Both the position numbers and the translations under genes were made by a program. Source: SAR92 clade bacterium H455 (lineage in GTDB: Bacteria; Pseudomonadota; Gammaproteobacteria; Pseudomonadales; Porticoccaceae). From it: a stretch of DNA of 64,000 bases. The notes beneath the pieces were generated by a model. It did not search any database, was not told the origin of the DNA, and saw only the letters and a program-made list of their open reading frames with translations. Position 1 is the stretch's first letter. Each line of letters starts with the position of its first letter. The stretch lies in NCBI GenBank assembly GCA_024802545.1, contig CP103416.1:2046001-2110000 (forward strand), in the 5' to 3' direction. Shown piece by piece: positions 1 through 64,000 of this stretch.

Positions 1-1049
1 ATCGTGAGCGAATACTCCAAGGCGGACAAACTATTGCCGCCTATATTGATATTGATAGGCTGAGAGATACGCTGCCGCTGATTATCTTTGATGAAATACA
101 CAAATACAGCCAGTGGAAATCGTTTATAAAAGGCTTTTATGACCGTTACCACACACAGTGCCGCATACTGGTTACAGGAAGCGCTAGGCTAGATGTGTTT
201 AAAAAAGGCGGAGACAGCCTAATGGGCCGGTATTTTTATTATCGCCTTCACCCGCTTTCAGTTAATGAGTTACTAAACCGCGCCCCCTCGGATACAGACA
301 TACAGAAACCCTTAAAAATTGCCGATACAAAATTCCTTAACCTGCTTAACTGGGGAGGATTCCCCGAACCCTACCTTAAACAAGAGCAGCGTTTTTATAA
401 TCGCTGGACCCGTCTACGAAAGCAGCAACTATTACGAGAAGATATTCGCGAACTCAGCAATATTCAAGAGTTAGGGCAATTAGAACTACTGGCAACCCTA
501 CTACAACATCAGGCCGGAGAGCTCACCAGCTACTCGACTCTAGCCAAAAAAACCAGAGTGTCTGTCGACACTATCCGCCGCTGGATAGTAACCTTGGAAT
601 CTCTTTACTACTGCTTTTCTATTAGACCTTGGACTAAAAACATCACCCGTTCATTGCTCAAAGAGCCCAAATACTATCTATGGGACTGGTCACAATGCAC
701 CGATAAAGGCGCACGCAATGAAAACTTTATCGCTTCACATTTGCTTAAGGCCGTGCATTATTGGACCGATCAAGGTCTGGGCGAATACGAACTCTACTTC
801 CTGCGGGATAAAGATAAACGTGAAGTTGACTTTCTTGTGAGTAAAAACCAAAAACCTTGGTTTATGGTAGAAGTAAAGTCATCGATCAAAGAAAAGCTTT
901 CACCGACTCTCGCCGTCTTTCAAAAACAACTTTTATTAAAACATGTATTTCAAGTTGCAATGGATGGCGACTACGTAGACCAAGATATCTTCACGTTGGA
1001 CAAACCGACGATTGTGCCTGCAAAGACGTTTTTGTCTCAATTGGTTTAA
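1..1049 (+). CDS. AAA ATPase with DUF4143 domain, 5' truncated by window edge
   Basis: The reading frame is open from base 3 to the stop at 1047-1049, so the gene starts outside the window and the first in-frame ATG (195) is internal. The part before that ATG carries a Walker-B-like strand LIIFDEIHKY followed by ILVTGSARLDVFKKGGDSL (sensor-like), then RYFYYRLHPLSVNEL. That order is typical of the predicted ATPases that pair an AAA_14-type domain with a C-terminal DUF4143 domain. The C-terminal part has YYLWDWSQ, GARNENFIASHLL and REVDFLV...PWFMVEVKSS, the restriction-endonuclease-like end of DUF4143. The Walker A motif lies off the window. The role of this family is not well established; members are common in genomic islands. 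It points toward the cassette array and is not part of it. Confidence 0.85.
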   Translation, partial: RERILQGGQTIAAYIDIDRLRDTLPLIIFDEIHKYSQWKSFIKGFYDRYHTQCRILVTGSARLDVFKKGGDSLMGRYFYYRLHPLSVNELLNRAPSDTDIQKPLKIADTKFLNLLNWGGFPEPYLKQEQRFYNRWTRLRKQQLLREDIRELSNIQELGQLELLATLLQHQAGELTSYSTLAKKTRVSVDTIRRWIVTLESLYYCFSIRPWTKNITRSLLKEPKYYLWDWSQCTDKGARNENFIASHLLKAVHYWTDQGLGEYELYFLRDKDKREVDFLVSKNQKPWFMVEVKSSIKEKLSPTLAVFQKQLLLKHVFQVAMDGDYVDQDIFTLDKPTIVPAKTFLSQLV

Positions 1050-1050
1050 G

Positions 1051-1158
1051 CTAGAAACATCCTTCAACACTGTACAAGGTCATGTCGTCGATCGCGTATC
1101 GAGAAGGCAAGTCCGTCAGCGGATGTAAAGCGTTCGAGCCAAGTGGTTTCCCGTTCAT
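1051..1158 (-). CDS. Possible 35-residue ORF fragment with strong RBS
   Basis: ATG at 1158 is preceded on the minus strand by AAGGAGA with a 6-base gap. The frame runs 35 codons (MNGKPLGSNALHPLTDLP...) to a TAG ending at 1051, two bases from the stop of the ATPase gene. I do not recognise the peptide. The good ribosome-binding site with a very short product suggests the 5' end of a gene cut off when the neighbouring DNA rearranged. It could also be a real small peptide. Confidence 0.25.
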   Translation of the reverse strand: MNGKPLGSNALHPLTDLPSRYAIDDMTLYSVEGCF

Positions 1159-1261
1159 GCGCGTTCTCCTTAAAGCCTGTATTTTCCCTTAAAAACAAGG
1201 CCTTTAAGCCCTAAATAAGCGCATTTACAAGGCGTTATCATCTATATTTCAATCACTTACG

Positions 1262-1327
1262 CAGGTCCGACCCCGTTCATCGTTCATCGTCCGCAAAAAA
1301 GAAGACAGTTTACGGAGGTCAGATTTG
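1262..1327. repeat. REP-like imperfect inverted repeat
   Basis: CAGGTCCGACCCC (1262-1274) and GGAGGTCAGATTTG (1314-1327) form imperfect inverted arms around about 40 bases that include a doubled CGTTCAT. GGGGTCGGACCTG-type sequences recur between genes in many gammaproteobacteria as REP-like elements. It abuts the first half of an integron attC site and appears to replace the rest of it. Confidence 0.35.
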
Positions 1328-1328
1328 C

Positions 1329-1341
1329 TGGCCTTGTTAGG
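1329..1341 (-). other. Partial integron attC site (R''/L'' half only)
   Basis: On the minus strand the sequence reads GCCTAACAAGGCC, the same R''-L'' start as the complete attC at 2130-2201. The TAA is also the stop codon of the PLD-like gene, as is common in cassettes. The complementary L'-R' half (GCG/TTAGGC) is missing; a REP-like sequence follows instead. This marks a damaged downstream end of the cassette array. Confidence 0.55.
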
Positions 1342-2107
1342 CACTGTGCTCTACCTCTTTGGATTTAGACCAAATCTGTTGGTATATTTCCTTTTTTGCC
1401 AATGCTAGGGGTGTTTGCAATGGGATTAGATATGTAGCTTTTTTACCAGCATCTTTTATGGAACCACCCATTATCCACGCCACGTCTTGGTCTATAAATA
1501 TAATTCTATCGTGTAATTCTTTACTGCGCCTCAACTCTATGCCGGTACCGTATTGCGTTTTATGTTTCTCAGCATAGTTACTTATATCTTTCGAATAGCG
1601 GTCGGCAAGAATCTTTATATCTAGCTCTGGATTGGCAGATGAGAGATATGCATCAAACGCTTCACCATTAAAATATGGATCTACAATCATTACTTCAAAT
1701 TCTGCTGAATTTATAACATCTTTCAGATCTGCAAAGAATCTATAGACATCACCGGGCGCGTAAGCACTGCCTATATCAGATCTATCCTCGAGTTCGAGCT
1801 CTAACTTAATTTCCTCGATTGCATCTAGGACTTGGCCCTGAATTTGGACAATTGCGTACGGCCAATATTGAACAAGAGTAGTGAATGAAGATTTGAAATT
1901 CACCTTTTTATCAATACCAAGACGAGACAGAAGTGCCCCGACTTTCGATAACCACTGACGCTGTGGAGATGAAGTATCCATTACAGCTTTATCACCAAAC
2001 TCGGGCGCACTCTCCAAAGCTTCGGTTAGCTTAAGAAGCAAAATATGCTTTTCAATAGGCCCGTCGCCTTCTAGCCTTTTCATCATTCTTTGAATTTGAT
2101 CAGTCAT
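1337..2107 (-). CDS. Cassette-borne PLD-like (HxR variant) protein
   Basis: The product is 256 residues. The N-terminal half (about 1-130) is helical and unrecognised. The C-terminal half resembles a single phospholipase D/nuclease-type domain: VMIVDPYFNGEAFDAYL (139-155), then ELHDRIIFIDQDVAWIMGGS, giving H199-x-R201-x4-D206 with a following GGS. Classic PLD motifs are HxK(x4)D, so Lys is replaced by Arg here. A single motif would require dimerisation for catalysis. The gene begins 22 bases after an attC crossover point and its stop codon lies in the next attC half-site, so it forms one integron cassette. PLD-like domains of this kind occur in bacterial defence genes, but a defence role is inference. 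Confidence 0.7.
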   Translation of the reverse strand: MTDQIQRMMKRLEGDGPIEKHILLLKLTEALESAPEFGDKAVMDTSSPQRQWLSKVGALLSRLGIDKKVNFKSSFTTLVQYWPYAIVQIQGQVLDAIEEIKLELELEDRSDIGSAYAPGDVYRFFADLKDVINSAEFEVMIVDPYFNGEAFDAYLSSANPELDIKILADRYSKDISNYAEKHKTQYGTGIELRRSKELHDRIIFIDQDVAWIMGGSIKDAGKKATYLIPLQTPLALAKKEIYQQIWSKSKEVEHSA

Positions 2108-2129
2108 ATAGTGCCTGAATAATGTGTGA

Positions 2130-2201
2130 GCCTAACGCCGCGCTCTGCGGAAATTTTGAAGCGTAGCGTAAAAATTGTCCGACAGCAGCGCCTTGTTAGG
2201 C
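2130..2201 (-). other. Integron attC recombination site (complete)
   Basis: Read on the minus strand, the site opens with GCCTAACAAGGCG (R'' RYYYAAC box) and closes with GGCGTTAGGC (R' GTTRRRY box), spanning 72 bases with internal imperfect complementarity. The centre holds TTTTTACGCTACGCTTC, shared in part with the attC at 3455-3524. It lies directly after the HEPN gene stop (2202) and before the PLD-like gene, the position expected for the 3' attC of the DUF5343-HEPN cassette. Confidence 0.85.
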
Positions 2202-2786
2202 CTAAGCCCCAACTTGCTTGACCCAATCTCTAATATTTACCCCAAGCCGCTCAATGTCTTCTCGTTCGAGGCTGCCACTATGCATAATCACATTTCTAGA
2301 ACGCTCAATAACTTCGAAGATTCCTGATGCCCACGCTAAATTTCCGATGAGGTCTTCGAATGCATCCCAGTTGTTTTGCATTATATTTTTAAGGTCGCCG
2401 AAGGTCGTATAATTTATTGCATCTTGGCCTCGTTGTGCATGCCACTTAGCATTCTGTTCATCCTCCATTCGTTTTTGAGCTCGGTCTCTTACTCCGTTTG
2501 ATGCACCTTTCTCCCACCATTCTTCTTTGTATTTTTCAACAAGTGTCTTCGTAACTAGAGAACGAACACTACTTTCAAATGCGGCAATAGCTGTATATAC
2601 GACAGACATAGATTTTGCATTTGCGACATGAATGTCGTCTAAAGAATCTAGAGCAAGACTGCTGGCAATATCATCGTCGGCCAAATCAATCATATGCTTA
2701 TTTTTGCGGCCGCTTCTATCTAAAGCTTCTTCAGCTAACAAGCCCCTAAATGCAAACTCATATAATTTGGAATCTAAATTGCTCAT
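2202..2786 (-). CDS. Swt1-type HEPN domain protein, putative RNase
   Basis: The product is 194 residues and mostly helical. Near the C-terminus, IERSRNVIMHSGSLEREDIERLG contains R164-N165-x3-H169. This is the RNxxxH signature of HEPN ribonuclease domains, in the sequence context I associate with the Swt1-like HEPN group. HEPN proteins of this sort commonly cut RNA and act in toxin-antitoxin, abortive-infection or other defence systems. The start overlaps the end of the DUF5343 gene by 4 bases (ATGA), so the two are probably translated together, and both lie in one integron cassette. The biochemical activity is inferred from the motif only. Confidence 0.75.
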   Translation of the reverse strand: MSNLDSKLYEFAFRGLLAEEALDRSGRKNKHMIDLADDDIASSLALDSLDDIHVANAKSMSVVYTAIAAFESSVRSLVTKTLVEKYKEEWWEKGASNGVRDRAQKRMEDEQNAKWHAQRGQDAINYTTFGDLKNIMQNNWDAFEDLIGNLAWASGIFEVIERSRNVIMHSGSLEREDIERLGVNIRDWVKQVGA

Positions 2787-3433
2787 GACAAGTGTTTCTT
2801 CATAGATTCAAACAACGCGTCATATACTTTTGGATCTCTCGATTCAGGAAGAATTAGCTGAATGTTGTAGACTAGTCCGCCAATCGACAATCCCTTTTTA
2901 GGATCATTCCCTTTATTGCCAGCGCTTTCTTCGCCCGCATTTTTATCGTCAGAATTTTCTTCCTGATCAGTATCATTTGATTGTGACTCGCTTTTTGCGG
3001 GAGAGGCCGATGAAAAATCAGCGAGAGCACATAACGAAGTGAAAGTTGTACCCATTTTTCCCAATACTGATTCGGAGTACTGACCTTGACTCAAGGTTTT
3101 GAATTTATTTACTACATCAGCCTTTGACATGGCATGAGCGTTCTTATTAACCTGAAATAGATCTGTATAGGCCTCGTGAATTGCTTCGGCCAAAACGGCT
3201 GTCGATTGTGTTTGGTCAAGATATTCATAGTATCTTTTTGTAGGTCGGCCATCATCTTCGAGAAACTTTAATGATTTTAGCAAGCCAATGACGAGTCGAT
3301 CAGCGCTACCTTTATAGTCCAAAGACTCAAGAAATCTTGTTGTAAATTTCTCTGGTGCTTGAGCTCCTACAATTGAATTGAGAATCCCTGCCAGGTTTTT
3401 CGACGATGTTAAATATGATGATGGTAATGCCAT
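2783..3433 (-). CDS. DUF5343 domain protein
   Basis: The product is 216 residues. The N-terminal ~130 residues (LPSSYLTSSKNLAGILNSIV...FTTRFLESLDYKGSADRLVIGLLKSLKFLEDDGRPTKRYYEYLD) match what I recall of DUF5343, a predicted winged-helix-like domain of unknown function. A charged low-complexity linker (about 145-180, rich in S, D, E, N, K) leads to a short C-terminal segment LSIGGLVYNIQLILPESRDPKVYDALFESMKKHL. A strong RBS (AAGGAGA) precedes the ATG. It is the first gene of a two-gene cassette and overlaps the HEPN gene by 4 bases. It may be the sensor, regulator or antitoxin of the pair; that is inference. Confidence 0.75.
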   Translation of the reverse strand: MALPSSYLTSSKNLAGILNSIVGAQAPEKFTTRFLESLDYKGSADRLVIGLLKSLKFLEDDGRPTKRYYEYLDQTQSTAVLAEAIHEAYTDLFQVNKNAHAMSKADVVNKFKTLSQGQYSESVLGKMGTTFTSLCALADFSSASPAKSESQSNDTDQEENSDDKNAGEESAGNKGNDPKKGLSIGGLVYNIQLILPESRDPKVYDALFESMKKHLS

Positions 3434-3454
3434 TTATCTCTCCTTGTTGTGATT

Positions 3455-3524
3455 GCCTAACGCCGCCATAATTTGCCGCTTGGAGCGTAGCGTAAAGCGG
3501 TCAAATTGATGGCTTTGTTATGGC
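3455..3524 (-). other. Integron attC recombination site (complete)
   Basis: The minus strand reads GCCATAACAAAGCC ... GGCGGCGTTAGGC. The inner stem pairs CCAT-AATTTG-CCGCTT with AAGCGG-CAAATT-ATGG, with single unpaired bases in the arms. Those extrahelical bases are the hallmark of attC sites folded for integrase. The loop contains TACGCTACGCTCC. The R'' box CCATAAC is complementary to the TTATGGC found at the start of the alpha/alpha-toroid cassette (4490-4484), as expected if both came from one circular cassette. Confidence 0.88.
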
Positions 3525-3558
3525 GGGCACTCTGCGCTCCGCCACAATATTGCACCAC

Positions 3559-4464
3559 TCACAACACTTCAATTCGGTCATAGTCTTTGAGGGTTTTTAG
3601 TGCATTGATGGTATACATGCCATCCCAATGCATTCCGGGATTTAAGTAATTAGGATAGCCATAGCCAGTGGCCCAAGCGCCGGTTTCATCTTGCCGACTT
3701 ATCAGGGCATCTAAACTCGCATTAATCTGTTCATCGCTAAATGCGGGTCGCAAAGCGCTATCTGGATGATTTGCGTAACAGGTGGGTGTTGGATGTAGAT
3801 ATAAGCCTGCCTCCGGATGGCTTACATTAAAACACGTAAAGTTTTTGGACGAAATCCAGGAGCGGAGGCTGGTAATTGCCCTCTCTGCTAACAAAGAGTT
3901 TGATGTGTTCTCCAGAAAAAATAATCTCTGGTGCATACATTGCGCACACTGGACATGCTCATCTTGTTGCTCTTTGATACTCTCCCATACAAACTTACTA
4001 GCTTTATTGGTCCATTCATTGTGGATTCCATATTTCTCACATAATCCTACAATAGGGGCAGTGATCGTAATAACAGACCTATGCATCGGCTTGTCGAAAT
4101 GATTTGCTCTTGGGTATTCCCTGTTAGGTTTTAACATCCAAGGAAGGCCCCCATCATCAAATGTCAGTGGCAGCAGAAAGCCCAGTGACTGCTTAATTGT
4201 TTCAACATCTAGACGCTGGGCACGATCCAGCCAGAGTAGGGCCATCACTGTAAACAAGGGCTGACTTTCAGGAGACGCTGTATCCGGTTCCAGTCCCCAG
4301 CCAAATCCACCGTCATCGTTCTGATAGGCTAATATTGAGTGGAATACTCCAGATGACGATCCAGATTCAAAGTAATAATCAAATAGGCGTTTTTCCAATA
4401 TTCTCCCTTCAGCTAGCAAATAGTTTCTAGCCTTGATAAATGCATCATTAGTTAATTTGATCAT
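3559..4464 (-). CDS. Cassette-borne prenyltransferase/squalene-cyclase-like toroid protein
   Basis: From the ATG at 4464 the product is 301 residues. A longer start at 4488 (MATIES...) is in frame but lies inside the cassette recombination box, so the internal ATG is preferred, although its RBS is weak. Repeats such as HSILAYQNDDGGFGWGLEPDT near the N-terminus and LISRQDETGAWATGYGYPNY...WDGMYTINALKTL at the C-terminus match the QW-like motifs of alpha/alpha-toroid proteins (prenyltransferase and squalene-oxidase repeats). No DxDD or other cyclase active-site motif is obvious. There is no signal peptide. The substrate cannot be named from the sequence. Confidence 0.65.
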   Translation of the reverse strand: MIKLTNDAFIKARNYLLAEGRILEKRLFDYYFESGSSSGVFHSILAYQNDDGGFGWGLEPDTASPESQPLFTVMALLWLDRAQRLDVETIKQSLGFLLPLTFDDGGLPWMLKPNREYPRANHFDKPMHRSVITITAPIVGLCEKYGIHNEWTNKASKFVWESIKEQQDEHVQCAQCMHQRLFFLENTSNSLLAERAITSLRSWISSKNFTCFNVSHPEAGLYLHPTPTCYANHPDSALRPAFSDEQINASLDALISRQDETGAWATGYGYPNYLNPGMHWDGMYTINALKTLKDYDRIEVL

Positions 4465-4483
4465 AATATTACTTTCTATTGTT

Positions 4484-4543
4484 GCCATAACAGCCTAATT
4501 ATGAGGCCTACCGGCCTCATAATTATTATTATCGGGGCGCCCT
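4484..4543 (-). other. Degenerate attC-like site with perfect hairpin
   Basis: A perfect 13-bp inverted repeat TAATTATGAGGCC / GGCCTCATAATTA (4496-4525, 4-base loop) sits immediately upstream of the cassette start. The minus strand continues AGGCTGTTATGGC, so GTTATGGC (4491-4484) serves as an R' box. Its crossover product TTATGGC matches the R'' of the cassette's own attC. The outer left box is unclear (GATAAT or GATAAC farther out), so this is either a short divergent attC or a secondary recombination site. Confidence 0.45.
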
Positions 4544-4613
4544 TGTAATATGTTATCAGGGGCATTTTGAGATTCTTTAACTGATTGATTCATATATGAA
4601 AAACACTCAGACC

Positions 4614-4646
4614 AAAGTGCCTGGCTTTATTATCGGGGCACTTTTT
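4614..4646 (+). terminator. Possible rho-independent terminator
   Basis: AAAGTGCC (4614-4621) pairs with GGCACTTT, followed by further T residues. The loop is long (15 bases) and holds TTATTATCGGGGC, a 13-base sequence also present at 4526-4538. There is no plus-strand gene just upstream, so it may be a relic. Confidence 0.35.
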
Positions 4647-4873
4647 CGAGGGCTGTCGATGATTTATAGAAATAAGCTGGGATACTGTTTTGTTACGCAG
4701 TATTTTGATAAGGGTGTTTCGTAATGTCGTCATCACCATTCCTTTGGTCTAAACGCAAATATATGATTCGTTAATCATTAACGAGGGTAGAACAATAAAT
4801 TAATACCTATTCTGTATCAACGTATTTTTACTTATTCCGTAGTAAGAGCCATCCCGACAGAGCCCAGCCAAAC

Positions 4874-5005
4874 CTGTCATCCCGACAGAGCGCAGCGACG
4901 AGGGATCTATTAATCGCGTTTACTGAGGGTCTGAGTGAGCTGATAGTAGATCTCTCACATTGGTTCGAGATGACAGGATTTTTATCGAGCGGAGCCGAAT
5001 GATCT
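4874..5005. repeat. Dispersed inverted-repeat element (copy 1), interrupted by the IS
   Basis: CTGTCATCCCGACAGAGC... (4874-4908) and TAGATCTCTCACATTGG...GATGACAG (4947-4976) are inverted versions of one sequence family. A further partial arm CGAGCGGAGCCGAATGATCT ends at 5005. A related element occurs at 22156-22227. The IS3-family element inserted into the final ATCT. The GATGACAG/GAGATCTCTCAC sequence resembles small intergenic inverted-repeat elements seen in many bacteria; no coding capacity is visible. Confidence 0.5.
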
Positions 5006-5047
5006 TGTAATCCCCCCATTTCCCACTGGAGCAATAAGTAGAAACTG

Positions 5048-5872
5048 TTAGGCCGCGCACAGTAGCTGTCGCGGCGGGATACCGCCAATGGCCGTATGTG
5101 GCCGGTCGTTATTATATCGCCACAACCATTTTGTCGCCAACCACTGTGCATGCTCTATTGTTTCGAACAGGTGCATATCAAGCCACTCATGTCTTGCCGT
5201 GCGATTGAATCGCTCAATGTAGGCGTTCTGAGTGGGCTTTCCAGGTTGTATAAATAGCAATGTGATGTGCTGTTTGCTCGCCCATTCAACGAGTTGATGA
5301 CTGATATATTCAGGTCCATTATCACAGCGGATAGCAGAGGGTTTACCTCTCCATTCAATGATCTGATCCAAGCTGCGGATCACCCTTACACTGGGTAATG
5401 AAAAGTCTACTTCGATACCTAGTGCTTCTCGATTGTAGTCATCTAGCACATTAAACGTACGGATCGACCTGCCATCGGACAATGAATCGCTCATAAAATC
5501 CATCGACCATGTTTGGTTTATCGCTGTCGTATTGCCTAGGGCCTCAGGCTTGTCTCGCTTGAGCCTACGCCGCGGCTTAATACGGAGGTTTAGCTCAAGC
5601 TCGCGATAAATACGATAGACACGCTTGTGGTTCCAGCTAAACCCCTTGATATTACGTAAATACAAAAAGCATAAGCCGAATCCCCAACGTTTGTTTGCGG
5701 TGGTTATACGAAGCAGCCAGTCGGCTATCTCCAGGTTCTCCGTGGAGAGTTTGGGCTGATATCGATAGCAGCTTTCACTGATGCCAAAGGTTCGACATAT
5801 CACGCGAATACTCGTCTTGTACTGCAGCAAGGCGGTCGAGGCCATCTCGCGTCGGAAAGATGGCTTTACCAC
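5048..5872 (-). CDS. IS3-family transposase OrfB (DDE integrase domain)
   Basis: The product is 274 residues. An N-terminal HTH_21-like region (about 40-95) precedes an rve integrase core with WSMDFMSD (first D), IRCDNGPEY (second D) and QNAYIERFNR (E), the DDE catalytic triad. The C-terminus RYNNDRPHTAIGGIPPRQLL is characteristic of the family. The apparent start is a GTG lying inside the frameshift signal AAAAAAG at 5878-5872. The active protein is therefore probably the OrfAB fusion made by -1 frameshifting, and free OrfB may not be made. Confidence 0.92.
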   Translation of the reverse strand: MVKPSFRREMASTALLQYKTSIRVICRTFGISESCYRYQPKLSTENLEIADWLLRITTANKRWGFGLCFLYLRNIKGFSWNHKRVYRIYRELELNLRIKPRRRLKRDKPEALGNTTAINQTWSMDFMSDSLSDGRSIRTFNVLDDYNREALGIEVDFSLPSVRVIRSLDQIIEWRGKPSAIRCDNGPEYISHQLVEWASKQHITLLFIQPGKPTQNAYIERFNRTARHEWLDMHLFETIEHAQWLATKWLWRYNNDRPHTAIGGIPPRQLLCAA

Positions 5873-6132
5873 TTTTTTGCCAGCGCCTCGCGGGCGATCT
5901 CGCCGACTAGCTTCTCCTCGGCATACATCTTTTTGAGCCGTCGATTCTCGTCTTCCAGCTCTTTCATGCGCTTAATCATTGACGTGTCCATGCCACCAAA
6001 CTTTGAGCGCCATTTGTAGAACTGAGCTTGGCTTAGGCCGTGCTCTCGGCACAGATCCGCAACTGCTATGCCATTTTCGTTCTGTTTCAGCATCGCCATG
6101 ATTTGGCTGTCTGTAAATTTTGATTTTCTCAT
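5866..6132 (-). CDS. IS3-family transposase OrfA (HTH and leucine zipper)
   Basis: The product is 88 residues. It starts MRKSKFTDSQIMAMLKQNE, with a HTH_Tnp_1 domain (DLCREHGLSQAQFYKWRSKFGG) and then a coiled-coil segment MKELEDENRRLKKMYAEEKL. An RBS AGGAG precedes the ATG. The last codons GCA AAA AAG TGG TAA contain the A-AAA-AAG slippery heptamer. A -1 shift there gives VVKPSF..., the start of OrfB. OrfA binds the terminal inverted repeats and contributes to the OrfAB transposase. Confidence 0.92.
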   Translation of the reverse strand: MRKSKFTDSQIMAMLKQNENGIAVADLCREHGLSQAQFYKWRSKFGGMDTSMIKRMKELEDENRRLKKMYAEEKLVGEIAREALAKKW

Positions 6133-6401
6133 AAAAAACTCCTCTCTATATCTTAGTGGAATTTTCTACTTTTGCCGCCTTTGGTTTATTGGGGGGATTA
6201 CAATCTCCTGCAAACCCACTGTGACTAATTGATAACCTAAAGACGCTAACAGCAGCTCTATTCAGCTGCTGGTTACAAAATAAGCGATACGCCCCCAATT
6301 AAAATGGGCGGAGTTAAACCTATGCACGGTGGTTGGCTCTGCTTTGGCCTACAATTAATGCAGTTGAATCCGCAGCAATTTATTACAAAGGAATGTTGGC
6401 T

Positions 6402-6707
6402 ATGAAAAACCTGATATTGGCTCTGACGATTACTACTCTAAGCACCACTTTGAGCAGCACTCTTGCCGCAGAGCAGATTACTTTGCCAATCGGTGAGCAA
6501 ACCCGTCAGTCGGAGCTGCAGTTGCCCGCGAGAGGCATGCATAAAAATACTGTATTAGAGGACTTTGGCGATCCTCAGGAGATGACTTCAGCCGTGGGCG
6601 AGCCACCGATCAGTCAGTGGCGTTACAATGGCTATGTGGTGTACTTCGAGGGCAACTGGGTGATTCAAGCGGTGGTTAAACACCCACCGCAGGATGATGA
6701 GCGCTGA
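6402..6707 (+). CDS. Small periplasmic protein, SmpA/OmlA-like
   Basis: The product is 101 residues from the ATG at 6402. An AAAGGA RBS lies 8 bases upstream; an in-frame ATG at 6393 directly abuts the RBS and is unlikely. A signal peptide (MKNLILALTITTL...STLAA) precedes a mature region with ARGMHKNTVLEDFGDPQ...ISQWRYNGYVVYFEGNWVIQAVV. This resembles the BamE/SmpA fold type in which a G-x-(T/S)-x-x-V-x-x-x-F/L-G-x-P stretch is typical. Exact function is unknown. It is convergent with sthA with only 8 bases between stops. Confidence 0.6.
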   Translation: MKNLILALTITTLSTTLSSTLAAEQITLPIGEQTRQSELQLPARGMHKNTVLEDFGDPQEMTSAVGEPPISQWRYNGYVVYFEGNWVIQAVVKHPPQDDER

Positions 6708-6715
6708 GGGATGAC

Positions 6716-8143
6716 TTAGCGCTGTTTATCTTCAAAGCGTCGATGTTCACGACTGACGCGGTTGAGTCCGTTCATTGAGGCGATACGATAGGCTTCGGCC
6801 ATGGTCGGGTAGTTGAAAGTGGTGCGGACGAAGTACTTGATACTGTTGGCCTCCCCTTCTTGATTCATAATCGCCTGTCCAATATGAATAATCTCTGCGG
6901 CCTCTGCGCCAAAACAGTGAATGCCGAGTATCTGCAGGGTTTCCTGATGAAAGAGAATTTTTAACATTCCCACTTCTTCACCGGAAATATGCGCTCGGGC
7001 TGTGTCTTTGAAATAGGCGCGGCCAATTTCATAGGGGATTTTTTGTTCGGTGAGCTCGCGCTCATTTTTGCCGACAAAGCTGATCTCGGGAATCGTCCAG
7101 ATACCAGTGGCGACATCATCTACGCGGTACTGATCTGTCATGCCACACATATGGGATGCGGCAAAGCGACCCTGGTCATAGGCAGCGCCAGCCAGTGCCG
7201 GCCAGCCGATAACATCACCGGCAGCGTAGATATGCGGGATGGCAGTTTGGTAGTCTTTGTTAACCTGTATCTGACCGCGAGAATCTGTTTCTAGGCCTAT
7301 GTCTTCTAAGCCCATATTCTTGGTGTTACCACTGCGGCCGTTGCACCAGAGCAAGGCTTCAGCATGAATGCGCTTGCCAGATTTAAGCTCTAGGGTGACG
7401 CCATTTGCACCGGTGGTGACGCTCTCATACTCTTCGTTGTGGCGTACCATAACGTTGAGATCGCGGAGGTGATAGCTCAGTGCATCGGAGATTTCGTCAT
7501 CGAGAAAGTTCATCAGCCATTCTCTGGTGTTGACCAGGTCGACTCGGGTATCCAGTCCGCAAAAGATTGAGGCATACTCACAGCCAATAACACCTGCGCC
7601 GTAGATGATAATATTTCGCGGCGTGCTATCCAGCGCCAAAATACTGTCACTATCAAAGATATTCGGGTGATCAAAATCAATATTCTCTGGCCTGTAAGGG
7701 CTTGAACCTGTGGCCAACAAAAAGTGCTTGGAGCTCACCTGAGTGACTTTGCCATCGCTTGCCGTCACTGAGATTTCATGGGGCGAAGTAAACTTTCCGC
7801 GGCCAACAAAGGTATGCACACGGTTGCGGGCATAGCCTTTGGTGCGACCCTGAACCTGCTTGGTGATTACATCGTCGGCGGCTTTCATTACCTCAGGAAA
7901 AGAGAACCAGCGGGGCTCGCCAACGGCGCGAAACATGGGCATGGTGTTGTATTGCATCATTCGTCGAATAGACTGTCGCAGGGCTTTTGAGGGAATGGTG
8001 CCCAGGTGGGTGCAGTTGCCCCCGGCCAGTGCACGCTCGTCGACTACTGCAACCCGCCAGCCCTGTTTGACTGCGTTCATTGCTGCGCCTTCGCCACCGG
8101 GACCGCTGCCGATTACGACTAGATCGTACTGATAATTGGACAT
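6716..8143 (-). CDS. sthA: Soluble pyridine nucleotide transhydrogenase
   Basis: The product is 475 residues, the normal length for SthA/UdhA. It is an FAD flavoprotein that moves electrons between NADPH and NAD+ in the cytoplasm. The FAD-binding motif [10 protein letters not shown] is at 12-21. [15 protein letters not shown] replaces the redox-active CxxxxC of related lipoamide dehydrogenases, with only one Cys kept, as in true SthA. A second Rossmann motif [10 protein letters not shown] is near 182, and the dimerisation domain closes with [15 protein letters not shown]. It lies 2 bases downstream of nqrM, at the distal end of the nqr cluster, which puts NADH/NADPH balance next to the Na+-NQR. 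Confidence 0.95.
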
Positions 8144-8145
8144 GC

Positions 8146-8391
8146 TTAGGTTTTTTCCTGTTCTGAAGAACGCTGATTGGCGGTTGCATCGTAGGCCATA
8201 TCGGCATCGCTCAGCTCATCGCATTTGTTGGGATCACCACCGCAGAGATCGCAGTTGTAGTTGGCTTCACCCAGTGCGGCACCGACGCCGCCACAGGAGC
8301 CTGCAATGGGCTTGCCGCCCATGAGCACGCCCACTGCCATTGCTGTAATCAGCAGGGCAAAAATGATGATGGTAAGAAAGATTTCAGCCAT
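8146..8391 (-). CDS. nqrM: Na+-NQR maturation protein NqrM
   Basis: The product is 81 residues. One N-terminal membrane helix ([25 protein letters not shown]) is followed by a Cys-rich segment [10 protein letters not shown]...[13 protein letters not shown]. This is the DUF539/NqrM pattern, which is needed for assembly of the Fe centre between NqrD and NqrE. It lies between apbE and sthA with 2-base spacing on each side, so all three are likely cotranscribed with the nqr genes. Confidence 0.93.
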
Positions 8392-8393
8392 GT

Positions 8394-9452
8394 TTAGTTC
8401 TCGCTGTTAACCGCTGCTGCGGTTAAATACTGTTTAAAGGCGTCACTGTAAACGGCGCTGAACTGCTCGCCTGCTTTGACCAACATATAGACCGCGATGG
8501 ATTGCTGATTGGCGATTTCTAGCGCTGCCTGGTCACCCATAACCAAGAAGGCGGTGGCCCAGGCATCGGCGTCAATACAGCGATCAGCGACCACGGTCAC
8601 CGAGGCCAGACGATGCTCTATGGGTCGGCCGCTTCGTGGATCTATACTGTGGGAGTAGCGTTTTCCGTCTTTCTCAAAATAATTCCTATAGTCACCAGAG
8701 GTTGCTACGGCGGCACTCTGGAGTGCAATAATATTGTCTACCTGACCCATGGCATCCGGGGTTTCTATGGCAATGCGCCAGGGCTGCCCTTTGGGGTTTA
8801 AGCCGCTCACGCGCATTTCGCCACCTACTTCCACAAGATAATCTGGCAGTGCCAGCATCTCTAGTAAGTCGGCGACCTGGTCAACGGCATAGCCTTTGGC
8901 CACGGCGGATAGATCCAAGCGCAGAGCTAGCTCTTTGCTGATCGATTGCTTATCGGTATTTAATATCAGGTGCTGGTAACCAATGCTCGCCAGCGCCTCG
9001 GTGATTTCATTGTCTTCGGGAATGCGATCATTGGTCATCTGTGGGCCAAAGCCCCAGAGATCGACCAGCGGGCCGACAGTAGGATCGAAGGCGCCGGCGC
9101 TGTAATACCAGATCTGGCGGCTGGTCTGCAATACAGTCCAGAGCCCCTCAGATGCGACAACCTCTTCCCCAAGTGGCAGCCGGTTAAACAGGCTTAACTC
9201 GGATTCCGACTTGTAGGTGGACATGGCCAGATCAACTCTATCTAACGCTTCGTCAATCTGCTCGGCCAAATCTGCCGGCGCTGGCTGATCTGCCACTATG
9301 GTGATGTGATAGCTGGTGCCAAATTTGCTGCCTGAGATCTGCACAATCTCGGGGGCGTGGTCACAGCCGCCGAGCAGCAGAAAGCTAACCAGGGCTGAAA
9401 CCAAAAACGAGGCTTTCACAAGCCCCGTTATTTTGTCACTAGAATAGATCAT
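8394..9452 (-). CDS. apbE: FAD:protein FMN transferase (ApbE lipoprotein)
   Basis: From the ATG at 9452 the product is 352 residues. A longer frame from 9506 would overlap nqrF by 44 bases and put extra residues before the signal peptide, so the internal ATG is preferred. The lipobox SFLLLGGC marks it as a lipoprotein facing the periplasm. Family features include GTSYHITIVAD, VGPLVDLWGFGP, LDLSAVAKGYAVDQVADLL, and YSHSIDPRSGRP followed by VVADRCIDADAWATAFLVMG with the Mg2+-binding Asp/Thr-type residues. It attaches FMN to threonines in NqrB and NqrC. It lies directly downstream of nqrF, as usual. Confidence 0.93.
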   Translation of the reverse strand: MIYSSDKITGLVKASFLVSALVSFLLLGGCDHAPEIVQISGSKFGTSYHITIVADQPAPADLAEQIDEALDRVDLAMSTYKSESELSLFNRLPLGEEVVASEGLWTVLQTSRQIWYYSAGAFDPTVGPLVDLWGFGPQMTNDRIPEDNEITEALASIGYQHLILNTDKQSISKELALRLDLSAVAKGYAVDQVADLLEMLALPDYLVEVGGEMRVSGLNPKGQPWRIAIETPDAMGQVDNIIALQSAAVATSGDYRNYFEKDGKRYSHSIDPRSGRPIEHRLASVTVVADRCIDADAWATAFLVMGDQAALEIANQQSIAVYMLVKAGEQFSAVYSDAFKQYLTAAAVNSEN

Positions 9453-9462
9453 CAAGCTATCA

Positions 9463-10686
9463 TTATCCGCCGAAGTCATCGAGGAAGATATTCTCTTCTT
9501 CAACACCCAAGTCTTGCAACAATTTGACCACTGCGGCGTTCATCATTGGCGGCCCGCACATGTAGTATTCGCAATCTTCAGGCGCTTCGTGATCCTTCAG
9601 GTACTGCTCGAACAAGACGTTGTGGATAAAGCCAGTGAGGCCTTCCCAATTATCTTCTGGCTGTGGATCTGAGAGAGCCAGATGCCACTCGAAGTTGTCA
9701 TTCTCTGCTGCTAGGGCATCATATTCATCATCATAGAAACATTCGCGCAATGAACGGGCTCCATACCAGAAGCTGATCTTACGCTTGCTCTTGAGACGCT
9801 TGAGCTGATCGAAGATATGTGAACGCATTGGTGCCATTCCCGCACCACCGCCGATAAACACCATTTCATTTTCGGTGTCTTTGGCAAAAAACTCACCGAA
9901 TGGACCATAGACAGTAATCTTGTCGCCCGGCTTTAAACTAAAGGTATAAGACGACATTTGACCTGGCGGAATACCTTCAGAGCGCGGTGGCGGTGTTGCG
10001 ATGCGGATATTGAACTTAACAATACCCATTTCATCTGGATAGTTGGCCATTGAGTACGCGCGGATAACCGGCTCGGTCACAATCGACTCGTGCTTAAAGA
10101 AACCAAAGTGCTCCCAGTCGCCACGGTACTGCTCTTCGATATCGAAGTCAGCGTATTTAATGTGGTGAGGCGGGCATTCCAGCTGCACATAGCCACCAGC
10201 GCGGAAGTTAACATCAACTCCTTCGGGCAATTTCAGTGTCAGCTCTTTAATAAAGGTCGCCACGTTGTGGTTGGACTCAACCACACATTCCCAGCGCTTG
10301 ACGCCAAACACTTCTTCCGGGACTTCAATTTTCATGTCCTGCTTAACCGGAACCTGACAGGAGAGCCTCCAACCTTCAGCCGCTTCGCGACGGTTAAAGT
10401 GGCTCTCTTCAGTGGGCAACATGGAGCCGCCACCGTCTGTAATAACACATTTGCACTGGGCGCAGCTTCCGCCGCCGCCACAGGCTGAGGGCAAGAATAG
10501 ACCCGCATTAGAGAGTGTCTGCAGCAGCTTGTCGCCAGCTGCTACGGTGATCGTCTTCTCACCGTTTATCTCAATATTGACGTCGCCAGAGGACACCAGC
10601 TTGCTGCGAGCGGCCAGGATAAAGGCTACTAGGGCAAGGATAACCACTGTAAACATGGTAACGCCGAGGATGATTTCGATATTCAT
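9463..10686 (-). CDS. nqrF: Na+-NQR subunit F (NADH entry, FAD and 2Fe-2S)
   Basis: The product is 407 residues, full length. An N-terminal membrane helix (about 5-27) leads to a plant-type ferredoxin domain with Cys69, Cys75, Cys78 and Cys110 as [2Fe-2S] ligands. The FAD-binding motif RAYSMANYP and the NADH domain ([20 protein letters not shown], then [15 protein letters not shown]) follow. It takes electrons from NADH and passes them toward NqrC/B. The stop TAA is 10 bases upstream of the chosen apbE start. Confidence 0.97.
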
Positions 10687-10706
10687 GAGTAGCTACTTCT
10701 CCGTAA

Positions 10707-11315
10707 TCAAATGTCTATGCCGCCAAACGACATAAAGCCTAAGGATATTAGGCCTACAGTGATAAATACGATGCCCAGCCCCTGAAGGCCTTCTGGAATA
10801 TCGCTATATTTTAGTTTTTCTCGAATTCCTGCGAGAACTACGATTGCCAGGGCCCATGAAGTACCAGAGCCAAAGCCGTAAACCACACTTTCACTAAAGT
10901 TGTAATCGCGCTCAGCCATTAACAGCGAGCCACCGAGAATCGCACAGTTCACCGTAATCAACGGCAGAAACACACCCAGGGCGTTATAGAGCGCCGGCAC
11001 ATACTTATCGAGGAACATTTCCAGGATCTGCACTATGGCGGCGATAACACCGATAAAACAGAGATACTTTAAGAAGCTCAGATCAACATCAGGCAGACCG
11101 GCCCAATCCAGTGCACCGTCGGACAGCAGGTAACCGAGCAGCAGGTTGTTTACCGGGACGGTAATGGTTTGCACTACGATTACTGCAATACCCAAACCGA
11201 ATGCTGCATTGATCTTCTTCGACAGCGCCAGATAGGTACACATACCCAAGAACAGGCTAAGGGCGATATTGTCGATAAAGATCGAGCGAACTAACAAACT
11301 TAGATAATGTTCCAT
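10707..11315 (-). CDS. nqrE: Na+-NQR subunit E
   Basis: The product is 202 residues with six predicted membrane helices, belonging to the NqrDE/RnfAE family. It begins [26 protein letters not shown]; the Cys in [10 protein letters not shown] and the Cys in [10 protein letters not shown] are the conserved half-sites that, with NqrD, hold a membrane iron centre. The ATG overlaps the nqrD stop (TAATG), so translation is coupled. Confidence 0.97.
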
Positions 11316-11977
11316 TAGGCAACCTCACTCGGACGGCTATTGGCGGTGATCTTAAAGTCCGGCTGTTCAACCTGATCTTTCTTGCTGACGCGAAGAACCC
11401 AGATAAACAGACCAATTAAGAAGAAGGCACTGGGTGGCATCAACATCATGCCATTGGCCACATACCAGCCACCGTCGGTGCTGAGCTGCAGGACTTCGTA
11501 GCCCCACAGCTTGCCGGCGCCAAACAGTTCGCGGAAGAATGCGACAATCATCAGTACCAAACTGTAACCAAGACCGTTGCCTATGCCGTCTAAAAAGCTC
11601 GGCAGCGGCGGGTTTTTCATGGCGAAGGCTTCAGCGCGACCCATCACAATACAGTTGGTAATAATCAGTCCAACAAAGACCGACAGCTGCTTGCTGATGT
11701 CGTAGGCCACGGCCATAAGTACCTGATCAACAACAATTACCAATGAGGCAATGATGGTCATCTGCACAATAATGCGGATGCTGTTGGGAATATGGTGGCG
11801 GATCAACGAGACAAACAGATTTGAAAATGCAGTTACCACGGTCAGTGCCAGACACATGACAAAGGCGACCTTCATGCTTGAAGTCACAGCCAGCGCCGAA
11901 CAGATACCGAGGATTTGCAGTGCAATCGGGTTGTTGTTCAGTACTGGTGCTAGAAGCGTATCTTTAGCTTTTGACAC
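11315..11977 (-). CDS. nqrD: Na+-NQR subunit D
   Basis: The product is 220 residues and starts with GTG behind a GGGAGG RBS. It is a six-helix NqrDE-family protein with [21 protein letters not shown] and [19 protein letters not shown], the conserved Cys-containing inverted-topology half-sites. It pairs with NqrE to form the Fe centre and part of the Na+ path. Its end overlaps the nqrE start, and nqrC ends 2 bases before it. Confidence 0.97.
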
Positions 11978-11979
11978 GA

Positions 11980-12747
11980 TTAGGCCTCCCCTGTCTTAAG
12001 ATTGCTGATCAGTGGTGAGAAACCTGAATCACCTAGCCAGTAGCGCACTAGATTATCAACACCACGAGTAGTCAAAGTAGCGCCTGCGAGACCGTCGATC
12101 TGCGATTCATAACCGTCACGGTTCATATCCGCCTTGCCTTTCAATACAGTGATCGCCAGGTCGCCGGAGCTATAGGCTTTTTTGCCAATCCAGCTGGCTT
12201 TCCAGTTAGGGTTGTCAATTTCGCCACCCAGACCAGGTGTTTCGGCATGCTCGTAGAAGCCAATGCCGGCAACCGTTTCGAGATCCGATTCCAGAGCGAT
12301 AAAGCCATACAGAGTTGACCAGAGACCATAGCCTTTAATCGGCAGAATGATTTTCTCTAAGCCCTGCTCCCCTTCCACTATATAGATGGTGGCGTAATTG
12401 GCGCGACGTCTGATCTTGGCAATATCTTCATCACCGGACAGCGCTATAGACTGTGCCGGATCCTTAGAGGCTTTGCGTTGATCATAGACAGCGGGGTCAA
12501 CTGCATCGCTAAAGCGACCAGTTTCCATATCGACAATTCGGGTCGTAATCTGCTCAAACTGAGTCTCAACATCGATACCGGCTTTTAACAGGCCGGCAGA
12601 GGCGAGAATATTGGTCTTTAAATCCAATACCTTGTTCGCATCCTGCATAGGCCGCAGTATCACTGCAGCGCTAGAGACCACTACTGCGCAAACAATGCAG
12701 AGCAGTGCAGCAACACCGAACGTTTTCTTAATAGAGTCACTAGCCAC
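11980..12747 (-). CDS. nqrC: Na+-NQR subunit C (covalent FMN)
   Basis: The start is taken as GTG at 12747 ([16 protein letters not shown]), giving 255 residues. AAAGGAGA lies 7 bases upstream, and the upstream extension to 12816 would run back through the end of nqrB. GTGGCTAG also contains the nqrB stop, so the genes overlap by 8 bases. One N-terminal helix anchors a periplasmic FMN-binding domain. [12 protein letters not shown] near residue 222 holds the Thr that ApbE flavinylates; the usual Ser before GAT is Ala here. Confidence 0.95.
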
Positions 12748-13933
12748 GGGCCAATCTCCTTTTGATATTTCCTTGAACCACAGCATGATCGAACAGCGGT
12801 GCAAATAGATTGGCAAACAGAATCGCCAGCATCATGCCCTCTGGGAAAGCCGGGTTGACTACGCGAATCAGAATTACCATGACGCCAATCAGCATGCCGT
12901 ACCAGAACTTGCCTGTATTGGTCATTGCCGCAGATACGGGGTCGGTGGCCATAAAGATTGCACCGAAGGCAAATCCGCCGATCACCCAGTGCCAATAGAA
13001 CGGCAAGGCAAACATGGGATTAGTCGAGTCGATAGCATTAAACAGCATGGACAACAGCGCTGAGCCCAGTAGAACACCACCAATGATGCGCCACGAAGCA
13101 ATACGCATCACCATCAACAACACGCCACCCAGCAGAATCGCCAGGGTCGAGGTTTCACCGATAGAGCCCTGAATGGTACCTATAAAGGCTGACATCCAGG
13201 TTACGCTCTGCTCAAGACCCGCCATACCGGCGGTAGCCGCCACAGACAGCATGGTTGCGCCAGTGTAACCGTCTACTGCAGTCCATACTGCGTCACCAGA
13301 CATATAGGCTGGGTAGGCAAAGTAAAGGAACGCGCGACCGGTTAGGGCTGGGTTGAGGAAGTTCTTACCGGTGCCGCCGAATACTTCTTTACCAATGACA
13401 ATACCGAAGCTGATGCCCACAGCGACCATCCACAATGGGAGATCAGGAGGACAGCAAAGAGCAAAGAGTACCGAGGTAACAAAGAAGCCCTCGTTTACTT
13501 CATGGCCGCGGACACTGGCAAACAATACTTCCCAGAAACCGCCGACTATAAAGGTGACCATGTATATAGGTAGGAAGTAAGCCGCACCATGGACTAGGTT
13601 GTCCCAGATGCTGGTTGGGTCATAACCGGCCAACATGGCGATAAAGATGCCCCGTCCGCCCTCTTGAGCCAACATGCCCATTTCCAACATGATGCTGTTA
13701 GCTTGAAAGCCGACATTCCACATGCCGAAAAACATGGTTGGGAACGTCGCCAACCACACTGTGATCATGACCCGCTTGAGGTCGATGGAATCACGCACAT
13801 GGGAACTGTTCTTGGTTACGTCTGATGGCTTAAATAAAGCTGTATCAACCGCTTCGTAAAGTGCATACCAGCTTTCCCATTTGCCGCCTTTGTGGAAATG
13901 CGGTTCTACCTTATCGAGAAGATTACGTATCAT
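12740..13933 (-). CDS. nqrB: Na+-NQR subunit B (covalent FMN, Na+ translocation)
   Basis: The product is 397 residues and multi-spanning, from the NqrB/RnfD family. It begins [34 protein letters not shown], which is typical. [13 protein letters not shown] near residue 226 carries the threonine bound to FMN. Other conserved stretches are [24 protein letters not shown] and [29 protein letters not shown] precedes the ATG. It is the main Na+-translocating subunit and works with NqrF, C, D and E in the inner membrane. Confidence 0.97.
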
Positions 13934-13937
13934 GTTC

Positions 13938-15278
13938 TTAACCCTCCTTCTCTATTCTGGTCAAATTATCACGCAGGATTGGGCCGTATTCGTGCTTGCC
14001 GACACAGACATAGCTGTAGAGGCCGACATCGTCTTCGTCCAATTCCAGGCAACCGAGTTTTTGTGCCATTTCTGTGTCACCAATAATCAGTGAGCGAAGT
14101 AGCTGAACCGGCAAGATATCCAGAGCAGTCACATCTTCATAGCCACCTACAGGTACCATAGCGCGTTCGCTGCCGTTGGTGCTGGAGGTCATGTTGAAGA
14201 GTTTCTGGCTCAGGGAGGAAACAAAGATCGGCAGTGCTGAGTGCTTGTCAAAACCGGCTCTCAGATAATGCAGGAAATCGCGCTCGCGGCCTTCACGGAT
14301 AACCGAGACCTGAGAGTGATAACGCCCTAAAAAGGCAAACTCGCCAGAAGCTTTGCGACCGGAGAGAACTGAACCGGAAATAACACGATTTTCGTCATTC
14401 TTTAACTCGCCGATAACCAGCTGATTAAGATTGGCACCCAGCTGAGTTTTTAACAGTCGCGGCTGATTGACCTGAGGGCCAGCCAGTGCAACAACACGGC
14501 TGCTATCAATAAGGCCACTAGTAAACAGAGCACCTATGGCAATCACATCTTGATAACCAATAGTCCAAACGGTTTTCTCAGCGCTCACAGGATCGATAAA
14601 GTGAATATGGGTTCCAGCCAGACCTGCTGGATGGGGACCGGCAAAGCTGTGCGCCTGAACGCCATCGACAGTATCGCCAGCAACAGTTGCACCAGCCGCA
14701 CTGCAAAGGTGCACTGGACCGTCAGTCAAGCGTGTCAGAACGGTTAGACCGTTGACGAAGTCTTCACTGCGCTGCGCAATAATCGGTGCTGGATCAGCTG
14801 CCAGTGGATTGGTATCCATGGCAGTCACAAAGATCGATGATGGAGTCGACTCTAGCGCCGGTACTCGGGCAAAAGGACGAGTGCGCAATGACACCCACTG
14901 GCCAGAGTTAACCAGGTTCTCAACCACAAGGCTGCGATCCAATGAAGCGAGCTGCTCAGCACTGTACTGGGCAAAGCTTTCAGCTTCGTTTCCGTCAACA
15001 TCGATAACCAGAGATTGAAATACACGGCGTTCGCCGCGGTTGACTGCCACTACAACACCAGCTGCAGGGGCGGTGTATTTTACACCGACAGTTTTTTTGT
15101 CAGTAAACAGCAATTGACCCAGCTTGACGCGATCACCTTCGCGCACGGCCATGGTGGGCTTCATGCCCGGGTAGTCAAAACCAACTACCGCAACCTGACC
15201 TATGACTGGGCCATCGTGAATAACCTGCTCTGGCTTGCCAGCTATGGGCAGGTCTAATCCGCGACGGATTTTTATCAT
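13938..15278 (-). CDS. nqrA: Na+-NQR subunit A
   Basis: The product is 446 residues, full length. It starts [18 protein letters not shown] and contains [19 protein letters not shown] and [23 protein letters not shown], the biotin/lipoyl-like fold of NqrA, and ends with a conserved [17 protein letters not shown]. It is the cytoplasmic subunit near the quinone site. It is the first gene of the nqrA-F/apbE/nqrM/sthA run, with 4 bases to nqrB. The promoter should lie in 15279-15573; no clear -10/-35 pair is claimed. Confidence 0.97.
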
Positions 15279-15573
15279 AGAAAATACCTAATACTCAAAA
15301 ATTTAATATTTGGGCTGTATCGCTGAATACATTTACAAAGGCGGTTTAACGGCCATTTTGCGAGTAATTTCAGCGTAGTGTCGGCAAACAGATGAGAAGC
15401 GTTGTCTACCAATTTAAGATCGGCGGGATTATAAAGGTCTGGGCGCTGTGATTCCAGTCTGAATGGGACCAAACAAAGCTAAAGTGGCTTATATCTGAGA
15501 TATTCGGTTTGTCGGGCTGAGGATTTGCCTGGACGGCATTCACAACACTACTCACAATGCTCCAACCAGTGAG

Positions 15574-15606
15574 TAAAAAGACCCGACGCAGAGGCTGCGC
15601 CGAGTC
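15574..15606 (-). terminator. Rho-independent terminator after gap
   Basis: On the minus strand GACTCGGCGCAG pairs with CTGCGTCGGGTC around a CCT loop and is followed by TTTTTA. It is 50 bases past the gap stop. A weaker inverted repeat (AGCCT/AGGCT within TTTTA/TAAAA arms, about 15619-15646) lies between. The remaining intergenic stretch to nqrA (15279-15573) shows no gene and should hold the nqr promoter. Confidence 0.8.
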
Positions 15607-15655
15607 CCACAAAAGGTTGTTTTAGTAGCCTGGAGTAGGCTTAAAACAATCTAAC

Positions 15656-17125
15656 TTAACTCGCAGCCAAGACTCTAGGGTAAGAGGGCCAGCTGACACC
15701 AGCGAACTTCTCTAAGCAGCGTACCACCTGACAGCTATAACCAAATTCATTGTCATACCAACAATAGAGTACACAGCTATTGCCTTCGACGATGGTAGCC
15801 TGAGAATCGTAGACACAGGCCTGACGGGAACCGACAAAATCTGTGGACACGGCTTCAGTGGAGATAGTGTAGCCAATCTGCTGCTGCAACTCAGAGTGCA
15901 GTGCCTTCTGACGCATAAACTCGTTTAGCTCTTCAACTGTCGTGTCGCGACCCAGCTGCAGATTGAGAATAGCCATAGAGACATTGGGTGTGGGCACCCG
16001 AATGGCATTGCCGGTCAACTTGCCTTTCAGCTGTGGAATTACCTTGGCCACTGCCTTGGCCGCGCCAGTGGAGGTCAACACCATGTTCAGCGCTGCACTG
16101 CGTCCACGACGATCACCTTTATGGTAATTATCGATCAAGTTCTGATCGTTGGTGTACGCGTGTACGGTTTCAACATGGCCACTATTGATACCGAACTCAT
16201 CCAGCAAGCACTTGAGTACCGGGACAATGGCATTGGTGGTGCAGGACGCCGCCGAGATAATCTTGCGCTCAGGGGTAATTTCCCCGTCGTTGACACCGTA
16301 GACAATATTTGGAATATCGTCGCCAGCTGGGGCAGTCAACAAGACTTTTGAGGCGCCGGGGCGCAGATGACCGCCGAGGCCCGCATTGTCTTTCCAGACA
16401 CCGGTGTTATCGACAATCAAGGCATTATTAATACCGTACTCGGTGTAATCGATTTCTTCTGGCGAATTGGCGTAGATCACCTTCACTGGATTACCGTTGA
16501 TCACCAGAGTATTCTCTTCTTCCAGCACACGAATGGTGCCTTTAAAGGAACCGTGAACCGAATCACGACGCAGCAGAGCTGCACGCTTTTCCAAATCGTT
16601 GTCAACCTTGCCTTTGCGAATCACAATGGCGCGCAGGCGCATTACATCACCCCCGCCAGCCTTATCAATCAGAATTCTCGCCACTAATCGCCCGATGCGA
16701 CCAAAACCGTACAGCACTACGTCCTGAGGTTGGGGCAGTGGTTTGACATCGGAGCCGATAATGTCTTTCAGCTCATCAGCAACAAATTCATCGACACTGC
16801 GACCATTGCCAATGCTCTTAAACTTAACCACCATTTTGCCAAGATCTATATGCGCAGGCCCAAGGTGTAAACGGGCAATCGCCTCGATCATCGGTGAGGA
16901 ATCAAATTCCGATAATTCATTCTGCTCTATCTGGCGCACACGGCGATGAAACTTCATCAGGTCAGTAACCGACTTATTAACCATACTGTTGCCATACATA
17001 TAGGTCGATACATTGCGCTCGCGGTAGAGCTTGCCAATTATCGGTATCATGCCTTCGGCAAGGGCTTCACGTTGTTTCCAATCTTTGAAAAAATCGTCTG
17101 GGAGGGGTCTCTTCTGATCAATCAC
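15656..17125 (-). CDS. gap: Glyceraldehyde-3-phosphate dehydrogenase, long form
   Basis: The start is taken as GTG at 17125 with AAAAGGA 7 bases upstream, giving 489 residues. A TTG further out (17200) gives 514 residues but has no better RBS. The first ~130 residues are an extension (REALAEGMIPIIGKLYRERNVSTYMYG...) found in the long GAPDHs of Pseudomonas-like bacteria. The NAD domain VVLYGFGRIGRLVARIL follows, then the catalytic Cys in SAASCTTNAIVPVL near residue 295, and ends YDNEFGYSCQVVR. It interconverts glyceraldehyde-3-phosphate and 1,3-bisphosphoglycerate. It is divergent from mfd. Confidence 0.93.
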   Translation of the reverse strand: MIDQKRPLPDDFFKDWKQREALAEGMIPIIGKLYRERNVSTYMYGNSMVNKSVTDLMKFHRRVRQIEQNELSEFDSSPMIEAIARLHLGPAHIDLGKMVVKFKSIGNGRSVDEFVADELKDIIGSDVKPLPQPQDVVLYGFGRIGRLVARILIDKAGGGDVMRLRAIVIRKGKVDNDLEKRAALLRRDSVHGSFKGTIRVLEEENTLVINGNPVKVIYANSPEEIDYTEYGINNALIVDNTGVWKDNAGLGGHLRPGASKVLLTAPAGDDIPNIVYGVNDGEITPERKIISAASCTTNAIVPVLKCLLDEFGINSGHVETVHAYTNDQNLIDNYHKGDRRGRSAALNMVLTSTGAAKAVAKVIPQLKGKLTGNAIRVPTPNVSMAILNLQLGRDTTVEELNEFMRQKALHSELQQQIGYTISTEAVSTDFVGSRQACVYDSQATIVEGNSCVLYCWYDNEFGYSCQVVRCLEKFAGVSWPSYPRVLAAS

Positions 17126-17347
17126 TGGCGGGTCCTTTTCAAGCAGTTTTGGGGGGGTGTTTACATTATCGTGAACATTAGTGACACAGGCAACAAGCAA
17201 AAGACTTCGTCTGGTCTATACAGACTATTGCCTCTATCTATCACTGGTCGACCGCGAGTAAAATAGCGGCCCACTGTGAACCAACGGTAACAACAGTGCA
17301 GTATCAGCTTAACTTTAGTACAACTTTCCACTAAACATGTAGGTGTT

Positions 17348-20300
17348 ATGACAGTTTCAGCTTCGCAGACAACTTTAGACTTAGGGCCCCGCGCAAAATC
17401 AGAGACAATTCTCAGCTTGGGTGTAAGCGCTAAACCCGGTGATAAAAATCACTGGGGTGAATTGCAAGCCGCAGGTCGTGCCCTAGCCATTGCCGAAGCC
17501 GCGCTGCAATTCGATGGTCTCAGTATTCTGATCACCGAAACCGCCCGCGAGGCCTCAGCCCAGAGTCGAGCGCTGGAGTTCTTTAGTGCCGAACAGGATT
17601 TTCCAATCCTCAACTTCCCCGACTGGGAAACCCTGCCCTACGATATTTTCTCGCCTCATCAGGATATTGTCTCCGCCCGCTTGCAAACATTGTCCAACCT
17701 GCCCAATGCCCAGCACGCACTATTAATAGTGCCGCTGCCGACACTGATGCATAGGCTGGCGCCCACGGACTTTATTGCCTCGCGAACCTTTTCCTATCAG
17801 GTTGGTGAGTTGCTCGATCGCGATGAACTTCAGCAGCAGCTGTCTCGGGCCGGCTACAACCGCGTCGAAACCGTTTATGAACATGGCGAATACGCCTTTC
17901 GCGGTTCACTGATCGACATCTACCCCATGGGTGCCAAACAGCCTTTCCGTATCGATCTGCTGGACGATGAAATCGAAAGCCTGAGACTGTTTGATTCAGA
18001 GTCGCAGCGCACTTCAGAAAACGTCACCCAGATTGAGTTGTTGCCGGCTCGGGAGTTTCCTCTCGACAAGCAGGCTTGCAATCAATTCCTCAATAACTGG
18101 CACACGCATTTTGACCAAAGCCCGGATAAATGTCCGGTTTACCGCGATATTAAAGAGGGTATTGCGCCACAGGGTATAGAGTACTACTTGAGTCTGTTTT
18201 TTGATGAAACAGCGACGCTGTTTGATTACCTGCCAGAGAAGGTACAGCTGTTTAGTCATGTGGGCATCGAAGACGCCTCCCTCGCCTTTTGGCAGGATAC
18301 CAATGCCCGCTATACCGAGTACGGGGTTGATCCCACCCGCCCTATCCTCTCGCCGAGAGAATTATTTCTCGGTGTCGAGGAAGTCTTCGAGCAGATTAAA
18401 AAACTGCCGCGCACCGAGATCGATCGCCAGCCTGCCAAAGTCGGTGCCGGCAGCATCAACTTTAATCTCCGCGCCGTACCCGACGTGGCGGTTAACTCAA
18501 AGCTCAGCAATCCCCTATCAACCCTGCAGGAATTTCTTGAAGGCTTTGATGGTCGTGTGCTGTTCTGTGCCGAATCTGCAGGACGTCGAGAAGTACTCGC
18601 CGGCTTTCTGAAGAAAATTGATGTAGTGGCCACGGAAGTGGATAACTGGCAGGGCTTTATTAATAGCAGCCAACGCTTTTCGGTTACCACCTACCCCATA
18701 GATCAGGGTCTCTACAGTCCAGACCAGGGCATCTGCCTGATCACTGAAGGCGAGCTCTTTGGCCAACAGGTTATGCAGCGCCGTCGTCGCTCAAAGGCAT
18801 CAGAGTCACCGGACCATATCTTTAAGAGTCTCGCCGAACTACAGCACGGCGCGCCAGTGGTGCATATGGACCACGGTGTCGGTCGCTTCCAGGGACTGGT
18901 CACTCTCGAAGTGGATAAGTCAGTCCAGGAATTTTTGATGCTAGTCTATGCCAATGACGCCAAACTCTATGTGCCGGTTTCATCCCTGCACCTGATCAGT
19001 CGCTTTGGTGGCGGTGATCAATCTATGGCGCCCTTACATAAACTGGGCACCGACAAATGGTCCAAGGCAAAAGAGAAAGCCGCCAAACAGGTGCGCGATA
19101 CTGCCGTGGAACTATTGGATATTTACGCTCGCCGGGCAGCGCGCAAAGGCTTTGCCTGCGACAACAATGAAGAAGACTACCGCAAGTTTAGCGGCGAGTT
19201 CCCCTTCGAAGAAACCGCCGATCAGGCCGAGGCCATCGATGCAGTGCGTCGAGATCTGCTCAGCCCACAGCCTATGGATCGACTGGTCTGTGGCGATGTG
19301 GGATTCGGCAAAACCGAAGTGGCCATGCGCGCCGCCTTTACCGCCGTCTCCAGCAGCAAACAGGTAGTGATCTTAGTACCCACCACATTGCTCGCTCACC
19401 AGCATTTGCAAAACTTCCGCGACCGCTTTGCCAACTGGCCCATCACTGTCGAAGAGCTATCACGCTTCCGCACCGCCCAGGAGCAGGAACAGGTGATTGC
19501 CGACACCGAGAGTGGCAAGGTGGATATTCTTATCAGCACCCACAAATTGCTCCATGCCAAGATCGACTTTGAGCGTCTCGGCCTGCTGATTATCGACGAA
19601 GAACACCGCTTTGGTGTGCGCCAAAAAGAAAAAATTAAATCGATGCGCAGCTCGGTGGATATTCTCACCATGACCGCGACACCGATTCCAAGAACTCTGA
19701 ATCTGTCCATGCATGCGGTGCGGGATCTGTCGATTATTGCCACCCCACCAGCGCGACGTCTATCGGTGAAAACCTTTATCCGTCAGCGCGAAGATCGCAT
19801 TATCCGAGAAGCCATACTCCGTGAAATTCTCCGCGGCGGTCAGGCCTACTTTTTGCACAACGATGTAAAAAATATTCAGCGCACCGCCGACGAGCTGGCT
19901 CTGCTAGTCCCCGAGGCACGCATCAATGTTGCTCACGGCCAGATGCGCGAACGTCAGCTGGAGCAGGTGATGTCAGACTTTTATCACCAGCGTTTCAATG
20001 TGCTGGTCTGTACCACCATCATTGAAACCGGCATCGATATTCCCAGCGCCAACACTATCTTGATTGAACGCGCAGATAAGTTCGGCCTAGCACAGCTGCA
20101 CCAGCTGCGCGGTCGCGTGGGTCGCTCCCACCACCAGGCCTATGCCTATCTCTTAACACCGCCACCCAAAACCATCACCTCCGACGCACAAAAACGTCTG
20201 GAAGCCATCTCCGCAGCAGACCATCTTGGCTCTGGCTTTACCCTGGCAACCAACGATCTGGAAATCCGCGGCGCTGGCGAACTGCTAGGTGAAGAGCAGA

Positions 20301-20860
20301 GCGGCCATATTCAGGCGATTGGCTTTACCCTCTATCTGGAAATGCTCGAGCGAGCCGTTAACGCAATTAAAAACGGTAAGCAGACAGAACTGGGGGCCGC
20401 CTTGGATCAAGGCATAGAGGTCAATCTGCATCTGCCGGCACTGATACCAGACGACTATCTACCCGACGTCAATATGCGCCTGACACTCTACAAGCGTCTC
20501 GCCAATTGCCAGACTGAGCGTGATCTCTATGAATTGCAGGTAGAGATGATCGATCGTTTTGGACTCTTACCGGAACCGGCCAAAACCCTATTTGAACTGG
20601 CTAAGCTGCGACAGATGGGCGAACGTCTGGGACTGATCAAAATTGAAGCAGGCCCCAATGGTGGACGACTTAAGTTTAGCGCCAACACTCCAGTGGAACC
20701 CATGACCATTATAGAAATGGTGCAGAAGCGCCCAGGCACATTCCGCTTGCAAAATAACGATCAATTGAGTTTCACTACAGAGATGGAAACAGCGGAAGAG
20801 CGGGTGGATAAGTTAACCTTTATTCTCAATCAACTTATGCCAGCGGAGAACGCTAGTTGA
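17348..20860 (+). CDS. mfd: Transcription-repair coupling factor Mfd
   Basis: The product is 1170 residues, the usual length. The N-terminal UvrB-homology region includes ILNFPDWETLPYDIFSPHQDIVS and GEYAFRGSLIDIYPMG. The RNA-polymerase-interacting domain is around 490-560 (GAPVVHMDHGVGRFQGLVTLE). The translocase has Walker A GDVGFGKTEVAMRAAF near 648, DEEHRFG near 747, TATPIPRTLNL, and the TRG motif region ending LHQLRGRVGRSHHQAYAYLL. The C-terminal domain is NMRLTLYKRLANC. It removes stalled RNA polymerase and recruits UvrA. AGGTGTT precedes the ATG. Confidence 0.98.
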   Translation: MTVSASQTTLDLGPRAKSETILSLGVSAKPGDKNHWGELQAAGRALAIAEAALQFDGLSILITETAREASAQSRALEFFSAEQDFPILNFPDWETLPYDIFSPHQDIVSARLQTLSNLPNAQHALLIVPLPTLMHRLAPTDFIASRTFSYQVGELLDRDELQQQLSRAGYNRVETVYEHGEYAFRGSLIDIYPMGAKQPFRIDLLDDEIESLRLFDSESQRTSENVTQIELLPAREFPLDKQACNQFLNNWHTHFDQSPDKCPVYRDIKEGIAPQGIEYYLSLFFDETATLFDYLPEKVQLFSHVGIEDASLAFWQDTNARYTEYGVDPTRPILSPRELFLGVEEVFEQIKKLPRTEIDRQPAKVGAGSINFNLRAVPDVAVNSKLSNPLSTLQEFLEGFDGRVLFCAESAGRREVLAGFLKKIDVVATEVDNWQGFINSSQRFSVTTYPIDQGLYSPDQGICLITEGELFGQQVMQRRRRSKASESPDHIFKSLAELQHGAPVVHMDHGVGRFQGLVTLEVDKSVQEFLMLVYANDAKLYVPVSSLHLISRFGGGDQSMAPLHKLGTDKWSKAKEKAAKQVRDTAVELLDIYARRAARKGFACDNNEEDYRKFSGEFPFEETADQAEAIDAVRRDLLSPQPMDRLVCGDVGFGKTEVAMRAAFTAVSSSKQVVILVPTTLLAHQHLQNFRDRFANWPITVEELSRFRTAQEQEQVIADTESGKVDILISTHKLLHAKIDFERLGLLIIDEEHRFGVRQKEKIKSMRSSVDILTMTATPIPRTLNLSMHAVRDLSIIATPPARRLSVKTFIRQREDRIIREAILREILRGGQAYFLHNDVKNIQRTADELALLVPEARINVAHGQMRERQLEQVMSDFYHQRFNVLVCTTIIETGIDIPSANTILIERADKFGLAQLHQLRGRVGRSHHQAYAYLLTPPPKTITSDAQKRLEAISAADHLGSGFTLATNDLEIRGAGELLGEEQSGHIQAIGFTLYLEMLERAVNAIKNGKQTELGAALDQGIEVNLHLPALIPDDYLPDVNMRLTLYKRLANCQTERDLYELQVEMIDRFGLLPEPAKTLFELAKLRQMGERLGLIKIEAGPNGGRLKFSANTPVEPMTIIEMVQKRPGTFRLQNNDQLSFTTEMETAEERVDKLTFILNQLMPAENAS

Positions 20861-20932
20861 GTGATTGAGCAGTTAAACGATTGCGATCAAACCCGGACTA
20901 CCTTGCAAAGCATACACAAAGGAATGGTAACC

Positions 20933-22123
20933 ATGACGACAGATAAGCAACAGCGGACAGCGCAGCGGGCCACCAGCCTGTGGGTCGCCATGTTGACGCT
21001 AATCAGCAGTCTGAGTGTCGCCCAAGACAGTAGCGAGCAAATCGAAGCAGTTGCAGCCCCCTGGTATCAAGTTGAAGTGGTTATTTTCACTCAACAGGGT
21101 TATGCCGGTGAAGAGCAGCCACCGCGCAATTACAGCCTCGACTTTGCAGACAATAGCCTCGAATTGCTCGACCCGGATCAGGTTTCAAATAATAATTTCC
21201 CTATCGCCGGCACTGGCGTTGTCTCAAAAACGGCAGAGAGAATAATTCCCTTAGCCACAGTAGCAGACCCAGCCCTAGGCTTTGCTGACTTAGAACTAGA
21301 GAATATGGAAGAGCTGATTGAAGTGCGCAATGGAGAGCAAATTGAAAAGAAAGGCCTCAATCAAAATAGCCCCTTCGACGACTATGATCTCGCTCAGATA
21401 AATGCCCAAGACGCCACTTTCTTAGCCAACAATCTTATCGACAATCAAAACCAAGCTGCCGACGAAATCTATGTTGCGGAATATGAGCCCACCTTTACAA
21501 AACTGCCCCGAGATGTGCGCAACCTCAACGAGAGCGCCCGCGCCCTAGACCGCCAAGAGCAATACAACGTAGTATTTCACGAAGCCTGGCGTTTCTCCGC
21601 AGATGAGCTGGAGCAGGATCCCTGGGTGATTATCAAAGCTGGCAAGCAGTATCTGGATCGCTTTGAAATTGAAGGTAGCTTGCGTTTTTACAAATCGCGC
21701 TTTTTGCACTTTCAGTCAGATCTCTGGCTGCTGGAGTTTGATCAGCAGGGCGATTCAGAAAACATGATCGAGCTGCCCGAGTTTCCACTTCGAGAGCAGC
21801 CCAGTCTTGCCGACAGCTATGTGATCGCCGACATTGAGTTTAATGAAAAGCGTATTGAAGACTTTTTTATCGATGTACCGGAATCTGATGTCGCCACGAC
21901 GGTGAATGGCGAGAGTTCGGCAACTAAGGTTGCGGAGGACATTCAGCAGCCTACCCAGTATCCGGTTAAGTCGCTGTGGACCTTTGATCAGTCCAAGCGT
22001 CTGGAAGAACAGCAGAGCTACTATATTGACCATCCCAAAATGGGCGTGCTGGTAACTATTAGGCCCCATGAACCTGAAGTGCTTAATCCGCTTTTAGAAG
22101 AGACATTGGCCGAGACCGAATAG
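20933..22123 (+). CDS. csiV: CsiV-family peptidoglycan-associated protein
   Basis: From the ATG at 20933 the product is 396 residues; AAAGGA (20918-20923) favours it over the ATG at 20924 and a GTG at 20861. A signal peptide ends near SLSVAQ. The mature N-terminus PWYQVEVVIFTQQGY and the later VIIKAGKQYLDRF, LWLLEFDQQ, SLWTFDQSKRLEEQQSYYIDHPKMGVLVTIRP are the pattern of CsiV-family proteins. These are periplasmic proteins named from Vibrio, where CsiV affects D-amino-acid and peptidoglycan phenotypes. The gene directly follows mfd, as in Pseudomonas by recall. The symbol rests on family similarity. Confidence 0.75.
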   Translation: MTTDKQQRTAQRATSLWVAMLTLISSLSVAQDSSEQIEAVAAPWYQVEVVIFTQQGYAGEEQPPRNYSLDFADNSLELLDPDQVSNNNFPIAGTGVVSKTAERIIPLATVADPALGFADLELENMEELIEVRNGEQIEKKGLNQNSPFDDYDLAQINAQDATFLANNLIDNQNQAADEIYVAEYEPTFTKLPRDVRNLNESARALDRQEQYNVVFHEAWRFSADELEQDPWVIIKAGKQYLDRFEIEGSLRFYKSRFLHFQSDLWLLEFDQQGDSENMIELPEFPLREQPSLADSYVIADIEFNEKRIEDFFIDVPESDVATTVNGESSATKVAEDIQQPTQYPVKSLWTFDQSKRLEEQQSYYIDHPKMGVLVTIRPHEPEVLNPLLEETLAETE

Positions 22124-22155
22124 TGTTTATTGAGGTTTTGTAGCTACTGCAAAAG

Positions 22156-22227
22156 TGAGATCCTTCGGCTTCGCTCAGGATGACAGAATTGGGCACCTGT
22201 CGTCTCGAACGAATGTGAGAGATCTCA
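22156..22227. repeat. Dispersed inverted-repeat element (copy 2)
   Basis: Two 31-base arms, TGAGATCCTTCGG...GATGACAG (22156-22186) and the inverted CTGTCGTCTC...GATCTCA (22197-22227), match at 22 of 31 positions and flank 10 bases. The arms are related to the element at 4874-5005. It lies between the convergent csiV and blc genes and could act as a bidirectional hairpin. No transposase is encoded. Confidence 0.55.
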
Positions 22228-22246
22228 GAACATGCAACCGCTACCT

Positions 22247-22837
22247 TCAATCTTTTTCCACAGAAGATTCAATATCACTGCTGACGGCCTTTTGATTTAA
22301 CTCCTGATCCACAAAAATCAAATCGTTCACTGCAAAACCCAGTGCCTCAGCACGCTCCAAAAAATACTTTTTTAACTTATCGCTAATGGTGGGTGTCCGT
22401 GCCAGCAACCACAAATAGTTGCTCGTATTACCCGCCACAAAGGCGTATTGATAATCCGAACCCAATTCAAAAACCACGTAGGAACCAAAAAAAGGCCCAA
22501 AGAAAGACACCTTGAGATGAGCGGGTTGCTTGTCATCAATGGTGTAAGCCCTGCCCTCTGCCTGCTGCCAGTCGCCCTCTTCTGCTGAGTAGCCGCGGTT
22601 AATAACCCGCAAGCCGCCGTCCTCACGCATTGAGTAGTCGGCGGTGACATTACTTAGGCCGCGCTCAAACGAATGATCCAGCCGCGCCACTTCATACCAG
22701 GTACCCAGATAGCGCTGAGTGTCCAATTCGGCAACCGGCGATACAGATTCAGGTTTACCGAGACAGCTAACCAATAACCCGCAGCTGAGCAAAAGTCCGA
22801 TTTTCTTAACACTTCTTTTCTCAAAAACAGTGGCCAC
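22247..22837 (-). CDS. blc: Outer-membrane lipocalin (Blc family lipoprotein)
   Basis: The product is 196 residues. The signal peptide has lipobox GLLVSC, so it is a lipoprotein. The lipocalin GxW motif is in QRYLGTWYEVARLDHSFERGLSNVTADYS. LKVSFFGPFFGSYVVFELGSDYQYAFVAGNTSNYLWLLARTP is the second conserved block of the Blc group. It is thought to bind lysophospholipids or other lipids at the outer membrane. It is convergent with csiV. The residues after the lipid-attachment Cys (LGKPE) do not show the inner-membrane retention Asp. Confidence 0.92.
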   Translation of the reverse strand: MATVFEKRSVKKIGLLLSCGLLVSCLGKPESVSPVAELDTQRYLGTWYEVARLDHSFERGLSNVTADYSMREDGGLRVINRGYSAEEGDWQQAEGRAYTIDDKQPAHLKVSFFGPFFGSYVVFELGSDYQYAFVAGNTSNYLWLLARTPTISDKLKKYFLERAEALGFAVNDLIFVDQELNQKAVSSDIESSVEKD

Positions 22838-22885
22838 TGGGTTAAACCTCTAAAAATCAAAAAGCGATTATAGAGTAAATTGCCT

Positions 22886-23824
22886 CTAGTACTTCCAGGA
22901 AAGCCTTAAAAAATATCGCCAGTCCGATGAAAGCGCCGGTTCACTGGCAACATCATCCTGCCAATATAAATCCAGCGCCCAGATACCTAGACCAACAAAC
23001 AGCATATGGATATTGATATGGCTGATAGCGGTATGAGTGAGAACTGCGATCAGCGGTGTTGCCATGAGCAGACATCCCAACAACAGGTAATTACTGAAAA
23101 ACGCGCGACTAGAACTAAGATATGAGCTTCGAGCAGAGTCGCCGCTAAATGCCGCCTTAACCATCTGCAGTCCGTGACGACGAGCCAGCAGATAGACTAT
23201 CAGCAGCAGCCCAACAGCTGGCAGCAGTGTATTTAGGGCATCGGTCATTATCAACGCAATATTCTCCTGCACCGCAGCGGGGGCGACAAATGGATACATT
23301 AACATTGACTCATCCACCAGCCAGTAACCGAAAAAATAGCCCAGCGACAATAGTCGTACCAAATTGCAGCAGAGACCAGCAAAGAAGATTATTGAAATCA
23401 TGCAGCTATAAATCAGCAGCGACACATAGCTGACTTCCGGCAGCAACCACCAGCCAGCCGTTGCTGAGATAATTAATAGTGGCGTGCCTATGCAGAAAAG
23501 GACATCGGCCAAGAGATAGATATTGATATAAACCGAGCGTAAAGCGCTGGCAAATAGGTCTCCAATCGCGATCAATACAGGTGTGACCAAAGCACCTATT
23601 CCCGTGCCGAAAAACCACTGCTTTATCATTAGATTGGTCTCTCGCAGTGTCGAATTGTGCGACAGGCCGAAAAGCAGCAGCAGCGACCAAGTCTGCGTTT
23701 GTCTTGAGGTGTCGATCAGTCCCGCGAGATCGCCAACTATATAGTCGAGTAGAACTATGGCGAACAGGCACCAACCGCTGATAACCACAAATATCGCCAA
23801 TGCCCGCTTGAGATAGGGCATCAT
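22886..23824 (-). CDS. Polytopic membrane protein of unknown function
   Basis: Using the ATG at 23824 gives 312 residues; an in-frame ATG at 23833 adds three. About eight hydrophobic segments are visible (for example RALAIFVVISGWCLFAIVLL, LLIISATAGWWLLP, LLIYSCMISIIFFAGL, AVGLLLIVYLLARR, LLLGCLLMATPLIAVL). Polar motifs are few and I recognise no family. ATG at 23824 overlaps the stop of a small upstream frame as ATGA, which suggests coupled translation. The product may be lineage-specific. Confidence 0.7.
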   Translation of the reverse strand: MMPYLKRALAIFVVISGWCLFAIVLLDYIVGDLAGLIDTSRQTQTWSLLLLFGLSHNSTLRETNLMIKQWFFGTGIGALVTPVLIAIGDLFASALRSVYINIYLLADVLFCIGTPLLIISATAGWWLLPEVSYVSLLIYSCMISIIFFAGLCCNLVRLLSLGYFFGYWLVDESMLMYPFVAPAAVQENIALIMTDALNTLLPAVGLLLIVYLLARRHGLQMVKAAFSGDSARSSYLSSSRAFFSNYLLLGCLLMATPLIAVLTHTAISHINIHMLFVGLGIWALDLYWQDDVASEPALSSDWRYFLRLSWKY

Positions 23825-23952
23825 CGCGGACACCTGCTTGTGCGCAGTCGATCAAGGATAAAATTTATACTGAAGGGTCTCAGGCTAGGTAAGCTCGAGT
23901 TAAAGCGCGGCCCGGTAAAATTCAGGCACGTGAAAAGCGGCGTCAAATCCAT
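23821..23952 (-). CDS. Possible 43-residue upstream ORF coupled to membrane protein
   Basis: ATG at 23952 is preceded by TAAGGAGAT with 7 bases spacing; an ATG four bases closer gives only MSWI. The frame (MDLTPLFTCLNFTGPRF...) ends in TGA at 23821-23823, overlapping the membrane-protein ATG as ATGA. The good RBS and the overlap argue for translation. The sequence itself is unrecognised, so it could be a leader peptide or a small protein. The rest of the gap up to the mscS-family gene (23953-24185) shows nothing I can assign. Confidence 0.35.
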   Translation of the reverse strand: MDLTPLFTCLNFTGPRFNSSLPSLRPFSINFILDRLRTSRCPR

Positions 23953-24185
23953 GACATGATCTCCTTATCCTGCGCAAGCTATCCATTTAGCTGCGCAATC
24001 CATTTGCAGCCTCTACTGCAATCACCCCAATACATCCCTGTTATTGTTAATTAGTTGAGGCTGATCAAGCCGCATCTTCATGAACTGTAGCTAATCAGTT
24101 GCCTCTGTGCCACGTTTGTTTTGCCTTTACTGCCAGAGCCCATATCAGCCAGAGCCTGCGATTTGAGCTCGCACAGACCTAATCA

Positions 24186-25283
24186 CTAATCCTTAGCTGT
24201 AGTCACTTCGATACCAGCAGGAACATGCAGCGTTGAGGTTGGGAAAGCAACCTCGGCCTGATTGGCGGCAATAATATCGGCCACTTTGAGCAGCACATCC
24301 TGCTTCACCTGATGATAGGTCACCCAATTGGTGGTTTTGGTGAAGACATAGATAAAAAAGTCTAAGGAGCTGGCGGCAAACTGGTTGAAGTTAACCATCA
24401 TTGTTTGATTAGTATCAATATCAGGATGGGCCAGCAACATCGCCTCCACCTGTTCAACAATCGGGCCCATCTTCGCCAGATCAGCGTATCTCAGACCGAT
24501 GGTTTCATAGATTCGGCGGTTGGTCATACGCGAAGGATTTTCCACTGAGATATTGGCAAACACAGAGTTGGGAATATACAACGGACGCTTATCAAAGGTT
24601 CTAATGCGTGTCAGGCGCCAGCCGATATCTTCCACTGTACCTTCGATTTCCTGGTCTGGTGAACGCACCCAGTCGCCTACCGAGAACGGACGATCCAGAT
24701 AGATCATCAAGCCACCAAAAAAATTGGCCAGTAAATCCTTAGCGGCAAAACCCATGGCGATACCGCCGATACCACCAAATGCCAGCAGACCTGAAATGCT
24801 ATAGCCAAACAGCTGCATGGCGATTAACACGCCGGTGATAATCACCGCGGCGCGGAGCAATTTGGCCACCGCGCGCACAGTGGTCTCATCCATAGGCTTG
24901 GCAATATAGTCGGGGTGTACCAAATTGCGCTCTGCGCGTTTAATAAAGTTGGTCAGAAACATCACGCCCAAAAAGATCAGCGCCAGGCGATTAATAGGGT
25001 CTACCAGAGCATAGAGCCCAGACTCCATTTTTTGCGCGGCAATGCCTGCGGCAAAGTTGACTCCGAGAATCCATACCAGCCAGATCAGTGGTCGACGGCA
25101 GGCCTCAATCAGGGCATCGTCCCAGACTGTTTTGGTCTTCGCGGCCTGAACTTCGAGCTTGTCGATAACCCGATTAATCACCATGCCGAGACCTAGGGCC
25201 AGAACCACGATAACAAACAACTCCAGCACCCAAAGGTACTGTTCACCTGTCAAATTAACCAACCAGCTCTCTACATTTTTCAT
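24186..25283 (-). CDS. MscS-family mechanosensitive ion channel
   Basis: The product is 365 residues. Several N-terminal membrane helices lead to the pore helix region LLAFGGIGGIAMGFAAKDLLANFFGGLMIYLDRPFSVGDWVRSPDQEIEGTVEDIGWRLTRIRTFDKRPLYIPNS, the hallmark of MscS channels, here with a Gly/Ala-rich TM3. The beta domain ends VENPSRMTNRRI. The C-terminal cytoplasmic vestibule follows. Its length and an extra pair of N-terminal helices put it nearer the YnaI/YbdG type than minimal MscS. It would release solutes during hypo-osmotic shock. Confidence 0.92.
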   Translation of the reverse strand: MKNVESWLVNLTGEQYLWVLELFVIVVLALGLGMVINRVIDKLEVQAAKTKTVWDDALIEACRRPLIWLVWILGVNFAAGIAAQKMESGLYALVDPINRLALIFLGVMFLTNFIKRAERNLVHPDYIAKPMDETTVRAVAKLLRAAVIITGVLIAMQLFGYSISGLLAFGGIGGIAMGFAAKDLLANFFGGLMIYLDRPFSVGDWVRSPDQEIEGTVEDIGWRLTRIRTFDKRPLYIPNSVFANISVENPSRMTNRRIYETIGLRYADLAKMGPIVEQVEAMLLAHPDIDTNQTMMVNFNQFAASSLDFFIYVFTKTTNWVTYHQVKQDVLLKVADIIAANQAEVAFPTSTLHVPAGIEVTTAKD

Positions 25284-25332
25284 CGACCCAACCTACTCTG
25301 TTTGTCTCTAATTTTTTTAATTTGTTTTAAAT

Positions 25333-26370
25333 CTAACCATTCAAATTTTGCAGCTGCGCCATGGTAGCAACTCTGCGCGGATGATTCTCTAGCTGCGGCC
25401 AAGATAGGGACTTTTCATCCACAGGAGGTTTTTTTAGCATCTCCTTGATTCTGTCGCTGCCGCTGACCTGCTGCTCAGTCATAAAGTCGAGCACCTCAAG
25501 GGCACCCGACCGATCATTGCAAACCAGAATCATATCGCAGCCGGCATCCAATGCGAGCTGCGCTTTTTGCACATAGCCGCCGGCCACATCTGCGCCTTTC
25601 ATGGCCAGATCATCACTGAAAATTACACCGTCAAAACCAAGCTTGTCGCGCAGAACCTGCTGCAGCCAAAATTGGGAAAATCCTACGGAGTTGGGGTCAA
25701 TGGCGGGAAAAGTAATATGCGCGGGCATAATGCCGCCGAGTTTTTTCGCCAGTGCTACAAAAGGTATCAGATCATGCTCACTCAGTTGCCCCCAGTCACG
25801 GTGATCCACTGGAGCTTCAAGATGACTGTCGGCAAAAACCCCGCCGTGGCCGGGAAAATGTTTCCCTGTGGCAGCCATGCCTGCCTCATTCATACCCTCT
25901 ATAAAGGCGGCGGCTATATCGGTTACCAGCTGCGGCTGATCACTAAAGGCCCGATCACCGATAATACTACTGGTATCGCGATCCACATCCAGCACCGGCG
26001 CAAAACTGATATCCAAGCCGCAAGCAATCACCTCGGCCGCCATCAACCAACCGCAATCCCGGGTCAAGTCCAGCCCAGCGTCTCTGTCTGCGAGCCATAA
26101 ATCACCCAACTGTTGCATCGCTGGCAAAAGGGTAAAGCCCTGTTTAAAGCGCTGCACCCGACCACCCTCTTGGTCTACAGCAATCAACAGCTGCGGCGCT
26201 ACGGCTCTGATTTCAGCAACCAGCGCTGCGACCTGCTGACGACTCTCGACATTGCGGGCAAATAAAATTACACCGCCAACCTGGGGATTGCGGAGCAGCG
26301 CAGGCTCATCATCCTGCAATGAGGTGGCGGCCAAATCGAGCATAAGGCGTCCGTGTGAGCTATGGGTCAT
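25333..26370 (-). CDS. nagZ: Beta-N-acetylhexosaminidase (peptidoglycan recycling)
   Basis: The product is 345 residues, a GH3-family single-domain enzyme. It shows VDQEGGRVQRFK, FAPVLDVDRD, GKHFPGHGGVFADSHLEAPVDHR (the His-containing acid/base loop unique to NagZ) and VIFSDDLAMKGA with the nucleophile Asp. There is no signal peptide, so it is cytoplasmic. It removes GlcNAc from 1,6-anhydro-muropeptides. The nearby LOG-family gene, lexA and topA give a conserved neighbourhood. Confidence 0.95.
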   Translation of the reverse strand: MTHSSHGRLMLDLAATSLQDDEPALLRNPQVGGVILFARNVESRQQVAALVAEIRAVAPQLLIAVDQEGGRVQRFKQGFTLLPAMQQLGDLWLADRDAGLDLTRDCGWLMAAEVIACGLDISFAPVLDVDRDTSSIIGDRAFSDQPQLVTDIAAAFIEGMNEAGMAATGKHFPGHGGVFADSHLEAPVDHRDWGQLSEHDLIPFVALAKKLGGIMPAHITFPAIDPNSVGFSQFWLQQVLRDKLGFDGVIFSDDLAMKGADVAGGYVQKAQLALDAGCDMILVCNDRSGALEVLDFMTEQQVSGSDRIKEMLKKPPVDEKSLSWPQLENHPRRVATMAQLQNLNG

Positions 26371-26625
26371 AGTTTTTCCGCAAGTTGGCCGTTTTTAGAT
26401 TAGTTTATTCTTTCACAAAGCGTGGCTATTCCATAAAGAAATTTTACCCGCTGAGAGTTTTCTTGCGGCTAAAAATTATTCCTTTATTTTCCATTCGTTT
26501 ATCTCAAAAACTTCATCCGTGATCATTCAATAGCATTGTAACTGCAATACAATTATCCCCAAAAGGCCCGATGCAGCGAAACCAACAAGCTGCTATTTTT
26601 TAATCTAAAAGAAGGAGGGCAAACC

Positions 26626-26919
26626 ATGGCCAGCAGTATTCCGATGATCAACCAGCGCTATCAGGAAGTAGTAACCAACCGAACCTTTGAGGTGCTCAGT
26701 GTTAATGAGTACCTCGCCGTTATCGACCTGCACTACGATGACGGGGAACTCGACCAAATTAGTCTCGATGACTGGTCGCAAATGGTGGTGATACCCCCCA
26801 GTGAGGTATACAACCAAGCCGCGACTCTCGCCTTAGAGGATAGGGCTCAGATGCCCTGGGCGACTGATTTAGATGAAGCTATGCAGTCAGACTATATGTT
26901 TGGCTGGGATGAGTTCTAA
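26626..26919 (+). CDS. Small conserved protein, DUF6763-like
   Basis: The product is 97 residues with a very strong RBS (AAGGAGG, 9 bases before ATG). The body has RTFEVLSVNEYLAVIDLHYDDGELDQISLDDWSQM, a compact beta-strand pattern I associate with DUF6763, and an acidic C-terminus ending DYMFGWDEF. The function is unknown. The 255-base gap back to nagZ has no gene and should contain the divergent promoters. Confidence 0.7.
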   Translation: MASSIPMINQRYQEVVTNRTFEVLSVNEYLAVIDLHYDDGELDQISLDDWSQMVVIPPSEVYNQAATLALEDRAQMPWATDLDEAMQSDYMFGWDEF

Positions 26920-26987
26920 CTGGGGTATGACCCATAGTTCACAAGCACTATGGATCCGAGGCTAAAACGCAGAGCAGCTCACGCACG

Positions 26988-27641
26988 CTATTCGTTGGGG
27001 GCAAACGCCCCCATACGAATATGTTTGAGGATCACCTGTGCTGCTTCGTTGGCATTGTCCACCAGCTCGAACAGGTTGAGCTCGGCAGCACTTAAACAGC
27101 CTTCCGCCACCATGCGATCCTGCATCCATTGAATCAGCCCCTGCCAAAATGGTCGTCCGACCAAAATAATCGGAAAGGGTTTAACTTTGAGGGTTTGCAC
27201 CAGAGTCAGCGCTTCAAACAATTCATCTAAGGTGCCAAACCCCCCAGGGAAAATCACAAAGCCCACAGCATGTTTGACGAACAGATATTTGCGCACAAAA
27301 AAGTAGCGGAAATCGAGGCCAATATCTTGGTAAGGGTTTGGTGTCTGTTCAAAGGGCAGATCAATATTTAGTCCAACCGAGGGTGTAGGCGTTGCATAAC
27401 AACCGCGATTGGCTCCTTCCATAATTCCCGGACCACCGCCAGTAATAACCGGAATACTCTCCTCACCAAGTAACTTACCCAGCAACTGGGCCTCGCGATA
27501 ATAGCGATTACTCGAGTCTAAACGGGCACCTCCAAACACGGTTACCGCTGCACCTAGCTTAAGTAATTTGTCCGTGCCATCTACCAATTCAGACTGTATA
27601 CGTAGCACGCGCCATGCTTCCTGCACTTTTGCTTCCAGCAT
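26988..27641 (-). CDS. LOG-family Rossmann-fold protein (TIGR00730)
   Basis: The product is 217 residues. It carries VTVFGGARL, VITGGGPGIMEGANRGCYATPTPSVGLNIDLPFEQ and the signature FPGGFGTLDELFEALTLVQT (PGGxGTxxE), as in nucleoside 5'-monophosphate phosphoribohydrolases of the LOG group. Such enzymes split a nucleotide into base and ribose-5-phosphate; the bacterial substrate is uncertain and cytokinin production should not be assumed. It is divergent from lexA, so the 93-base gap holds both promoters. Confidence 0.88.
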   Translation of the reverse strand: MLEAKVQEAWRVLRIQSELVDGTDKLLKLGAAVTVFGGARLDSSNRYYREAQLLGKLLGEESIPVITGGGPGIMEGANRGCYATPTPSVGLNIDLPFEQTPNPYQDIGLDFRYFFVRKYLFVKHAVGFVIFPGGFGTLDELFEALTLVQTLKVKPFPIILVGRPFWQGLIQWMQDRMVAEGCLSAAELNLFELVDNANEAAQVILKHIRMGAFAPNE

Positions 27642-27678
27642 AAACTTCTCCTGTTATATGGCTTAAATATAGTTTAAC

Positions 27679-27711
27679 TTGCGCCTTTTTGATTACTGTA
27701 TATAATCACAG
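27679..27711 (+). promoter_or_regulatory. lexA promoter with SOS box
   Basis: CTGTATATAATCACAG (27696-27711) fits the gammaproteobacterial LexA box CTG-N10-CAG. It covers a perfect TATAAT (27701-27706), with TTGCGC (27679-27684) 16 bases upstream as a plausible -35. LexA bound here would block its own promoter, giving the usual autoregulation. A second box is not obvious. Confidence 0.85.
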
Positions 27712-27734
27712 CTATCTGTTTAGAGGAAATCACC

Positions 27735-28340
27735 ATGGATCGTCTCACTGCTCGACAACAACAAATTTTTGATTTGATTCGCGACAATATTGAAGACACT
27801 GGCTACCCACCAACACGTGCAGAAATCGCTCAGCAGCTTGGTTTTAAGTCAGCCAATGCAGCCGAGGATCATCTCCGCGCACTGGCCCGCAAAGGCGTAA
27901 TTGAGATGATTCCAGGAGCCTCTAGGGGTATCCGTATTGTCGAGCAGTTTTGCGGTATCCCGATTATCGGACGAGTTGCAGCCGGTGAGCCGATTTTGGC
28001 AGAGCAGCATATTGAGGACTATCAAGAGGTGCCATCGAGCACATTCCATCCTCACGCTGATTACTTTTTGCGTGTTCAGGGTCAGAGTATGATCAATGTC
28101 GGCATTATGGATGGCGACCTACTTGCGGTTCACCAGCAGCCAACTGCTGAGAATCAGCAGATTGTGGTGGCACGAGTAGATGGTGAGGTGACTGTGAAGC
28201 GACTCAAGCGCACCCGCAGCAAGCATGAAATTCATTTGCTGCCAGAAAATCACGACTACTCGCCAATACTGGTGGACCTGCGGGCACAGGACTTTGCTAT
28301 TGAAGGTTTAGCGGTTGGCGTGGTACGGGTTAGTATCTAA
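27735..28340 (+). CDS. lexA: SOS repressor LexA
   Basis: The product is 201 residues. A winged-helix N-terminus ([54 protein letters not shown]) is followed by the cleavage site A83-G84 in VAAGEP, the catalytic Ser118 in GQSMI and Lys155 in TVKRLK, all intact. GAGGAAA lies before the ATG and an SOS box before that. There is no sulA downstream; the next gene is convergent and encodes a ferredoxin-like protein. Confidence 0.98.
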
Positions 28341-28366
28341 GGCATCTAAAAAAACCTGTTGTAGCC

Positions 28367-28780
28367 CTATTTAATCTCTAGGGCCGCTGGCCCTTCAGGT
28401 ATATCTAACGCCTGTGGCCCTTGCAACATAGAGTTAGAGGCAAAAGCGTACTCTTCCACTACCCTGCCGCCGAGCACATGCTCTTGCAAGATGCGCTCAA
28501 TAACGTCTGGGGTACAACTGTGATACCAGGTCCCATCTGGGTAACTGACCATAATCGGCCCCTGGCGACAGATACGTAGACATTCCACTTTCGAGCGGTA
28601 GACACCGCCGTCCACATCGAGCAGTTCTAGCTCACGGATTCTTCGTTTTAAATATTCCCACGCATCATTAGTCTGCTCCGCAGGGGCACATTTTCCCGCA
28701 GTGCAAATCAGCAGATGCTGGCGGTAGCTATGTATTTTTCGCGCATCGCTGCGCAGACTGAGAAGGTTGTCGCGATTCAT
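28367..28780 (-). CDS. Thioredoxin-like [2Fe-2S] ferredoxin-domain protein
   Basis: The product is 137 residues. [11 protein letters not shown] gives C-x4-C, and later [38 protein letters not shown] gives C-x3-C. This is the four-Cys arrangement of thioredoxin-fold [2Fe-2S] ferredoxins, such as the NuoE-like CGxxxC type. It may carry electrons or act in Fe-S or cobalamin-related metabolism; the partner is not evident. It is convergent with lexA. The gap 28781-28957 holds no gene I can see. Confidence 0.75.
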
Positions 28781-28957
28781 TTGCTTGGACTCGAGCTAAA
28801 GGCTTTGAGGGTCTAATTTAACTTTTTTAGGGGGGACTAATCGAACTTTGGCGATCTGGTTGACTAGGCGCTGTTGGTACCGGGCGATAATATTACCGGC
28901 ACCCAATCAGGTACAGTCTCCAATAGACGCACAATAGACGCCCGATACAATAACTAA

Positions 28958-29203
28958 CTAGTGAATTGTATGCGCTTTGCTCTGAACCGACTCGGCTAGC
29001 ACTGCGGGCTCTTCAACAACATCAAAAGCAGTTTTAATGCCGGCGTCCATCATGCTCTTGGCCACATCCAGATGCTTGCCGTCGAGATAGTCGAGGACAT
29101 CAGGAGAGAAGCGAATGGTTACCAGGGTTTCGTCACCTTCGGCGCGCTGCAGTGCAACTTCGCCGCTGTCTAACATGACTAATTCAAATTCCGCGAGAGG
29201 CAT
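28958..29203 (-). CDS. Small conserved hypothetical protein
   Basis: The product is 81 residues, beginning MPLAEFELVMLDSGEVALQRAEGDETLVTIRFSPDVLDYL and continuing VAKSMMDAGIKTAFDVVEE. The position between lexA and the DUF6586-topA pair corresponds to PA3009 of Pseudomonas aeruginosa by recall. The function is unknown. There is no signal peptide or membrane segment. The 191-base gap to the next gene has no visible feature. Confidence 0.65.
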   Translation of the reverse strand: MPLAEFELVMLDSGEVALQRAEGDETLVTIRFSPDVLDYLDGKHLDVAKSMMDAGIKTAFDVVEEPAVLAESVQSKAHTIH

Positions 29204-29394
29204 AAATAGGGTTCCCTAAAGAGTTCCGTTTGGTTCGTAATCATACTTTGCTGTCGTAGCTTGCTGTAATCGAGCTGAGTTTACTGTGATAGCCTCAGCG
29301 TCCCGTCATAAAAAGCAGATAGCGTCTTGTCACGAAGGGACATAAAGAGTCTAGCAGTTGCGACAATCTCTGTTAACCGTTAACTGCCAGATAA

Positions 29395-29898
29395 CTAAAA
29401 CTCAATCATCATTTCACGGTGGCGATCGATCAGTTCTTCCATTGATTGCAGCCATAACTGCGCCGCTGCAACGGACCACTCAACCACTGCAGGGCCGTCC
29501 AAGGAAATCATCGGCAGCCGATCTGCATCCATTTCGGCTTTGCGTACAACAGGTAACAGATAGATATTCTTATGGGCCTGAAGCAGTCCACTGAGCCAAG
29601 AACCGGAGTCGTGCTGCAAGGTTTGCAGCTCAACGGCTTCCCCGGGGCACTTGCCCTGCACTGCTAGTTGCGCCACGAGGGAGTCGCCGTCAGTGACTGA
29701 TTCCAGATCCTGCAACTTGTAACCTTCAGCTATATTACGGCAGTGCCACAGCCAGGCCTGATGCAGCTGCACAGCTACTGACTGAGCCGTGACGGCAATC
29801 TGATGACTGCTGACAGAAGACCCAGTAGCGTCGAGCATGCGCAGCAGTTGCCGCGCAAATACTAGCTTCTGATTAACCGCTGAAATATGGGTCGACAT
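29395..29898 (-). CDS. DUF6586-family helical protein
   Basis: From ATG at 29898 the product is 167 residues; longer versions would run into topA. It is mostly alpha-helical (VNQKLVFARQLLRMLD, SVAVQLHQAWLWHCRNIAEGY, SVAAAQLWLQSMEELIDRHREMMIEF). The family is found next to topA in Pseudomonas-like genomes. Function is unknown. It lies 8 bases downstream of topA and is probably cotranscribed. Confidence 0.7.
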   Translation of the reverse strand: MSTHISAVNQKLVFARQLLRMLDATGSSVSSHQIAVTAQSVAVQLHQAWLWHCRNIAEGYKLQDLESVTDGDSLVAQLAVQGKCPGEAVELQTLQHDSGSWLSGLLQAHKNIYLLPVVRKAEMDADRLPMISLDGPAVVEWSVAAAQLWLQSMEELIDRHREMMIEF

Positions 29899-29906
29899 AG
29901 GCCCGC

Positions 29907-32567
29907 CTACTTGCTGCCCTTTTCCGCAGCGACCCATTTGCCGCTGTTGTAAAAAGCACTCCAACCGGATGGCTTGCCGTCTTTTTCACTGCGCACATAC
30001 TGCTCTTTGGTTTTACGGCTGTAGCGAATAATTGTCTCTAAGCCCTCCGGATCTTTAACCGGTGCGGTAAGCAGGAACTGATACTTCTCATCAATCTGGT
30101 CTTTGTATGGCAGCAATTCCGCAACGCTTGGTGCGCGAGTTTCACGATTCTTGGGGAACTGACTAGCAGCCAAAAATAGACCTGAGGCGCCGTCGCGAAG
30201 CACATAGTGATCGTCGACTTTTAAGCAGCGCAACTCCGGCATGGAAATGGGATCCACCTTCGGGGGCGCAGCCTGGCCATTGCGCAGTAACTTACGGGTA
30301 TTTTTGCACGGCTCACCCGGAGCAGTCTCTCCGGTACAGCCAAAGTATTTGCCAAAGCGACCGGTCTTTAACTGCATTTCGTTGGCGCACTTATCACATT
30401 CAATCACCGGCCCTTCATAACCCTTGATCACATATTGACCAGACTCAAGCTCAAAACCACTGCAATCAGGATTATTACCACAGACGTGCAGCTTAAGGGT
30501 TTCATTCACCAGATAGCTGTCCATAACCGTATCGCAGATTTTGCAGCGATGGCGGTGCATCAGTTGCTTAGATTCCGCCTCATCATCTTCATCGATATTG
30601 ACGGCTTCGTCGCCAGCAGTGAGATTCAAGGTGTGCTTGCAACGTTCTTTGGGCGGCAGTGCATAGCCAGAACAGCCGAGAAATACACCTGTGCCAGCAG
30701 TTCGAATCATCATCGGACGATCACAGAGCTTGCAGGGAATATCGGTCTCTGTGGGGGAATTGGGACGCATACCCCCATCTTCCGCTTTAGCACTTTCTAC
30801 CTTCTCACTGAAATCACGATAGAAGCGATTGAGCAGGTCTTTCCACTTTAAAGTGCCCTTGGCAATTTCATCCAAGTGCTCTTCCATGGTGGCGGTAAAG
30901 CCATAGTCCATTAAATCAGTAAAGCTCTCAGCTAAACGGTCAGTGACTACATCGCCGATTTTTTCCGCGAACAGGCGCTTGTTTTCAATGCGCACATAGC
31001 CGCGATCTTGAATCGTGGAAATAATTGAGGCATAGGTAGAGGGACGACCAATACCGCGTTTCTCCAATTCTTTCACCAGTGAGGCTTCAGAGAAACGGGC
31101 GATGGGCTTGGTAAAGTGCTGCTGTGGCACCAGCACCAGCATATTCATCTTGTCGCCCTTTTGCAGGTCCGGCAATTCGCCATCCTCGTCGCCTTTGCGA
31201 TTAGCTGGCATCACTGCCAGATAACCATCAAAGCGGGTCACGCGACCTTTTGCGGTCATTTCGTAATCGCCAGCGGCCACCGTAATCAGGGTCGAGGTAA
31301 ACTGAGCGGGAACCATCTGACAGGCGACAAACTGCTGCCAAATAAGCTGGTAGAGTTTCTTTGCATCCACTTCCATGCCATCTAGGCTGCCGGGAGAGAT
31401 ATCGATATTCGACGGACGGATGGCTTCGTGAGCTTCCTGAGCGCCAGACTTGCTGCCGTAAATCTTCGGCTCATCTGGCAGATAACGGGCGCCGTGACGA
31501 ACTTTAATATAGTCGCGACAGGCGGCGATGGCATCTTCACTTAAGTTGGTGGAATCGGTACGCATGTAGGTGATGTAGCCACCTTCATAGAGACGCTGAG
31601 CCATCATCATGGTTTTCTTGACCCCAAAGCCGAGCCTGGTACTGGCAGCCTGCTGCAGAGTAGAAGTAATAAAGGGTGCTGAAGGTTTAGACGAAGTGGG
31701 CTTATCTTCCCGTTTAGACACTGAATAATCAGCTTCTCTAAGGGCCGCTAGCGCAGTGTCAGTAGCCGCTTTATTAACCGGACGGAAAGCCTTGCCCAAG
31801 TGGCGCTTAACGTCAAAGCGAATCTTTCCTATATCATCACTGGCTGCTTCGGCTTCAAGGTCAGCCTGAACGGTCCAGTATTCTTCAGGTAAAAAGGCAC
31901 GAATCTCACGCTCGCGCTCAACAATCATTTTCAGGGCGACCGACTGAACTCGACCAGCAGATAGACCGCGGCCTACTCTTTCCCACAACAGTGGCGAGAC
32001 CATAAAGCCCACCACACGATCGAGAAAGCGCCGCGCCTGCTGGGCATCAACGCGGTTGGTGTCAACTACGCCAGGCTTTTCAAAGGCTGCCCGAATCGCT
32101 TTCTTGGTAATTTCGTTAAACACGACACGCTTGTAACGGCTGTCATCGCCGCCAATGACCTGAGTCAGATGCCAGGCAATCGCCTCTCCCTCTCTATCCA
32201 AATCCGTCGCCAGATAGACAGTATCGGCATTTTTAGCCAGCTTTTTGAGCTCGGCTACCACTTTTTCTTTCCCCGGCAGGGTCGCGTATTCCGCTTTCCA
32301 ATCATTTTCCGGGTCTATACCCATACTATTAATCAGCTGAGCTTTAGCCTTAGCTGCGCGGTGAATAATTTTGTCTTCGGGAGACAGTTTGCGAGTTATC
32401 GCCGCCTGTCGAGCGCGCTCTTTGGGATCTGTAGGGACGCGATTGCCGCCTGTGGGCAGATCGCGAATATGGCCGACACTGGACTTTACAATAAAATCAT
32501 CACCGAGGTAGCGATTGATCGTTTTAGCTTTAGCAGGTGACTCTACAATGACTAACGACTTTCCCAT
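29907..32567 (-). CDS. topA: DNA topoisomerase I
   Basis: The product is 886 residues, full length. The Toprim domain begins [22 protein letters not shown] and includes [17 protein letters not shown] (DxDxE-type metal site). The catalytic Tyr is in [17 protein letters not shown] near residue 330. [16 protein letters not shown] and [27 protein letters not shown] are intact. Three C-terminal zinc ribbons follow (CKLC...C...C; CKIC...C...C; CDKC...C...C), then a fourth degenerate domain. It relaxes negative supercoils. GGAAA lies upstream of the ATG. Confidence 0.98.
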
Positions 32568-32696
32568 TTAGGCTGATTTCCCTAATTGCGCAGCTGCCAT
32601 CAGAGCAGCATGCTGAAGATAATTTGGCTCGAATACTAACGAGCTTTGGACTCAAGGTGCGCATATATACGTGTTTGTGCGCCCTCTGGTCAAGTT

Positions 32697-33182
32697 TCAT
32701 CGACAAATTTCTTTTGCCTGATGCTGAAATTTCTTTAATTTGTCGACAATTTTTTCTAGATCCGCAGCATCCTCACGCTCATTCCAGATCACCCCTATAC
32801 CTGCGTCTGTGGCCACAAGAGCACTGACACCAGCGGGAAAATCATCCATTTGATCAGCCAACAGCTCATCCCACTGAGGCGCTGCCTGATTCAGAGTCCA
32901 CAGCCATCCAGGACACACCGAGTCCCAACCACGGGCGCTAAAGCGGTGCAGCACCCAATTCTGCCGACAGTCGCCATCGAGCCAGGGTATGCGATAACAA
33001 ACGCACTCTAGGCGTGTTTCCTCCTCGCGAGCATCGGGCCGACGATGGAGGCTCACCTGCAATCCGGCACTGCCAGCCGAGCGCCTCAGCTCGCTGATCA
33101 GTTTCTGACGCGGCGACTGCCGAAACCACATCAGCGGCGATATCACCACGGCGACGCCCAATACTATTAACAACCATGTCAT
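32697..33182 (-). CDS. Single-pass membrane protein, conserved hypothetical
   Basis: The product is 161 residues. One N-terminal helix (WLLIVLGVAVVISPLMWF) is followed by a basic stretch and a soluble domain with LQVSLHRRPDAREEETRLECVCYRIPWL. I recall similar proteins near topA in related bacteria, sometimes mislabelled as YajC-like. No catalytic motif is visible. It is divergent from the universal stress protein gene. Confidence 0.6.
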   Translation of the reverse strand: MTWLLIVLGVAVVISPLMWFRQSPRQKLISELRRSAGSAGLQVSLHRRPDAREEETRLECVCYRIPWLDGDCRQNWVLHRFSARGWDSVCPGWLWTLNQAAPQWDELLADQMDDFPAGVSALVATDAGIGVIWNEREDAADLEKIVDKLKKFQHQAKEICR

Positions 33183-33337
33183 TTCGTACTACTCTATAGT
33201 TAGCGATTGTAGTCAGCGAGTTACAATCTAGAATCTAGCCAGTGGGCATAATGTGAGCCACTGAATATCTAGCCTCTAATAAATTAACCCATACAGCAAT
33301 CAGTACAGCCGTTAACAAAACAAGAAGGAGTAACCCT

Positions 33338-33778
33338 ATGTCTACTTACAAACACCTGCTGATCGGCCTTGATCTGTCTCCAGAATCACAGCAAGTGGTA
33401 GACCGCGTCAAGCAACTTTTTGCGGACCGCGAGGTAAAGATATCAATCTGTCATATCCTCGAGCCCCTCGCCTTCACTTACGGCGGCGACATACCAGTGG
33501 ATTTATCCGATGTACAGGTGCAGTTGGAAGACCAGGCAAGACAGCGCTTAGCCGTTCTTGCCCAACAACTTGCTGTACCAGAAGAGGATCAGCATATAGT
33601 CTTGGGTCAGCCGGCCAATGAAATGCGTCGCATGGCCAAAGAGGAAGATGTAGACCTTATTATAGTAGGCAGTCACGGTCGTCATGGCCTGGCGCTAATA
33701 TTTGGCTCTACCAGCAACAGTGTTCTCCATGGTGCCCCCTGCGATGTACTGGCGGTGCGGATCAATGAGGACGACTAG
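33338..33778 (+). CDS. Universal stress protein (UspA family)
   Basis: The product is 146 residues with a strong RBS (AAGGAG). It begins YKHLLIGLDLSPESQQVVDRV and has the ATP-binding-type loop VGSHGRHGLALIFGSTSNSVLHGAPCDVLAVR. The GSHGRHG and G(S/T) spacing is close to G-2x-G-9x-G. It is a cytoplasmic stress-response protein; the exact partner is unknown. A terminator with duplicated arms follows. Confidence 0.93.
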   Translation: MSTYKHLLIGLDLSPESQQVVDRVKQLFADREVKISICHILEPLAFTYGGDIPVDLSDVQVQLEDQARQRLAVLAQQLAVPEEDQHIVLGQPANEMRRMAKEEDVDLIIVGSHGRHGLALIFGSTSNSVLHGAPCDVLAVRINEDD

Positions 33779-33786
33779 GATAATTG

Positions 33787-33860
33787 AGCCCCTTTGTTAG
33801 GGGCTTTTTTCTGCTAAGGGCTTTTTTCTGCTAAGGGCTTTTATCTGCTAAGGGCTTCTT
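33787..33860 (+). terminator. Terminator with tandemly repeated 3' arm
   Basis: AGCCCC-T...AGGGGCTTTTTT (33787-33810) is a clear rho-independent terminator after the Usp gene. The downstream arm GGGCTTTTTTCTGCTAA is then repeated about three more times with changes (33818 on), each retaining GGGCTT and T-rich runs. Only the first has its matching CCCC arm nearby. The repeats look like replication-slippage copies of the 3' half. The rest of the gap to slt (33861-34003) shows nothing clear. Confidence 0.75.
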
Positions 33861-34003
33861 GCAACAAAAAAAGTACCTAAAGGCTGCCAACACACCGCCC
33901 CTCCCGCTTTAGACGCTAAGATGAGGTCCCAGCATTAACCAATATCGCTCCTTATAAGGCTGTTCCTATTTTCAATATCTCTCACTTCAGTCTAAGAATC
34001 GCC

Positions 34004-35983
34004 ATGGTTGCGGCAATGCTACTCTGCGGCTGTCTGTTGGCTAACGCAGAGGATATAGGTTCAAACCAGGCCATATCCAATAGCCTTGCCCAGCAGCGAC
34101 AACTCTACACCGCAGCCCTCGAGCTAGCGCGCCGGGGCAAATGGCAGCAGCTAAAGCAACACCGAGAGCAACTGCAAAACTACCCCCTCTACCCCTATTT
34201 AATCTATGCCGATCTGGCTGCCAATCTGCGCTACTCGAGGCATCCTGAAGTAAGCCAATATCTGCAAGACTATGGCGGCACTGTAAAAGCGCAGCAGCTG
34301 CGCAATCGCTGGCTCGACTATCTGGCCAAGCGTCAATACTGGACTACTTTTATCCGTTTCTATAAGCCGCAACAGGCAAGTACCAAGCAGCAATGCCAGT
34401 TTCAGCTGGCGCGTTATTACGCTGATACTAAAGACCCGCAGTTGCATCAAAGACGCGAACAGGCCATAACCGCGGCGCTGGAACTGTGGAATGTTGGTAA
34501 ATCCCAACCCAAGCAATGTGACCGATTATTTGCCCGTTTAATCAGCGACAACCGAATCACAGAGGCATTGGCCTGGCAGCGTTTTAACAAGGCATTGCTC
34601 AATCACCAGTATCAGCTTGCCCGATATCTCGAGCGCTTCTTCACAAGCCCTCACTACAGTGAACTAGCCAAGCTCTACTATCAGGCTCACCGCTCACCTC
34701 GGAGCATTGCGCGGTTCGCGGATTTTAGTAGCCACAGTTCCGAAGAACTAAACATAATTCAACATGCCCTAGTGCATCTAGCGCCTCGCGACAGCCACGC
34801 AAGCCTCAAATACTGGAGCCACTATCAGCAGACCCACGATTTTACTGACGCCGCCCGCAGCGCCATTGTCAGTGCAATCATCAAAGGCCTCTATAAACAG
34901 GGCGCCACCGCCGTCGCCGACTCCTATTTTAGCGACCATCTGCAATTACTTAATGAGACTCTCGACGGCAGTTTGGTGGAATGGCGTATTCGCCTGGCAC
35001 TAGAGAAAAAAGACTGGCCGAATGTTTCCCTGTGGTTGGAACGACTGCCCAAGAACGTGCAAGGTCGCACTTCCTGGCGCTATTGGACTATCCGCAGCAT
35101 GCTCAGCAATCCATTGACCACCGAGCACCCTGCACTGCCGCAGATGACCGAAAGTCTGGCTCAAGAGCGGGATTTTTACGGTTTTCTCGCCAGCGATATG
35201 CTCGACAAAGAGTACCGCATCAACCACCGTCCTGTGGCGATTGATCCCCAGCGTCTAGAGGCGATTACAGCTCTCCCGGCTATGGCCCGAGCACGGGAGC
35301 TGAGGTTTCACAATGACAACCTCGACGCCAATCGAGAATGGAGTCAAGCCAGTGCAACCTTCACCTACCCAGACTGGCTGGCGGCAGCCATAGTCACCGC
35401 ACAGTGGCAGTGGCACAGCAAAGCAATTGCCAGCCTGGGCAGCATTCAATACTGGGATGATGTAGAGCTGCGCTTCCCCCTGGCCTTTGCCGATACCATA
35501 AAGGCTACAGCACAAAGCAATGAGCTGGACAGCCACTTACTATTTGCCCTGGCACGCCAAGAGAGCGCCTTTGATGCCTCGGCCACATCCCCAGCCGGGG
35601 CCCGGGGATTAATGCAGGTCATGCCCGCCACCGCTAAGAGTACGGCGCGAAAATATAAAATCCCCTATCGCAAAAGTGCCGAGCTATATAATCCAGCAAC
35701 CAATATTACCATTGCCAGCCGCTACTACAGCGAACTGCTTAAACGCTTTGATGGCAGTCGCATTCTTGCTAGCGCAGCTTATAATGCTGGCCCCACTAGG
35801 GTTACACAGTGGCTCAACAAGAGTGGTGGAACACTGCCCTTGGATATCTGGATTGAAGTGATCCCCTATAGAGAGACTCGCGCCTATGTGCGTAATATTT
35901 TAATGTATTCGATTATCTATTCGCGCAAAATGGGTCAGCGCCCACCGCTGTTAATGCGCAATGAAATCTATAGGCTGCTCTGA
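34004..35983 (+). CDS. slt: Soluble lytic murein transglycosylase
   Basis: The product is 659 residues from ATG 34004. It has a long alpha-helical superhelix (about 25-480) and a C-terminal SLT domain with LLFALARQESAFDASATSPAGARGLMQVMPATAKSTA (catalytic Glu in RQESAF), then SAAYNAGPTRVTQWL and IEVIPYRETRAYVRNIL. It cleaves the MurNAc-GlcNAc bond to 1,6-anhydroMurNAc in the periplasm. The annotated signal peptide MVAAMLLCGCLLANA has no basic residues. The frame stays open upstream (ISHFSLRIA), so the true start may be an unusual codon earlier. Confidence 0.9.
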   Translation: MVAAMLLCGCLLANAEDIGSNQAISNSLAQQRQLYTAALELARRGKWQQLKQHREQLQNYPLYPYLIYADLAANLRYSRHPEVSQYLQDYGGTVKAQQLRNRWLDYLAKRQYWTTFIRFYKPQQASTKQQCQFQLARYYADTKDPQLHQRREQAITAALELWNVGKSQPKQCDRLFARLISDNRITEALAWQRFNKALLNHQYQLARYLERFFTSPHYSELAKLYYQAHRSPRSIARFADFSSHSSEELNIIQHALVHLAPRDSHASLKYWSHYQQTHDFTDAARSAIVSAIIKGLYKQGATAVADSYFSDHLQLLNETLDGSLVEWRIRLALEKKDWPNVSLWLERLPKNVQGRTSWRYWTIRSMLSNPLTTEHPALPQMTESLAQERDFYGFLASDMLDKEYRINHRPVAIDPQRLEAITALPAMARARELRFHNDNLDANREWSQASATFTYPDWLAAAIVTAQWQWHSKAIASLGSIQYWDDVELRFPLAFADTIKATAQSNELDSHLLFALARQESAFDASATSPAGARGLMQVMPATAKSTARKYKIPYRKSAELYNPATNITIASRYYSELLKRFDGSRILASAAYNAGPTRVTQWLNKSGGTLPLDIWIEVIPYRETRAYVRNILMYSIIYSRKMGQRPPLLMRNEIYRLL

Positions 35984-35985
35984 TC

Positions 35986-36783
35986 ATGTTAATCGATATT
36001 GGCGTTAACCTGTCCAACTCACGCTTCGAAAAAGATCGCCCTGAGGTACTTCAGCGCGCCCGAGACGCCGGGGTTGAGAAGCTGATTCTCACCGGCACCT
36101 CGGTGAGCGAAAGTGAATCCGTTGTCGAACTCTGTCGCCAGTTTGCTGATCAGTTTCCCGGGATGCTCTATGCCACTGCCGGCATTCATCCCCACGACGC
36201 TAAGTCTTTAAATAGAGAGTCTATAGCCACACTCAAAGCTCTGACTACAGAACAGCATGTGGTTGCTATCGGCGAAATGGGTCTCGATTTTAATCGCAAT
36301 TTTTCTACTCCGGCGCAACAGGAAAAGGCCTTTGAAGCGCAGCTTGAATTAGCCGCGGAATTACAGCTGCCTGTATTTCTCCATGAGCGAGATGCCGCTG
36401 AACGACAGCTGCAAATATTGCGCACCTACAGAGATCATTTGGTCGACGCTGTAACACATTGCTTTACAGGCTCTAGAGAGGCTCTCTACGGCTATTTAGA
36501 CCTAGATATGTATATTGGCATCACTGGATGGGTTTGCGACGACAAGCGTGGCACAGGGCTGCAGGGGCTAGTAGCGGATATTCCACTGCAGCGGCTAATG
36601 GTGGAAACCGATGCACCCTATCTGCTACCGAAAACCATGCCCGAGCCGCCCAAAGGCAAACGCAATGAACCGGCATTCTTACCCTGGGTGGTCAGCAAGA
36701 TAGCTGAACAGAGAGATGAGTCTGCCGAGGAACTTGCTCAGCAGACCAGTGACAATAGCCTTAGATTTTTTCGACTGGAGTAA
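35986..36783 (+). CDS. tatD: TatD-family 3'-5' DNA exonuclease
   Basis: The product is 265 residues. It starts MLIDIGVNLSNSRF, the motif of true TatD. Metal and catalytic residues are visible in YATAGIHPHDAK, AIGEMGLDFNRN, FLHERDA, THCFTGS and VETDAPYLLPK. It acts on single-stranded DNA and RNA ends in vitro and in DNA repair. It starts 2 bases after slt, so the two are cotranscribed. Its 3' end overlaps the convergent MOSC gene by 23 bases. Confidence 0.93.
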   Translation: MLIDIGVNLSNSRFEKDRPEVLQRARDAGVEKLILTGTSVSESESVVELCRQFADQFPGMLYATAGIHPHDAKSLNRESIATLKALTTEQHVVAIGEMGLDFNRNFSTPAQQEKAFEAQLELAAELQLPVFLHERDAAERQLQILRTYRDHLVDAVTHCFTGSREALYGYLDLDMYIGITGWVCDDKRGTGLQGLVADIPLQRLMVETDAPYLLPKTMPEPPKGKRNEPAFLPWVVSKIAEQRDESAEELAQQTSDNSLRFFRLE

Positions 36784-37240
36784 GCTGGTCGCCCACCCCG
36801 ATCACACCATTGCCACGGATCTGCGCACGCAGACCGCCTTTGCCGACAAGCTCCGGTAAGATACTCACCGCGAGACGGCGCTGCAGGCTGGCACAGGGTT
36901 CACAGAGCTGCACACCATAGAAACTGACATTGTTGATGGTGAAGAACCTGCCGACTAAGTCATTGAGGCGTATCCCCTGAGTAACCAGGTTGCGACGGAA
37001 GTCACTGTCGTGAAAACTATGACCCTTCTCCTGATTAAATGCCTCAATCACTTCGGATTCAATCAGGGTGATTTCCCAGTCTGGCTGACCTTTATAATTA
37101 GACCGGTTCTTGCCCGTTTGAGAAAAATAGCGATCTCCTTCAATACCTTTGCCTGCGCGCAATGACACTTTTTGGTGGCCAATCACGCCAGCACCCTTAG
37201 CTGGCGCAACATAGATACCGAGAATATTTGCCACTGACAT
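36761..37240 (-). CDS. MOSC-domain protein
   Basis: The product is 159 residues. The MOSC domain includes LRAGKGIEGDRYF, DWEITLIESEVIEAFN, FRRNLVTQGIRLNDLVGRFF and the conserved Cys in GVQLCEPCASLQR. MOSC proteins bind molybdenum cofactor and can handle N-hydroxylated substrates (YiiM/YcbX type), but short stand-alone members are often of unknown role. It lies 9 bases after the HD-domain gene and is probably in the same transcript. Confidence 0.85.
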   Translation of the reverse strand: MSVANILGIYVAPAKGAGVIGHQKVSLRAGKGIEGDRYFSQTGKNRSNYKGQPDWEITLIESEVIEAFNQEKGHSFHDSDFRRNLVTQGIRLNDLVGRFFTINNVSFYGVQLCEPCASLQRRLAVSILPELVGKGGLRAQIRGNGVIGVGDQLTPVEKI

Positions 37241-37249
37241 TAGAATTCC

Positions 37250-37822
37250 TTAATTTTCTAAAAAGCTTTTATACATGCTGCTTTTTGGCTTACTAAACAC
37301 TCTGCGGACCATGGGTTCGAAAACACTCAACTCCAACTTAGGCATCTGCGGATCAAAGGAAGGGTCATCGTACTTGGCAATAAATCTCGCGGTGCGCTTA
37401 AAGTTTGGGTTTTCACGATACTGATCACGCATATTGCGATCGGCGCCGAGAAAATGGAAGAAATTATAACCCTGAAAAATAGCGTGATGCTTGATCATCC
37501 AGTGATTTTCTGCCGAGACAAAGGGCTCCAATATGACTGCAGCAACATCGGCATGATTGGCGCTGCCAAGGGTATCACCAATATCGTGGAGCAGCGCGCA
37601 GACAACATATTCTTCATCTTCACCGGCTTCAGCGGCGCGATGGGCGGTCTGCAGTGAATGCTGCAGACGGTCAATGGCAAAGCCGCCATAATCACCGGTG
37701 AGTAATTCTAAATGGGCCAATATACGGTCGGGTAATTTCTTGAAATAGGCGACCTGCTCGGGAAGAATAATCTGCCAATCTTCCGCTGTGCTTTCAGACA
37801 TTTTGGTGAATAATGCGTTCAT
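37250..37822 (-). CDS. HD-domain phosphohydrolase
   Basis: The product is 190 residues. RLQHSLQTAHRAAEAGEDEEYVVCALLHDIGDTLGSANHADVAA has the H...HD...D metal residues, and WMIKHHAIFQGYNFFHFLG supplies a further His pair. The family resembles the HD proteins near phosphonate or inositol metabolism, but no such genes are here. The substrate is unknown. GGGG lies before the ATG. Confidence 0.85.
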   Translation of the reverse strand: MNALFTKMSESTAEDWQIILPEQVAYFKKLPDRILAHLELLTGDYGGFAIDRLQHSLQTAHRAAEAGEDEEYVVCALLHDIGDTLGSANHADVAAVILEPFVSAENHWMIKHHAIFQGYNFFHFLGADRNMRDQYRENPNFKRTARFIAKYDDPSFDPQMPKLELSVFEPMVRRVFSKPKSSMYKSFLEN

Positions 37823-38006
37823 GCCAACCCCTTATGGCGGACACAGCTTAGCTCCGCAGTTAGATTAAATTTATTGTTTTTATATCTCTAATGTGGCGCG
37901 ATACTAGCAGTATGGTGAGGGATTTGCCATGCTTCCGAAGTGCCTCCAATGACGCTCTTAGTCAGGCTCTAAATCAAACGCACAAGAAAACCAAAGGCCA
38001 AACGCA

Positions 38007-38031
38007 AACCAGCCCTAAAAAGGGCTGGTTA
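38007..38031. terminator. Possible terminator after GH3 gene
   Basis: AACCAGCCCT-AAAA-AGGGCTGGTT is a perfect inverted repeat about 30 bases past the GH3 stop, between the divergent-ended HD and GH3 genes. The T tract on the minus strand is weak (TTTGCGTTTGG). The rest of 37823-38061 shows no gene. Confidence 0.5.
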
Positions 38032-38061
38032 CGAATATTCAAAAAGCAGTTTGAGTCGGGA

Positions 38062-40566
38062 TCACCCGCATCCAATCAGGGACTTTTCAGAAATGTCCTT
38101 AGTGACTCTAACATCTGCAATGGTAAGCGCAAATTCCTTAGAGGAAACCAAGACGAAGGGCGAGTTAACCTTCTTCAAGTTCACACCCACCTTTTCAAAA
38201 CAGCTTAACTTGACACCTATACGAACCGGCTGATTTTCAGGAATCGCACGTAGGATACGGGTAATGTTGAGCCCGCCTGAACAGGGCCAGCCGCAATCCA
38301 TACGCAAAGTTACAGCGCCTTTGGGCTTTTTATCAACTTTGATAATCATGACCAGTGCGGCATCTTCGTCGCGCAATTTGCTCAAATCAACACCGGCTTC
38401 TGATTGGAAGTAGAACTGGCTTTCACGGCCACTTTTCCACTCCACTAAGCGCGAGTCTTCCTGCACGGCTCCGTCCACAGTAGTGACCGTTAGATCGCCA
38501 AATGCAGTGGAGGATTTATTGCCCTGAACCAATTTCTGCCAGTTGCTAGAGTCACCCACGTAGGTTTTAAACGGCGGACGAGCACTGCCGCTAAACACAA
38601 CGCGAGCAGCCTTTGAAGCATCAATTAACGGCTTTTCATTAAGCTTATCGGCAATGATTTCTGCATCGCCGTAACTGAGACCCTGGCCACGAGTGAGCAA
38701 CAAGTCACTGACCGGGAGAGCGCCATCCGTTCGGTTAAGTTCGCTGTTGGGCCAGTCAAAAGAGAGCCTGCCGGTGAAGTCATAGCGCACTTTACCCGCA
38801 CTATCGGCGACCATAACATCCGCCACACCAACACCTTCAGAACCGGGCAACCAGGCCACGACAAAGGCATCTGAGCTGTTCAACTCGGCATTCATCCACA
38901 GCGGGCGGCCGGTCAAAAATACAGCGACTACAGGAATATTTTTAGCCTTTAGTGACTTGAGCAACTCAAGGTCTGCCTGGTGACCATCGCGGTACATCAG
39001 TGACTCAATATCGCCAACACCTTCGGCATAGGGCTCTTCACCAAATACCACTACGGCTACATCGGGCTTTTTAACCCAGCTATCATCGCTGCTCAACTCA
39101 ACCGAACCGCCGTTGTTTTCAACCGCTTGCTTAAGACCAGCATAGATAGACGTGGCTCCGGGGAAATCACTATTCTTGTTTTCAGTACCCTGCCAAGTAA
39201 TAGTCCAACCGCCATTCTGCTTGCCGATATTGTCGGCACCATCGCCTGTAACCAGAATGTGCTGTTCGCCTTTCAGCGGCAGCAGCTGGTTTTTATTCTT
39301 TAGCAAGACCAGAGACTTGCGCACCGCATCTCGTGCAACAGCACGATGCTCAGCGGAGCCAATAATTTCAGATTGACCTGCTAGTTCACGAGTGGACGGG
39401 GCACCTTTCTCCAGCAGACCAGCACGGATTTTTATGCGCAAAATACGCGTCACAGCGTCGTCTATACGGGCCATTGGAATAATACCGCTCTCAACCTGCT
39501 CGAGCATATTGCCAATAAGATTTTTCCAACCCTGGGGTACCATAATCAGATCTATACCAGCATTGATAGCCTGAGCACAATTTTCAGTGGTACAGCCTTC
39601 AACCTGTCCGATGCCGTCCCAGTCGCTGACAACGAGACCGTCGAAACCGAGCTGGCCTTTTAGCACGTCGGTAATCAGCTCTCTATGGCCGTGAAGTTTG
39701 CGCCCATTCCAACTATTGAATGACACCATTACCGACTGCACGTCAGCATCGAGAGCGCTGAGATAGCCCTGACCATGTAACTCGAGCAGCTGATCTATAT
39801 CCAGAATGGTGTTGCCCTGATCGACACCGCGATAGGTACCGCCGTCACCGATCCAGTGCTTTGCTGTAGCCACTACTTTTGCCGGATCGGAACCCAGCTC
39901 GCCTGGCTCGCCCTGAATACCTTTAACAATCTCACCGGCATAGGCTTTGACTATTGCAGCATCGCTGCTATAGCCCTCATAGCTGCGTCCCCAGCGGTTG
40001 TCTTTAACCACGGCAACAGTGGGCGCGAAGATCCAGTCGATACCGGTAGCCGCAACTTCTCGCGCAGTGACTTCACCAATTTGGCGCAGCAACTGCGGGT
40101 CGTTTGCCGCACCCAGACCAATATTGTGGGGAAACAGCGTGGCACCAATCACATTGTTGTGGCCATGTACCGCATCAGTACCCCAGATAACAGGAATACC
40201 TGTACCACCATTAGAGGTGTCTACAGAAGCATTGTAGTAAGCGTCGGCAAGATCAACCCAGTCTTGGATAGAAGAGTTTTTACGCTCTCCGGGAAAGGAA
40301 CCACCGCCGTTAAGAATAGAACCAATATGATATTTTTTAACATCAGAGGGAGAGACAAATTTAATCTCTGGCTGGATCATCTGACCGACTTTTTGCTCGA
40401 CGGTCATACTGGCCAAAAGTGTCTCCACACGTTTTTCAACAGCGGCTGCCTTATCTGCAGCATTGAGGTCTTGCGCAACTAGCTTTACAGGCATCATAGA
40501 GAATGCCAATCCAGCCACTATTGTTACCAAGCCCTTCGCCAAGGCGTAATTTTTATCTTTAACCAT
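38062..40566 (-). CDS. Secreted GH3 exo-beta-glucanase (ExoP-like)
   Basis: The product is 834 residues with a signal peptide (ALAKGLVTIVAGLAFSMMPVKLVAQ). The GH3 N-terminal barrel (about 40-400) includes ATAKHWIGDGGTYRGVDQG and the nucleophile Asp in GLVVSDWDGIGQVEG. The GH3 C-terminal domain (about 420-650) includes KSLVLLKNKNQLLPLKG and VFGEEPYAEGVGD. A further ~170-residue C-terminal domain resembles that of marine ExoP exo-1,3/1,4-beta-glucanase. It should release glucose from beta-glucans such as laminarin fragments. The LytTR regulator gene lies 278 bases upstream on the same strand. Confidence 0.92.
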   Translation of the reverse strand: MVKDKNYALAKGLVTIVAGLAFSMMPVKLVAQDLNAADKAAAVEKRVETLLASMTVEQKVGQMIQPEIKFVSPSDVKKYHIGSILNGGGSFPGERKNSSIQDWVDLADAYYNASVDTSNGGTGIPVIWGTDAVHGHNNVIGATLFPHNIGLGAANDPQLLRQIGEVTAREVAATGIDWIFAPTVAVVKDNRWGRSYEGYSSDAAIVKAYAGEIVKGIQGEPGELGSDPAKVVATAKHWIGDGGTYRGVDQGNTILDIDQLLELHGQGYLSALDADVQSVMVSFNSWNGRKLHGHRELITDVLKGQLGFDGLVVSDWDGIGQVEGCTTENCAQAINAGIDLIMVPQGWKNLIGNMLEQVESGIIPMARIDDAVTRILRIKIRAGLLEKGAPSTRELAGQSEIIGSAEHRAVARDAVRKSLVLLKNKNQLLPLKGEQHILVTGDGADNIGKQNGGWTITWQGTENKNSDFPGATSIYAGLKQAVENNGGSVELSSDDSWVKKPDVAVVVFGEEPYAEGVGDIESLMYRDGHQADLELLKSLKAKNIPVVAVFLTGRPLWMNAELNSSDAFVVAWLPGSEGVGVADVMVADSAGKVRYDFTGRLSFDWPNSELNRTDGALPVSDLLLTRGQGLSYGDAEIIADKLNEKPLIDASKAARVVFSGSARPPFKTYVGDSSNWQKLVQGNKSSTAFGDLTVTTVDGAVQEDSRLVEWKSGRESQFYFQSEAGVDLSKLRDEDAALVMIIKVDKKPKGAVTLRMDCGWPCSGGLNITRILRAIPENQPVRIGVKLSCFEKVGVNLKKVNSPFVLVSSKEFALTIADVRVTKDISEKSLIGCG

Positions 40567-40843
40567 TATTGACTCTACCCTACCCTTTTTTGAAAAACTG
40601 AATAGCTTCCCACAGTCTGTACTATGTGATCTGCCTGGTTTTGTCTGTTATCAGCACTGTTATTGGGATTTATAAAATCCCCTCTTGGCCACTAGTCTTT
40701 CATGTACAGCTGTGCGGTGGAAGATCAGATGAGGTAGCGGGTTTAATCACTGCGTTGAGCGGGACCCCGCGCAGGAAATTAGATAATTATTAGAGGGAAA
40801 TTAAGAGATATGAGAAAAATACTACAAGAAGCTATCAACAGCC

Positions 40844-41647
40844 CTACTGGAACAGACTGCGAATCGCCTCGCGGTAATTACGACTGACTCGCAGAGAGTT
40901 ACCATCAGCCAGATGCAGCAAACTACCACCCTTCTGCAATCTAGTAACACTGACCACCCGCTCAATATTGACCACTGTAGAACGGTGAATACGAATAAAC
41001 ATTTTATCGTCAAGTTTTTCCAGCAGCTCGCGCAATGTACTGCGCACAATGTGAGTTTCGCCCAGGGCGTGAACACACATATAGTCACCGGCGGCGTCGA
41101 CCCAATCGATATCATCAAAGGGCACCACTTTAACCATGCCAGAATCACGAATAAGCAGCTTGCGTTTGATGCCCTGAGGTATTTCTTCCTCTGGGCTTGA
41201 GACAGCTCCAGACTCTTTATCTAGCCGCCGAGTTATCTCCTCAATGGCACCGATCAATGGGGTTTTAAAGCCGCCGTCATTTTCCGGTGCCGAGCGCCGT
41301 TCAATCGCACGCTGAACAGCGCGCTCAATACGCTCTGGGTCAAAGGGCTTGAGTAAGTAATCCACCGCATGCAAATCAAAGGCATCAATCGCGAACTGGT
41401 TGTAGGCAGTGGCAAAAATCACCATAGGCATGGTGTCAGACTGCATCGCCTTGACCACTTCAAAACCGTTAATACCGGGCATCTGGATATCGAGAAAGAT
41501 TAAATCCGGGTGCAGCGAGCTGACTGCAGCGATCGCATCGCGACCATTGCTGCACTCGGCAATTATTTCGACATCCTCTATCGCGCTCAAAATAGAGCGC
41601 AGCAGATCCAGAGCCAGCGGCTCATCATCGACAATAATGGTTTTCAA
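40844..41647 (-). CDS. LytTR-family response regulator
   Basis: The product is 267 residues. The receiver domain has VDDEP at 6-10 and the phospho-acceptor Asp53 in FLDIQMPG, with Thr/Lys positions in FATAY and YLLKPFD. The C-terminal LytTR DNA-binding domain (about 165-267) includes IDWVDAAGDYMCVHALGETHIVRSTLRELLEKLDDKMFIRIHRSTVVNIERV. It pairs with the adjacent sensor kinase upstream. It sits next to the GH3 gene, which it may control; the 277-base gap (40567-40843) holds no gene. Confidence 0.94.
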   Translation of the reverse strand: MKTIIVDDEPLALDLLRSILSAIEDVEIIAECSNGRDAIAAVSSLHPDLIFLDIQMPGINGFEVVKAMQSDTMPMVIFATAYNQFAIDAFDLHAVDYLLKPFDPERIERAVQRAIERRSAPENDGGFKTPLIGAIEEITRRLDKESGAVSSPEEEIPQGIKRKLLIRDSGMVKVVPFDDIDWVDAAGDYMCVHALGETHIVRSTLRELLEKLDDKMFIRIHRSTVVNIERVVSVTRLQKGGSLLHLADGNSLRVSRNYREAIRSLFQ

Positions 41648-41688
41648 TTTCGACGTACTGATAAAAGATTACCTCAAGTAAAACGTGG

Positions 41689-42849
41689 TTATCTGCCGAG
41701 CCCGAGAACGGCATTGCTTTCTGCAGTCTGCTTCTCAAGGGGCAGACGGATGTAAATTGTCATACCACCACCATCAGGGCCACGTAGCTCAAATGTATAG
41801 TTGTCACCATAAAACGCGCTCAATCGATCAACGGTATTCTTTAGTCCAATACCAGGACCTGAAGACATAGAGTGTTTTTTAACGTCAATCCCCGGCCCCG
41901 TATCTTTCACCTCAATAATCAGGTGTCCGTCATCGAGTTTCGCGAAGATGCTAATCTTACCGCCTTTTTCAGCAGGGGCAATGGCGTATTTAATCGCATT
42001 TTCCACTAGAGGCTGCAAAAGCAGACTCGGAATCCTCACATCGTGGGCCGCGTCATCGACATCAAACTCCAGCTCCAAGCGATCGGCAAAGCGAGTCTTC
42101 TCAATATTCAGGTACAATTTTAGGGCACTGACCTCCTGATCTAAGGTCACGCGCTTAATCGGATCATTCTCCAGTGAATAGCGCAAAAAATTGCTCAGCT
42201 GCATAATCATGGTATTGGCATTGGCTGCACTGCGACCCACAACCAAGGCTGAAATCGCATTTAAAGTGTTAAACAGAAAGTGAGGGTTGAGCTGGTAGCG
42301 GAGCATTTTTAGCTGAGCTTCCTGAGCAATGGTTTCGGCACGGCTGCGCTTTAACTGCTCCTCTTTATTCTCGGCGGCAAAATTAAGCAGCGCCTCATGT
42401 TCAGACTGTAACAATTGGTAGTATTTAATGCCGTGATAAAACGCCGCCCAACAGAGAAAAATCATAATGGAGCCAAACAACCAGCCGCCAAAGTCAGCCC
42501 AGACATCAGTCTCGTCAGTCATCCACAGAAACGTTCCTATGCGCAGTGCCGACCATATCAGAGAGCACAACAATACTGACACAATAGTTAACAGCAGACG
42601 CAGGGCCAGTGGTTTGTTCCACAGATAATGGAATACAGAGCGCAGTGGCCAGGACACCGCCACACCTAACACCGACTGCAATAAGGTGTGGGCTATATAG
42701 GCAAAGCTCTGCTGGTTGTACCAGAGGGTCAGACTGAAGAAACTTATCAGGGAGAGGCTAAACCAACCGACGATTTGCAGGAATAAAAACTGTGTGTTGC
42801 GGTCTCGGTAGAGTTTTCCCAACCAAGGGTTGACAGTAGTCTGATTCAT
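41689..42849 (-). CDS. LytS/YehU-type sensor histidine kinase
   Basis: The product is 386 residues. About four hydrophobic helices (20-135) form the sensor. A His_kinase domain has QLNPHFLFNTLNAIS with the phospho-acceptor His190, then an HATPase with PLVENAIKYAI and SGPGIGLKNTVDRLSAFYGD. It lacks a large periplasmic domain, so the signal may be sensed in the membrane. It lies 41 bases upstream of the LytTR regulator and the two are almost certainly one operon. Confidence 0.93.
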   Translation of the reverse strand: MNQTTVNPWLGKLYRDRNTQFLFLQIVGWFSLSLISFFSLTLWYNQQSFAYIAHTLLQSVLGVAVSWPLRSVFHYLWNKPLALRLLLTIVSVLLCSLIWSALRIGTFLWMTDETDVWADFGGWLFGSIMIFLCWAAFYHGIKYYQLLQSEHEALLNFAAENKEEQLKRSRAETIAQEAQLKMLRYQLNPHFLFNTLNAISALVVGRSAANANTMIMQLSNFLRYSLENDPIKRVTLDQEVSALKLYLNIEKTRFADRLELEFDVDDAAHDVRIPSLLLQPLVENAIKYAIAPAEKGGKISIFAKLDDGHLIIEVKDTGPGIDVKKHSMSSGPGIGLKNTVDRLSAFYGDNYTFELRGPDGGGMTIYIRLPLEKQTAESNAVLGLGR

Positions 42850-43008
42850 ATGGGGGCCTGTTGGCGTTACTTTGTTCTTATAGTTTTATTTTTAGCCCTC
42901 TATCATAGTGCTTTGCTATAAAAAGACAAATAACAACATTATCCAATCAGCGGTTTCTTTAACTGCTAGAATTTCCCCTTAAATTCAACCTAATGCCGAC
43001 TCAAACTT

Positions 43009-43638
43009 ATGACCTCAAATTCACCGCCAACATCCCACACAGTGTCATTTATGAATATAGACGCTCTAAAAGCATCCCACCCAGAGGTGAGAAGACTCAA
43101 ACGGCAGCAGTCACATGCGGCCCATGGCAATAAAGTCTGGCGCTCAAGTTTTGTCTTGATCGACTATTTGAGCACCTGGGAAATACCTGAACACTCCAAG
43201 GTATTGGATATTGGTTGCGGCTGGGGACTCACCGGAATCTATTTGGCAAAAACCTACCAGGCTCAGGTCACCGGGCTGGACATAGATGCCAACGTTGAAC
43301 CTTTCCTAAAGCTTCAGGCGAGTATTAATCAGTGCAGCCTGGAGTTTCAACAACGCAGTTTCGAATCACTTGAGAATCATGAGCTGGCGCAATTCCACAC
43401 TTTGATGGGCACCGACATCTGTTTCTGGGATGAGATGACTACACCGCTATTTGAGCTTATTCAGCGCGCCCGTGCCGCTGGTGTCGAACAGGTATTGATT
43501 GCTGATCCCGGCAGGCCACCATTTTGGGACCTAGCTGATCGCTGTGTAGAGCTGTTGGGCGCTGAGGTGATCTCGCGCCGAATCGACCAGCCGTGGAAGA
43601 GTGAAAAATATATTCTCGCTATCGGCGGCCGCGACTAA
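43009..43638 (+). CDS. Class I SAM-dependent methyltransferase
   Basis: The product is 209 residues. Motif I is VLDIGCGWGLTGIYLAK and the acidic motif II follows in VTGLDID. Later LMGTDICFWDEMTTPLFELIQRA and LIADPGRPPFW resemble the nicotinamide N-/ETFB-lysine-type methyltransferases. The substrate is unknown. It is divergent from the sensor kinase and convergent with the TonB receptor, with a shared terminator. Confidence 0.8.
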   Translation: MTSNSPPTSHTVSFMNIDALKASHPEVRRLKRQQSHAAHGNKVWRSSFVLIDYLSTWEIPEHSKVLDIGCGWGLTGIYLAKTYQAQVTGLDIDANVEPFLKLQASINQCSLEFQQRSFESLENHELAQFHTLMGTDICFWDEMTTPLFELIQRARAAGVEQVLIADPGRPPFWDLADRCVELLGAEVISRRIDQPWKSEKYILAIGGRD

Positions 43639-43671
43639 GCACCTAGCTCACGCACTTTTTAAAAGACAAAA

Positions 43672-43702
43672 AAATGCCCTTCTGTTCCTAAAGGGCATTT
43701 TT
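43672..43702. terminator. Bidirectional terminator
   Basis: AAAATGCCCTT and AAGGGCATTTTT flank a CTGTTCCT-type loop between the convergent methyltransferase and TonB-receptor genes. Both strands have a following T run, so it should stop transcripts from both sides. Confidence 0.85.
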
Positions 43703-43732
43703 CGATTTGCCTACACTGCATTGGTTACAAAA

Positions 43733-46552
43733 TCAGAAAGCCATATTGAACTTGACGCCATAGTGACGCGGCTTGCCCAGTGATGCACGCATAAAACCAG
43801 GACCGCGATCAGCCCAGTTGCGCACCACTTCATCAGTTACATTGCGAACATAGAGTTCAACTGCCCAGGCGCTCTCTTCATTGATTAAACGAAGCGCCAC
43901 GTCGGCAGTGGCAAAGGCGTCCTGACCTGAGTGCAAGGCACCTTCGTCAAAGTTGCCCTTATCGAAGAACATCTCATCCTGCCAGTGTGCAGAAACTATG
44001 GGGCTCAGACGTATACCGTTGTACAGGTACCAGTTGTGCTCAAAGGTGACTGTAGCGGAGTACTCAGGCGACCAAGGCATAGCATTGCCAACAAAGCTCT
44101 GGTAGCGGCCTTCGATGTCGTTGCCATCGATTGTACGAGTGGTTTTATCCGGGCAGTTAGTCAGACCAAGCAGTGCTCGCTCTAAACAGAACCAGTTGTC
44201 TTGAGAATTATCCAGCTCAGTGATCTCGGAATCCAACCAGGCAACCCAACCGTTTACACGGCCGCCGTTATATGGACGCCAATCAAACTCCAGCTCAACA
44301 CCCATATTGCGCGTCTCACCGATATTCTGGGTAATCAGCGTACCAATATCACGACCAACAATGACACAGTCACCTTCGCCAGTAGTGCAGACGTCTGTAC
44401 GGCCTTCGGTATCGTCGTAGTCAGCAGGCACTTGAATTTCGGCGCCGACACCAGTGATCGTGGCGTAGAAAGTATCCTGGAGATCAGTGTTATCCATCAA
44501 GAAAACATTGCCTAACAAGTTTAACTTGCCATCGAGCATAGTGGCTTTAAAACCGAGCTCGTAAGTAATGTTGTTCTCAGGATCATAATCAAATGTATCA
44601 GTGATATTACAGTCACAGATATCAACCGAATCACCAAAGCCACCAGACTTATAACCTGTAGCTACAGAACCGTAGAGGAACAGGTCATCGTTGAGCAGAT
44701 AGTCAAAGCCGACTTTCCAAGTCCCTTTACTCCAAGCCCCTTTGTGACTGTTATCCGAATACTGTAGGCGGTTGAGGAAATCATCGCCTGCTGTACCCAT
44801 ATCATTGTTCAACACGTCAGACTGGTAGGGACCAGTGCCACCTATACCAGCAGTAGGCTCTAAACCAACACGCGTCCACGACTCCATCCAAAAGGATGCA
44901 GCTGGATCATATAAACCAATATTTGGCTGACGGTAGCCCGCAGTAATGTAGTTGCGGCCGCCAATATCTTCCTTGGTATCGTGGGTATAACGGTAACCTG
45001 CGGTTAAATTGAGCTGCTCATTGACCTTATAATCAAACTGTACAAACCCGGCCAGAGACTCAACCAAACGTTCTGGCTGAACAAAGGACTGGGCCAGTGG
45101 AAGGACGCCGCCACAGCAAAATGGGTCTTCAACATCAAAACGGATTTCGTTATCTTCTTTCATGTAGAAGACACCAGTGATCCACTGCAGATTGGAGTCA
45201 GACTGTGATTTCAGCTGCAGCTCAGAGACAACAGAACGGTAGTCTGAATAGTTGGTGCTCAGAGACAGGTCATTAAATGGCTGCATAGCCACATCGCCGT
45301 ATCCTAAAGACTCAAGCAACGGTAGGTTGTTGACCAAGTTCGGACATTCAACCATGGAACCATTACCGCCAGTACATCCGTCAGGCGCCGCGTTGTCGTC
45401 ATACCATGTGCGCGTAATACCGTAGGCAGGATGATCTGGATCGGCATAAACCGTTGACGCATCATGAACCTGAGAGCGCTTCTGCTGTGAATAGCCAACA
45501 CGACCTTCAAAAACGACGTCTTCGGTGATATCCCAAGTAAGCACTGAACGCAGACCCAACATGGTCATATCCATCTCACCGGGCACGTTAACACTGACAT
45601 CATACTGATCTTCTTCACAGGCAAAGAAAGTGCCTTCGGCTTTTTCACAATCTTTAAGGCTTAAACCACCGGGAGACTTATCCTGAAAATAATCAGCAAT
45701 CAGATCCAAGCTAACATCATTGGTTGGCTCAAAGCGCATACCTAAACGAGCACCGCTGCGATCAACCGAACCGTAGGCATCGCTGTCGCTGACTTCGCGA
45801 TTGCGGCGCTGATCAACATTGGGAATGCCGTCTGCAGCTACGTCGTAAGCACCAGTGGTGCTGCCGTCGCCGTCAGTGTCCCAGGCCAGATCAAACTTAT
45901 CCTGAGTCTGGTTGTACCAGGTATCGGCAGTTTCTTTTAGCACACTGGCACGCAAGGCTAATTTGTCATTGACGGGCAAGTTGAACCAGCCCTTAACAGT
46001 GCGCTGTGCGTACTTACCCATTTCTACTTCAATCTTACCTTCCTGCTGATCAAAGTTAGGCCGCGCGCTAATCACGTTGATGCTACCAGCGGTTGAGTTG
46101 CGACCAAACAATGTACCCTGGGGTCCACGACTTATCTCGACACGCTCAACGTCATACATCAACGCCAGACCGGCCTGGGGCCGTGGCGAATAGAGACCGT
46201 CGAAATGCATAGCAACAGTTGGGTCGCCAATCTCGGTGAAGTTGTTCGAGGTAAGACCACGAACAACAACCTGAACACCGGAATCAGAAGGCGACAGTGC
46301 GATCTGCATGTTGGGTACCATATCACCGATATCGAGCAGGTTCTTAACGCCCTGGTTATCCAGCGACTCCTGGCCAAATGCAGAGACGGCAACGGCAGTT
46401 TCCATCAGCGAGGTTTCACGCTTGGTGGAAGTGACAATGATTTCATCAATACCGTAGTCTTCGTCCATGCCCTCTTGAGCATAACTGTTAACACTGAGTG
46501 CAACCGCAGCCACCAATGCATTTCTTACTATATTTTTGTTCTGTTTAAACAT
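43733..46552 (-). CDS. TonB-dependent outer-membrane receptor (first)
   Basis: The ATG at 46552 with GGGGAAAAG upstream gives 939 residues; an earlier in-frame ATG at 46585 lacks a good RBS. The signal peptide (NIVRNALVAAVALSVNSYA) precedes a mature start GMDEDYGIDEIIVTSTKRE (TonB-box-like DEIIVT). The plug has VRGLTSNNFTEIGDPTVAMHFDGLY and EISRGPQGTLFGRNSTAGSINVIS. The barrel ends in a terminal aromatic (KFNMAF). It imports a glycan or other large ligand. It is downstream of the 1867-residue lipoprotein on the same strand, 74 bases away. Confidence 0.93.
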   Translation of the reverse strand: MFKQNKNIVRNALVAAVALSVNSYAQEGMDEDYGIDEIIVTSTKRETSLMETAVAVSAFGQESLDNQGVKNLLDIGDMVPNMQIALSPSDSGVQVVVRGLTSNNFTEIGDPTVAMHFDGLYSPRPQAGLALMYDVERVEISRGPQGTLFGRNSTAGSINVISARPNFDQQEGKIEVEMGKYAQRTVKGWFNLPVNDKLALRASVLKETADTWYNQTQDKFDLAWDTDGDGSTTGAYDVAADGIPNVDQRRNREVSDSDAYGSVDRSGARLGMRFEPTNDVSLDLIADYFQDKSPGGLSLKDCEKAEGTFFACEEDQYDVSVNVPGEMDMTMLGLRSVLTWDITEDVVFEGRVGYSQQKRSQVHDASTVYADPDHPAYGITRTWYDDNAAPDGCTGGNGSMVECPNLVNNLPLLESLGYGDVAMQPFNDLSLSTNYSDYRSVVSELQLKSQSDSNLQWITGVFYMKEDNEIRFDVEDPFCCGGVLPLAQSFVQPERLVESLAGFVQFDYKVNEQLNLTAGYRYTHDTKEDIGGRNYITAGYRQPNIGLYDPAASFWMESWTRVGLEPTAGIGGTGPYQSDVLNNDMGTAGDDFLNRLQYSDNSHKGAWSKGTWKVGFDYLLNDDLFLYGSVATGYKSGGFGDSVDICDCNITDTFDYDPENNITYELGFKATMLDGKLNLLGNVFLMDNTDLQDTFYATITGVGAEIQVPADYDDTEGRTDVCTTGEGDCVIVGRDIGTLITQNIGETRNMGVELEFDWRPYNGGRVNGWVAWLDSEITELDNSQDNWFCLERALLGLTNCPDKTTRTIDGNDIEGRYQSFVGNAMPWSPEYSATVTFEHNWYLYNGIRLSPIVSAHWQDEMFFDKGNFDEGALHSGQDAFATADVALRLINEESAWAVELYVRNVTDEVVRNWADRGPGFMRASLGKPRHYGVKFNMAF

Positions 46553-46626
46553 AAAACGTCTTTTCCCCAAAATATTGCTTAGCAATTAATTATTGTCTTA
46601 TCCACCAACCATCGAGACCGGTCGGA

Positions 46627-49600
46627 TTAGTTAACGATCACAGATACATTGTCTATGTAGGCGTCAATAGCACAGCCCGCTACAGCGCCACAACTGGCCT
46701 TCAACATCAGAGAGACACCACCGCTTACGTCAGTGTCCAACGTTTCGTCGTAGCTAAAAGTCTGCCAATCACTGCTCGCCGCAAGTGGTGCCAAGCCGTT
46801 ACCCAAACCACCGTCACCATTGGTCGCGCCCTCAGTGGATGATTCATGAAAGAACTGAGCGAAAATAACGCCGCCAGCACCGCTGTATTCAGCCTTTAAA
46901 TCAAAGGAAACAGTAACTGATTGACCAATAGTCAGCTGACCTGCGGCCAAATTAGCAGCCTTGATGATCGAATCCTGAATTTCACCAACCACAAGGTTCG
47001 CTGAGAAGTTGCCACCGCTGGCTTCGGTATTAACAACAGTAGCAGTTCCTGCGCCATCAAGAGCCCAGCCAGCTAGATCAGCATTTTCAAAGGTGCCATT
47101 AGTAATTAACTCGCCTGCGGCAACAGTATCAGTTCCGGTATCAGTTCCGGTATCAGTTCCGGTATCAGTTCCAGTATCAGTTCCGGTTCCAGCTCCTGGT
47201 ATAGCAATATCCGTGATCACAACACCTACATCACGGGTATTAAGATACATAACCAGCGAATTAAAAGTATTCGCACCTTGCGAAGGAACAGCAATGCTGT
47301 AGGTCGCAGGATCAGTACCGGTTACCGTAACTGCGGCTGTATTAAAAGATGGCTCAGTAGCAGGATAAGGGTTGGCTTCAAAACGGAAACGTACATCAGC
47401 ACTATCGCCGGATGGCACAGAACCGGTAAAGGTAATGACAGTATCTTCGGGCAGAGTGATGGGATAGATATCCGTATTCATGTTGGCAAAACCAGCCCAG
47501 TCCGCAGCAGACGCAGGGTAAGTGTAAACCGAACCCTCGCCAATCGTGGTTCCATCAAAGGCTTCAGTAATCTCAATGCCGGTAACGGGTTCTGGATCAG
47601 TATCACCACCACCTGTATCGCCGCCAGTACCACCAACGGCTGATATCGCAATATCGGTGATCACAACACCTACATCACGGGTATTCAGATACATAACCAG
47701 CGAATTAAAGGTATTCGTACCTTGCGAAGGAACAGCAATGCTATAGGTTGCAGAATCACTACCGGTTACGGTAACCGCTGCTGTGTCAAAAGATGGCTCA
47801 GTAGCAGGATAAGGGTTGGCTTCAAAACGGAAACGCACATCAGCACTGGCACCAGATGGCACAGAACCGGTAAAGGTCACAACACTATCTTCAGCCAGAG
47901 TGATCGGATAGATATCCGCGTTCATGTTGGCAAAACCAGCCCAGTCCGCAGCAGACGCGGGATAGGTGTACACCGAACCCTCAGCAATTGTGGTTCCATC
48001 AAAGGCTTCAGTAATCTGAATGCCTGTAACGGGCTCTGGATCAGAGCCACCACCTGCGGAATCGCCCTCACCAACCCATGTCAAGCTATCCCAGTAGAAG
48101 GTTACTTCACCTGCGTCGGCGCCAGAAACGCCTTTGTTAAAGAAGATACTTAACTTGCCAAACACATAGTCGGTGTTCAGCGCGGCCGTTGGCAGTCCGT
48201 TATTCGTAGCTTCATTACTGAAGTCGAAGGTTAGGGTCTCCCAAGCGTCAACAGCAGTAGTCAGCGCATCTGTCTCTACCGAATGGTCTGAGTTATCTGA
48301 AACTTCAAGTTTCAAACGCACAACCATGCCTGCAGCCGGAGAATATACCCGAACCGACATCGTGGTTTCAGTAGCCGTAAGCGGGAAGATTACCGCACCA
48401 GTGGAAACCGTTGTACCTGCCCACTCTTCTGCTACAGAAGATTTGCTGGTCACGGCAACTGTTTTGGTTGCATCAGTAGGGTCCTGGGTAAACTCAGTAA
48501 AAGTGCCACCAAAGTCAGTAAATACTACCTCGGCCTGCTCTTCAGCATCGTTAAAATCAGCGGAATCGCCAGCTACTAAGGTGTATAGCTCACCATCACC
48601 GCCTGTATCACCACCGCCTGTATCTCCGCCAGCAGCCGAGATAGCAATATCAGTGATCACAACACCTACATCGCGGGTATTCAGATACATAACCAGCGAA
48701 TTAAAGGTATTCGTACCTTGCGAAGGAACAGCAATGCTATAGCTTGCAGAATCACTACCGGTTACGGTAACCGCTGCTGTGTCAAAAGATGGCTCAGTAG
48801 CAGGATAAGGGTTGGCTTCAAAACGGAAACGCACATCAGCACTGGCACCAGATGGCACAGAACCGATAAAGGTCACGACACTATCTTCAGCCAGAGTGAT
48901 CGGATAGATATCCGCGTTCATGTTGGCAAAACCAGCCCAGTCCGCAGCAGACGCAGGGTAAGTGTAAACTGAACCCTCGCCAATTGTGGTTCCATCAAAG
49001 GCTTCTGTAATCTGAATGCCTGTAACGGGCTCTGGATCAGAGCCACCACCTGTATCACCACCTGTATCACCACCTGTATCGCCGCCGCCATTATTAGCTG
49101 GGCAACCACTGTAAACATCAATTGCCAAAGTTACGTCAGCAGAAACAGTTACTGCTCGATTCGCGCCAATTGTATTATCACAGCTGGCTGGGACAGTCTC
49201 ATCAGAAACCCACGCACCCAACGCGTATTTATACTGATAACTTCCGTCAAATAGTGGAACAGTTAAGGTCCAAATATTATCCCCATCACTATCAACCATT
49301 GGACTACAAGCGCCGCACCAATTGTTAAAGGTGCCTTGAAGTGTTGGAACCTCACCACCAAGATCAACACCAGTCATATCAACTGAGAAGGTAACAGTCT
49401 TCACAACGGGGGCACTTCCAACGCCATGGAAATAGAGGTTATCGAACAATACCGTAACACCGCTGTTCGGATTGGCATCAACTTTGAACTGCTTCACCTG
49501 AGTGAGATCAACCGCAGTAAATGTTGTCAGCGGAATATCGACACTAACCCAAGTGCTCGCCTGGATAGGTAGGTCATAGGCCACCTCTCCGCTAGCACCA

Positions 49601-52230
49601 ATTAGGAAGAACTTAAGGGTCTGGGCATCCGCAGAATAGAAATCAACGTGCAAGCTCTCATAGCCACTTACATCCTGGGCCACATCACCGTCTGTTGAAC
49701 CAAGGTTAGTACCCTGATAGTTGAGGTTGCTGTAGGTCAATACACCGTTATCAGTTGAAACAGTCCCAGCTTGGTCCCAGAACGGATTAAAGTTGGTTCC
49801 CTCAAGATCTGTATAGGCATCACTAAAGATAGACAGTACACCAGCGGCATCAGCCGTTGGCGCTGGGGCAGAACCAGTATCACCGCCACCTGTATCGCCA
49901 CCTGTATCGCCACCTGTATCGCCACCTGTATCACCGCCAGTACCACCAACGGCTGATATCGCAATATCGGTGATCACAACACCTACATCACGGGTATTCA
50001 GATACATAACCAGCGAATTAAAGGTATTCGTACCTTGCGAAGGAACAGCAATGCTATAGGTTGCAGAATCACTACCGGTTACGGTAACCGCTGCTGTGTC
50101 AAAAGATGGCTCAGTAGCAGGATAAGGGTTGGCTTCAAAACGGAAACGCACATCAGCACTGGCACCAGATGGCACAGAACCGGTAAAGGTCACAACACTA
50201 TCTTCAGCCAGAGTGATCGGATAGATATCCGCGTTCATGTTGGCAAAACCAGCCCAGTCCGCAGCAGACGCGGGATAGGTGTAAACCGAACCCTCAGCAA
50301 TTGTGGTTCCATCAAAGGCTTCTGTAATCTGAATGCCTGTAACGGGCTCTGGATCAGAGCCACCACCTGTATCGCTACCTGTATCACCGCCAGTACCACC
50401 AACGGCTGATATCGCAATATCAGTGATCACAACACCTACATCACGGGTATTCAGATACATAACCAGCGAATTAAAGGTATTCGTACCTTGCGAAGGAACA
50501 GCAATGCTATAGGTTGCAGAATCACTACCGGTTACGGTAACCGCTGCTGTGTCAAAAGATGGCTCAGTAGCAGGATAAGGGTTGGCTTCAAAACGGAAAC
50601 GCACATCAGCACTGGCACCAGATGGCACAGAACCGGTAAAGGTCACAACACTATCTTCAGCCAGAGTGATCGGATAGATATCCGCGTTCATGTTGGCAAA
50701 ACCAGCCCAGTCCGCAGCAGACGCGGGATAGGTGTACACCGAACCCTCAGCAATTGTGGTTCCATCAAAGGCTTCAGTAATCTGAATGCCTGTAACGGGC
50801 TCTGGATCAGAGCCACCACCTGCATCCCCAGTATTAGCAACGACTGCAGCCGTAACGCCATCAGCTGTATCGAGAGTCAAAGTAGCACTGGTATCAAAGG
50901 CGCTTAAATCCGCTGCATCTGTGTTATCAGCTAAATAAGTCACCGCGGCAGCCGCCATAGCAGCAAGCTCTGCAGCAGCTTCTTGCTTAACCATTGATAC
51001 AGCCGAAGTGTTACCAGCAGTGAAATCTGCCGCTGTGAGCGTATCAAATGCCGCTGCAACAGTAGTCACAGTAGCCGATGCTTTATCCAGAACAAAGTCG
51101 GCAACCGCATCTGACACTTCAATGCTCTGGGCTGTCAATTCAGTTTTTGCAAAAGCCTGCAGCGTAGCAACCTGAGTGCTATCCGCCAGATTAACTTCCA
51201 CAGGTGAAGCTACAACCATATTGGTCAACGCAGTCAGAGCCGCAGCACTGGCCTCGGAAGCTGAAAGTTCAACACCAGCAATGGCACCGATACCCTGCAT
51301 GGCTTCAGCCACTAAAAGAGTCGCCGTCATAACATGCTGAAAGACGGTCTCGACCGCATGGGCTGTAGCCGCATCAGCGTCTGCAGCAAAGGGGTTATAG
51401 GTCGCTATATCTACGCCAACTGGTAATCCCATTGCCAGAGAAAGCTCACCGGCAGTGTAATCAGGATTAGCAATTTTGGCCGCTTCAAGAATTGTAGTAA
51501 GGGGTGTTACTACAGAGCCAGAAGACGAACCTCTTAAGACAACACCAGTATCGGCATAGCTCTCACCGGATATGGCATCAATCGTGTCCGCAGTCATCTC
51601 CACTACAATGGTATAGACCGCTGGAGCAAAAGCAGTGTCGACCAAAGAGTAGGCACCATTTTCATCAGTCAAATCGAATGGCTCGTCAGCATCGTGAACA
51701 CCATCGCCATCATAGTCACCAAAGACCTTGGCATTCTCGAATGGGCCATCGATCGCAAAACCAGTCTGCAAGATAAACTCAAAGGTGATAGCGCTAGAAT
51801 CTGTAGTTGACGAGGCAGAAACACCTGCATCACCGCTAATATCTTCGTAAGCAACCGACACGGAGATATCGCCAGCCGTATCATCTGCGGTCATTGCGCG
51901 AGACGCGGTCCAGGCATCGCCAGAACCATCGACGCTGGTTGCAGCAGAGCCACCGATAGTCACAGTGGGTGCACTGATCGCTTCGCTAGCGGAAATTGTC
52001 ACTGTCACCACATCGCCAACGGTTACCATAGACTTAGAGCCGGAGGCAATTGACACTGAAGAGAGCGACGGAGCACCATCAGCAGTATTGTCCGCTGAAC
52101 TGTAGTCATCGCTTCCCCCACCACAAGCGGCGAGAACAAGTGATGTTAACAGCAGTGAGACTGTACTCAGGCGTGTTGCCTGCCAAGCACGGCTGAAAAA
52201 GCCAAACAAAGTGGATGTGACGTGACGCAT
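46627..52230 (-). CDS. Giant modular surface lipoprotein with five repeated modules
   Basis: The product is 1867 residues. Lipobox LVLAAC (Cys36) is followed by GGGSDD. Residues about 50-150 form an Ig-like domain that is also found in the 817-residue lipoprotein. A helical ~300-residue region rich in Ala follows. Five modules of about 137 residues (EPVTGIQITEAFDGT...VGVVITDIAIS) come next, three of them almost identical in DNA. They are interleaved with a module like GH16-linked carbohydrate-binding domains (LSIFSDAYTDLEG...), a starch-binding-like domain (LQGTFNNWCGACSP), another CBM-like domain, and a CBM4_9-like C-terminus (NGTFENADLAGW). Linkers are GGDT and TGTD repeats. No catalytic domain is visible, so glycan capture is the best guess. 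Confidence 0.85.
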   Translation of the reverse strand: MRHVTSTLFGFFSRAWQATRLSTVSLLLTSLVLAACGGGSDDYSSADNTADGAPSLSSVSIASGSKSMVTVGDVVTVTISASEAISAPTVTIGGSAATSVDGSGDAWTASRAMTADDTAGDISVSVAYEDISGDAGVSASSTTDSSAITFEFILQTGFAIDGPFENAKVFGDYDGDGVHDADEPFDLTDENGAYSLVDTAFAPAVYTIVVEMTADTIDAISGESYADTGVVLRGSSSGSVVTPLTTILEAAKIANPDYTAGELSLAMGLPVGVDIATYNPFAADADAATAHAVETVFQHVMTATLLVAEAMQGIGAIAGVELSASEASAAALTALTNMVVASPVEVNLADSTQVATLQAFAKTELTAQSIEVSDAVADFVLDKASATVTTVAAAFDTLTAADFTAGNTSAVSMVKQEAAAELAAMAAAAVTYLADNTDAADLSAFDTSATLTLDTADGVTAAVVANTGDAGGGSDPEPVTGIQITEAFDGTTIAEGSVYTYPASAADWAGFANMNADIYPITLAEDSVVTFTGSVPSGASADVRFRFEANPYPATEPSFDTAAVTVTGSDSATYSIAVPSQGTNTFNSLVMYLNTRDVGVVITDIAISAVGGTGGDTGSDTGGGSDPEPVTGIQITEAFDGTTIAEGSVYTYPASAADWAGFANMNADIYPITLAEDSVVTFTGSVPSGASADVRFRFEANPYPATEPSFDTAAVTVTGSDSATYSIAVPSQGTNTFNSLVMYLNTRDVGVVITDIAISAVGGTGGDTGGDTGGDTGGDTGGGDTGSAPAPTADAAGVLSIFSDAYTDLEGTNFNPFWDQAGTVSTDNGVLTYSNLNYQGTNLGSTDGDVAQDVSGYESLHVDFYSADAQTLKFFLIGASGEVAYDLPIQASTWVSVDIPLTTFTAVDLTQVKQFKVDANPNSGVTVLFDNLYFHGVGSAPVVKTVTFSVDMTGVDLGGEVPTLQGTFNNWCGACSPMVDSDGDNIWTLTVPLFDGSYQYKYALGAWVSDETVPASCDNTIGANRAVTVSADVTLAIDVYSGCPANNGGGDTGGDTGGDTGGGSDPEPVTGIQITEAFDGTTIGEGSVYTYPASAADWAGFANMNADIYPITLAEDSVVTFIGSVPSGASADVRFRFEANPYPATEPSFDTAAVTVTGSDSASYSIAVPSQGTNTFNSLVMYLNTRDVGVVITDIAISAAGGDTGGGDTGGDGELYTLVAGDSADFNDAEEQAEVVFTDFGGTFTEFTQDPTDATKTVAVTSKSSVAEEWAGTTVSTGAVIFPLTATETTMSVRVYSPAAGMVVRLKLEVSDNSDHSVETDALTTAVDAWETLTFDFSNEATNNGLPTAALNTDYVFGKLSIFFNKGVSGADAGEVTFYWDSLTWVGEGDSAGGGSDPEPVTGIQITEAFDGTTIAEGSVYTYPASAADWAGFANMNADIYPITLAEDSVVTFTGSVPSGASADVRFRFEANPYPATEPSFDTAAVTVTGSDSATYSIAVPSQGTNTFNSLVMYLNTRDVGVVITDIAISAVGGTGGDTGGGDTDPEPVTGIEITEAFDGTTIGEGSVYTYPASAADWAGFANMNTDIYPITLPEDTVITFTGSVPSGDSADVRFRFEANPYPATEPSFNTAAVTVTGTDPATYSIAVPSQGANTFNSLVMYLNTRDVGVVITDIAIPGAGTGTDTGTDTGTDTGTDTGTDTVAAGELITNGTFENADLAGWALDGAGTATVVNTEASGGNFSANLVVGEIQDSIIKAANLAAGQLTIGQSVTVSFDLKAEYSGAGGVIFAQFFHESSTEGATNGDGGLGNGLAPLAASSDWQTFSYDETLDTDVSGGVSLMLKASCGAVAGCAIDAYIDNVSVIVN
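47126..47185 (-). repeat. 12-bp tandem repeat encoding TGTD linker
   Basis: GTATCAGTTCCG occurs five times in a row (one copy ends in A). It encodes a TGTD repeat between the fifth module and the C-terminal CBM4_9-like domain. Units of 12 bases keep the frame, so copy number may vary without breaking the gene. Confidence 0.9.
47197..47602 (-). repeat. Lipoprotein module copy 5 (most divergent)
   Basis: This is the fifth ~405-bp copy of the module encoding EPVTGIEITEAFDG...VITDIAI. It differs from the others in several codons (for example PEDTVITFTGSVPSGDSADV). It is nearest the C-terminus. Confidence 0.85.
47635..48044 (-). repeat. Lipoprotein module copy 4
   Basis: This ~410-bp copy is almost identical at DNA level to copies 1 and 2, although it lies between a unique CBM-like region and copy 5. 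That points to recent duplication or gene conversion. Confidence 0.88.
48634..49042 (-). repeat. Lipoprotein module copy 3
   Basis: This copy is nearly identical to copies 1, 2 and 4 but has a few changes (EGSVYTYP preceded by TTIGE, and VVTFIGSVPSG). It lies between the starch-binding-like domain and a unique CBM-like domain. Confidence 0.88.
49047..49082 (-). repeat. 12-bp tandem repeat encoding GGDT linker
   Basis: CACCTGTATCAC is repeated three times and encodes GGDT units just N-terminal to module copy 3. The same unit forms the array at 49887-49934. Confidence 0.85.
49887..49934 (-). repeat. 12-bp tandem repeat encoding GGDT linker
   Basis: Four units of CACCTGTATCGC (the last ends CAC) encode GGDT repeats between module copy 2 and the GVLSIFSDAY domain. 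All units preserve the reading frame. Confidence 0.88.
49949..50362 (-). repeat. Lipoprotein module copy 2
   Basis: This ~414-bp copy is almost identical to copy 1, which it follows with a short GDTGSDTGGGS linker. The pair looks like a recent tandem duplication. Confidence 0.9.
50399..50812 (-). repeat. Lipoprotein module copy 1
   Basis: This is the first module of the series (EPVTGIQITEAFDGTTIAEG...). It follows the Ala-rich helical region of the lipoprotein and matches copies 2 and 4 almost base for base. Confidence 0.9.
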
Positions 52231-52914
52231 AATTCCCCCTAGTAACTATTTATTATTAATTCTGATAATGGTTTTACGCAGGCTTCAGAACTTTGGACTC
52301 TGATACTAAGATGTTGGGTACATCAATATAAACAGCAAAGCGGCAAAGGGGTCATTATACGAGCTAAAGCGGAAGTTTCGTCGGCAAACTGACGTGCGCC
52401 ATTGCCCTGCAGTGCAAATGCCAGCATGCTATTGAGATTCGCCTGCATTAACAGCGAACGCGAATAAGGCTAGGATAATAGAATGGCAGACCGGCGCCCT
52501 AATGATTGATGGTTTATATACAGGGCGACTAGTGAAAACATTAACCCGCAATAAGTCGCACGAGATGACTGTAACCCTAAATGCTACAAGTAAAACTGAG
52601 ACCCTGACTAGCGCCTCTAGAATGCGTATCTTTGCGCTTTAAAAAATAACCCTGGCAGCAACCATGGAGTTGGACTCCCGCTATAGCCTACCCATTACTA
52701 CCAGCCGGCCTAATCATCCGCCCCCAAAACGGCGCGTAGACCTCATCCTTTAAATCGCACTCTCTTTAACCTCAAAAACATAACCGTTTAACTCATATCC
52801 GTTGTTTGCCCGCCATGAACAGGTAGAGTAGGACTGGGGACGTAGTAAAAATATAAAAAGCGATAGCTGACCTATGTTCATAGATTTTTTTGTTTACCCA
52901 GGGGGTTAATCAGT
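52231..52914. promoter_or_regulatory. 684-bp divergent intergenic region
   Basis: This stretch lies between the giant lipoprotein gene (leftward) and the second TonB receptor (rightward). It contains no frame I can support. RBS sequences are GGGGGAATT before the lipoprotein ATG and AGGGGG before the receptor ATG. It must hold divergent promoters and probably binding sites for a regulator; none is identifiable by eye. Confidence 0.55.
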
Positions 52915-55872
52915 ATGTTATTTAAAAAGAAAATTCTTGCTAGCAGTGTTGCCTTAGCGCTAGTTGGAACAACTCTTCCAGCTTACGCTCAAGATGGAGT
53001 GTTAATCGAGGAAGTGATTGTTCAGGGCGGTATCCGCGGAAGCCTTGCGCGCTCTATGGACATCAAGCGTGATTCAGCTGGTGTTGTAGATGCAATTTCA
53101 GCAGAAGATATGGGTAAGTTCCCAGATGCTAACCTGGCAGAATCCCTTCAGCGTATCACTGGTGTCTCTATCAGCCGTCAACGCGGTGAGGGTAGCCAGG
53201 TTACAGTTCGTGGCTTTGGCCCCGAGTACAACCTAGTGACATTGAATGGGCGCCAGATGCCTACTCACAGCAACACTAGCCGTTCTTTTGATTTTGGTGA
53301 TCTAGCGTCTGAAGGCATTGCCGGCGTCCAGGTCTACAAAACTGGCCGCGCCGATGTCCCAACAGGTGGCGTAGGCTCATTAATTAATATCTCTACTACC
53401 CGCCCTCTTGAGAGTCCAGGCCAAACTGCCAGTTTCTCGGCAAAGATGGTTAACGACACCTCAACCAGAGAAGGCGATGAGATCACGCCTGAATTCTCTG
53501 GCATCTACTCGAATACATTTGCCAATGACACCATCGGCATTGCGATCACTGCTTCATCGCAGACACGTAACAATGGCGTCAATGCAGCAGAGACTACTGG
53601 TTGGTTTACTAACTCAGGTGACCATGCTGGCGCTAACGGCATTCCCAACGATGAAAACCAGGTTAATCGCTCTACAAGCGACGCTGAATTCTATTCCATT
53701 CCTCAGCAGCTTGCCTATGCAATCAATGAGTATGAGTCGAAGCGAGTCAATGGCCAGCTAGTTTTACAGTGGGCTCCAACTGATACTATTACCGGAACAC
53801 TGGACTACATCTACTCAGAACTGGATCTCGATCACACCATGAGCGATATGTCTGCTTGGTTCAGTAACGCTAATGCATCAAGCCAAACAAGCCTTTGGAA
53901 TGATGGCGAGCAGCGCTCCCCACTAATGTATTCCGAGACTCATGATAATGCTGACTTTGCCATGGGTGTGCACCAAGATGGCCGCAAGAACGAGAATTCC
54001 TCTGTTGGCCTAAACCTCGAGTGGCAAGCATCAGATCGCCTTAGCCTTGCGCTGGACTACCATGATTCTTCAGCAGAGACCGGTGCCAACAACCCCTACG
54101 GCACAAGCTCACTGGTGACGATGGCATCCTTTAACAAGGTTGGCTCTACCGTTTTCTACGACACTGAGCTGCCGATACTTTCGCAAAACCTCAACTCAGG
54201 TGCCGATGGCGCTGATCGTCCGTTGTACAAAAACGACATGATTATTACTGGCAGCGTTTTCAGTAACGAAGCAGCCAAGATGGACATCGAGCAGAGCAAG
54301 TTGAGTGGTAACTTCGAACTCTCTGAGAGTTCTAGCATCGACTTTGGTGTGCAGCTAACTGAAGTAAGCAACCGTTTTGTCAGCAGCAATGTTCAGCTCG
54401 ACAACTGGGGTGGCTTTACGCAGCCCGGCGAATTGACCGACATTCTTACTCGTTCTTCGATAGCAGGCCAGTTCGATCAGGTTGATGGCGGTAACGACCC
54501 ACGCTTACACACTGAGTACTTCACCACGTCTCTTGAAGAGATTATCGCAGTTGGTGAGGCAAGCTACGCAGCCACTGGCAATACTTATGCTCAGCTCGGC
54601 GATTGCGGCACTGGTTACTGTGCCTCTACCGACTGGAGTGTTGACAAACGCACTACTGAAGAAACCTCTTCGGCTTACATCCAATTAAACAGTGCCCTGG
54701 AATACTACGGCATGCCGGTTAATCTGCAGGTGGGCCTTCGCTACGAAGAGACTGATGTCACCTCTGCAGCTCTTGCCCCTACCTATGACGAAGTCTATTG
54801 GTTGGGCGGCAACGAGTTCACTATGGTTGCAGCAGTAGACGAAAATGGCGACGCGATTCAAGCCTTTGACGATTACACTGGGGATTACTCACTGCTTCTG
54901 CCAAGTATCGATATGGATATAGAAGTGGCTGAAAATGTGATTGTACGAGCCTCTTACAGCCAAACAGCGACACGTCCAAGCTTCACCGATGTCCAGGGTG
55001 GCATTACCGTCGGCGGCACTTCATTTAAGAATGACGGTGGTTTTGCCAACGGTGGTAACCCAGGCCTGATACCTATTGAATCGGACAACTACGATGTTTC
55101 TGTTGAGTGGTACTACGATGAAGGCAGCTACCTCTCGGTCGGCTACTTCGAGAAAAATGTAGCTAACTTTATCGGCTCTTCAGTTCGTAAAGGCGTACCA
55201 CTATTTAACCTGAACTTCCCTCTTGAGGGAACGTTGTTCAACCAAGCTGTTGCAGACAGTGGTATAGACCCACTTCAGTACAGTGATGTTGGTGCCTATA
55301 TCCTAGCCAACTATCCGGACAACGCGGCAATTGACGGCGATCGTATCTACGGCGTTGACGGTGATCCACTGGTGACTTTCCAGATCACTAGCCCAGCAAA
55401 CCAAGAGAATGCCACGGTTGACGGTGTTGAAATCAACTTGCAGCATAACTTTGGTGAAACAGGCTTTGGTATGATTGCCAATGCTACCTTCGTGAATGCT
55501 GATGTTGCCTATGACAACATGCAAATCGACTCACAGTTTGTACTCAATGGCTTGAGTGATTCGGCTAACTTGGTTGCGTTCTACGACAAAGATGGCTTAC
55601 AGGCTCGTTTAGCCTACAACTGGCGTGATACTTTCCTCGCCGGCGTTGGTCAGAGTGCAGGTACTACCAGCAACCCAACTAACATTGAAGCCTACGGTCA
55701 GCTGGACATCAGCGCCAGCTATGACTACAACGACAACCTAACGATCTTCTTTGCTGGACTCAACGTCTTAGAAGAGACTTACAATGTCTACGGTCGCGAT
55801 GAGCTGCAAGTATTACAAGCTGGTCAGACTGGTGCGCGTTATGACATCGGCGTACGTTACAGCTTTAAGTAA
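52915..55872 (+). CDS. TonB-dependent outer-membrane receptor (second)
   Basis: The product is 985 residues with a signal peptide (KKILASSVALALVGTTLPAYAQ). The plug begins LIEEVIVQGGIRGSLARSMDIKRDSAGVVDAISAEDMGKFPDANLAESLQRITGVSISRQRGEGSQVTVRGFGPEYNLVTLNGRQMPT. That is typical of the large TIGR01782-type receptors of Caulobacter, Xanthomonas and Cellvibrionales. These often sit beside SapC and halogenase genes. The barrel ends RYSFK. It likely imports an oligosaccharide. The two receptors in this window are only distantly alike. Confidence 0.94.
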   Translation: MLFKKKILASSVALALVGTTLPAYAQDGVLIEEVIVQGGIRGSLARSMDIKRDSAGVVDAISAEDMGKFPDANLAESLQRITGVSISRQRGEGSQVTVRGFGPEYNLVTLNGRQMPTHSNTSRSFDFGDLASEGIAGVQVYKTGRADVPTGGVGSLINISTTRPLESPGQTASFSAKMVNDTSTREGDEITPEFSGIYSNTFANDTIGIAITASSQTRNNGVNAAETTGWFTNSGDHAGANGIPNDENQVNRSTSDAEFYSIPQQLAYAINEYESKRVNGQLVLQWAPTDTITGTLDYIYSELDLDHTMSDMSAWFSNANASSQTSLWNDGEQRSPLMYSETHDNADFAMGVHQDGRKNENSSVGLNLEWQASDRLSLALDYHDSSAETGANNPYGTSSLVTMASFNKVGSTVFYDTELPILSQNLNSGADGADRPLYKNDMIITGSVFSNEAAKMDIEQSKLSGNFELSESSSIDFGVQLTEVSNRFVSSNVQLDNWGGFTQPGELTDILTRSSIAGQFDQVDGGNDPRLHTEYFTTSLEEIIAVGEASYAATGNTYAQLGDCGTGYCASTDWSVDKRTTEETSSAYIQLNSALEYYGMPVNLQVGLRYEETDVTSAALAPTYDEVYWLGGNEFTMVAAVDENGDAIQAFDDYTGDYSLLLPSIDMDIEVAENVIVRASYSQTATRPSFTDVQGGITVGGTSFKNDGGFANGGNPGLIPIESDNYDVSVEWYYDEGSYLSVGYFEKNVANFIGSSVRKGVPLFNLNFPLEGTLFNQAVADSGIDPLQYSDVGAYILANYPDNAAIDGDRIYGVDGDPLVTFQITSPANQENATVDGVEINLQHNFGETGFGMIANATFVNADVAYDNMQIDSQFVLNGLSDSANLVAFYDKDGLQARLAYNWRDTFLAGVGQSAGTTSNPTNIEAYGQLDISASYDYNDNLTIFFAGLNVLEETYNVYGRDELQVLQAGQTGARYDIGVRYSFK

Positions 55873-55909
55873 CCCGCCATGGTGAGAAATCACTAGCGTG
55901 ATGAAAACC

Positions 55910-55943
55910 GAAGCCGCTTAAAGTATTTTGAGCGGCTTCTTTC
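55910..55943 (+). terminator. Rho-independent terminator after second TonB receptor
   Basis: GAAGCCGCT pairs with AGCGGCTTC around TTAAAGTATTTTG and is followed by TTTC. The halogenase operon starts about 170 bases later, so it may have its own promoter or depend on readthrough. Confidence 0.7.
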
Positions 55944-56116
55944 ATTGCGTCGTATATAAATAGACTGACTGCAACATTGCGGCGGTGCTTTTAACAGCGC
56001 AGCAAAGCAGATAGAGTAATGTAAGTAAGCTTTTTTACTCAACCTACAAAGGGTAATTAGAAAGCATAAAAAATAAAGCCCAATAAATTAACAACATTAA
56101 AAAGTAACTGAAATCC

Positions 56117-57694
56117 ATGAACCATATAATCAATAGAGTAGTGATAGTCGGTGGCGGCACAGCTGGCTGGTTAAGCGCTGGTGTGATTGCTGCCGAGCAC
56201 TGCATTGGATCTAAAAATAGCGGTCCAGAGGACTCCTTCCAGCTAACCCTGGTTGAATCTCCAGACATTGCCACCATTGGTGTCGGCGAAGGCACCTGGC
56301 CTTCCATGCGCAGCACCCTGCAAAAAATGGGTATTTCAGAAACCGACTTTTTCCGTGAGTGCAGCGCAAGCTTTAAGCAAGGTACTTTATTTACAGGCTG
56401 GCGCACTGGCGCAGATGATATCTATACACACCCCTTCACCGCACCTCAGAGCTACACCGAGGTTAACTTGGCACCCCACTGGCAGACCGCGCGAGAGCAG
56501 ATAAACTTTGCTCAGGCAGTGTCCCCGCAGAGCGCCCTGTTTGCGGACAAGCTAGCCCCGAAAAAAATTTCCACGCCGGAATATGCCTTTAACGTAAACT
56601 ACGGTTATCATCTGGATGCGGCAAAATTTGCCGAATTCCTGCGCAAGCACTGTGTCGAAAAACTCGGTGTCACCCATATTAAAGCCAATGTTATCGGCAT
56701 CAACTCTGCGGAAAATGGCGATATAGCCTCCATAGCCACAGACAGCCACGGCAATATTGAAGGGGACCTATTTATCGACTGCAGCGGTTCAAGAGCCCTG
56801 CTGTTGGGGGAACACTTCGGCATTCCAGTTTGCAGTAAGAGTGATATCCTCTTCAATAACACTGCTCTGGCAGCGCAAATCCCCTATACCAATGAAAACG
56901 ACCCAATCGAATCCTGCACTCTGTCCACAGCCCAATCCGCCGGTTGGATCTGGGAAATTGGCTTGCCCTCAAGGCGCGGCATAGGCCATGTGTACTCCAG
57001 TGACCACAATACTGAGGAACGCGCCAGTGAAGAGCTGCTGAGCTATATAGCCAGCACCGTTAGCCAGCAGGCTGCAGCCGCGGCAACACTGCGCAAGGTG
57101 CAGTTTAGCCCCGGTCATAGGGCCAAATTTTGGCACAAGAACTGTGTTGCCATTGGCATGTCTGCTGGATTTATCGAGCCGCTAGAAGCCTCAGCTCTGG
57201 TACTGGTAGAACTCTCGGCGGCGATGATCGCTGAGCAGCTCCCGGCCAATCGCGGGGTTATGGATCTGGTTGCCAAACGCTTTAACGACAAGTTTTTATA
57301 TCGCTGGGATCGCATCATTGAGTTTCTCAAGCTGCACTATGTTCTCAGCCAGCGCAGAGACACTAAGTACTGGCGCGATAACTGCGAAGCCTCTAGCATA
57401 CCAGAGCAGCTAGCCGATTTACTCGCCCTCTGGCGCCACCAAAGCCCCTGGCATCGCGACAATAACAATGTCGACGATATGTTTCCCTCGGCAAGCTTTC
57501 AGTATGTTCTCTACGGCATGGATTTTGAAACTATGCCAAGTCAGACGCAGCGTCGCTCAGAGAAGGCCGAGGGGCTGCGAGCCGGCCATCTGTTTCAGGA
57601 AAATATGGCCCGCACTCAGCAGCTGCAAGCTTCGCTGCCAAGCAATCGCGACTTGATCAACAAAATTTACACCTTCGGATTTCAAAAAATATAA
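56117..57694 (+). CDS. Flavin-dependent tryptophan-halogenase-family protein (first)
   Basis: The product is 525 residues. The FAD motif is VGGGTAGW (11-18). GVGEGTWPSMRSTL leads to Lys87 in SFKQGTLFTGW, which fits the catalytic Lys79 of PrnA. The WxWxIP signature is altered to GWIWEIGLP (Trp277, Trp279, Ile281). IEPLEAS holds Glu357, matching the catalytic Glu; the following Ser is Ala. The substrate is unlikely to be free tryptophan. It is first of a four-gene run with SapC, a cupin-like protein and a second halogenase. Confidence 0.88.
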   Translation: MNHIINRVVIVGGGTAGWLSAGVIAAEHCIGSKNSGPEDSFQLTLVESPDIATIGVGEGTWPSMRSTLQKMGISETDFFRECSASFKQGTLFTGWRTGADDIYTHPFTAPQSYTEVNLAPHWQTAREQINFAQAVSPQSALFADKLAPKKISTPEYAFNVNYGYHLDAAKFAEFLRKHCVEKLGVTHIKANVIGINSAENGDIASIATDSHGNIEGDLFIDCSGSRALLLGEHFGIPVCSKSDILFNNTALAAQIPYTNENDPIESCTLSTAQSAGWIWEIGLPSRRGIGHVYSSDHNTEERASEELLSYIASTVSQQAAAAATLRKVQFSPGHRAKFWHKNCVAIGMSAGFIEPLEASALVLVELSAAMIAEQLPANRGVMDLVAKRFNDKFLYRWDRIIEFLKLHYVLSQRRDTKYWRDNCEASSIPEQLADLLALWRHQSPWHRDNNNVDDMFPSASFQYVLYGMDFETMPSQTQRRSEKAEGLRAGHLFQENMARTQQLQASLPSNRDLINKIYTFGFQKI

Positions 57695-57774
57695 CTACTG
57701 AGGCCCTGAACCTCTTAAATTTTTAACCTCTCGACCTCTCAACCTCAGGGCAACAGAACTATGCTGGAGCAAGC

Positions 57775-58518
57775 ATGAGCAACTACAACATACTCAACAA
57801 CGATGTTCACAAAGACCTTCGCGTGAACACCGGCAGAAGCGCGCAGTTGGGCGACAACATCATGTACAGCATGACCTTTCCCATGGAATTTAGAGATATC
57901 CAGTCATGCTACCCAATCTTCTTTTGCAAAGATCCGGAATCTGGACAGCTCTATCCTGCCGCCCTGTTCGGCTTTGAACAGGATCAAAACCTGTTTCTTA
58001 GCGACAGCGGATGGGATGCTAGCTACATACCCATGATGATTCGTCGCCACCCCTTTCTGATCGGTTTTCAAGCAGACCCCGACGGCCCTGAAGGTGCCAC
58101 CAAGCCGGTAGTGTCGATTGACTCTGACAGCCCACGTTTGATTGCGGCGAACGGCGAAGATAGCCAAGAAGGCGAAGCACTGTTTAAACAGGATGGCACG
58201 CCAAGTGATTTTTTACAGACCAGCATAGGCACACTAGAATCCATTCATCGCGGTCTAGAACACAATAAAGGCTTTATAGCAGCACTGCTTGAACATGAGT
58301 TGCTCGAGTCCTTTAGCCTGGAGATAACCCTCAACGATGGTTCAAATAACCAGCTGATGGGCTTCTACACCATCGCTGAAGAAAAACTCCAGTCATTGGA
58401 CGGCGAGACACTAGCCAAATTTAATGCTCAGGGTTACCTGCAATCTATCTATATGGCGATTGCCTCTTTCGCTCGTCTGCGCCCAATGATCGACAAGAAA
58501 AATGCTCAACTCGGATAG
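57775..58518 (+). CDS. SapC-family protein
   Basis: The product is 247 residues with GGAGC upstream of the ATG. The family signature is YPIFFCKDPESGQLYPAALFGFEQDQNLFL...DASYIPMMIRRHPFLIGF, followed by LFKQDGTPSDFL and LESFSLEITLNDGSNNQLMGFYTIAEEKLQSL. SapC was named from Campobacter-type S-layer loci, but in proteobacteria it is mostly found beside TonB receptors and halogenases with no known biochemical role. It lies 80 bases after the first halogenase. Confidence 0.88.
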   Translation: MSNYNILNNDVHKDLRVNTGRSAQLGDNIMYSMTFPMEFRDIQSCYPIFFCKDPESGQLYPAALFGFEQDQNLFLSDSGWDASYIPMMIRRHPFLIGFQADPDGPEGATKPVVSIDSDSPRLIAANGEDSQEGEALFKQDGTPSDFLQTSIGTLESIHRGLEHNKGFIAALLEHELLESFSLEITLNDGSNNQLMGFYTIAEEKLQSLDGETLAKFNAQGYLQSIYMAIASFARLRPMIDKKNAQLG

Positions 58519-58571
58519 CTTTTTGCTAGCTCGGTCAGCGGCATTCACCCTTGTCTTTGAGGTGAATAACT

Positions 58572-59585
58572 GTGCTTGAGATTAAAACTTCGGTCAAAAC
58601 CATTGACGGCTGCCGGGCCGATTCGATTCCCGATGAGGTTTTACACTCATCCCAGCCTCTAGTGCTGCGCGGTCTTATTGCCGACTGGCCCCTGGTCGCA
58701 GCGGGACAGCGCTCCCAGACAGAGGCGTCGGACTATTTGCTATCTTTTGACAGCGGCAAACCCCTGACCGCTATGGTCGGTGACCCAGCGATAAAAGGGC
58801 ATATTTTTTACAATAGTGACCTCAGCGGTTTCAACTTTGACTATCAGCGTCTGCACCTCGCCAATGTTCTAGAGCAGCTGGTCACACACCGGGATAGCAG
58901 CGCCCCGCCAACTCTCTACGTAGGGTCTACCAATGTGGATAATTGGCTGCCTGGATTTCGTCAGCACAATGACCTCGAGCTGCCCGACCAGAGCGCCATT
59001 GCCAGCGTTTGGATCGGCAACCGCAGCCGTATATCTGCGCACTACGATTTCCCGACAAATATTGCCTGCTGCGCTGTTGGACGACGATGTTTTACGTTGT
59101 TTCCACCAAACCAACTCGACAATCTCTATGTTGGGCCTATAGATTTAACACCCGCAGGGCAGCCCATTAGTCTAGTCGACTTCAGCGATCCCGATTACCG
59201 GCGCTTTCCCAAATTTCGCCAGGCCCTAGAGTCGGCACAGGTGGTTGAACTGGAACCCGGCGACGCCATCTTGATACCCAGCATGTGGTGGCACCATGTA
59301 GAAGCCCTTGAACCTCTCAATGTATTGGTTAATTACTGGTGGCGCGACACGCCCAGCTATCTCGGCGGCCCGCTGAATGTTCTGCAGCATGGAATTCTTG
59401 GCTTGCGCGACCTACCACCAGAGCAGCGTCAAGTGTGGAAACAACTATTTGACCACTATGTATTCAATCCCGACCCAGAGCATGTAGCGCATATTCCCGA
59501 GCAGGCCCGCGGTGTGCTCAACCCAATTGACGAGGCCACAGCAAAAAAGATTCGCACCATGTTGGCGCAAAAACTCAGTCGCTAA
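58572..59585 (+). CDS. Cupin-like/JmjC-type oxygenase (Cupin_8)
   Basis: The product is 337 residues from a GTG start with GAGGTG upstream. It shows RISAHYDFPTNIACCAVGRRCFTLFPPNQLDNLYVGPIDLTPAGQP and VVELEPGDAILIPSMWWHHVEALEPLNVLVNYWW. His-x-Asp (HYD) and the later His (WWHHVE) are the expected Fe(II) ligands of the 2-oxoglutarate oxygenases. It may hydroxylate a protein or small substrate. It is in the same operon as SapC, 53 bases away. Confidence 0.88.
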   Translation: MLEIKTSVKTIDGCRADSIPDEVLHSSQPLVLRGLIADWPLVAAGQRSQTEASDYLLSFDSGKPLTAMVGDPAIKGHIFYNSDLSGFNFDYQRLHLANVLEQLVTHRDSSAPPTLYVGSTNVDNWLPGFRQHNDLELPDQSAIASVWIGNRSRISAHYDFPTNIACCAVGRRCFTLFPPNQLDNLYVGPIDLTPAGQPISLVDFSDPDYRRFPKFRQALESAQVVELEPGDAILIPSMWWHHVEALEPLNVLVNYWWRDTPSYLGGPLNVLQHGILGLRDLPPEQRQVWKQLFDHYVFNPDPEHVAHIPEQARGVLNPIDEATAKKIRTMLAQKLSR

Positions 59586-59608
59586 AATAGATTATTGGAG
59601 AACCCGGA

Positions 59609-61099
59609 ATGACCGTTAAGAATGTTACCAAGGTAGTGGTTGTCGGCGGCGGTACCGCAGGTTGGATGGCTGCGGCCTCACTGAGCAAGCTAATTGGACC
59701 TAATATACAAGTCTGCGTAGTGGAGTCTGACGAAATCGGCACTGTGGGTGTTGGCGAAGCGACCATTCCCACCATGATGACTCTTCATCAACTACTTAAA
59801 ATTGATGAACAGGAGTTTATGGCGGCAGTCCAGGGCACCTTCAAGTTGGGGATTAATTTTGAGAACTGGAATAAGCTTGGCGACAGCTATATGCACGCTT
59901 TTGGCCGCACTGGCCAGGACTGCTGGGCAGGCGGTTTCCAGCACTTTTGGAGTAGAGGCAAGCAGTTAGACCTAAGCGAAGACTACGGCCGTTACAGCGC
60001 CTCCTACGTGGCGGCTAAGGCGGGGAAATTCGCTGCATTGCCAGACCAGAGCCTGAGCTATGCCTTTCATATGAATGCCACCCTCTATGCCAAGTTTCTG
60101 CGCAAGATGGCCGAACAACATGGCTGCGAACGGATTGAAGGTAAGATTACCCAGGTGGACACCGATAACGACAATGGTTATATCCGCAGTGTTACGCTTG
60201 AGTCGGGACGCACCGTCGAAGGCGATCTATTTGTCGACTGCAGTGGCTTCCGCGGTCTTTTGATCGATGAGACTCTGCACACCGAATATGAAGACTGGTC
60301 CAACTGGCTGCCCTGCGACAGTGCCGTGGCCGTGCAGACTGAATCAGTGGGTGAACCTATCCCCTATACCAGAGCCACGGCCCGTGATGCCGGTTGGCAG
60401 TGGCGTATCCCGCTGCAATCAAGAGTCGGCAATGGCATGGTGTTTTGCAGCAAGTTCCTCTCGGACGATGACGCCATTGAAACCCTGCTAAGTAATGTAG
60501 AGGGCGAGCCCCTCACCAAACCGCGAATTATCAAATTCCGTACTGGCCAGCGCAAACAACATTGGAACAAAAACTGCATTGCCCTGGGTCTTGCCAGCGG
60601 CTTTGTTGAGCCTCTGGAATCCACCAGCATTCATCTGATTCAGCGGGGCATTATTCGCCTGTTGCAGATGTTCCCCCACGAAGGTGTACGCCAGCCAGAT
60701 GTGGTGGAGTTCAATCGTCAGATGAGCGATGAGTTTGTCTTTGTGCGAGACTTTATTGTTATGCACTACCATCTCACCGAACGCGACGACACGCCATTCT
60801 GGCGTCACTGTCAGTCGATGCCGATTCCAGAGGGGCTGCGTCATCGCCTAGATTTGTTTAAGCAGACTGGGCGGGTGTTTCAGGAAGCTGGGGATGTGTT
60901 TGCCGAAAACAACTGGGTACAGGTTATGCTGGGTCAGGGACTGGTACCAGAACAGTACCATCCGATTGTCGACAGCATGAGTGACCTTGAGCTCGGCCGG
61001 TTTCTCAAGGGACTCAGCGCCAATGTTGACCATCTGGTTAGCCAGCTGCCCAGCCATCAGAGCTTTATTTCAAAGTACTGCCCTGCCGAGTCGGCATAG
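59609..61099 (+). CDS. Flavin-dependent tryptophan-halogenase-family protein (second)
   Basis: The product is 496 residues with a GGAGA RBS. FAD motif VGGGTAGW (12-19), GVGEATIPT (47-55), Lys79 in TFKLGINFENW (same number as PrnA Lys79), WQWRIP (263-268) and FVEPLESTSI with Glu337-Ser338 are all present, so the halogenase machinery looks intact. It is closer to canonical halogenases than the first one. It uses reduced FAD from a separate reductase, not seen nearby. The operon ends at a bidirectional terminator. Confidence 0.92.
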   Translation: MTVKNVTKVVVVGGGTAGWMAAASLSKLIGPNIQVCVVESDEIGTVGVGEATIPTMMTLHQLLKIDEQEFMAAVQGTFKLGINFENWNKLGDSYMHAFGRTGQDCWAGGFQHFWSRGKQLDLSEDYGRYSASYVAAKAGKFAALPDQSLSYAFHMNATLYAKFLRKMAEQHGCERIEGKITQVDTDNDNGYIRSVTLESGRTVEGDLFVDCSGFRGLLIDETLHTEYEDWSNWLPCDSAVAVQTESVGEPIPYTRATARDAGWQWRIPLQSRVGNGMVFCSKFLSDDDAIETLLSNVEGEPLTKPRIIKFRTGQRKQHWNKNCIALGLASGFVEPLESTSIHLIQRGIIRLLQMFPHEGVRQPDVVEFNRQMSDEFVFVRDFIVMHYHLTERDDTPFWRHCQSMPIPEGLRHRLDLFKQTGRVFQEAGDVFAENNWVQVMLGQGLVPEQYHPIVDSMSDLELGRFLKGLSANVDHLVSQLPSHQSFISKYCPAESA

Positions 61100-61166
61100 G
61101 TTATTCTGCCACACTGTTCGACTCTGCGACTCACTACCAACAGCCCTGCTTTAAAAGCAGCAGACG

Positions 61167-61201
61167 AAAAAAAACCGCACTGTAACCAGTGCGGTTTTTT
61201 T
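61167..61201. terminator. Bidirectional terminator
   Basis: CCGCACTG-TAAC-CAGTGCGG (61175-61194) has runs of A before and T after it. It stops the halogenase operon on the plus strand and the 817-residue lipoprotein gene on the minus strand. Confidence 0.92.
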
Positions 61202-61224
61202 GTACTGCTCAAACTAACTGATTG

Positions 61225-63170
61225 CTACTTAGTAAAATCATATGACCAGAAGACACCGTCACCAGCTTCAACCACAACAGATAAGAAACCACTTTCAATC
61301 GTCATCACTGTGTAGGTAATCGACTCAGGAGCGGCAGAAGGAGACGCGAGCTCAAGGTCGTTGACCACTTTGGCCAGGCCCAGATGTGCGCCCTGACCAG
61401 TTAAGGTAACAGTGCTAGCATCTTCATCATAAACGAATGATGCAGCAATGCTGCCGTCATGTGGTGCAACAGGCGCAGCACAACCATCGGTTGCAGCACC
61501 CTGCCAAGCTTCAACCCAAGTGGTATCACCCATTTGATTCGCAAATGTGCCACCGGCACCAAATACAAAGACATCATCAAACAGACAAGGGCGAGCTGCA
61601 AGATCATCGGCATTGCTGCGACTAAGAGCAAACCAGCCTCTGTCCCCAGCAGTTGGACCTACGCCAGCACCATCAAGCACCCAGCTACCCTCAAGTATGG
61701 AAGGTGCAGCAACGGCAGTATCGGAATCTTTAACCAGGTCATAGGACCAGAAGACGCCGTCGCCCGCTTCAACCACGACAGATAAGAAGTCACCATCGAA
61801 GGTCGATACTGTGTAAGTCACAGACGCAGGAGCAGCCGCAGATGAAGCCAACTCAGAACCAGCGACCACTTTGGCCAGACCCAAATGAGCGCCCTGACCG
61901 TTTAAGGTAAGAGTGCCAGCATCTTCATCGTAAACAAAGGATGCAGCAATGCTGCCATCATGTGGCGCAACAGGAGTAGCACAGCCATCGGCTGCAGCAC
62001 CCTGCCAACCTTCGACCCAAGTGGCATCGCCCATTTGGTTGGCGAATGTGCCATCGGCGCCAAATACAAAGCCATCATCAAACAGACAAGGACGAGCTGC
62101 AAGATCATCGGCATTGCTGCGATTAAGAGCAAACCAGCCTCTGTCACCAGCAGTTGGACCTACGCCAGCACCATCAAGCCTCCAAGTACCTGCAAGCGGA
62201 GAAGGTTGATCTTTGACCAGATCGTAGGACCAGAAGACGCCGTCGCCCGCTTCAACCACAACAGATAAGAAGTCACCATCGAAGGTCAATACTGTGTAAG
62301 TCACAGACGCAGGAGCAGCCGCAGATGAAGCCAACTCAGAACCAGCGACCACTTTGGCCAGACCAAGATGTGCGCCCTGACCGGTTAAGGTAAGAGTGCC
62401 AGCGTCTTCATCGTAAACAAACGATGCAGTAATGCTGCCATCATGTGGCGCAACAGGGGTAGCACAGCCATCGGCTGCAGCACCCTGCCAACCTTCAACC
62501 CAAGTGGCATCGCCCATTTGGTTGGCAAATGTGCCACCGGCACCAAATACGAAGCCATCATCAAACAGACAAGGACGTGCCGCAAGGTCATCGGCACTGC
62601 TACGGCTAAGGGAAAACCAGCCTCTGTCGCCAGCAGTTGGACCTACGCCAGCACCATCAAGCCTCCAAGTACCTGCAAACGGAGAAGGTTGCTCTTTAAC
62701 CAGATCATAGGACCAGAAGACGCCGTCGCCCGCTTCAACCACAACAGATAAGAATTCGCCATCGAAAGTTAATACTGTGTAAGTAACAGACTCAGGAGCT
62801 TCATTCGATGAACCCAACTCAGAGCCAGAGACCACTTTGGCCAGACCAAGATGTGCGCCCTGACCGTTTAAGGTAAGCGTACTAGCGTCTTCATCATAAA
62901 CATAAGCTGCTGCAATACTGCCATCGTGTGGCGCAACAGGAGTAGCACAACCATCGGCTGCAGCACCCTGCCAACCTTCGACCCAAGTGTCATCGCCCAT
63001 TTGGTTGGCAAATGTGCCATCGGCACCAAATACAAAGGCATCATCAAACAGACAAGGACGTGCGGCAAGATCATCGGCATTGCTACGACTAAGAGCAAAC
63101 CAGCCTCTGTCGCCAGCGGTTGGACCTACGCCAGCGCCTTCAAGCTTCCACGTACCAACTAGGGTAATAG
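61225..63170 (-). repeat. Four tandem ~483-bp DNA repeats
   Basis: The segment CCTCTGTC-CCAGCAGTTGGACC recurs near 61640, 62138, 62621 and 63104, giving a period of 483 bases for three copies and a little more for the last. The copies are highly similar in DNA and encode the lipoprotein modules. The protein-coding frame is maintained in all. Confidence 0.88.
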
Positions 63171-63678
63171 GCTCTGGTTCTACACAACCCTCCATACAGT
63201 ATTCAACAGCACTCTCATCGGTGGTTGCACTACCTACGACACCCTCGACGCCACTGATATCGGTATAGGAAATAGTAAAGTCAACCATGCCGTCCATATC
63301 CAGCTCAGTCATCTCACGAGTAGCAGTCCAGTCGCCAATTTTACCGGAAACATCTGCGGCAAAACCACCGATGGTAACCTCAGGCTGCATAAGCCCTTCG
63401 CTAGCTTCAAAGGATACTGTAATGGAATCACCCAACTTGGCGGTTCCGTCTGCAGAACCGTTTCTGGTCTTCGACTGCTTGATCGAAACATTTAACAGCG
63501 TTGGTGCTATGCCGTCAGAGCCTGGTTCAGTAAGGCTATTCTCAGTAACGGCATTTCCACCACCACCACAGGCTGAAAGTATTAAAGAAAGAGACAGCGC
63601 GAAGATCGCACCGAAATGATTTGATTGTCGCAATCCACTAATCCGACTGAGACTGCTTAAAAGCGATCGATATTGCAT
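61225..63678 (-). CDS. Modular surface lipoprotein with four 161-residue repeats
   Basis: The product is 817 residues. Lipobox SLILSAC (Cys37) is followed by GGGGN. An Ig-like domain (about 55-165) is shared with the 1867-residue lipoprotein (pattern VTIGG...GDWTATREMT...ISYTDISG). Four copies of a module follow: LDGAGVGPTAGDRGWF...DDLAARPCLFDDGFVFG...GWQGAAADGCATPVAPHDGS...GQGAHLGLAKVV...VVVEAGDGVFWSYDLVK. Two conserved Cys per module could form a disulfide. I associate similar modules with surface proteins of Bacteroidota glycan loci. No catalytic residues are evident. An RBS GGGGGAAG precedes the ATG. Confidence 0.82.
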   Translation of the reverse strand: MQYRSLLSSLSRISGLRQSNHFGAIFALSLSLILSACGGGGNAVTENSLTEPGSDGIAPTLLNVSIKQSKTRNGSADGTAKLGDSITVSFEASEGLMQPEVTIGGFAADVSGKIGDWTATREMTELDMDGMVDFTISYTDISGVEGVVGSATTDESAVEYCMEGCVEPEPITLVGTWKLEGAGVGPTAGDRGWFALSRSNADDLAARPCLFDDAFVFGADGTFANQMGDDTWVEGWQGAAADGCATPVAPHDGSIAAAYVYDEDASTLTLNGQGAHLGLAKVVSGSELGSSNEAPESVTYTVLTFDGEFLSVVVEAGDGVFWSYDLVKEQPSPFAGTWRLDGAGVGPTAGDRGWFSLSRSSADDLAARPCLFDDGFVFGAGGTFANQMGDATWVEGWQGAAADGCATPVAPHDGSITASFVYDEDAGTLTLTGQGAHLGLAKVVAGSELASSAAAPASVTYTVLTFDGDFLSVVVEAGDGVFWSYDLVKDQPSPLAGTWRLDGAGVGPTAGDRGWFALNRSNADDLAARPCLFDDGFVFGADGTFANQMGDATWVEGWQGAAADGCATPVAPHDGSIAASFVYDEDAGTLTLNGQGAHLGLAKVVAGSELASSAAAPASVTYTVSTFDGDFLSVVVEAGDGVFWSYDLVKDSDTAVAAPSILEGSWVLDGAGVGPTAGDRGWFALSRSNADDLAARPCLFDDVFVFGAGGTFANQMGDTTWVEAWQGAATDGCAAPVAPHDGSIAASFVYDEDASTVTLTGQGAHLGLAKVVNDLELASPSAAPESITYTVMTIESGFLSVVVEAGDGVFWSYDFTK

Positions 63679-64000
63679 ACTTCCCCCTGAATGACTTCTT
63701 TTTATAATTCTTGGAACCTGACACGGCTACTACAGAATTTCGAAATCTAATTCTCTGCGCCCTGCCCTTCAAGCTCCAGCTTTAAACGGCGAAGGGGGAT
63801 TTTTATGCGGTGAAGTGGCGGATGTTTCACGAGATCTGAACTATTGAGGGTTTATCCTATAATCGTGAGAAAATATAAGGAGACGCTGGAAGCTTTTACG
63901 GCAAATATTAATCGGATTTATTGGCCCCGCGGCACTGAGGAGAGTCTGGCGCTTGCCCTTGGCTCCCAGCCCATTCTGCGCCACTGAAGGTATGTAGGGC
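63679..64000. other. Right-end intergenic region with a doubtful small ORF
   Basis: The stretch upstream of the lipoprotein gene should contain its promoter. A GTG-initiated 40-codon frame (63865-63987, VRKYKETLEAFTANINRIYW...) is open on the plus strand but has no convincing RBS and no recognised family. It could be a relic. Nothing else is supported before the window ends. Confidence 0.3.

What the first reader, a model, noticed from the sequence alone, without database searches (positions are those of the whole stretch)
1329..4543. Integron cassette array without a visible integrase
Seen: two full attC sites (2130-2201 and 3455-3524), a half site (1329-1341) and a degenerate site (4484-4543) bracket three co-oriented units. 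Each cassette starts with the TTRRRY-type end that matches its own attC R'' box (TTATGGC/CCATAAC for the toroid cassette, TTAGGC/GCCTAAC for the other two), which is what site-specific cassette insertion predicts. Established: such clusters lacking intI are called CALINs. Inference: this is a remnant or remote part of a chromosomal integron.
Basis: partly seen in the sequence, partly recalled or inferred. Interest (0 to 1): 0.72.

Follow-up and report, generated by a model that had tools for sequence, protein, structure and literature searches.

The report
Integron array with a dead integrase
A bacterial chromosome carries three captured gene cassettes, two of them resembling candidate phage-defence genes, still sitting at their integron landing site although the enzyme that captured them has decayed to a short stub; this is a known kind of fossil whose landing site shows some unusual features.

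Summary
A covariance model of attC, built from 15 relatives' sites with the window held out, finds both full sites (48.9 and 41.8 bits), the two best hits of a non-exhaustive own-genome scan. The "half site" is the first ~53 bases of a ~105-base attC, cut by a repeat. The "degenerate site" is not an attC: window 4472-4857 aligns with attI and the 5' end of intI of congeners. So the array sits at its own attI beside an intI reduced to a 16-codon frame. It is a decayed chromosomal integron, not a remote piece of one. A second intI fragment lies about 78 kb away; attC sites occur in two other places. The middle cassette is PDC-M34A+B, the last PDC-S05-like (PADLOC candidate defence). A congener has the same broken intI at the same locus but a different gene at attI, with uneven attI similarity that suggests exchange. 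attI carries a hairpin seen in relatives. New member of a known kind.

The parts
1161..1280 (.). end of a dispersed repeat, probably of a REP-associated (Y1) transposase element, which cuts off the array's far end
   Evidence: blastn matches in G018 (L055, 76%), G032, G033 and at the same locus in G043; in L055 beside a 189-aa transposase-like ORF (family name by inspection and recall, not from a profile search)
1290..1342 (-). truncated attC of the third cassette (R'', L'' and ascending stem only)
   Evidence: 57 bp at 89% to the full attC at own genome 662 kb, 47 bp at 96% in G112
1337..2107 (-). third cassette gene, PLD-nuclease-like, 256 aa
   Evidence: PDC-S05 1e-18 over residues 92-232; VPA1262_N 3.8e-13, below its cut-off; PLDc_2 4.5e-5, below its cut-off
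2130..2201 (-). attC of the M34 cassette
   Evidence: R1 48.9 bits, E 5.4e-10; fold
2202..2786 (-). M34 cassette second gene, HEPN_Swt1 domain, PDC-M34B
   Evidence: PADLOC 5.2e-74; Pfam HEPN_Swt1 1.3e-11
2783..3433 (-). M34 cassette first gene, DUF5343, PDC-M34A; overlaps the next gene by 4 bp
   Evidence: PADLOC 2.3e-76; Pfam DUF5343 3.1e-42
3455..3524 (-). attC of the toroid cassette
   Evidence: R1 41.8 bits, E 3.3e-8; fold
   Evidence: no Pfam, NCBIfam or PADLOC match at E<=0.1 and no PDB match at E<=1; relatives at 24.5-29.5% over most of the length in 7 plasmid-collection records
4484..4491 (-). attI/cassette junction, core GTTATGGC on the minus strand, crossover after the G
   Evidence: sequence; homology with G043 ends within 4 bases of it
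4492..4723 (.). attI and intI upstream region; hairpin at 4496-4525
   Evidence: blastn to six congeners, two of which (G059, G039) match only from beyond the hairpin; hairpin unique in the own genome and found at attI in 4 of 50 genus genomes
4724..4857 (+). 5' stub of intI: ATG at 4724, stop after 16 codons, homology to about 4857
   Evidence: translation MSSSPFLWSKRKYMIR*; alignment with intact intI of G057
4858..4990 (.). dispersed repeat that replaces the rest of intI; same junction in G043
   Evidence: own-genome and congener copies of its start; alignment
5005..6203 (-). IS3-family element inserted beside the stub, absent from G043
   Evidence: transposase ORFs 5048-5872 and 5866-6132 (IS3 label recalled); terminal inverted repeats; ATCT on both sides, read by eye; gap in the G043 alignment

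Best explanation
This is a chromosomal integron at an attI platform that has lost its integrase. An IntI-type integrase inserted circular cassettes at attI (crossover at 4491). The cassettes are toroid gene, then PDC-M34A+B, then PLD-like gene, all read on the minus strand away from attI. intI is cut to about 130 bp by a junction with a dispersed repeat (shown). The far end of the array is cut inside the third attC by a REP/transposase-type repeat (shown). An IS3-family element sits beside the stub (shown). The cassettes can no longer be moved in cis (inferred). They remain open reading frames and could be expressed from a promoter in the attI/stub region (inferred). The M34 and PLD-like genes most likely act in phage defence (inferred from PADLOC candidate families).
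For: attC sites by a held-out covariance model. Homology of 4472-4857 to attI-intI of G057 and, over parts of it, G013, G037, G059, G039 and G018. intI stub reading frame. Intact intI in G057, 438.9 bits, with seven attC beside it (five of the seven were in the model). No full intI found in the own genome (6 of 6 candidates scored). Same locus with the same stub in G043, and the locus without the array in G013 and G012. PADLOC hits. M34A relatives in 6 of 368 other gammaproteobacterial genomes, 2 of those 6 with an attC directly upstream.
Against: No recombination or expression was measured. The Pc promoter is unproven: 4 promoter-like sites against a shuffled mean of 1.8, sd 1.3. PDC families are predictions, and the paper searches for PDC-M34 and DUF5343 listed 0 papers each. 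The toroid gene has no assigned function. Nothing shows that this platform's own integrase, rather than another route, brought in the present cassettes. The own-genome attC search scored 150 of 418 candidates and is known to have missed two sites.
Confidence: 0.92

Rival explanations
1. A refinement rather than an exclusion: the cassette block was swapped into an already dead platform by homologous recombination through attI, rather than captured by this platform's own integrase.
For: G000 and G043 share the broken intI and its junction: over 4724-4857, of 133 compared sites 20 are shared by G000 and G043 against G057 and G013, 5 set G043 alone apart. In 4494-4600 (95 sites) G000 agrees with G057 and the G013 pnp-locus integron against G043 at 18 sites and with G043 against them at 2. 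G000-G043 identity by segment from the cassette edge: 0.71, 0.73, 0.69, then 0.94, 0.93, then 0.78; the sthA flank is 0.86. The first gene at attI differs in G043.
Against: The pattern is not a clean two-part mosaic: identity falls again to 0.78 over 4791-4857, the middle stretch 4601-4723 is undecided (15 sites against 13), and G000 stands alone at 11 sites of the stub. Fast decay of the G043 attI after integrase loss could give the same picture (its crossover G is changed). Only one other genome keeps the platform at this locus.
Confidence: 0.4
2. A refinement rather than an exclusion: a trans-acting integrase from another integron of the same cell exchanged the cassettes after the local intI died.
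For: Different first genes beside the same dead stub in G000 and G043, with homology ending at the crossover. A second intI fragment and further attC clusters show that the lineage had more than one integron. Mobilisation of CALINs in trans is stated in PMC12444791 (passage).
Against: In the genus only G057 has intI above the cut-off; no genome with both the dead platform and a live intI was seen in the nearest relatives. The uneven attI similarity favours homologous recombination.
Confidence: 0.3
3. A remote CALIN made by scattered insertion at non-attI sites.
For: Attractive if only the attC sites are seen; a second intI fragment lies about 78 kb from the array.
Against: attI and the intI 5' end are directly adjacent and have congener homologues; the distant fragment has its own attC and cassette ORF and its surroundings gave no DNA match at E<=1e-3 to these loci.
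Confidence: 0.03
4. Ordinary REP repeats or terminators mistaken for attC.
For: The sites are palindromic and a dispersed repeat lies at the left edge.
Against: Held-out model scores and covariation; the hairpin at 4496-4525 occurs once in the genome.
Confidence: 0.01

Closest known systems
[quoted passage not shown] IntegronFinder usage, PMC9024848, passages seen)
   Same: Two full attC sites, no functional intI, small array; proposed there as degraded integrons
   Different: attI and an intI 5' stub are still present, so the origin is directly visible
Xanthomonas ilvD-locus integrons with truncated intI (PMC12444791, section 11 and passages seen)
   Same: Ancestral chromosomal platform, repeated intI inactivation, leftover arrays; there too species without any full-length intI (X. 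cissicola, X. phaseoli) hold many cassette genes seen in one isolate only
   Different: Its introduction reports from earlier work that strains with the same intI lesions usually had identical arrays; here two species share the lesion at one locus but hold different genes at attI
Defence-carrying integrons of Vibrio (Darracq 2025, Getz 2025, as described in passages of PMC12409362)
   Same: Cassettes with defence-like genes
   Different: Tiny array with dead integrase; defence role only predicted
Delta-attI-type cassettes of mobile integrons (PMC12901181, abstract and passages seen)
   Same: The G057 array has a second copy of the attI hairpin and core at a boundary between two cassettes
   Different: Chromosomal integron; not tested for recombination

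Membership tests
CALIN | at least two attC sites clustered | tested here: met
   2 sites 1.25 kb apart, plus a truncated third
CALIN | no integron integrase nearby | tested here: met
   only a fragment of 73 matched positions about 78 kb away; adjacent stub of 16 codons
complete integron | full-length intI with attI and attC | tested here: not met
   attI and attC present, intI truncated
integron (general): attC architecture | R''/R' and L''/L' pairing with an extrahelical base | tested here: met
integron (general): cassette boundary rule | cassette start complements its own R'' box | tested here: met
   TTATGGC with GCCATAAC; TTAGGC with GCCTAAC twice, read by eye
integron (general): recombination | cassettes are cut and joined by IntI | not testable with these tools
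   no experiment
sedentary chromosomal integron, large | long array with homogeneous attC sites | tested here: not met
   three cassettes; the two full sites and the truncated site differ in type (by eye)
PDC-M34 candidate defence system | adjacent A and B proteins of the PADLOC models | tested here: met
   2.3e-76 and 5.2e-74
PDC-M34 candidate defence system | protects against phage | not testable with these tools
   no experiment; 0 papers listed

The most novel reading that the evidence does not exclude
In this lineage attI is itself a palindromic site. A hairpin whose sequence varies but whose pairing is kept ends roughly 5 to 11 nt before the crossover, and it takes part in recombination or in control of the first cassette. 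Platforms with a dead integrase can go on exchanging cassettes because blocks are swapped through the conserved attI by homologous recombination or by an integrase in trans.
Probability: 0.3. Interest if true: 0.6.

Novelty: new member of a known kind. Interest (0 to 1): 0.42.

Why it matters
It shows how a CALIN can arise: the landing site and the stump of the integrase are still readable beside the array, and a sister species has the same stump with a different gene at attI. If cassette turnover continues after integrase death, CALINs are not frozen fossils. A conserved attI hairpin would give a new handle on attI, whose sites are called non-palindromic in the title of Hansson 1997 (title seen only in a reference list).

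Tried and rejected
Rfam found nothing in the window, and I know of no attC family there (recalled). A strict RYYYAAC...GTTRRRY scan missed the 3455 site because its R'' box is CCATAAC. For M34A the genome-contig scan gave one archaeal relative, without an attC by R1; plasmids and viral contigs gave none. Phages gave none for the toroid protein. The single-sequence fold of the toroid protein was poor (mean pLDDT 39.5), so no fold search was run and it is not used as evidence. PDB searches gave nothing for the toroid protein and only matches at E 0.8-1.0 for the PLD-like one. The pnp-linked own-genome array (660-663 kb) was considered as the source of the window array: it is orthologous in position to the G013 integron in L053 and has three attC, but the attI of L053 had no match there. 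The REP reading and the remote-CALIN reading were rejected as above. The organism was not identified.

Hairpins with arms of at least 8 bp ending 4-14 nt before GTTA occur in 8 of 35 (circular-shift mean 1.3, 0 of 1000 runs as high); nine control tetramers gave 0-4 loci. Four of the 8 are clearly related to each other, and one (L024) lies 548 bp from intI and may be a chance hit. With G^TTR as the core 10 of 35 had arms of at least 7 (mean of 60 Markov shuffles 0.9, maximum 4), with no sharp peak in distance. Seventeen of 35 loci have some hairpin with arms of at least 8 somewhere, so hairpins as such are common there, and most of the 35 loci show no such hairpin before GTTA. Of six family loci looked at, G062 and G094 showed none of at least 8 bp. 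The 8-row covariation test is small and borderline: 3 pairs changed on both sides, 8 of 500 shuffles as high; G057 and G013 were entered as one row.
Full report
The window is bases 2046001-2110000 of a single 2.96-Mb contig. Its first 6.2 kb hold four genes on the minus strand in three units, with two full attC sites between them.

Test of the sites. I picked attC sites from scans and by eye in loci of relatives, reached through intI, attI or flank matches, and built a covariance model from 15 of them, leaving the window out. The named pairing exceeds shuffles and slid controls in paired cells and covariation score, though not in the bare number of doubly changed pairs. The model then found the two window sites as the only matches at E<=10 in 64 kb and as the two best in the own genome. 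Further own-genome sites: 662044 (28.0 bits) and 1967941 (26.4 bits), a 16.2-bit match at 570572 that I take for background, and two more at about 660.8 and 661.6 kb (31.1 and 25.6 bits), which one search had not reported. So the genome holds at least six attC sites in three places, and the count is a lower bound.

Left end. The half site is the R'' half of a long attC of the same type as the one at 662 kb, and it ends where a dispersed repeat begins. That repeat lies beside a transposase-like ORF in G018.

Right end. Window 4472-4857 aligns at 79% with attI and the start of intI in congener G057, whose intI is intact (438.9 bits), and parts of it with five more congener loci. The window's intI frame reads MSSSPFLWSKRKYMIR and stops, against MSSSPFLWSIREYMLIRHYS in G057. 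Beyond 4857 comes a dispersed repeat and then an IS3-family element with 14-bp terminal inverted repeats and ATCT on both sides. In the family, 22 of 112 genomes have intI above the cut-off; in the genus only G057 does. The own genome has one other N-terminal piece of intI, 73 matched positions (47.8 bits), about 78 kb from the array, 34% identical to the G057 protein over 73 residues, with its own cassette ORF and attC.

Locus history. G013, the nearest relative by SthA (99%), has both flanks at 91-94% identity but lacks window 1118-6288, with 69 bp instead. G012 lacks the array too. G043 keeps the platform at the same place: the same stub and the same junction into the repeat, no IS3 element, and a different gene at attI, with no attC by the model. 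That gene is in two pieces, which I take for one broken gene; only the shorter piece has weak ATPase matches, below the cut-offs. Over the stub G000 and G043 share 20 changes against the other two, G043 stands alone at 5 sites and G000 at 11. Over 4494-4600 G000 instead agrees with G057 and the G013 pnp-locus integron, 18 sites against 2; 4601-4723 is undecided, 13 against 15. Identity by segment is 0.71, 0.73, 0.69, 0.94, 0.93 and 0.78. This is either homologous exchange through attI or fast decay of the G043 attI; I favour exchange slightly. In Xanthomonas, strains with the same intI lesions usually had identical arrays (earlier work cited in PMC12444791, passage), but the same paper also finds many single-isolate cassette genes in species without a full-length intI (section 11), so the contrast is not absolute.

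Cargo. PDC-M34A and B overlap by 4 bp and form one cassette. M34A relatives occur in 6 of 368 other gammaproteobacterial genomes (the copy in G287 has an internal stop and that in G174 is split). Model R1, run on the seven loci of these six genomes, found an attC directly upstream in G287 and G226. The third gene matches PDC-S05 over residues 92-232 of 256. The left neighbour outside the array, 195-1049, matches PDC-S01. The first gene had no match at E<=1e-5 in 368 other gammaproteobacterial genomes nor in 50,697 phage records. Eight of 72,556 plasmid records match, from genera I know as Gram-positive, 7 of them over at least 80% of its length at 24.5-29.5% identity; the eighth matches 21% of it. 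Defence-bearing integrons are known from Vibrio (PMC12409362, passages).

attI hairpin. A stem of 13 pairs (4496-4525) ends 5 nt from the crossover. It occurs once in the own genome and, with up to 3 mismatches, in 4 of 50 genus genomes, in each at attI; G057 has one extra copy, between two of its cassettes. G043 has a more diverged version. Some other genera have different stems near the crossover, others none. The enrichment and its limits are given under Tried and rejected. Two literature searches on attI with hairpin, stem-loop, inverted repeat or secondary structure listed 6 and 11 papers; of these I saw passages of one (PMC8876359), which did not describe such a hairpin. I do not claim it is absent from print.

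Verdict. Ordinary in kind; the shared dead integrase with different neighbours at attI, and the attI hairpin, are the parts worth following.

Noticed in passing
L056:427-2673 (own genome 660.4-662.7 kb): A second cassette array (glyoxalase-like, unknown, RpiB-like and GNAT genes; three attC) beside pnp, orthologous in place to a G013 integron that keeps attI and an intI stub.
   Followed up: partly
L008:1453-1752 and L008:499-613 (own genome about 1968-1969 kb): A third integron remnant: intI N-terminal fragment, one 168-aa cassette ORF and a 115-base attC; just past the intI fragment lie 3.2 tandem copies of a 234-bp repeat.
   Followed up: partly
L048:14365-14405: In congener G057 a second copy of the attI hairpin and core stands between two cassettes, as in delta-attI-type cassettes of mobile integrons.
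   Followed up: partly
L048:8060-8391: G057 carries a second, broken intI start behind its intact integron, similar to those of G059 and G039.
   Followed up: partly
L066:3071-3133: An attC in G132 is followed by sequence that looks like the start of a group II intron (by eye, no search).
   Followed up: no
window 195-1049: ATPase-type gene with DUF4143, PDC-S01-like; present at the same place in G013 but not in G043.
   Followed up: partly
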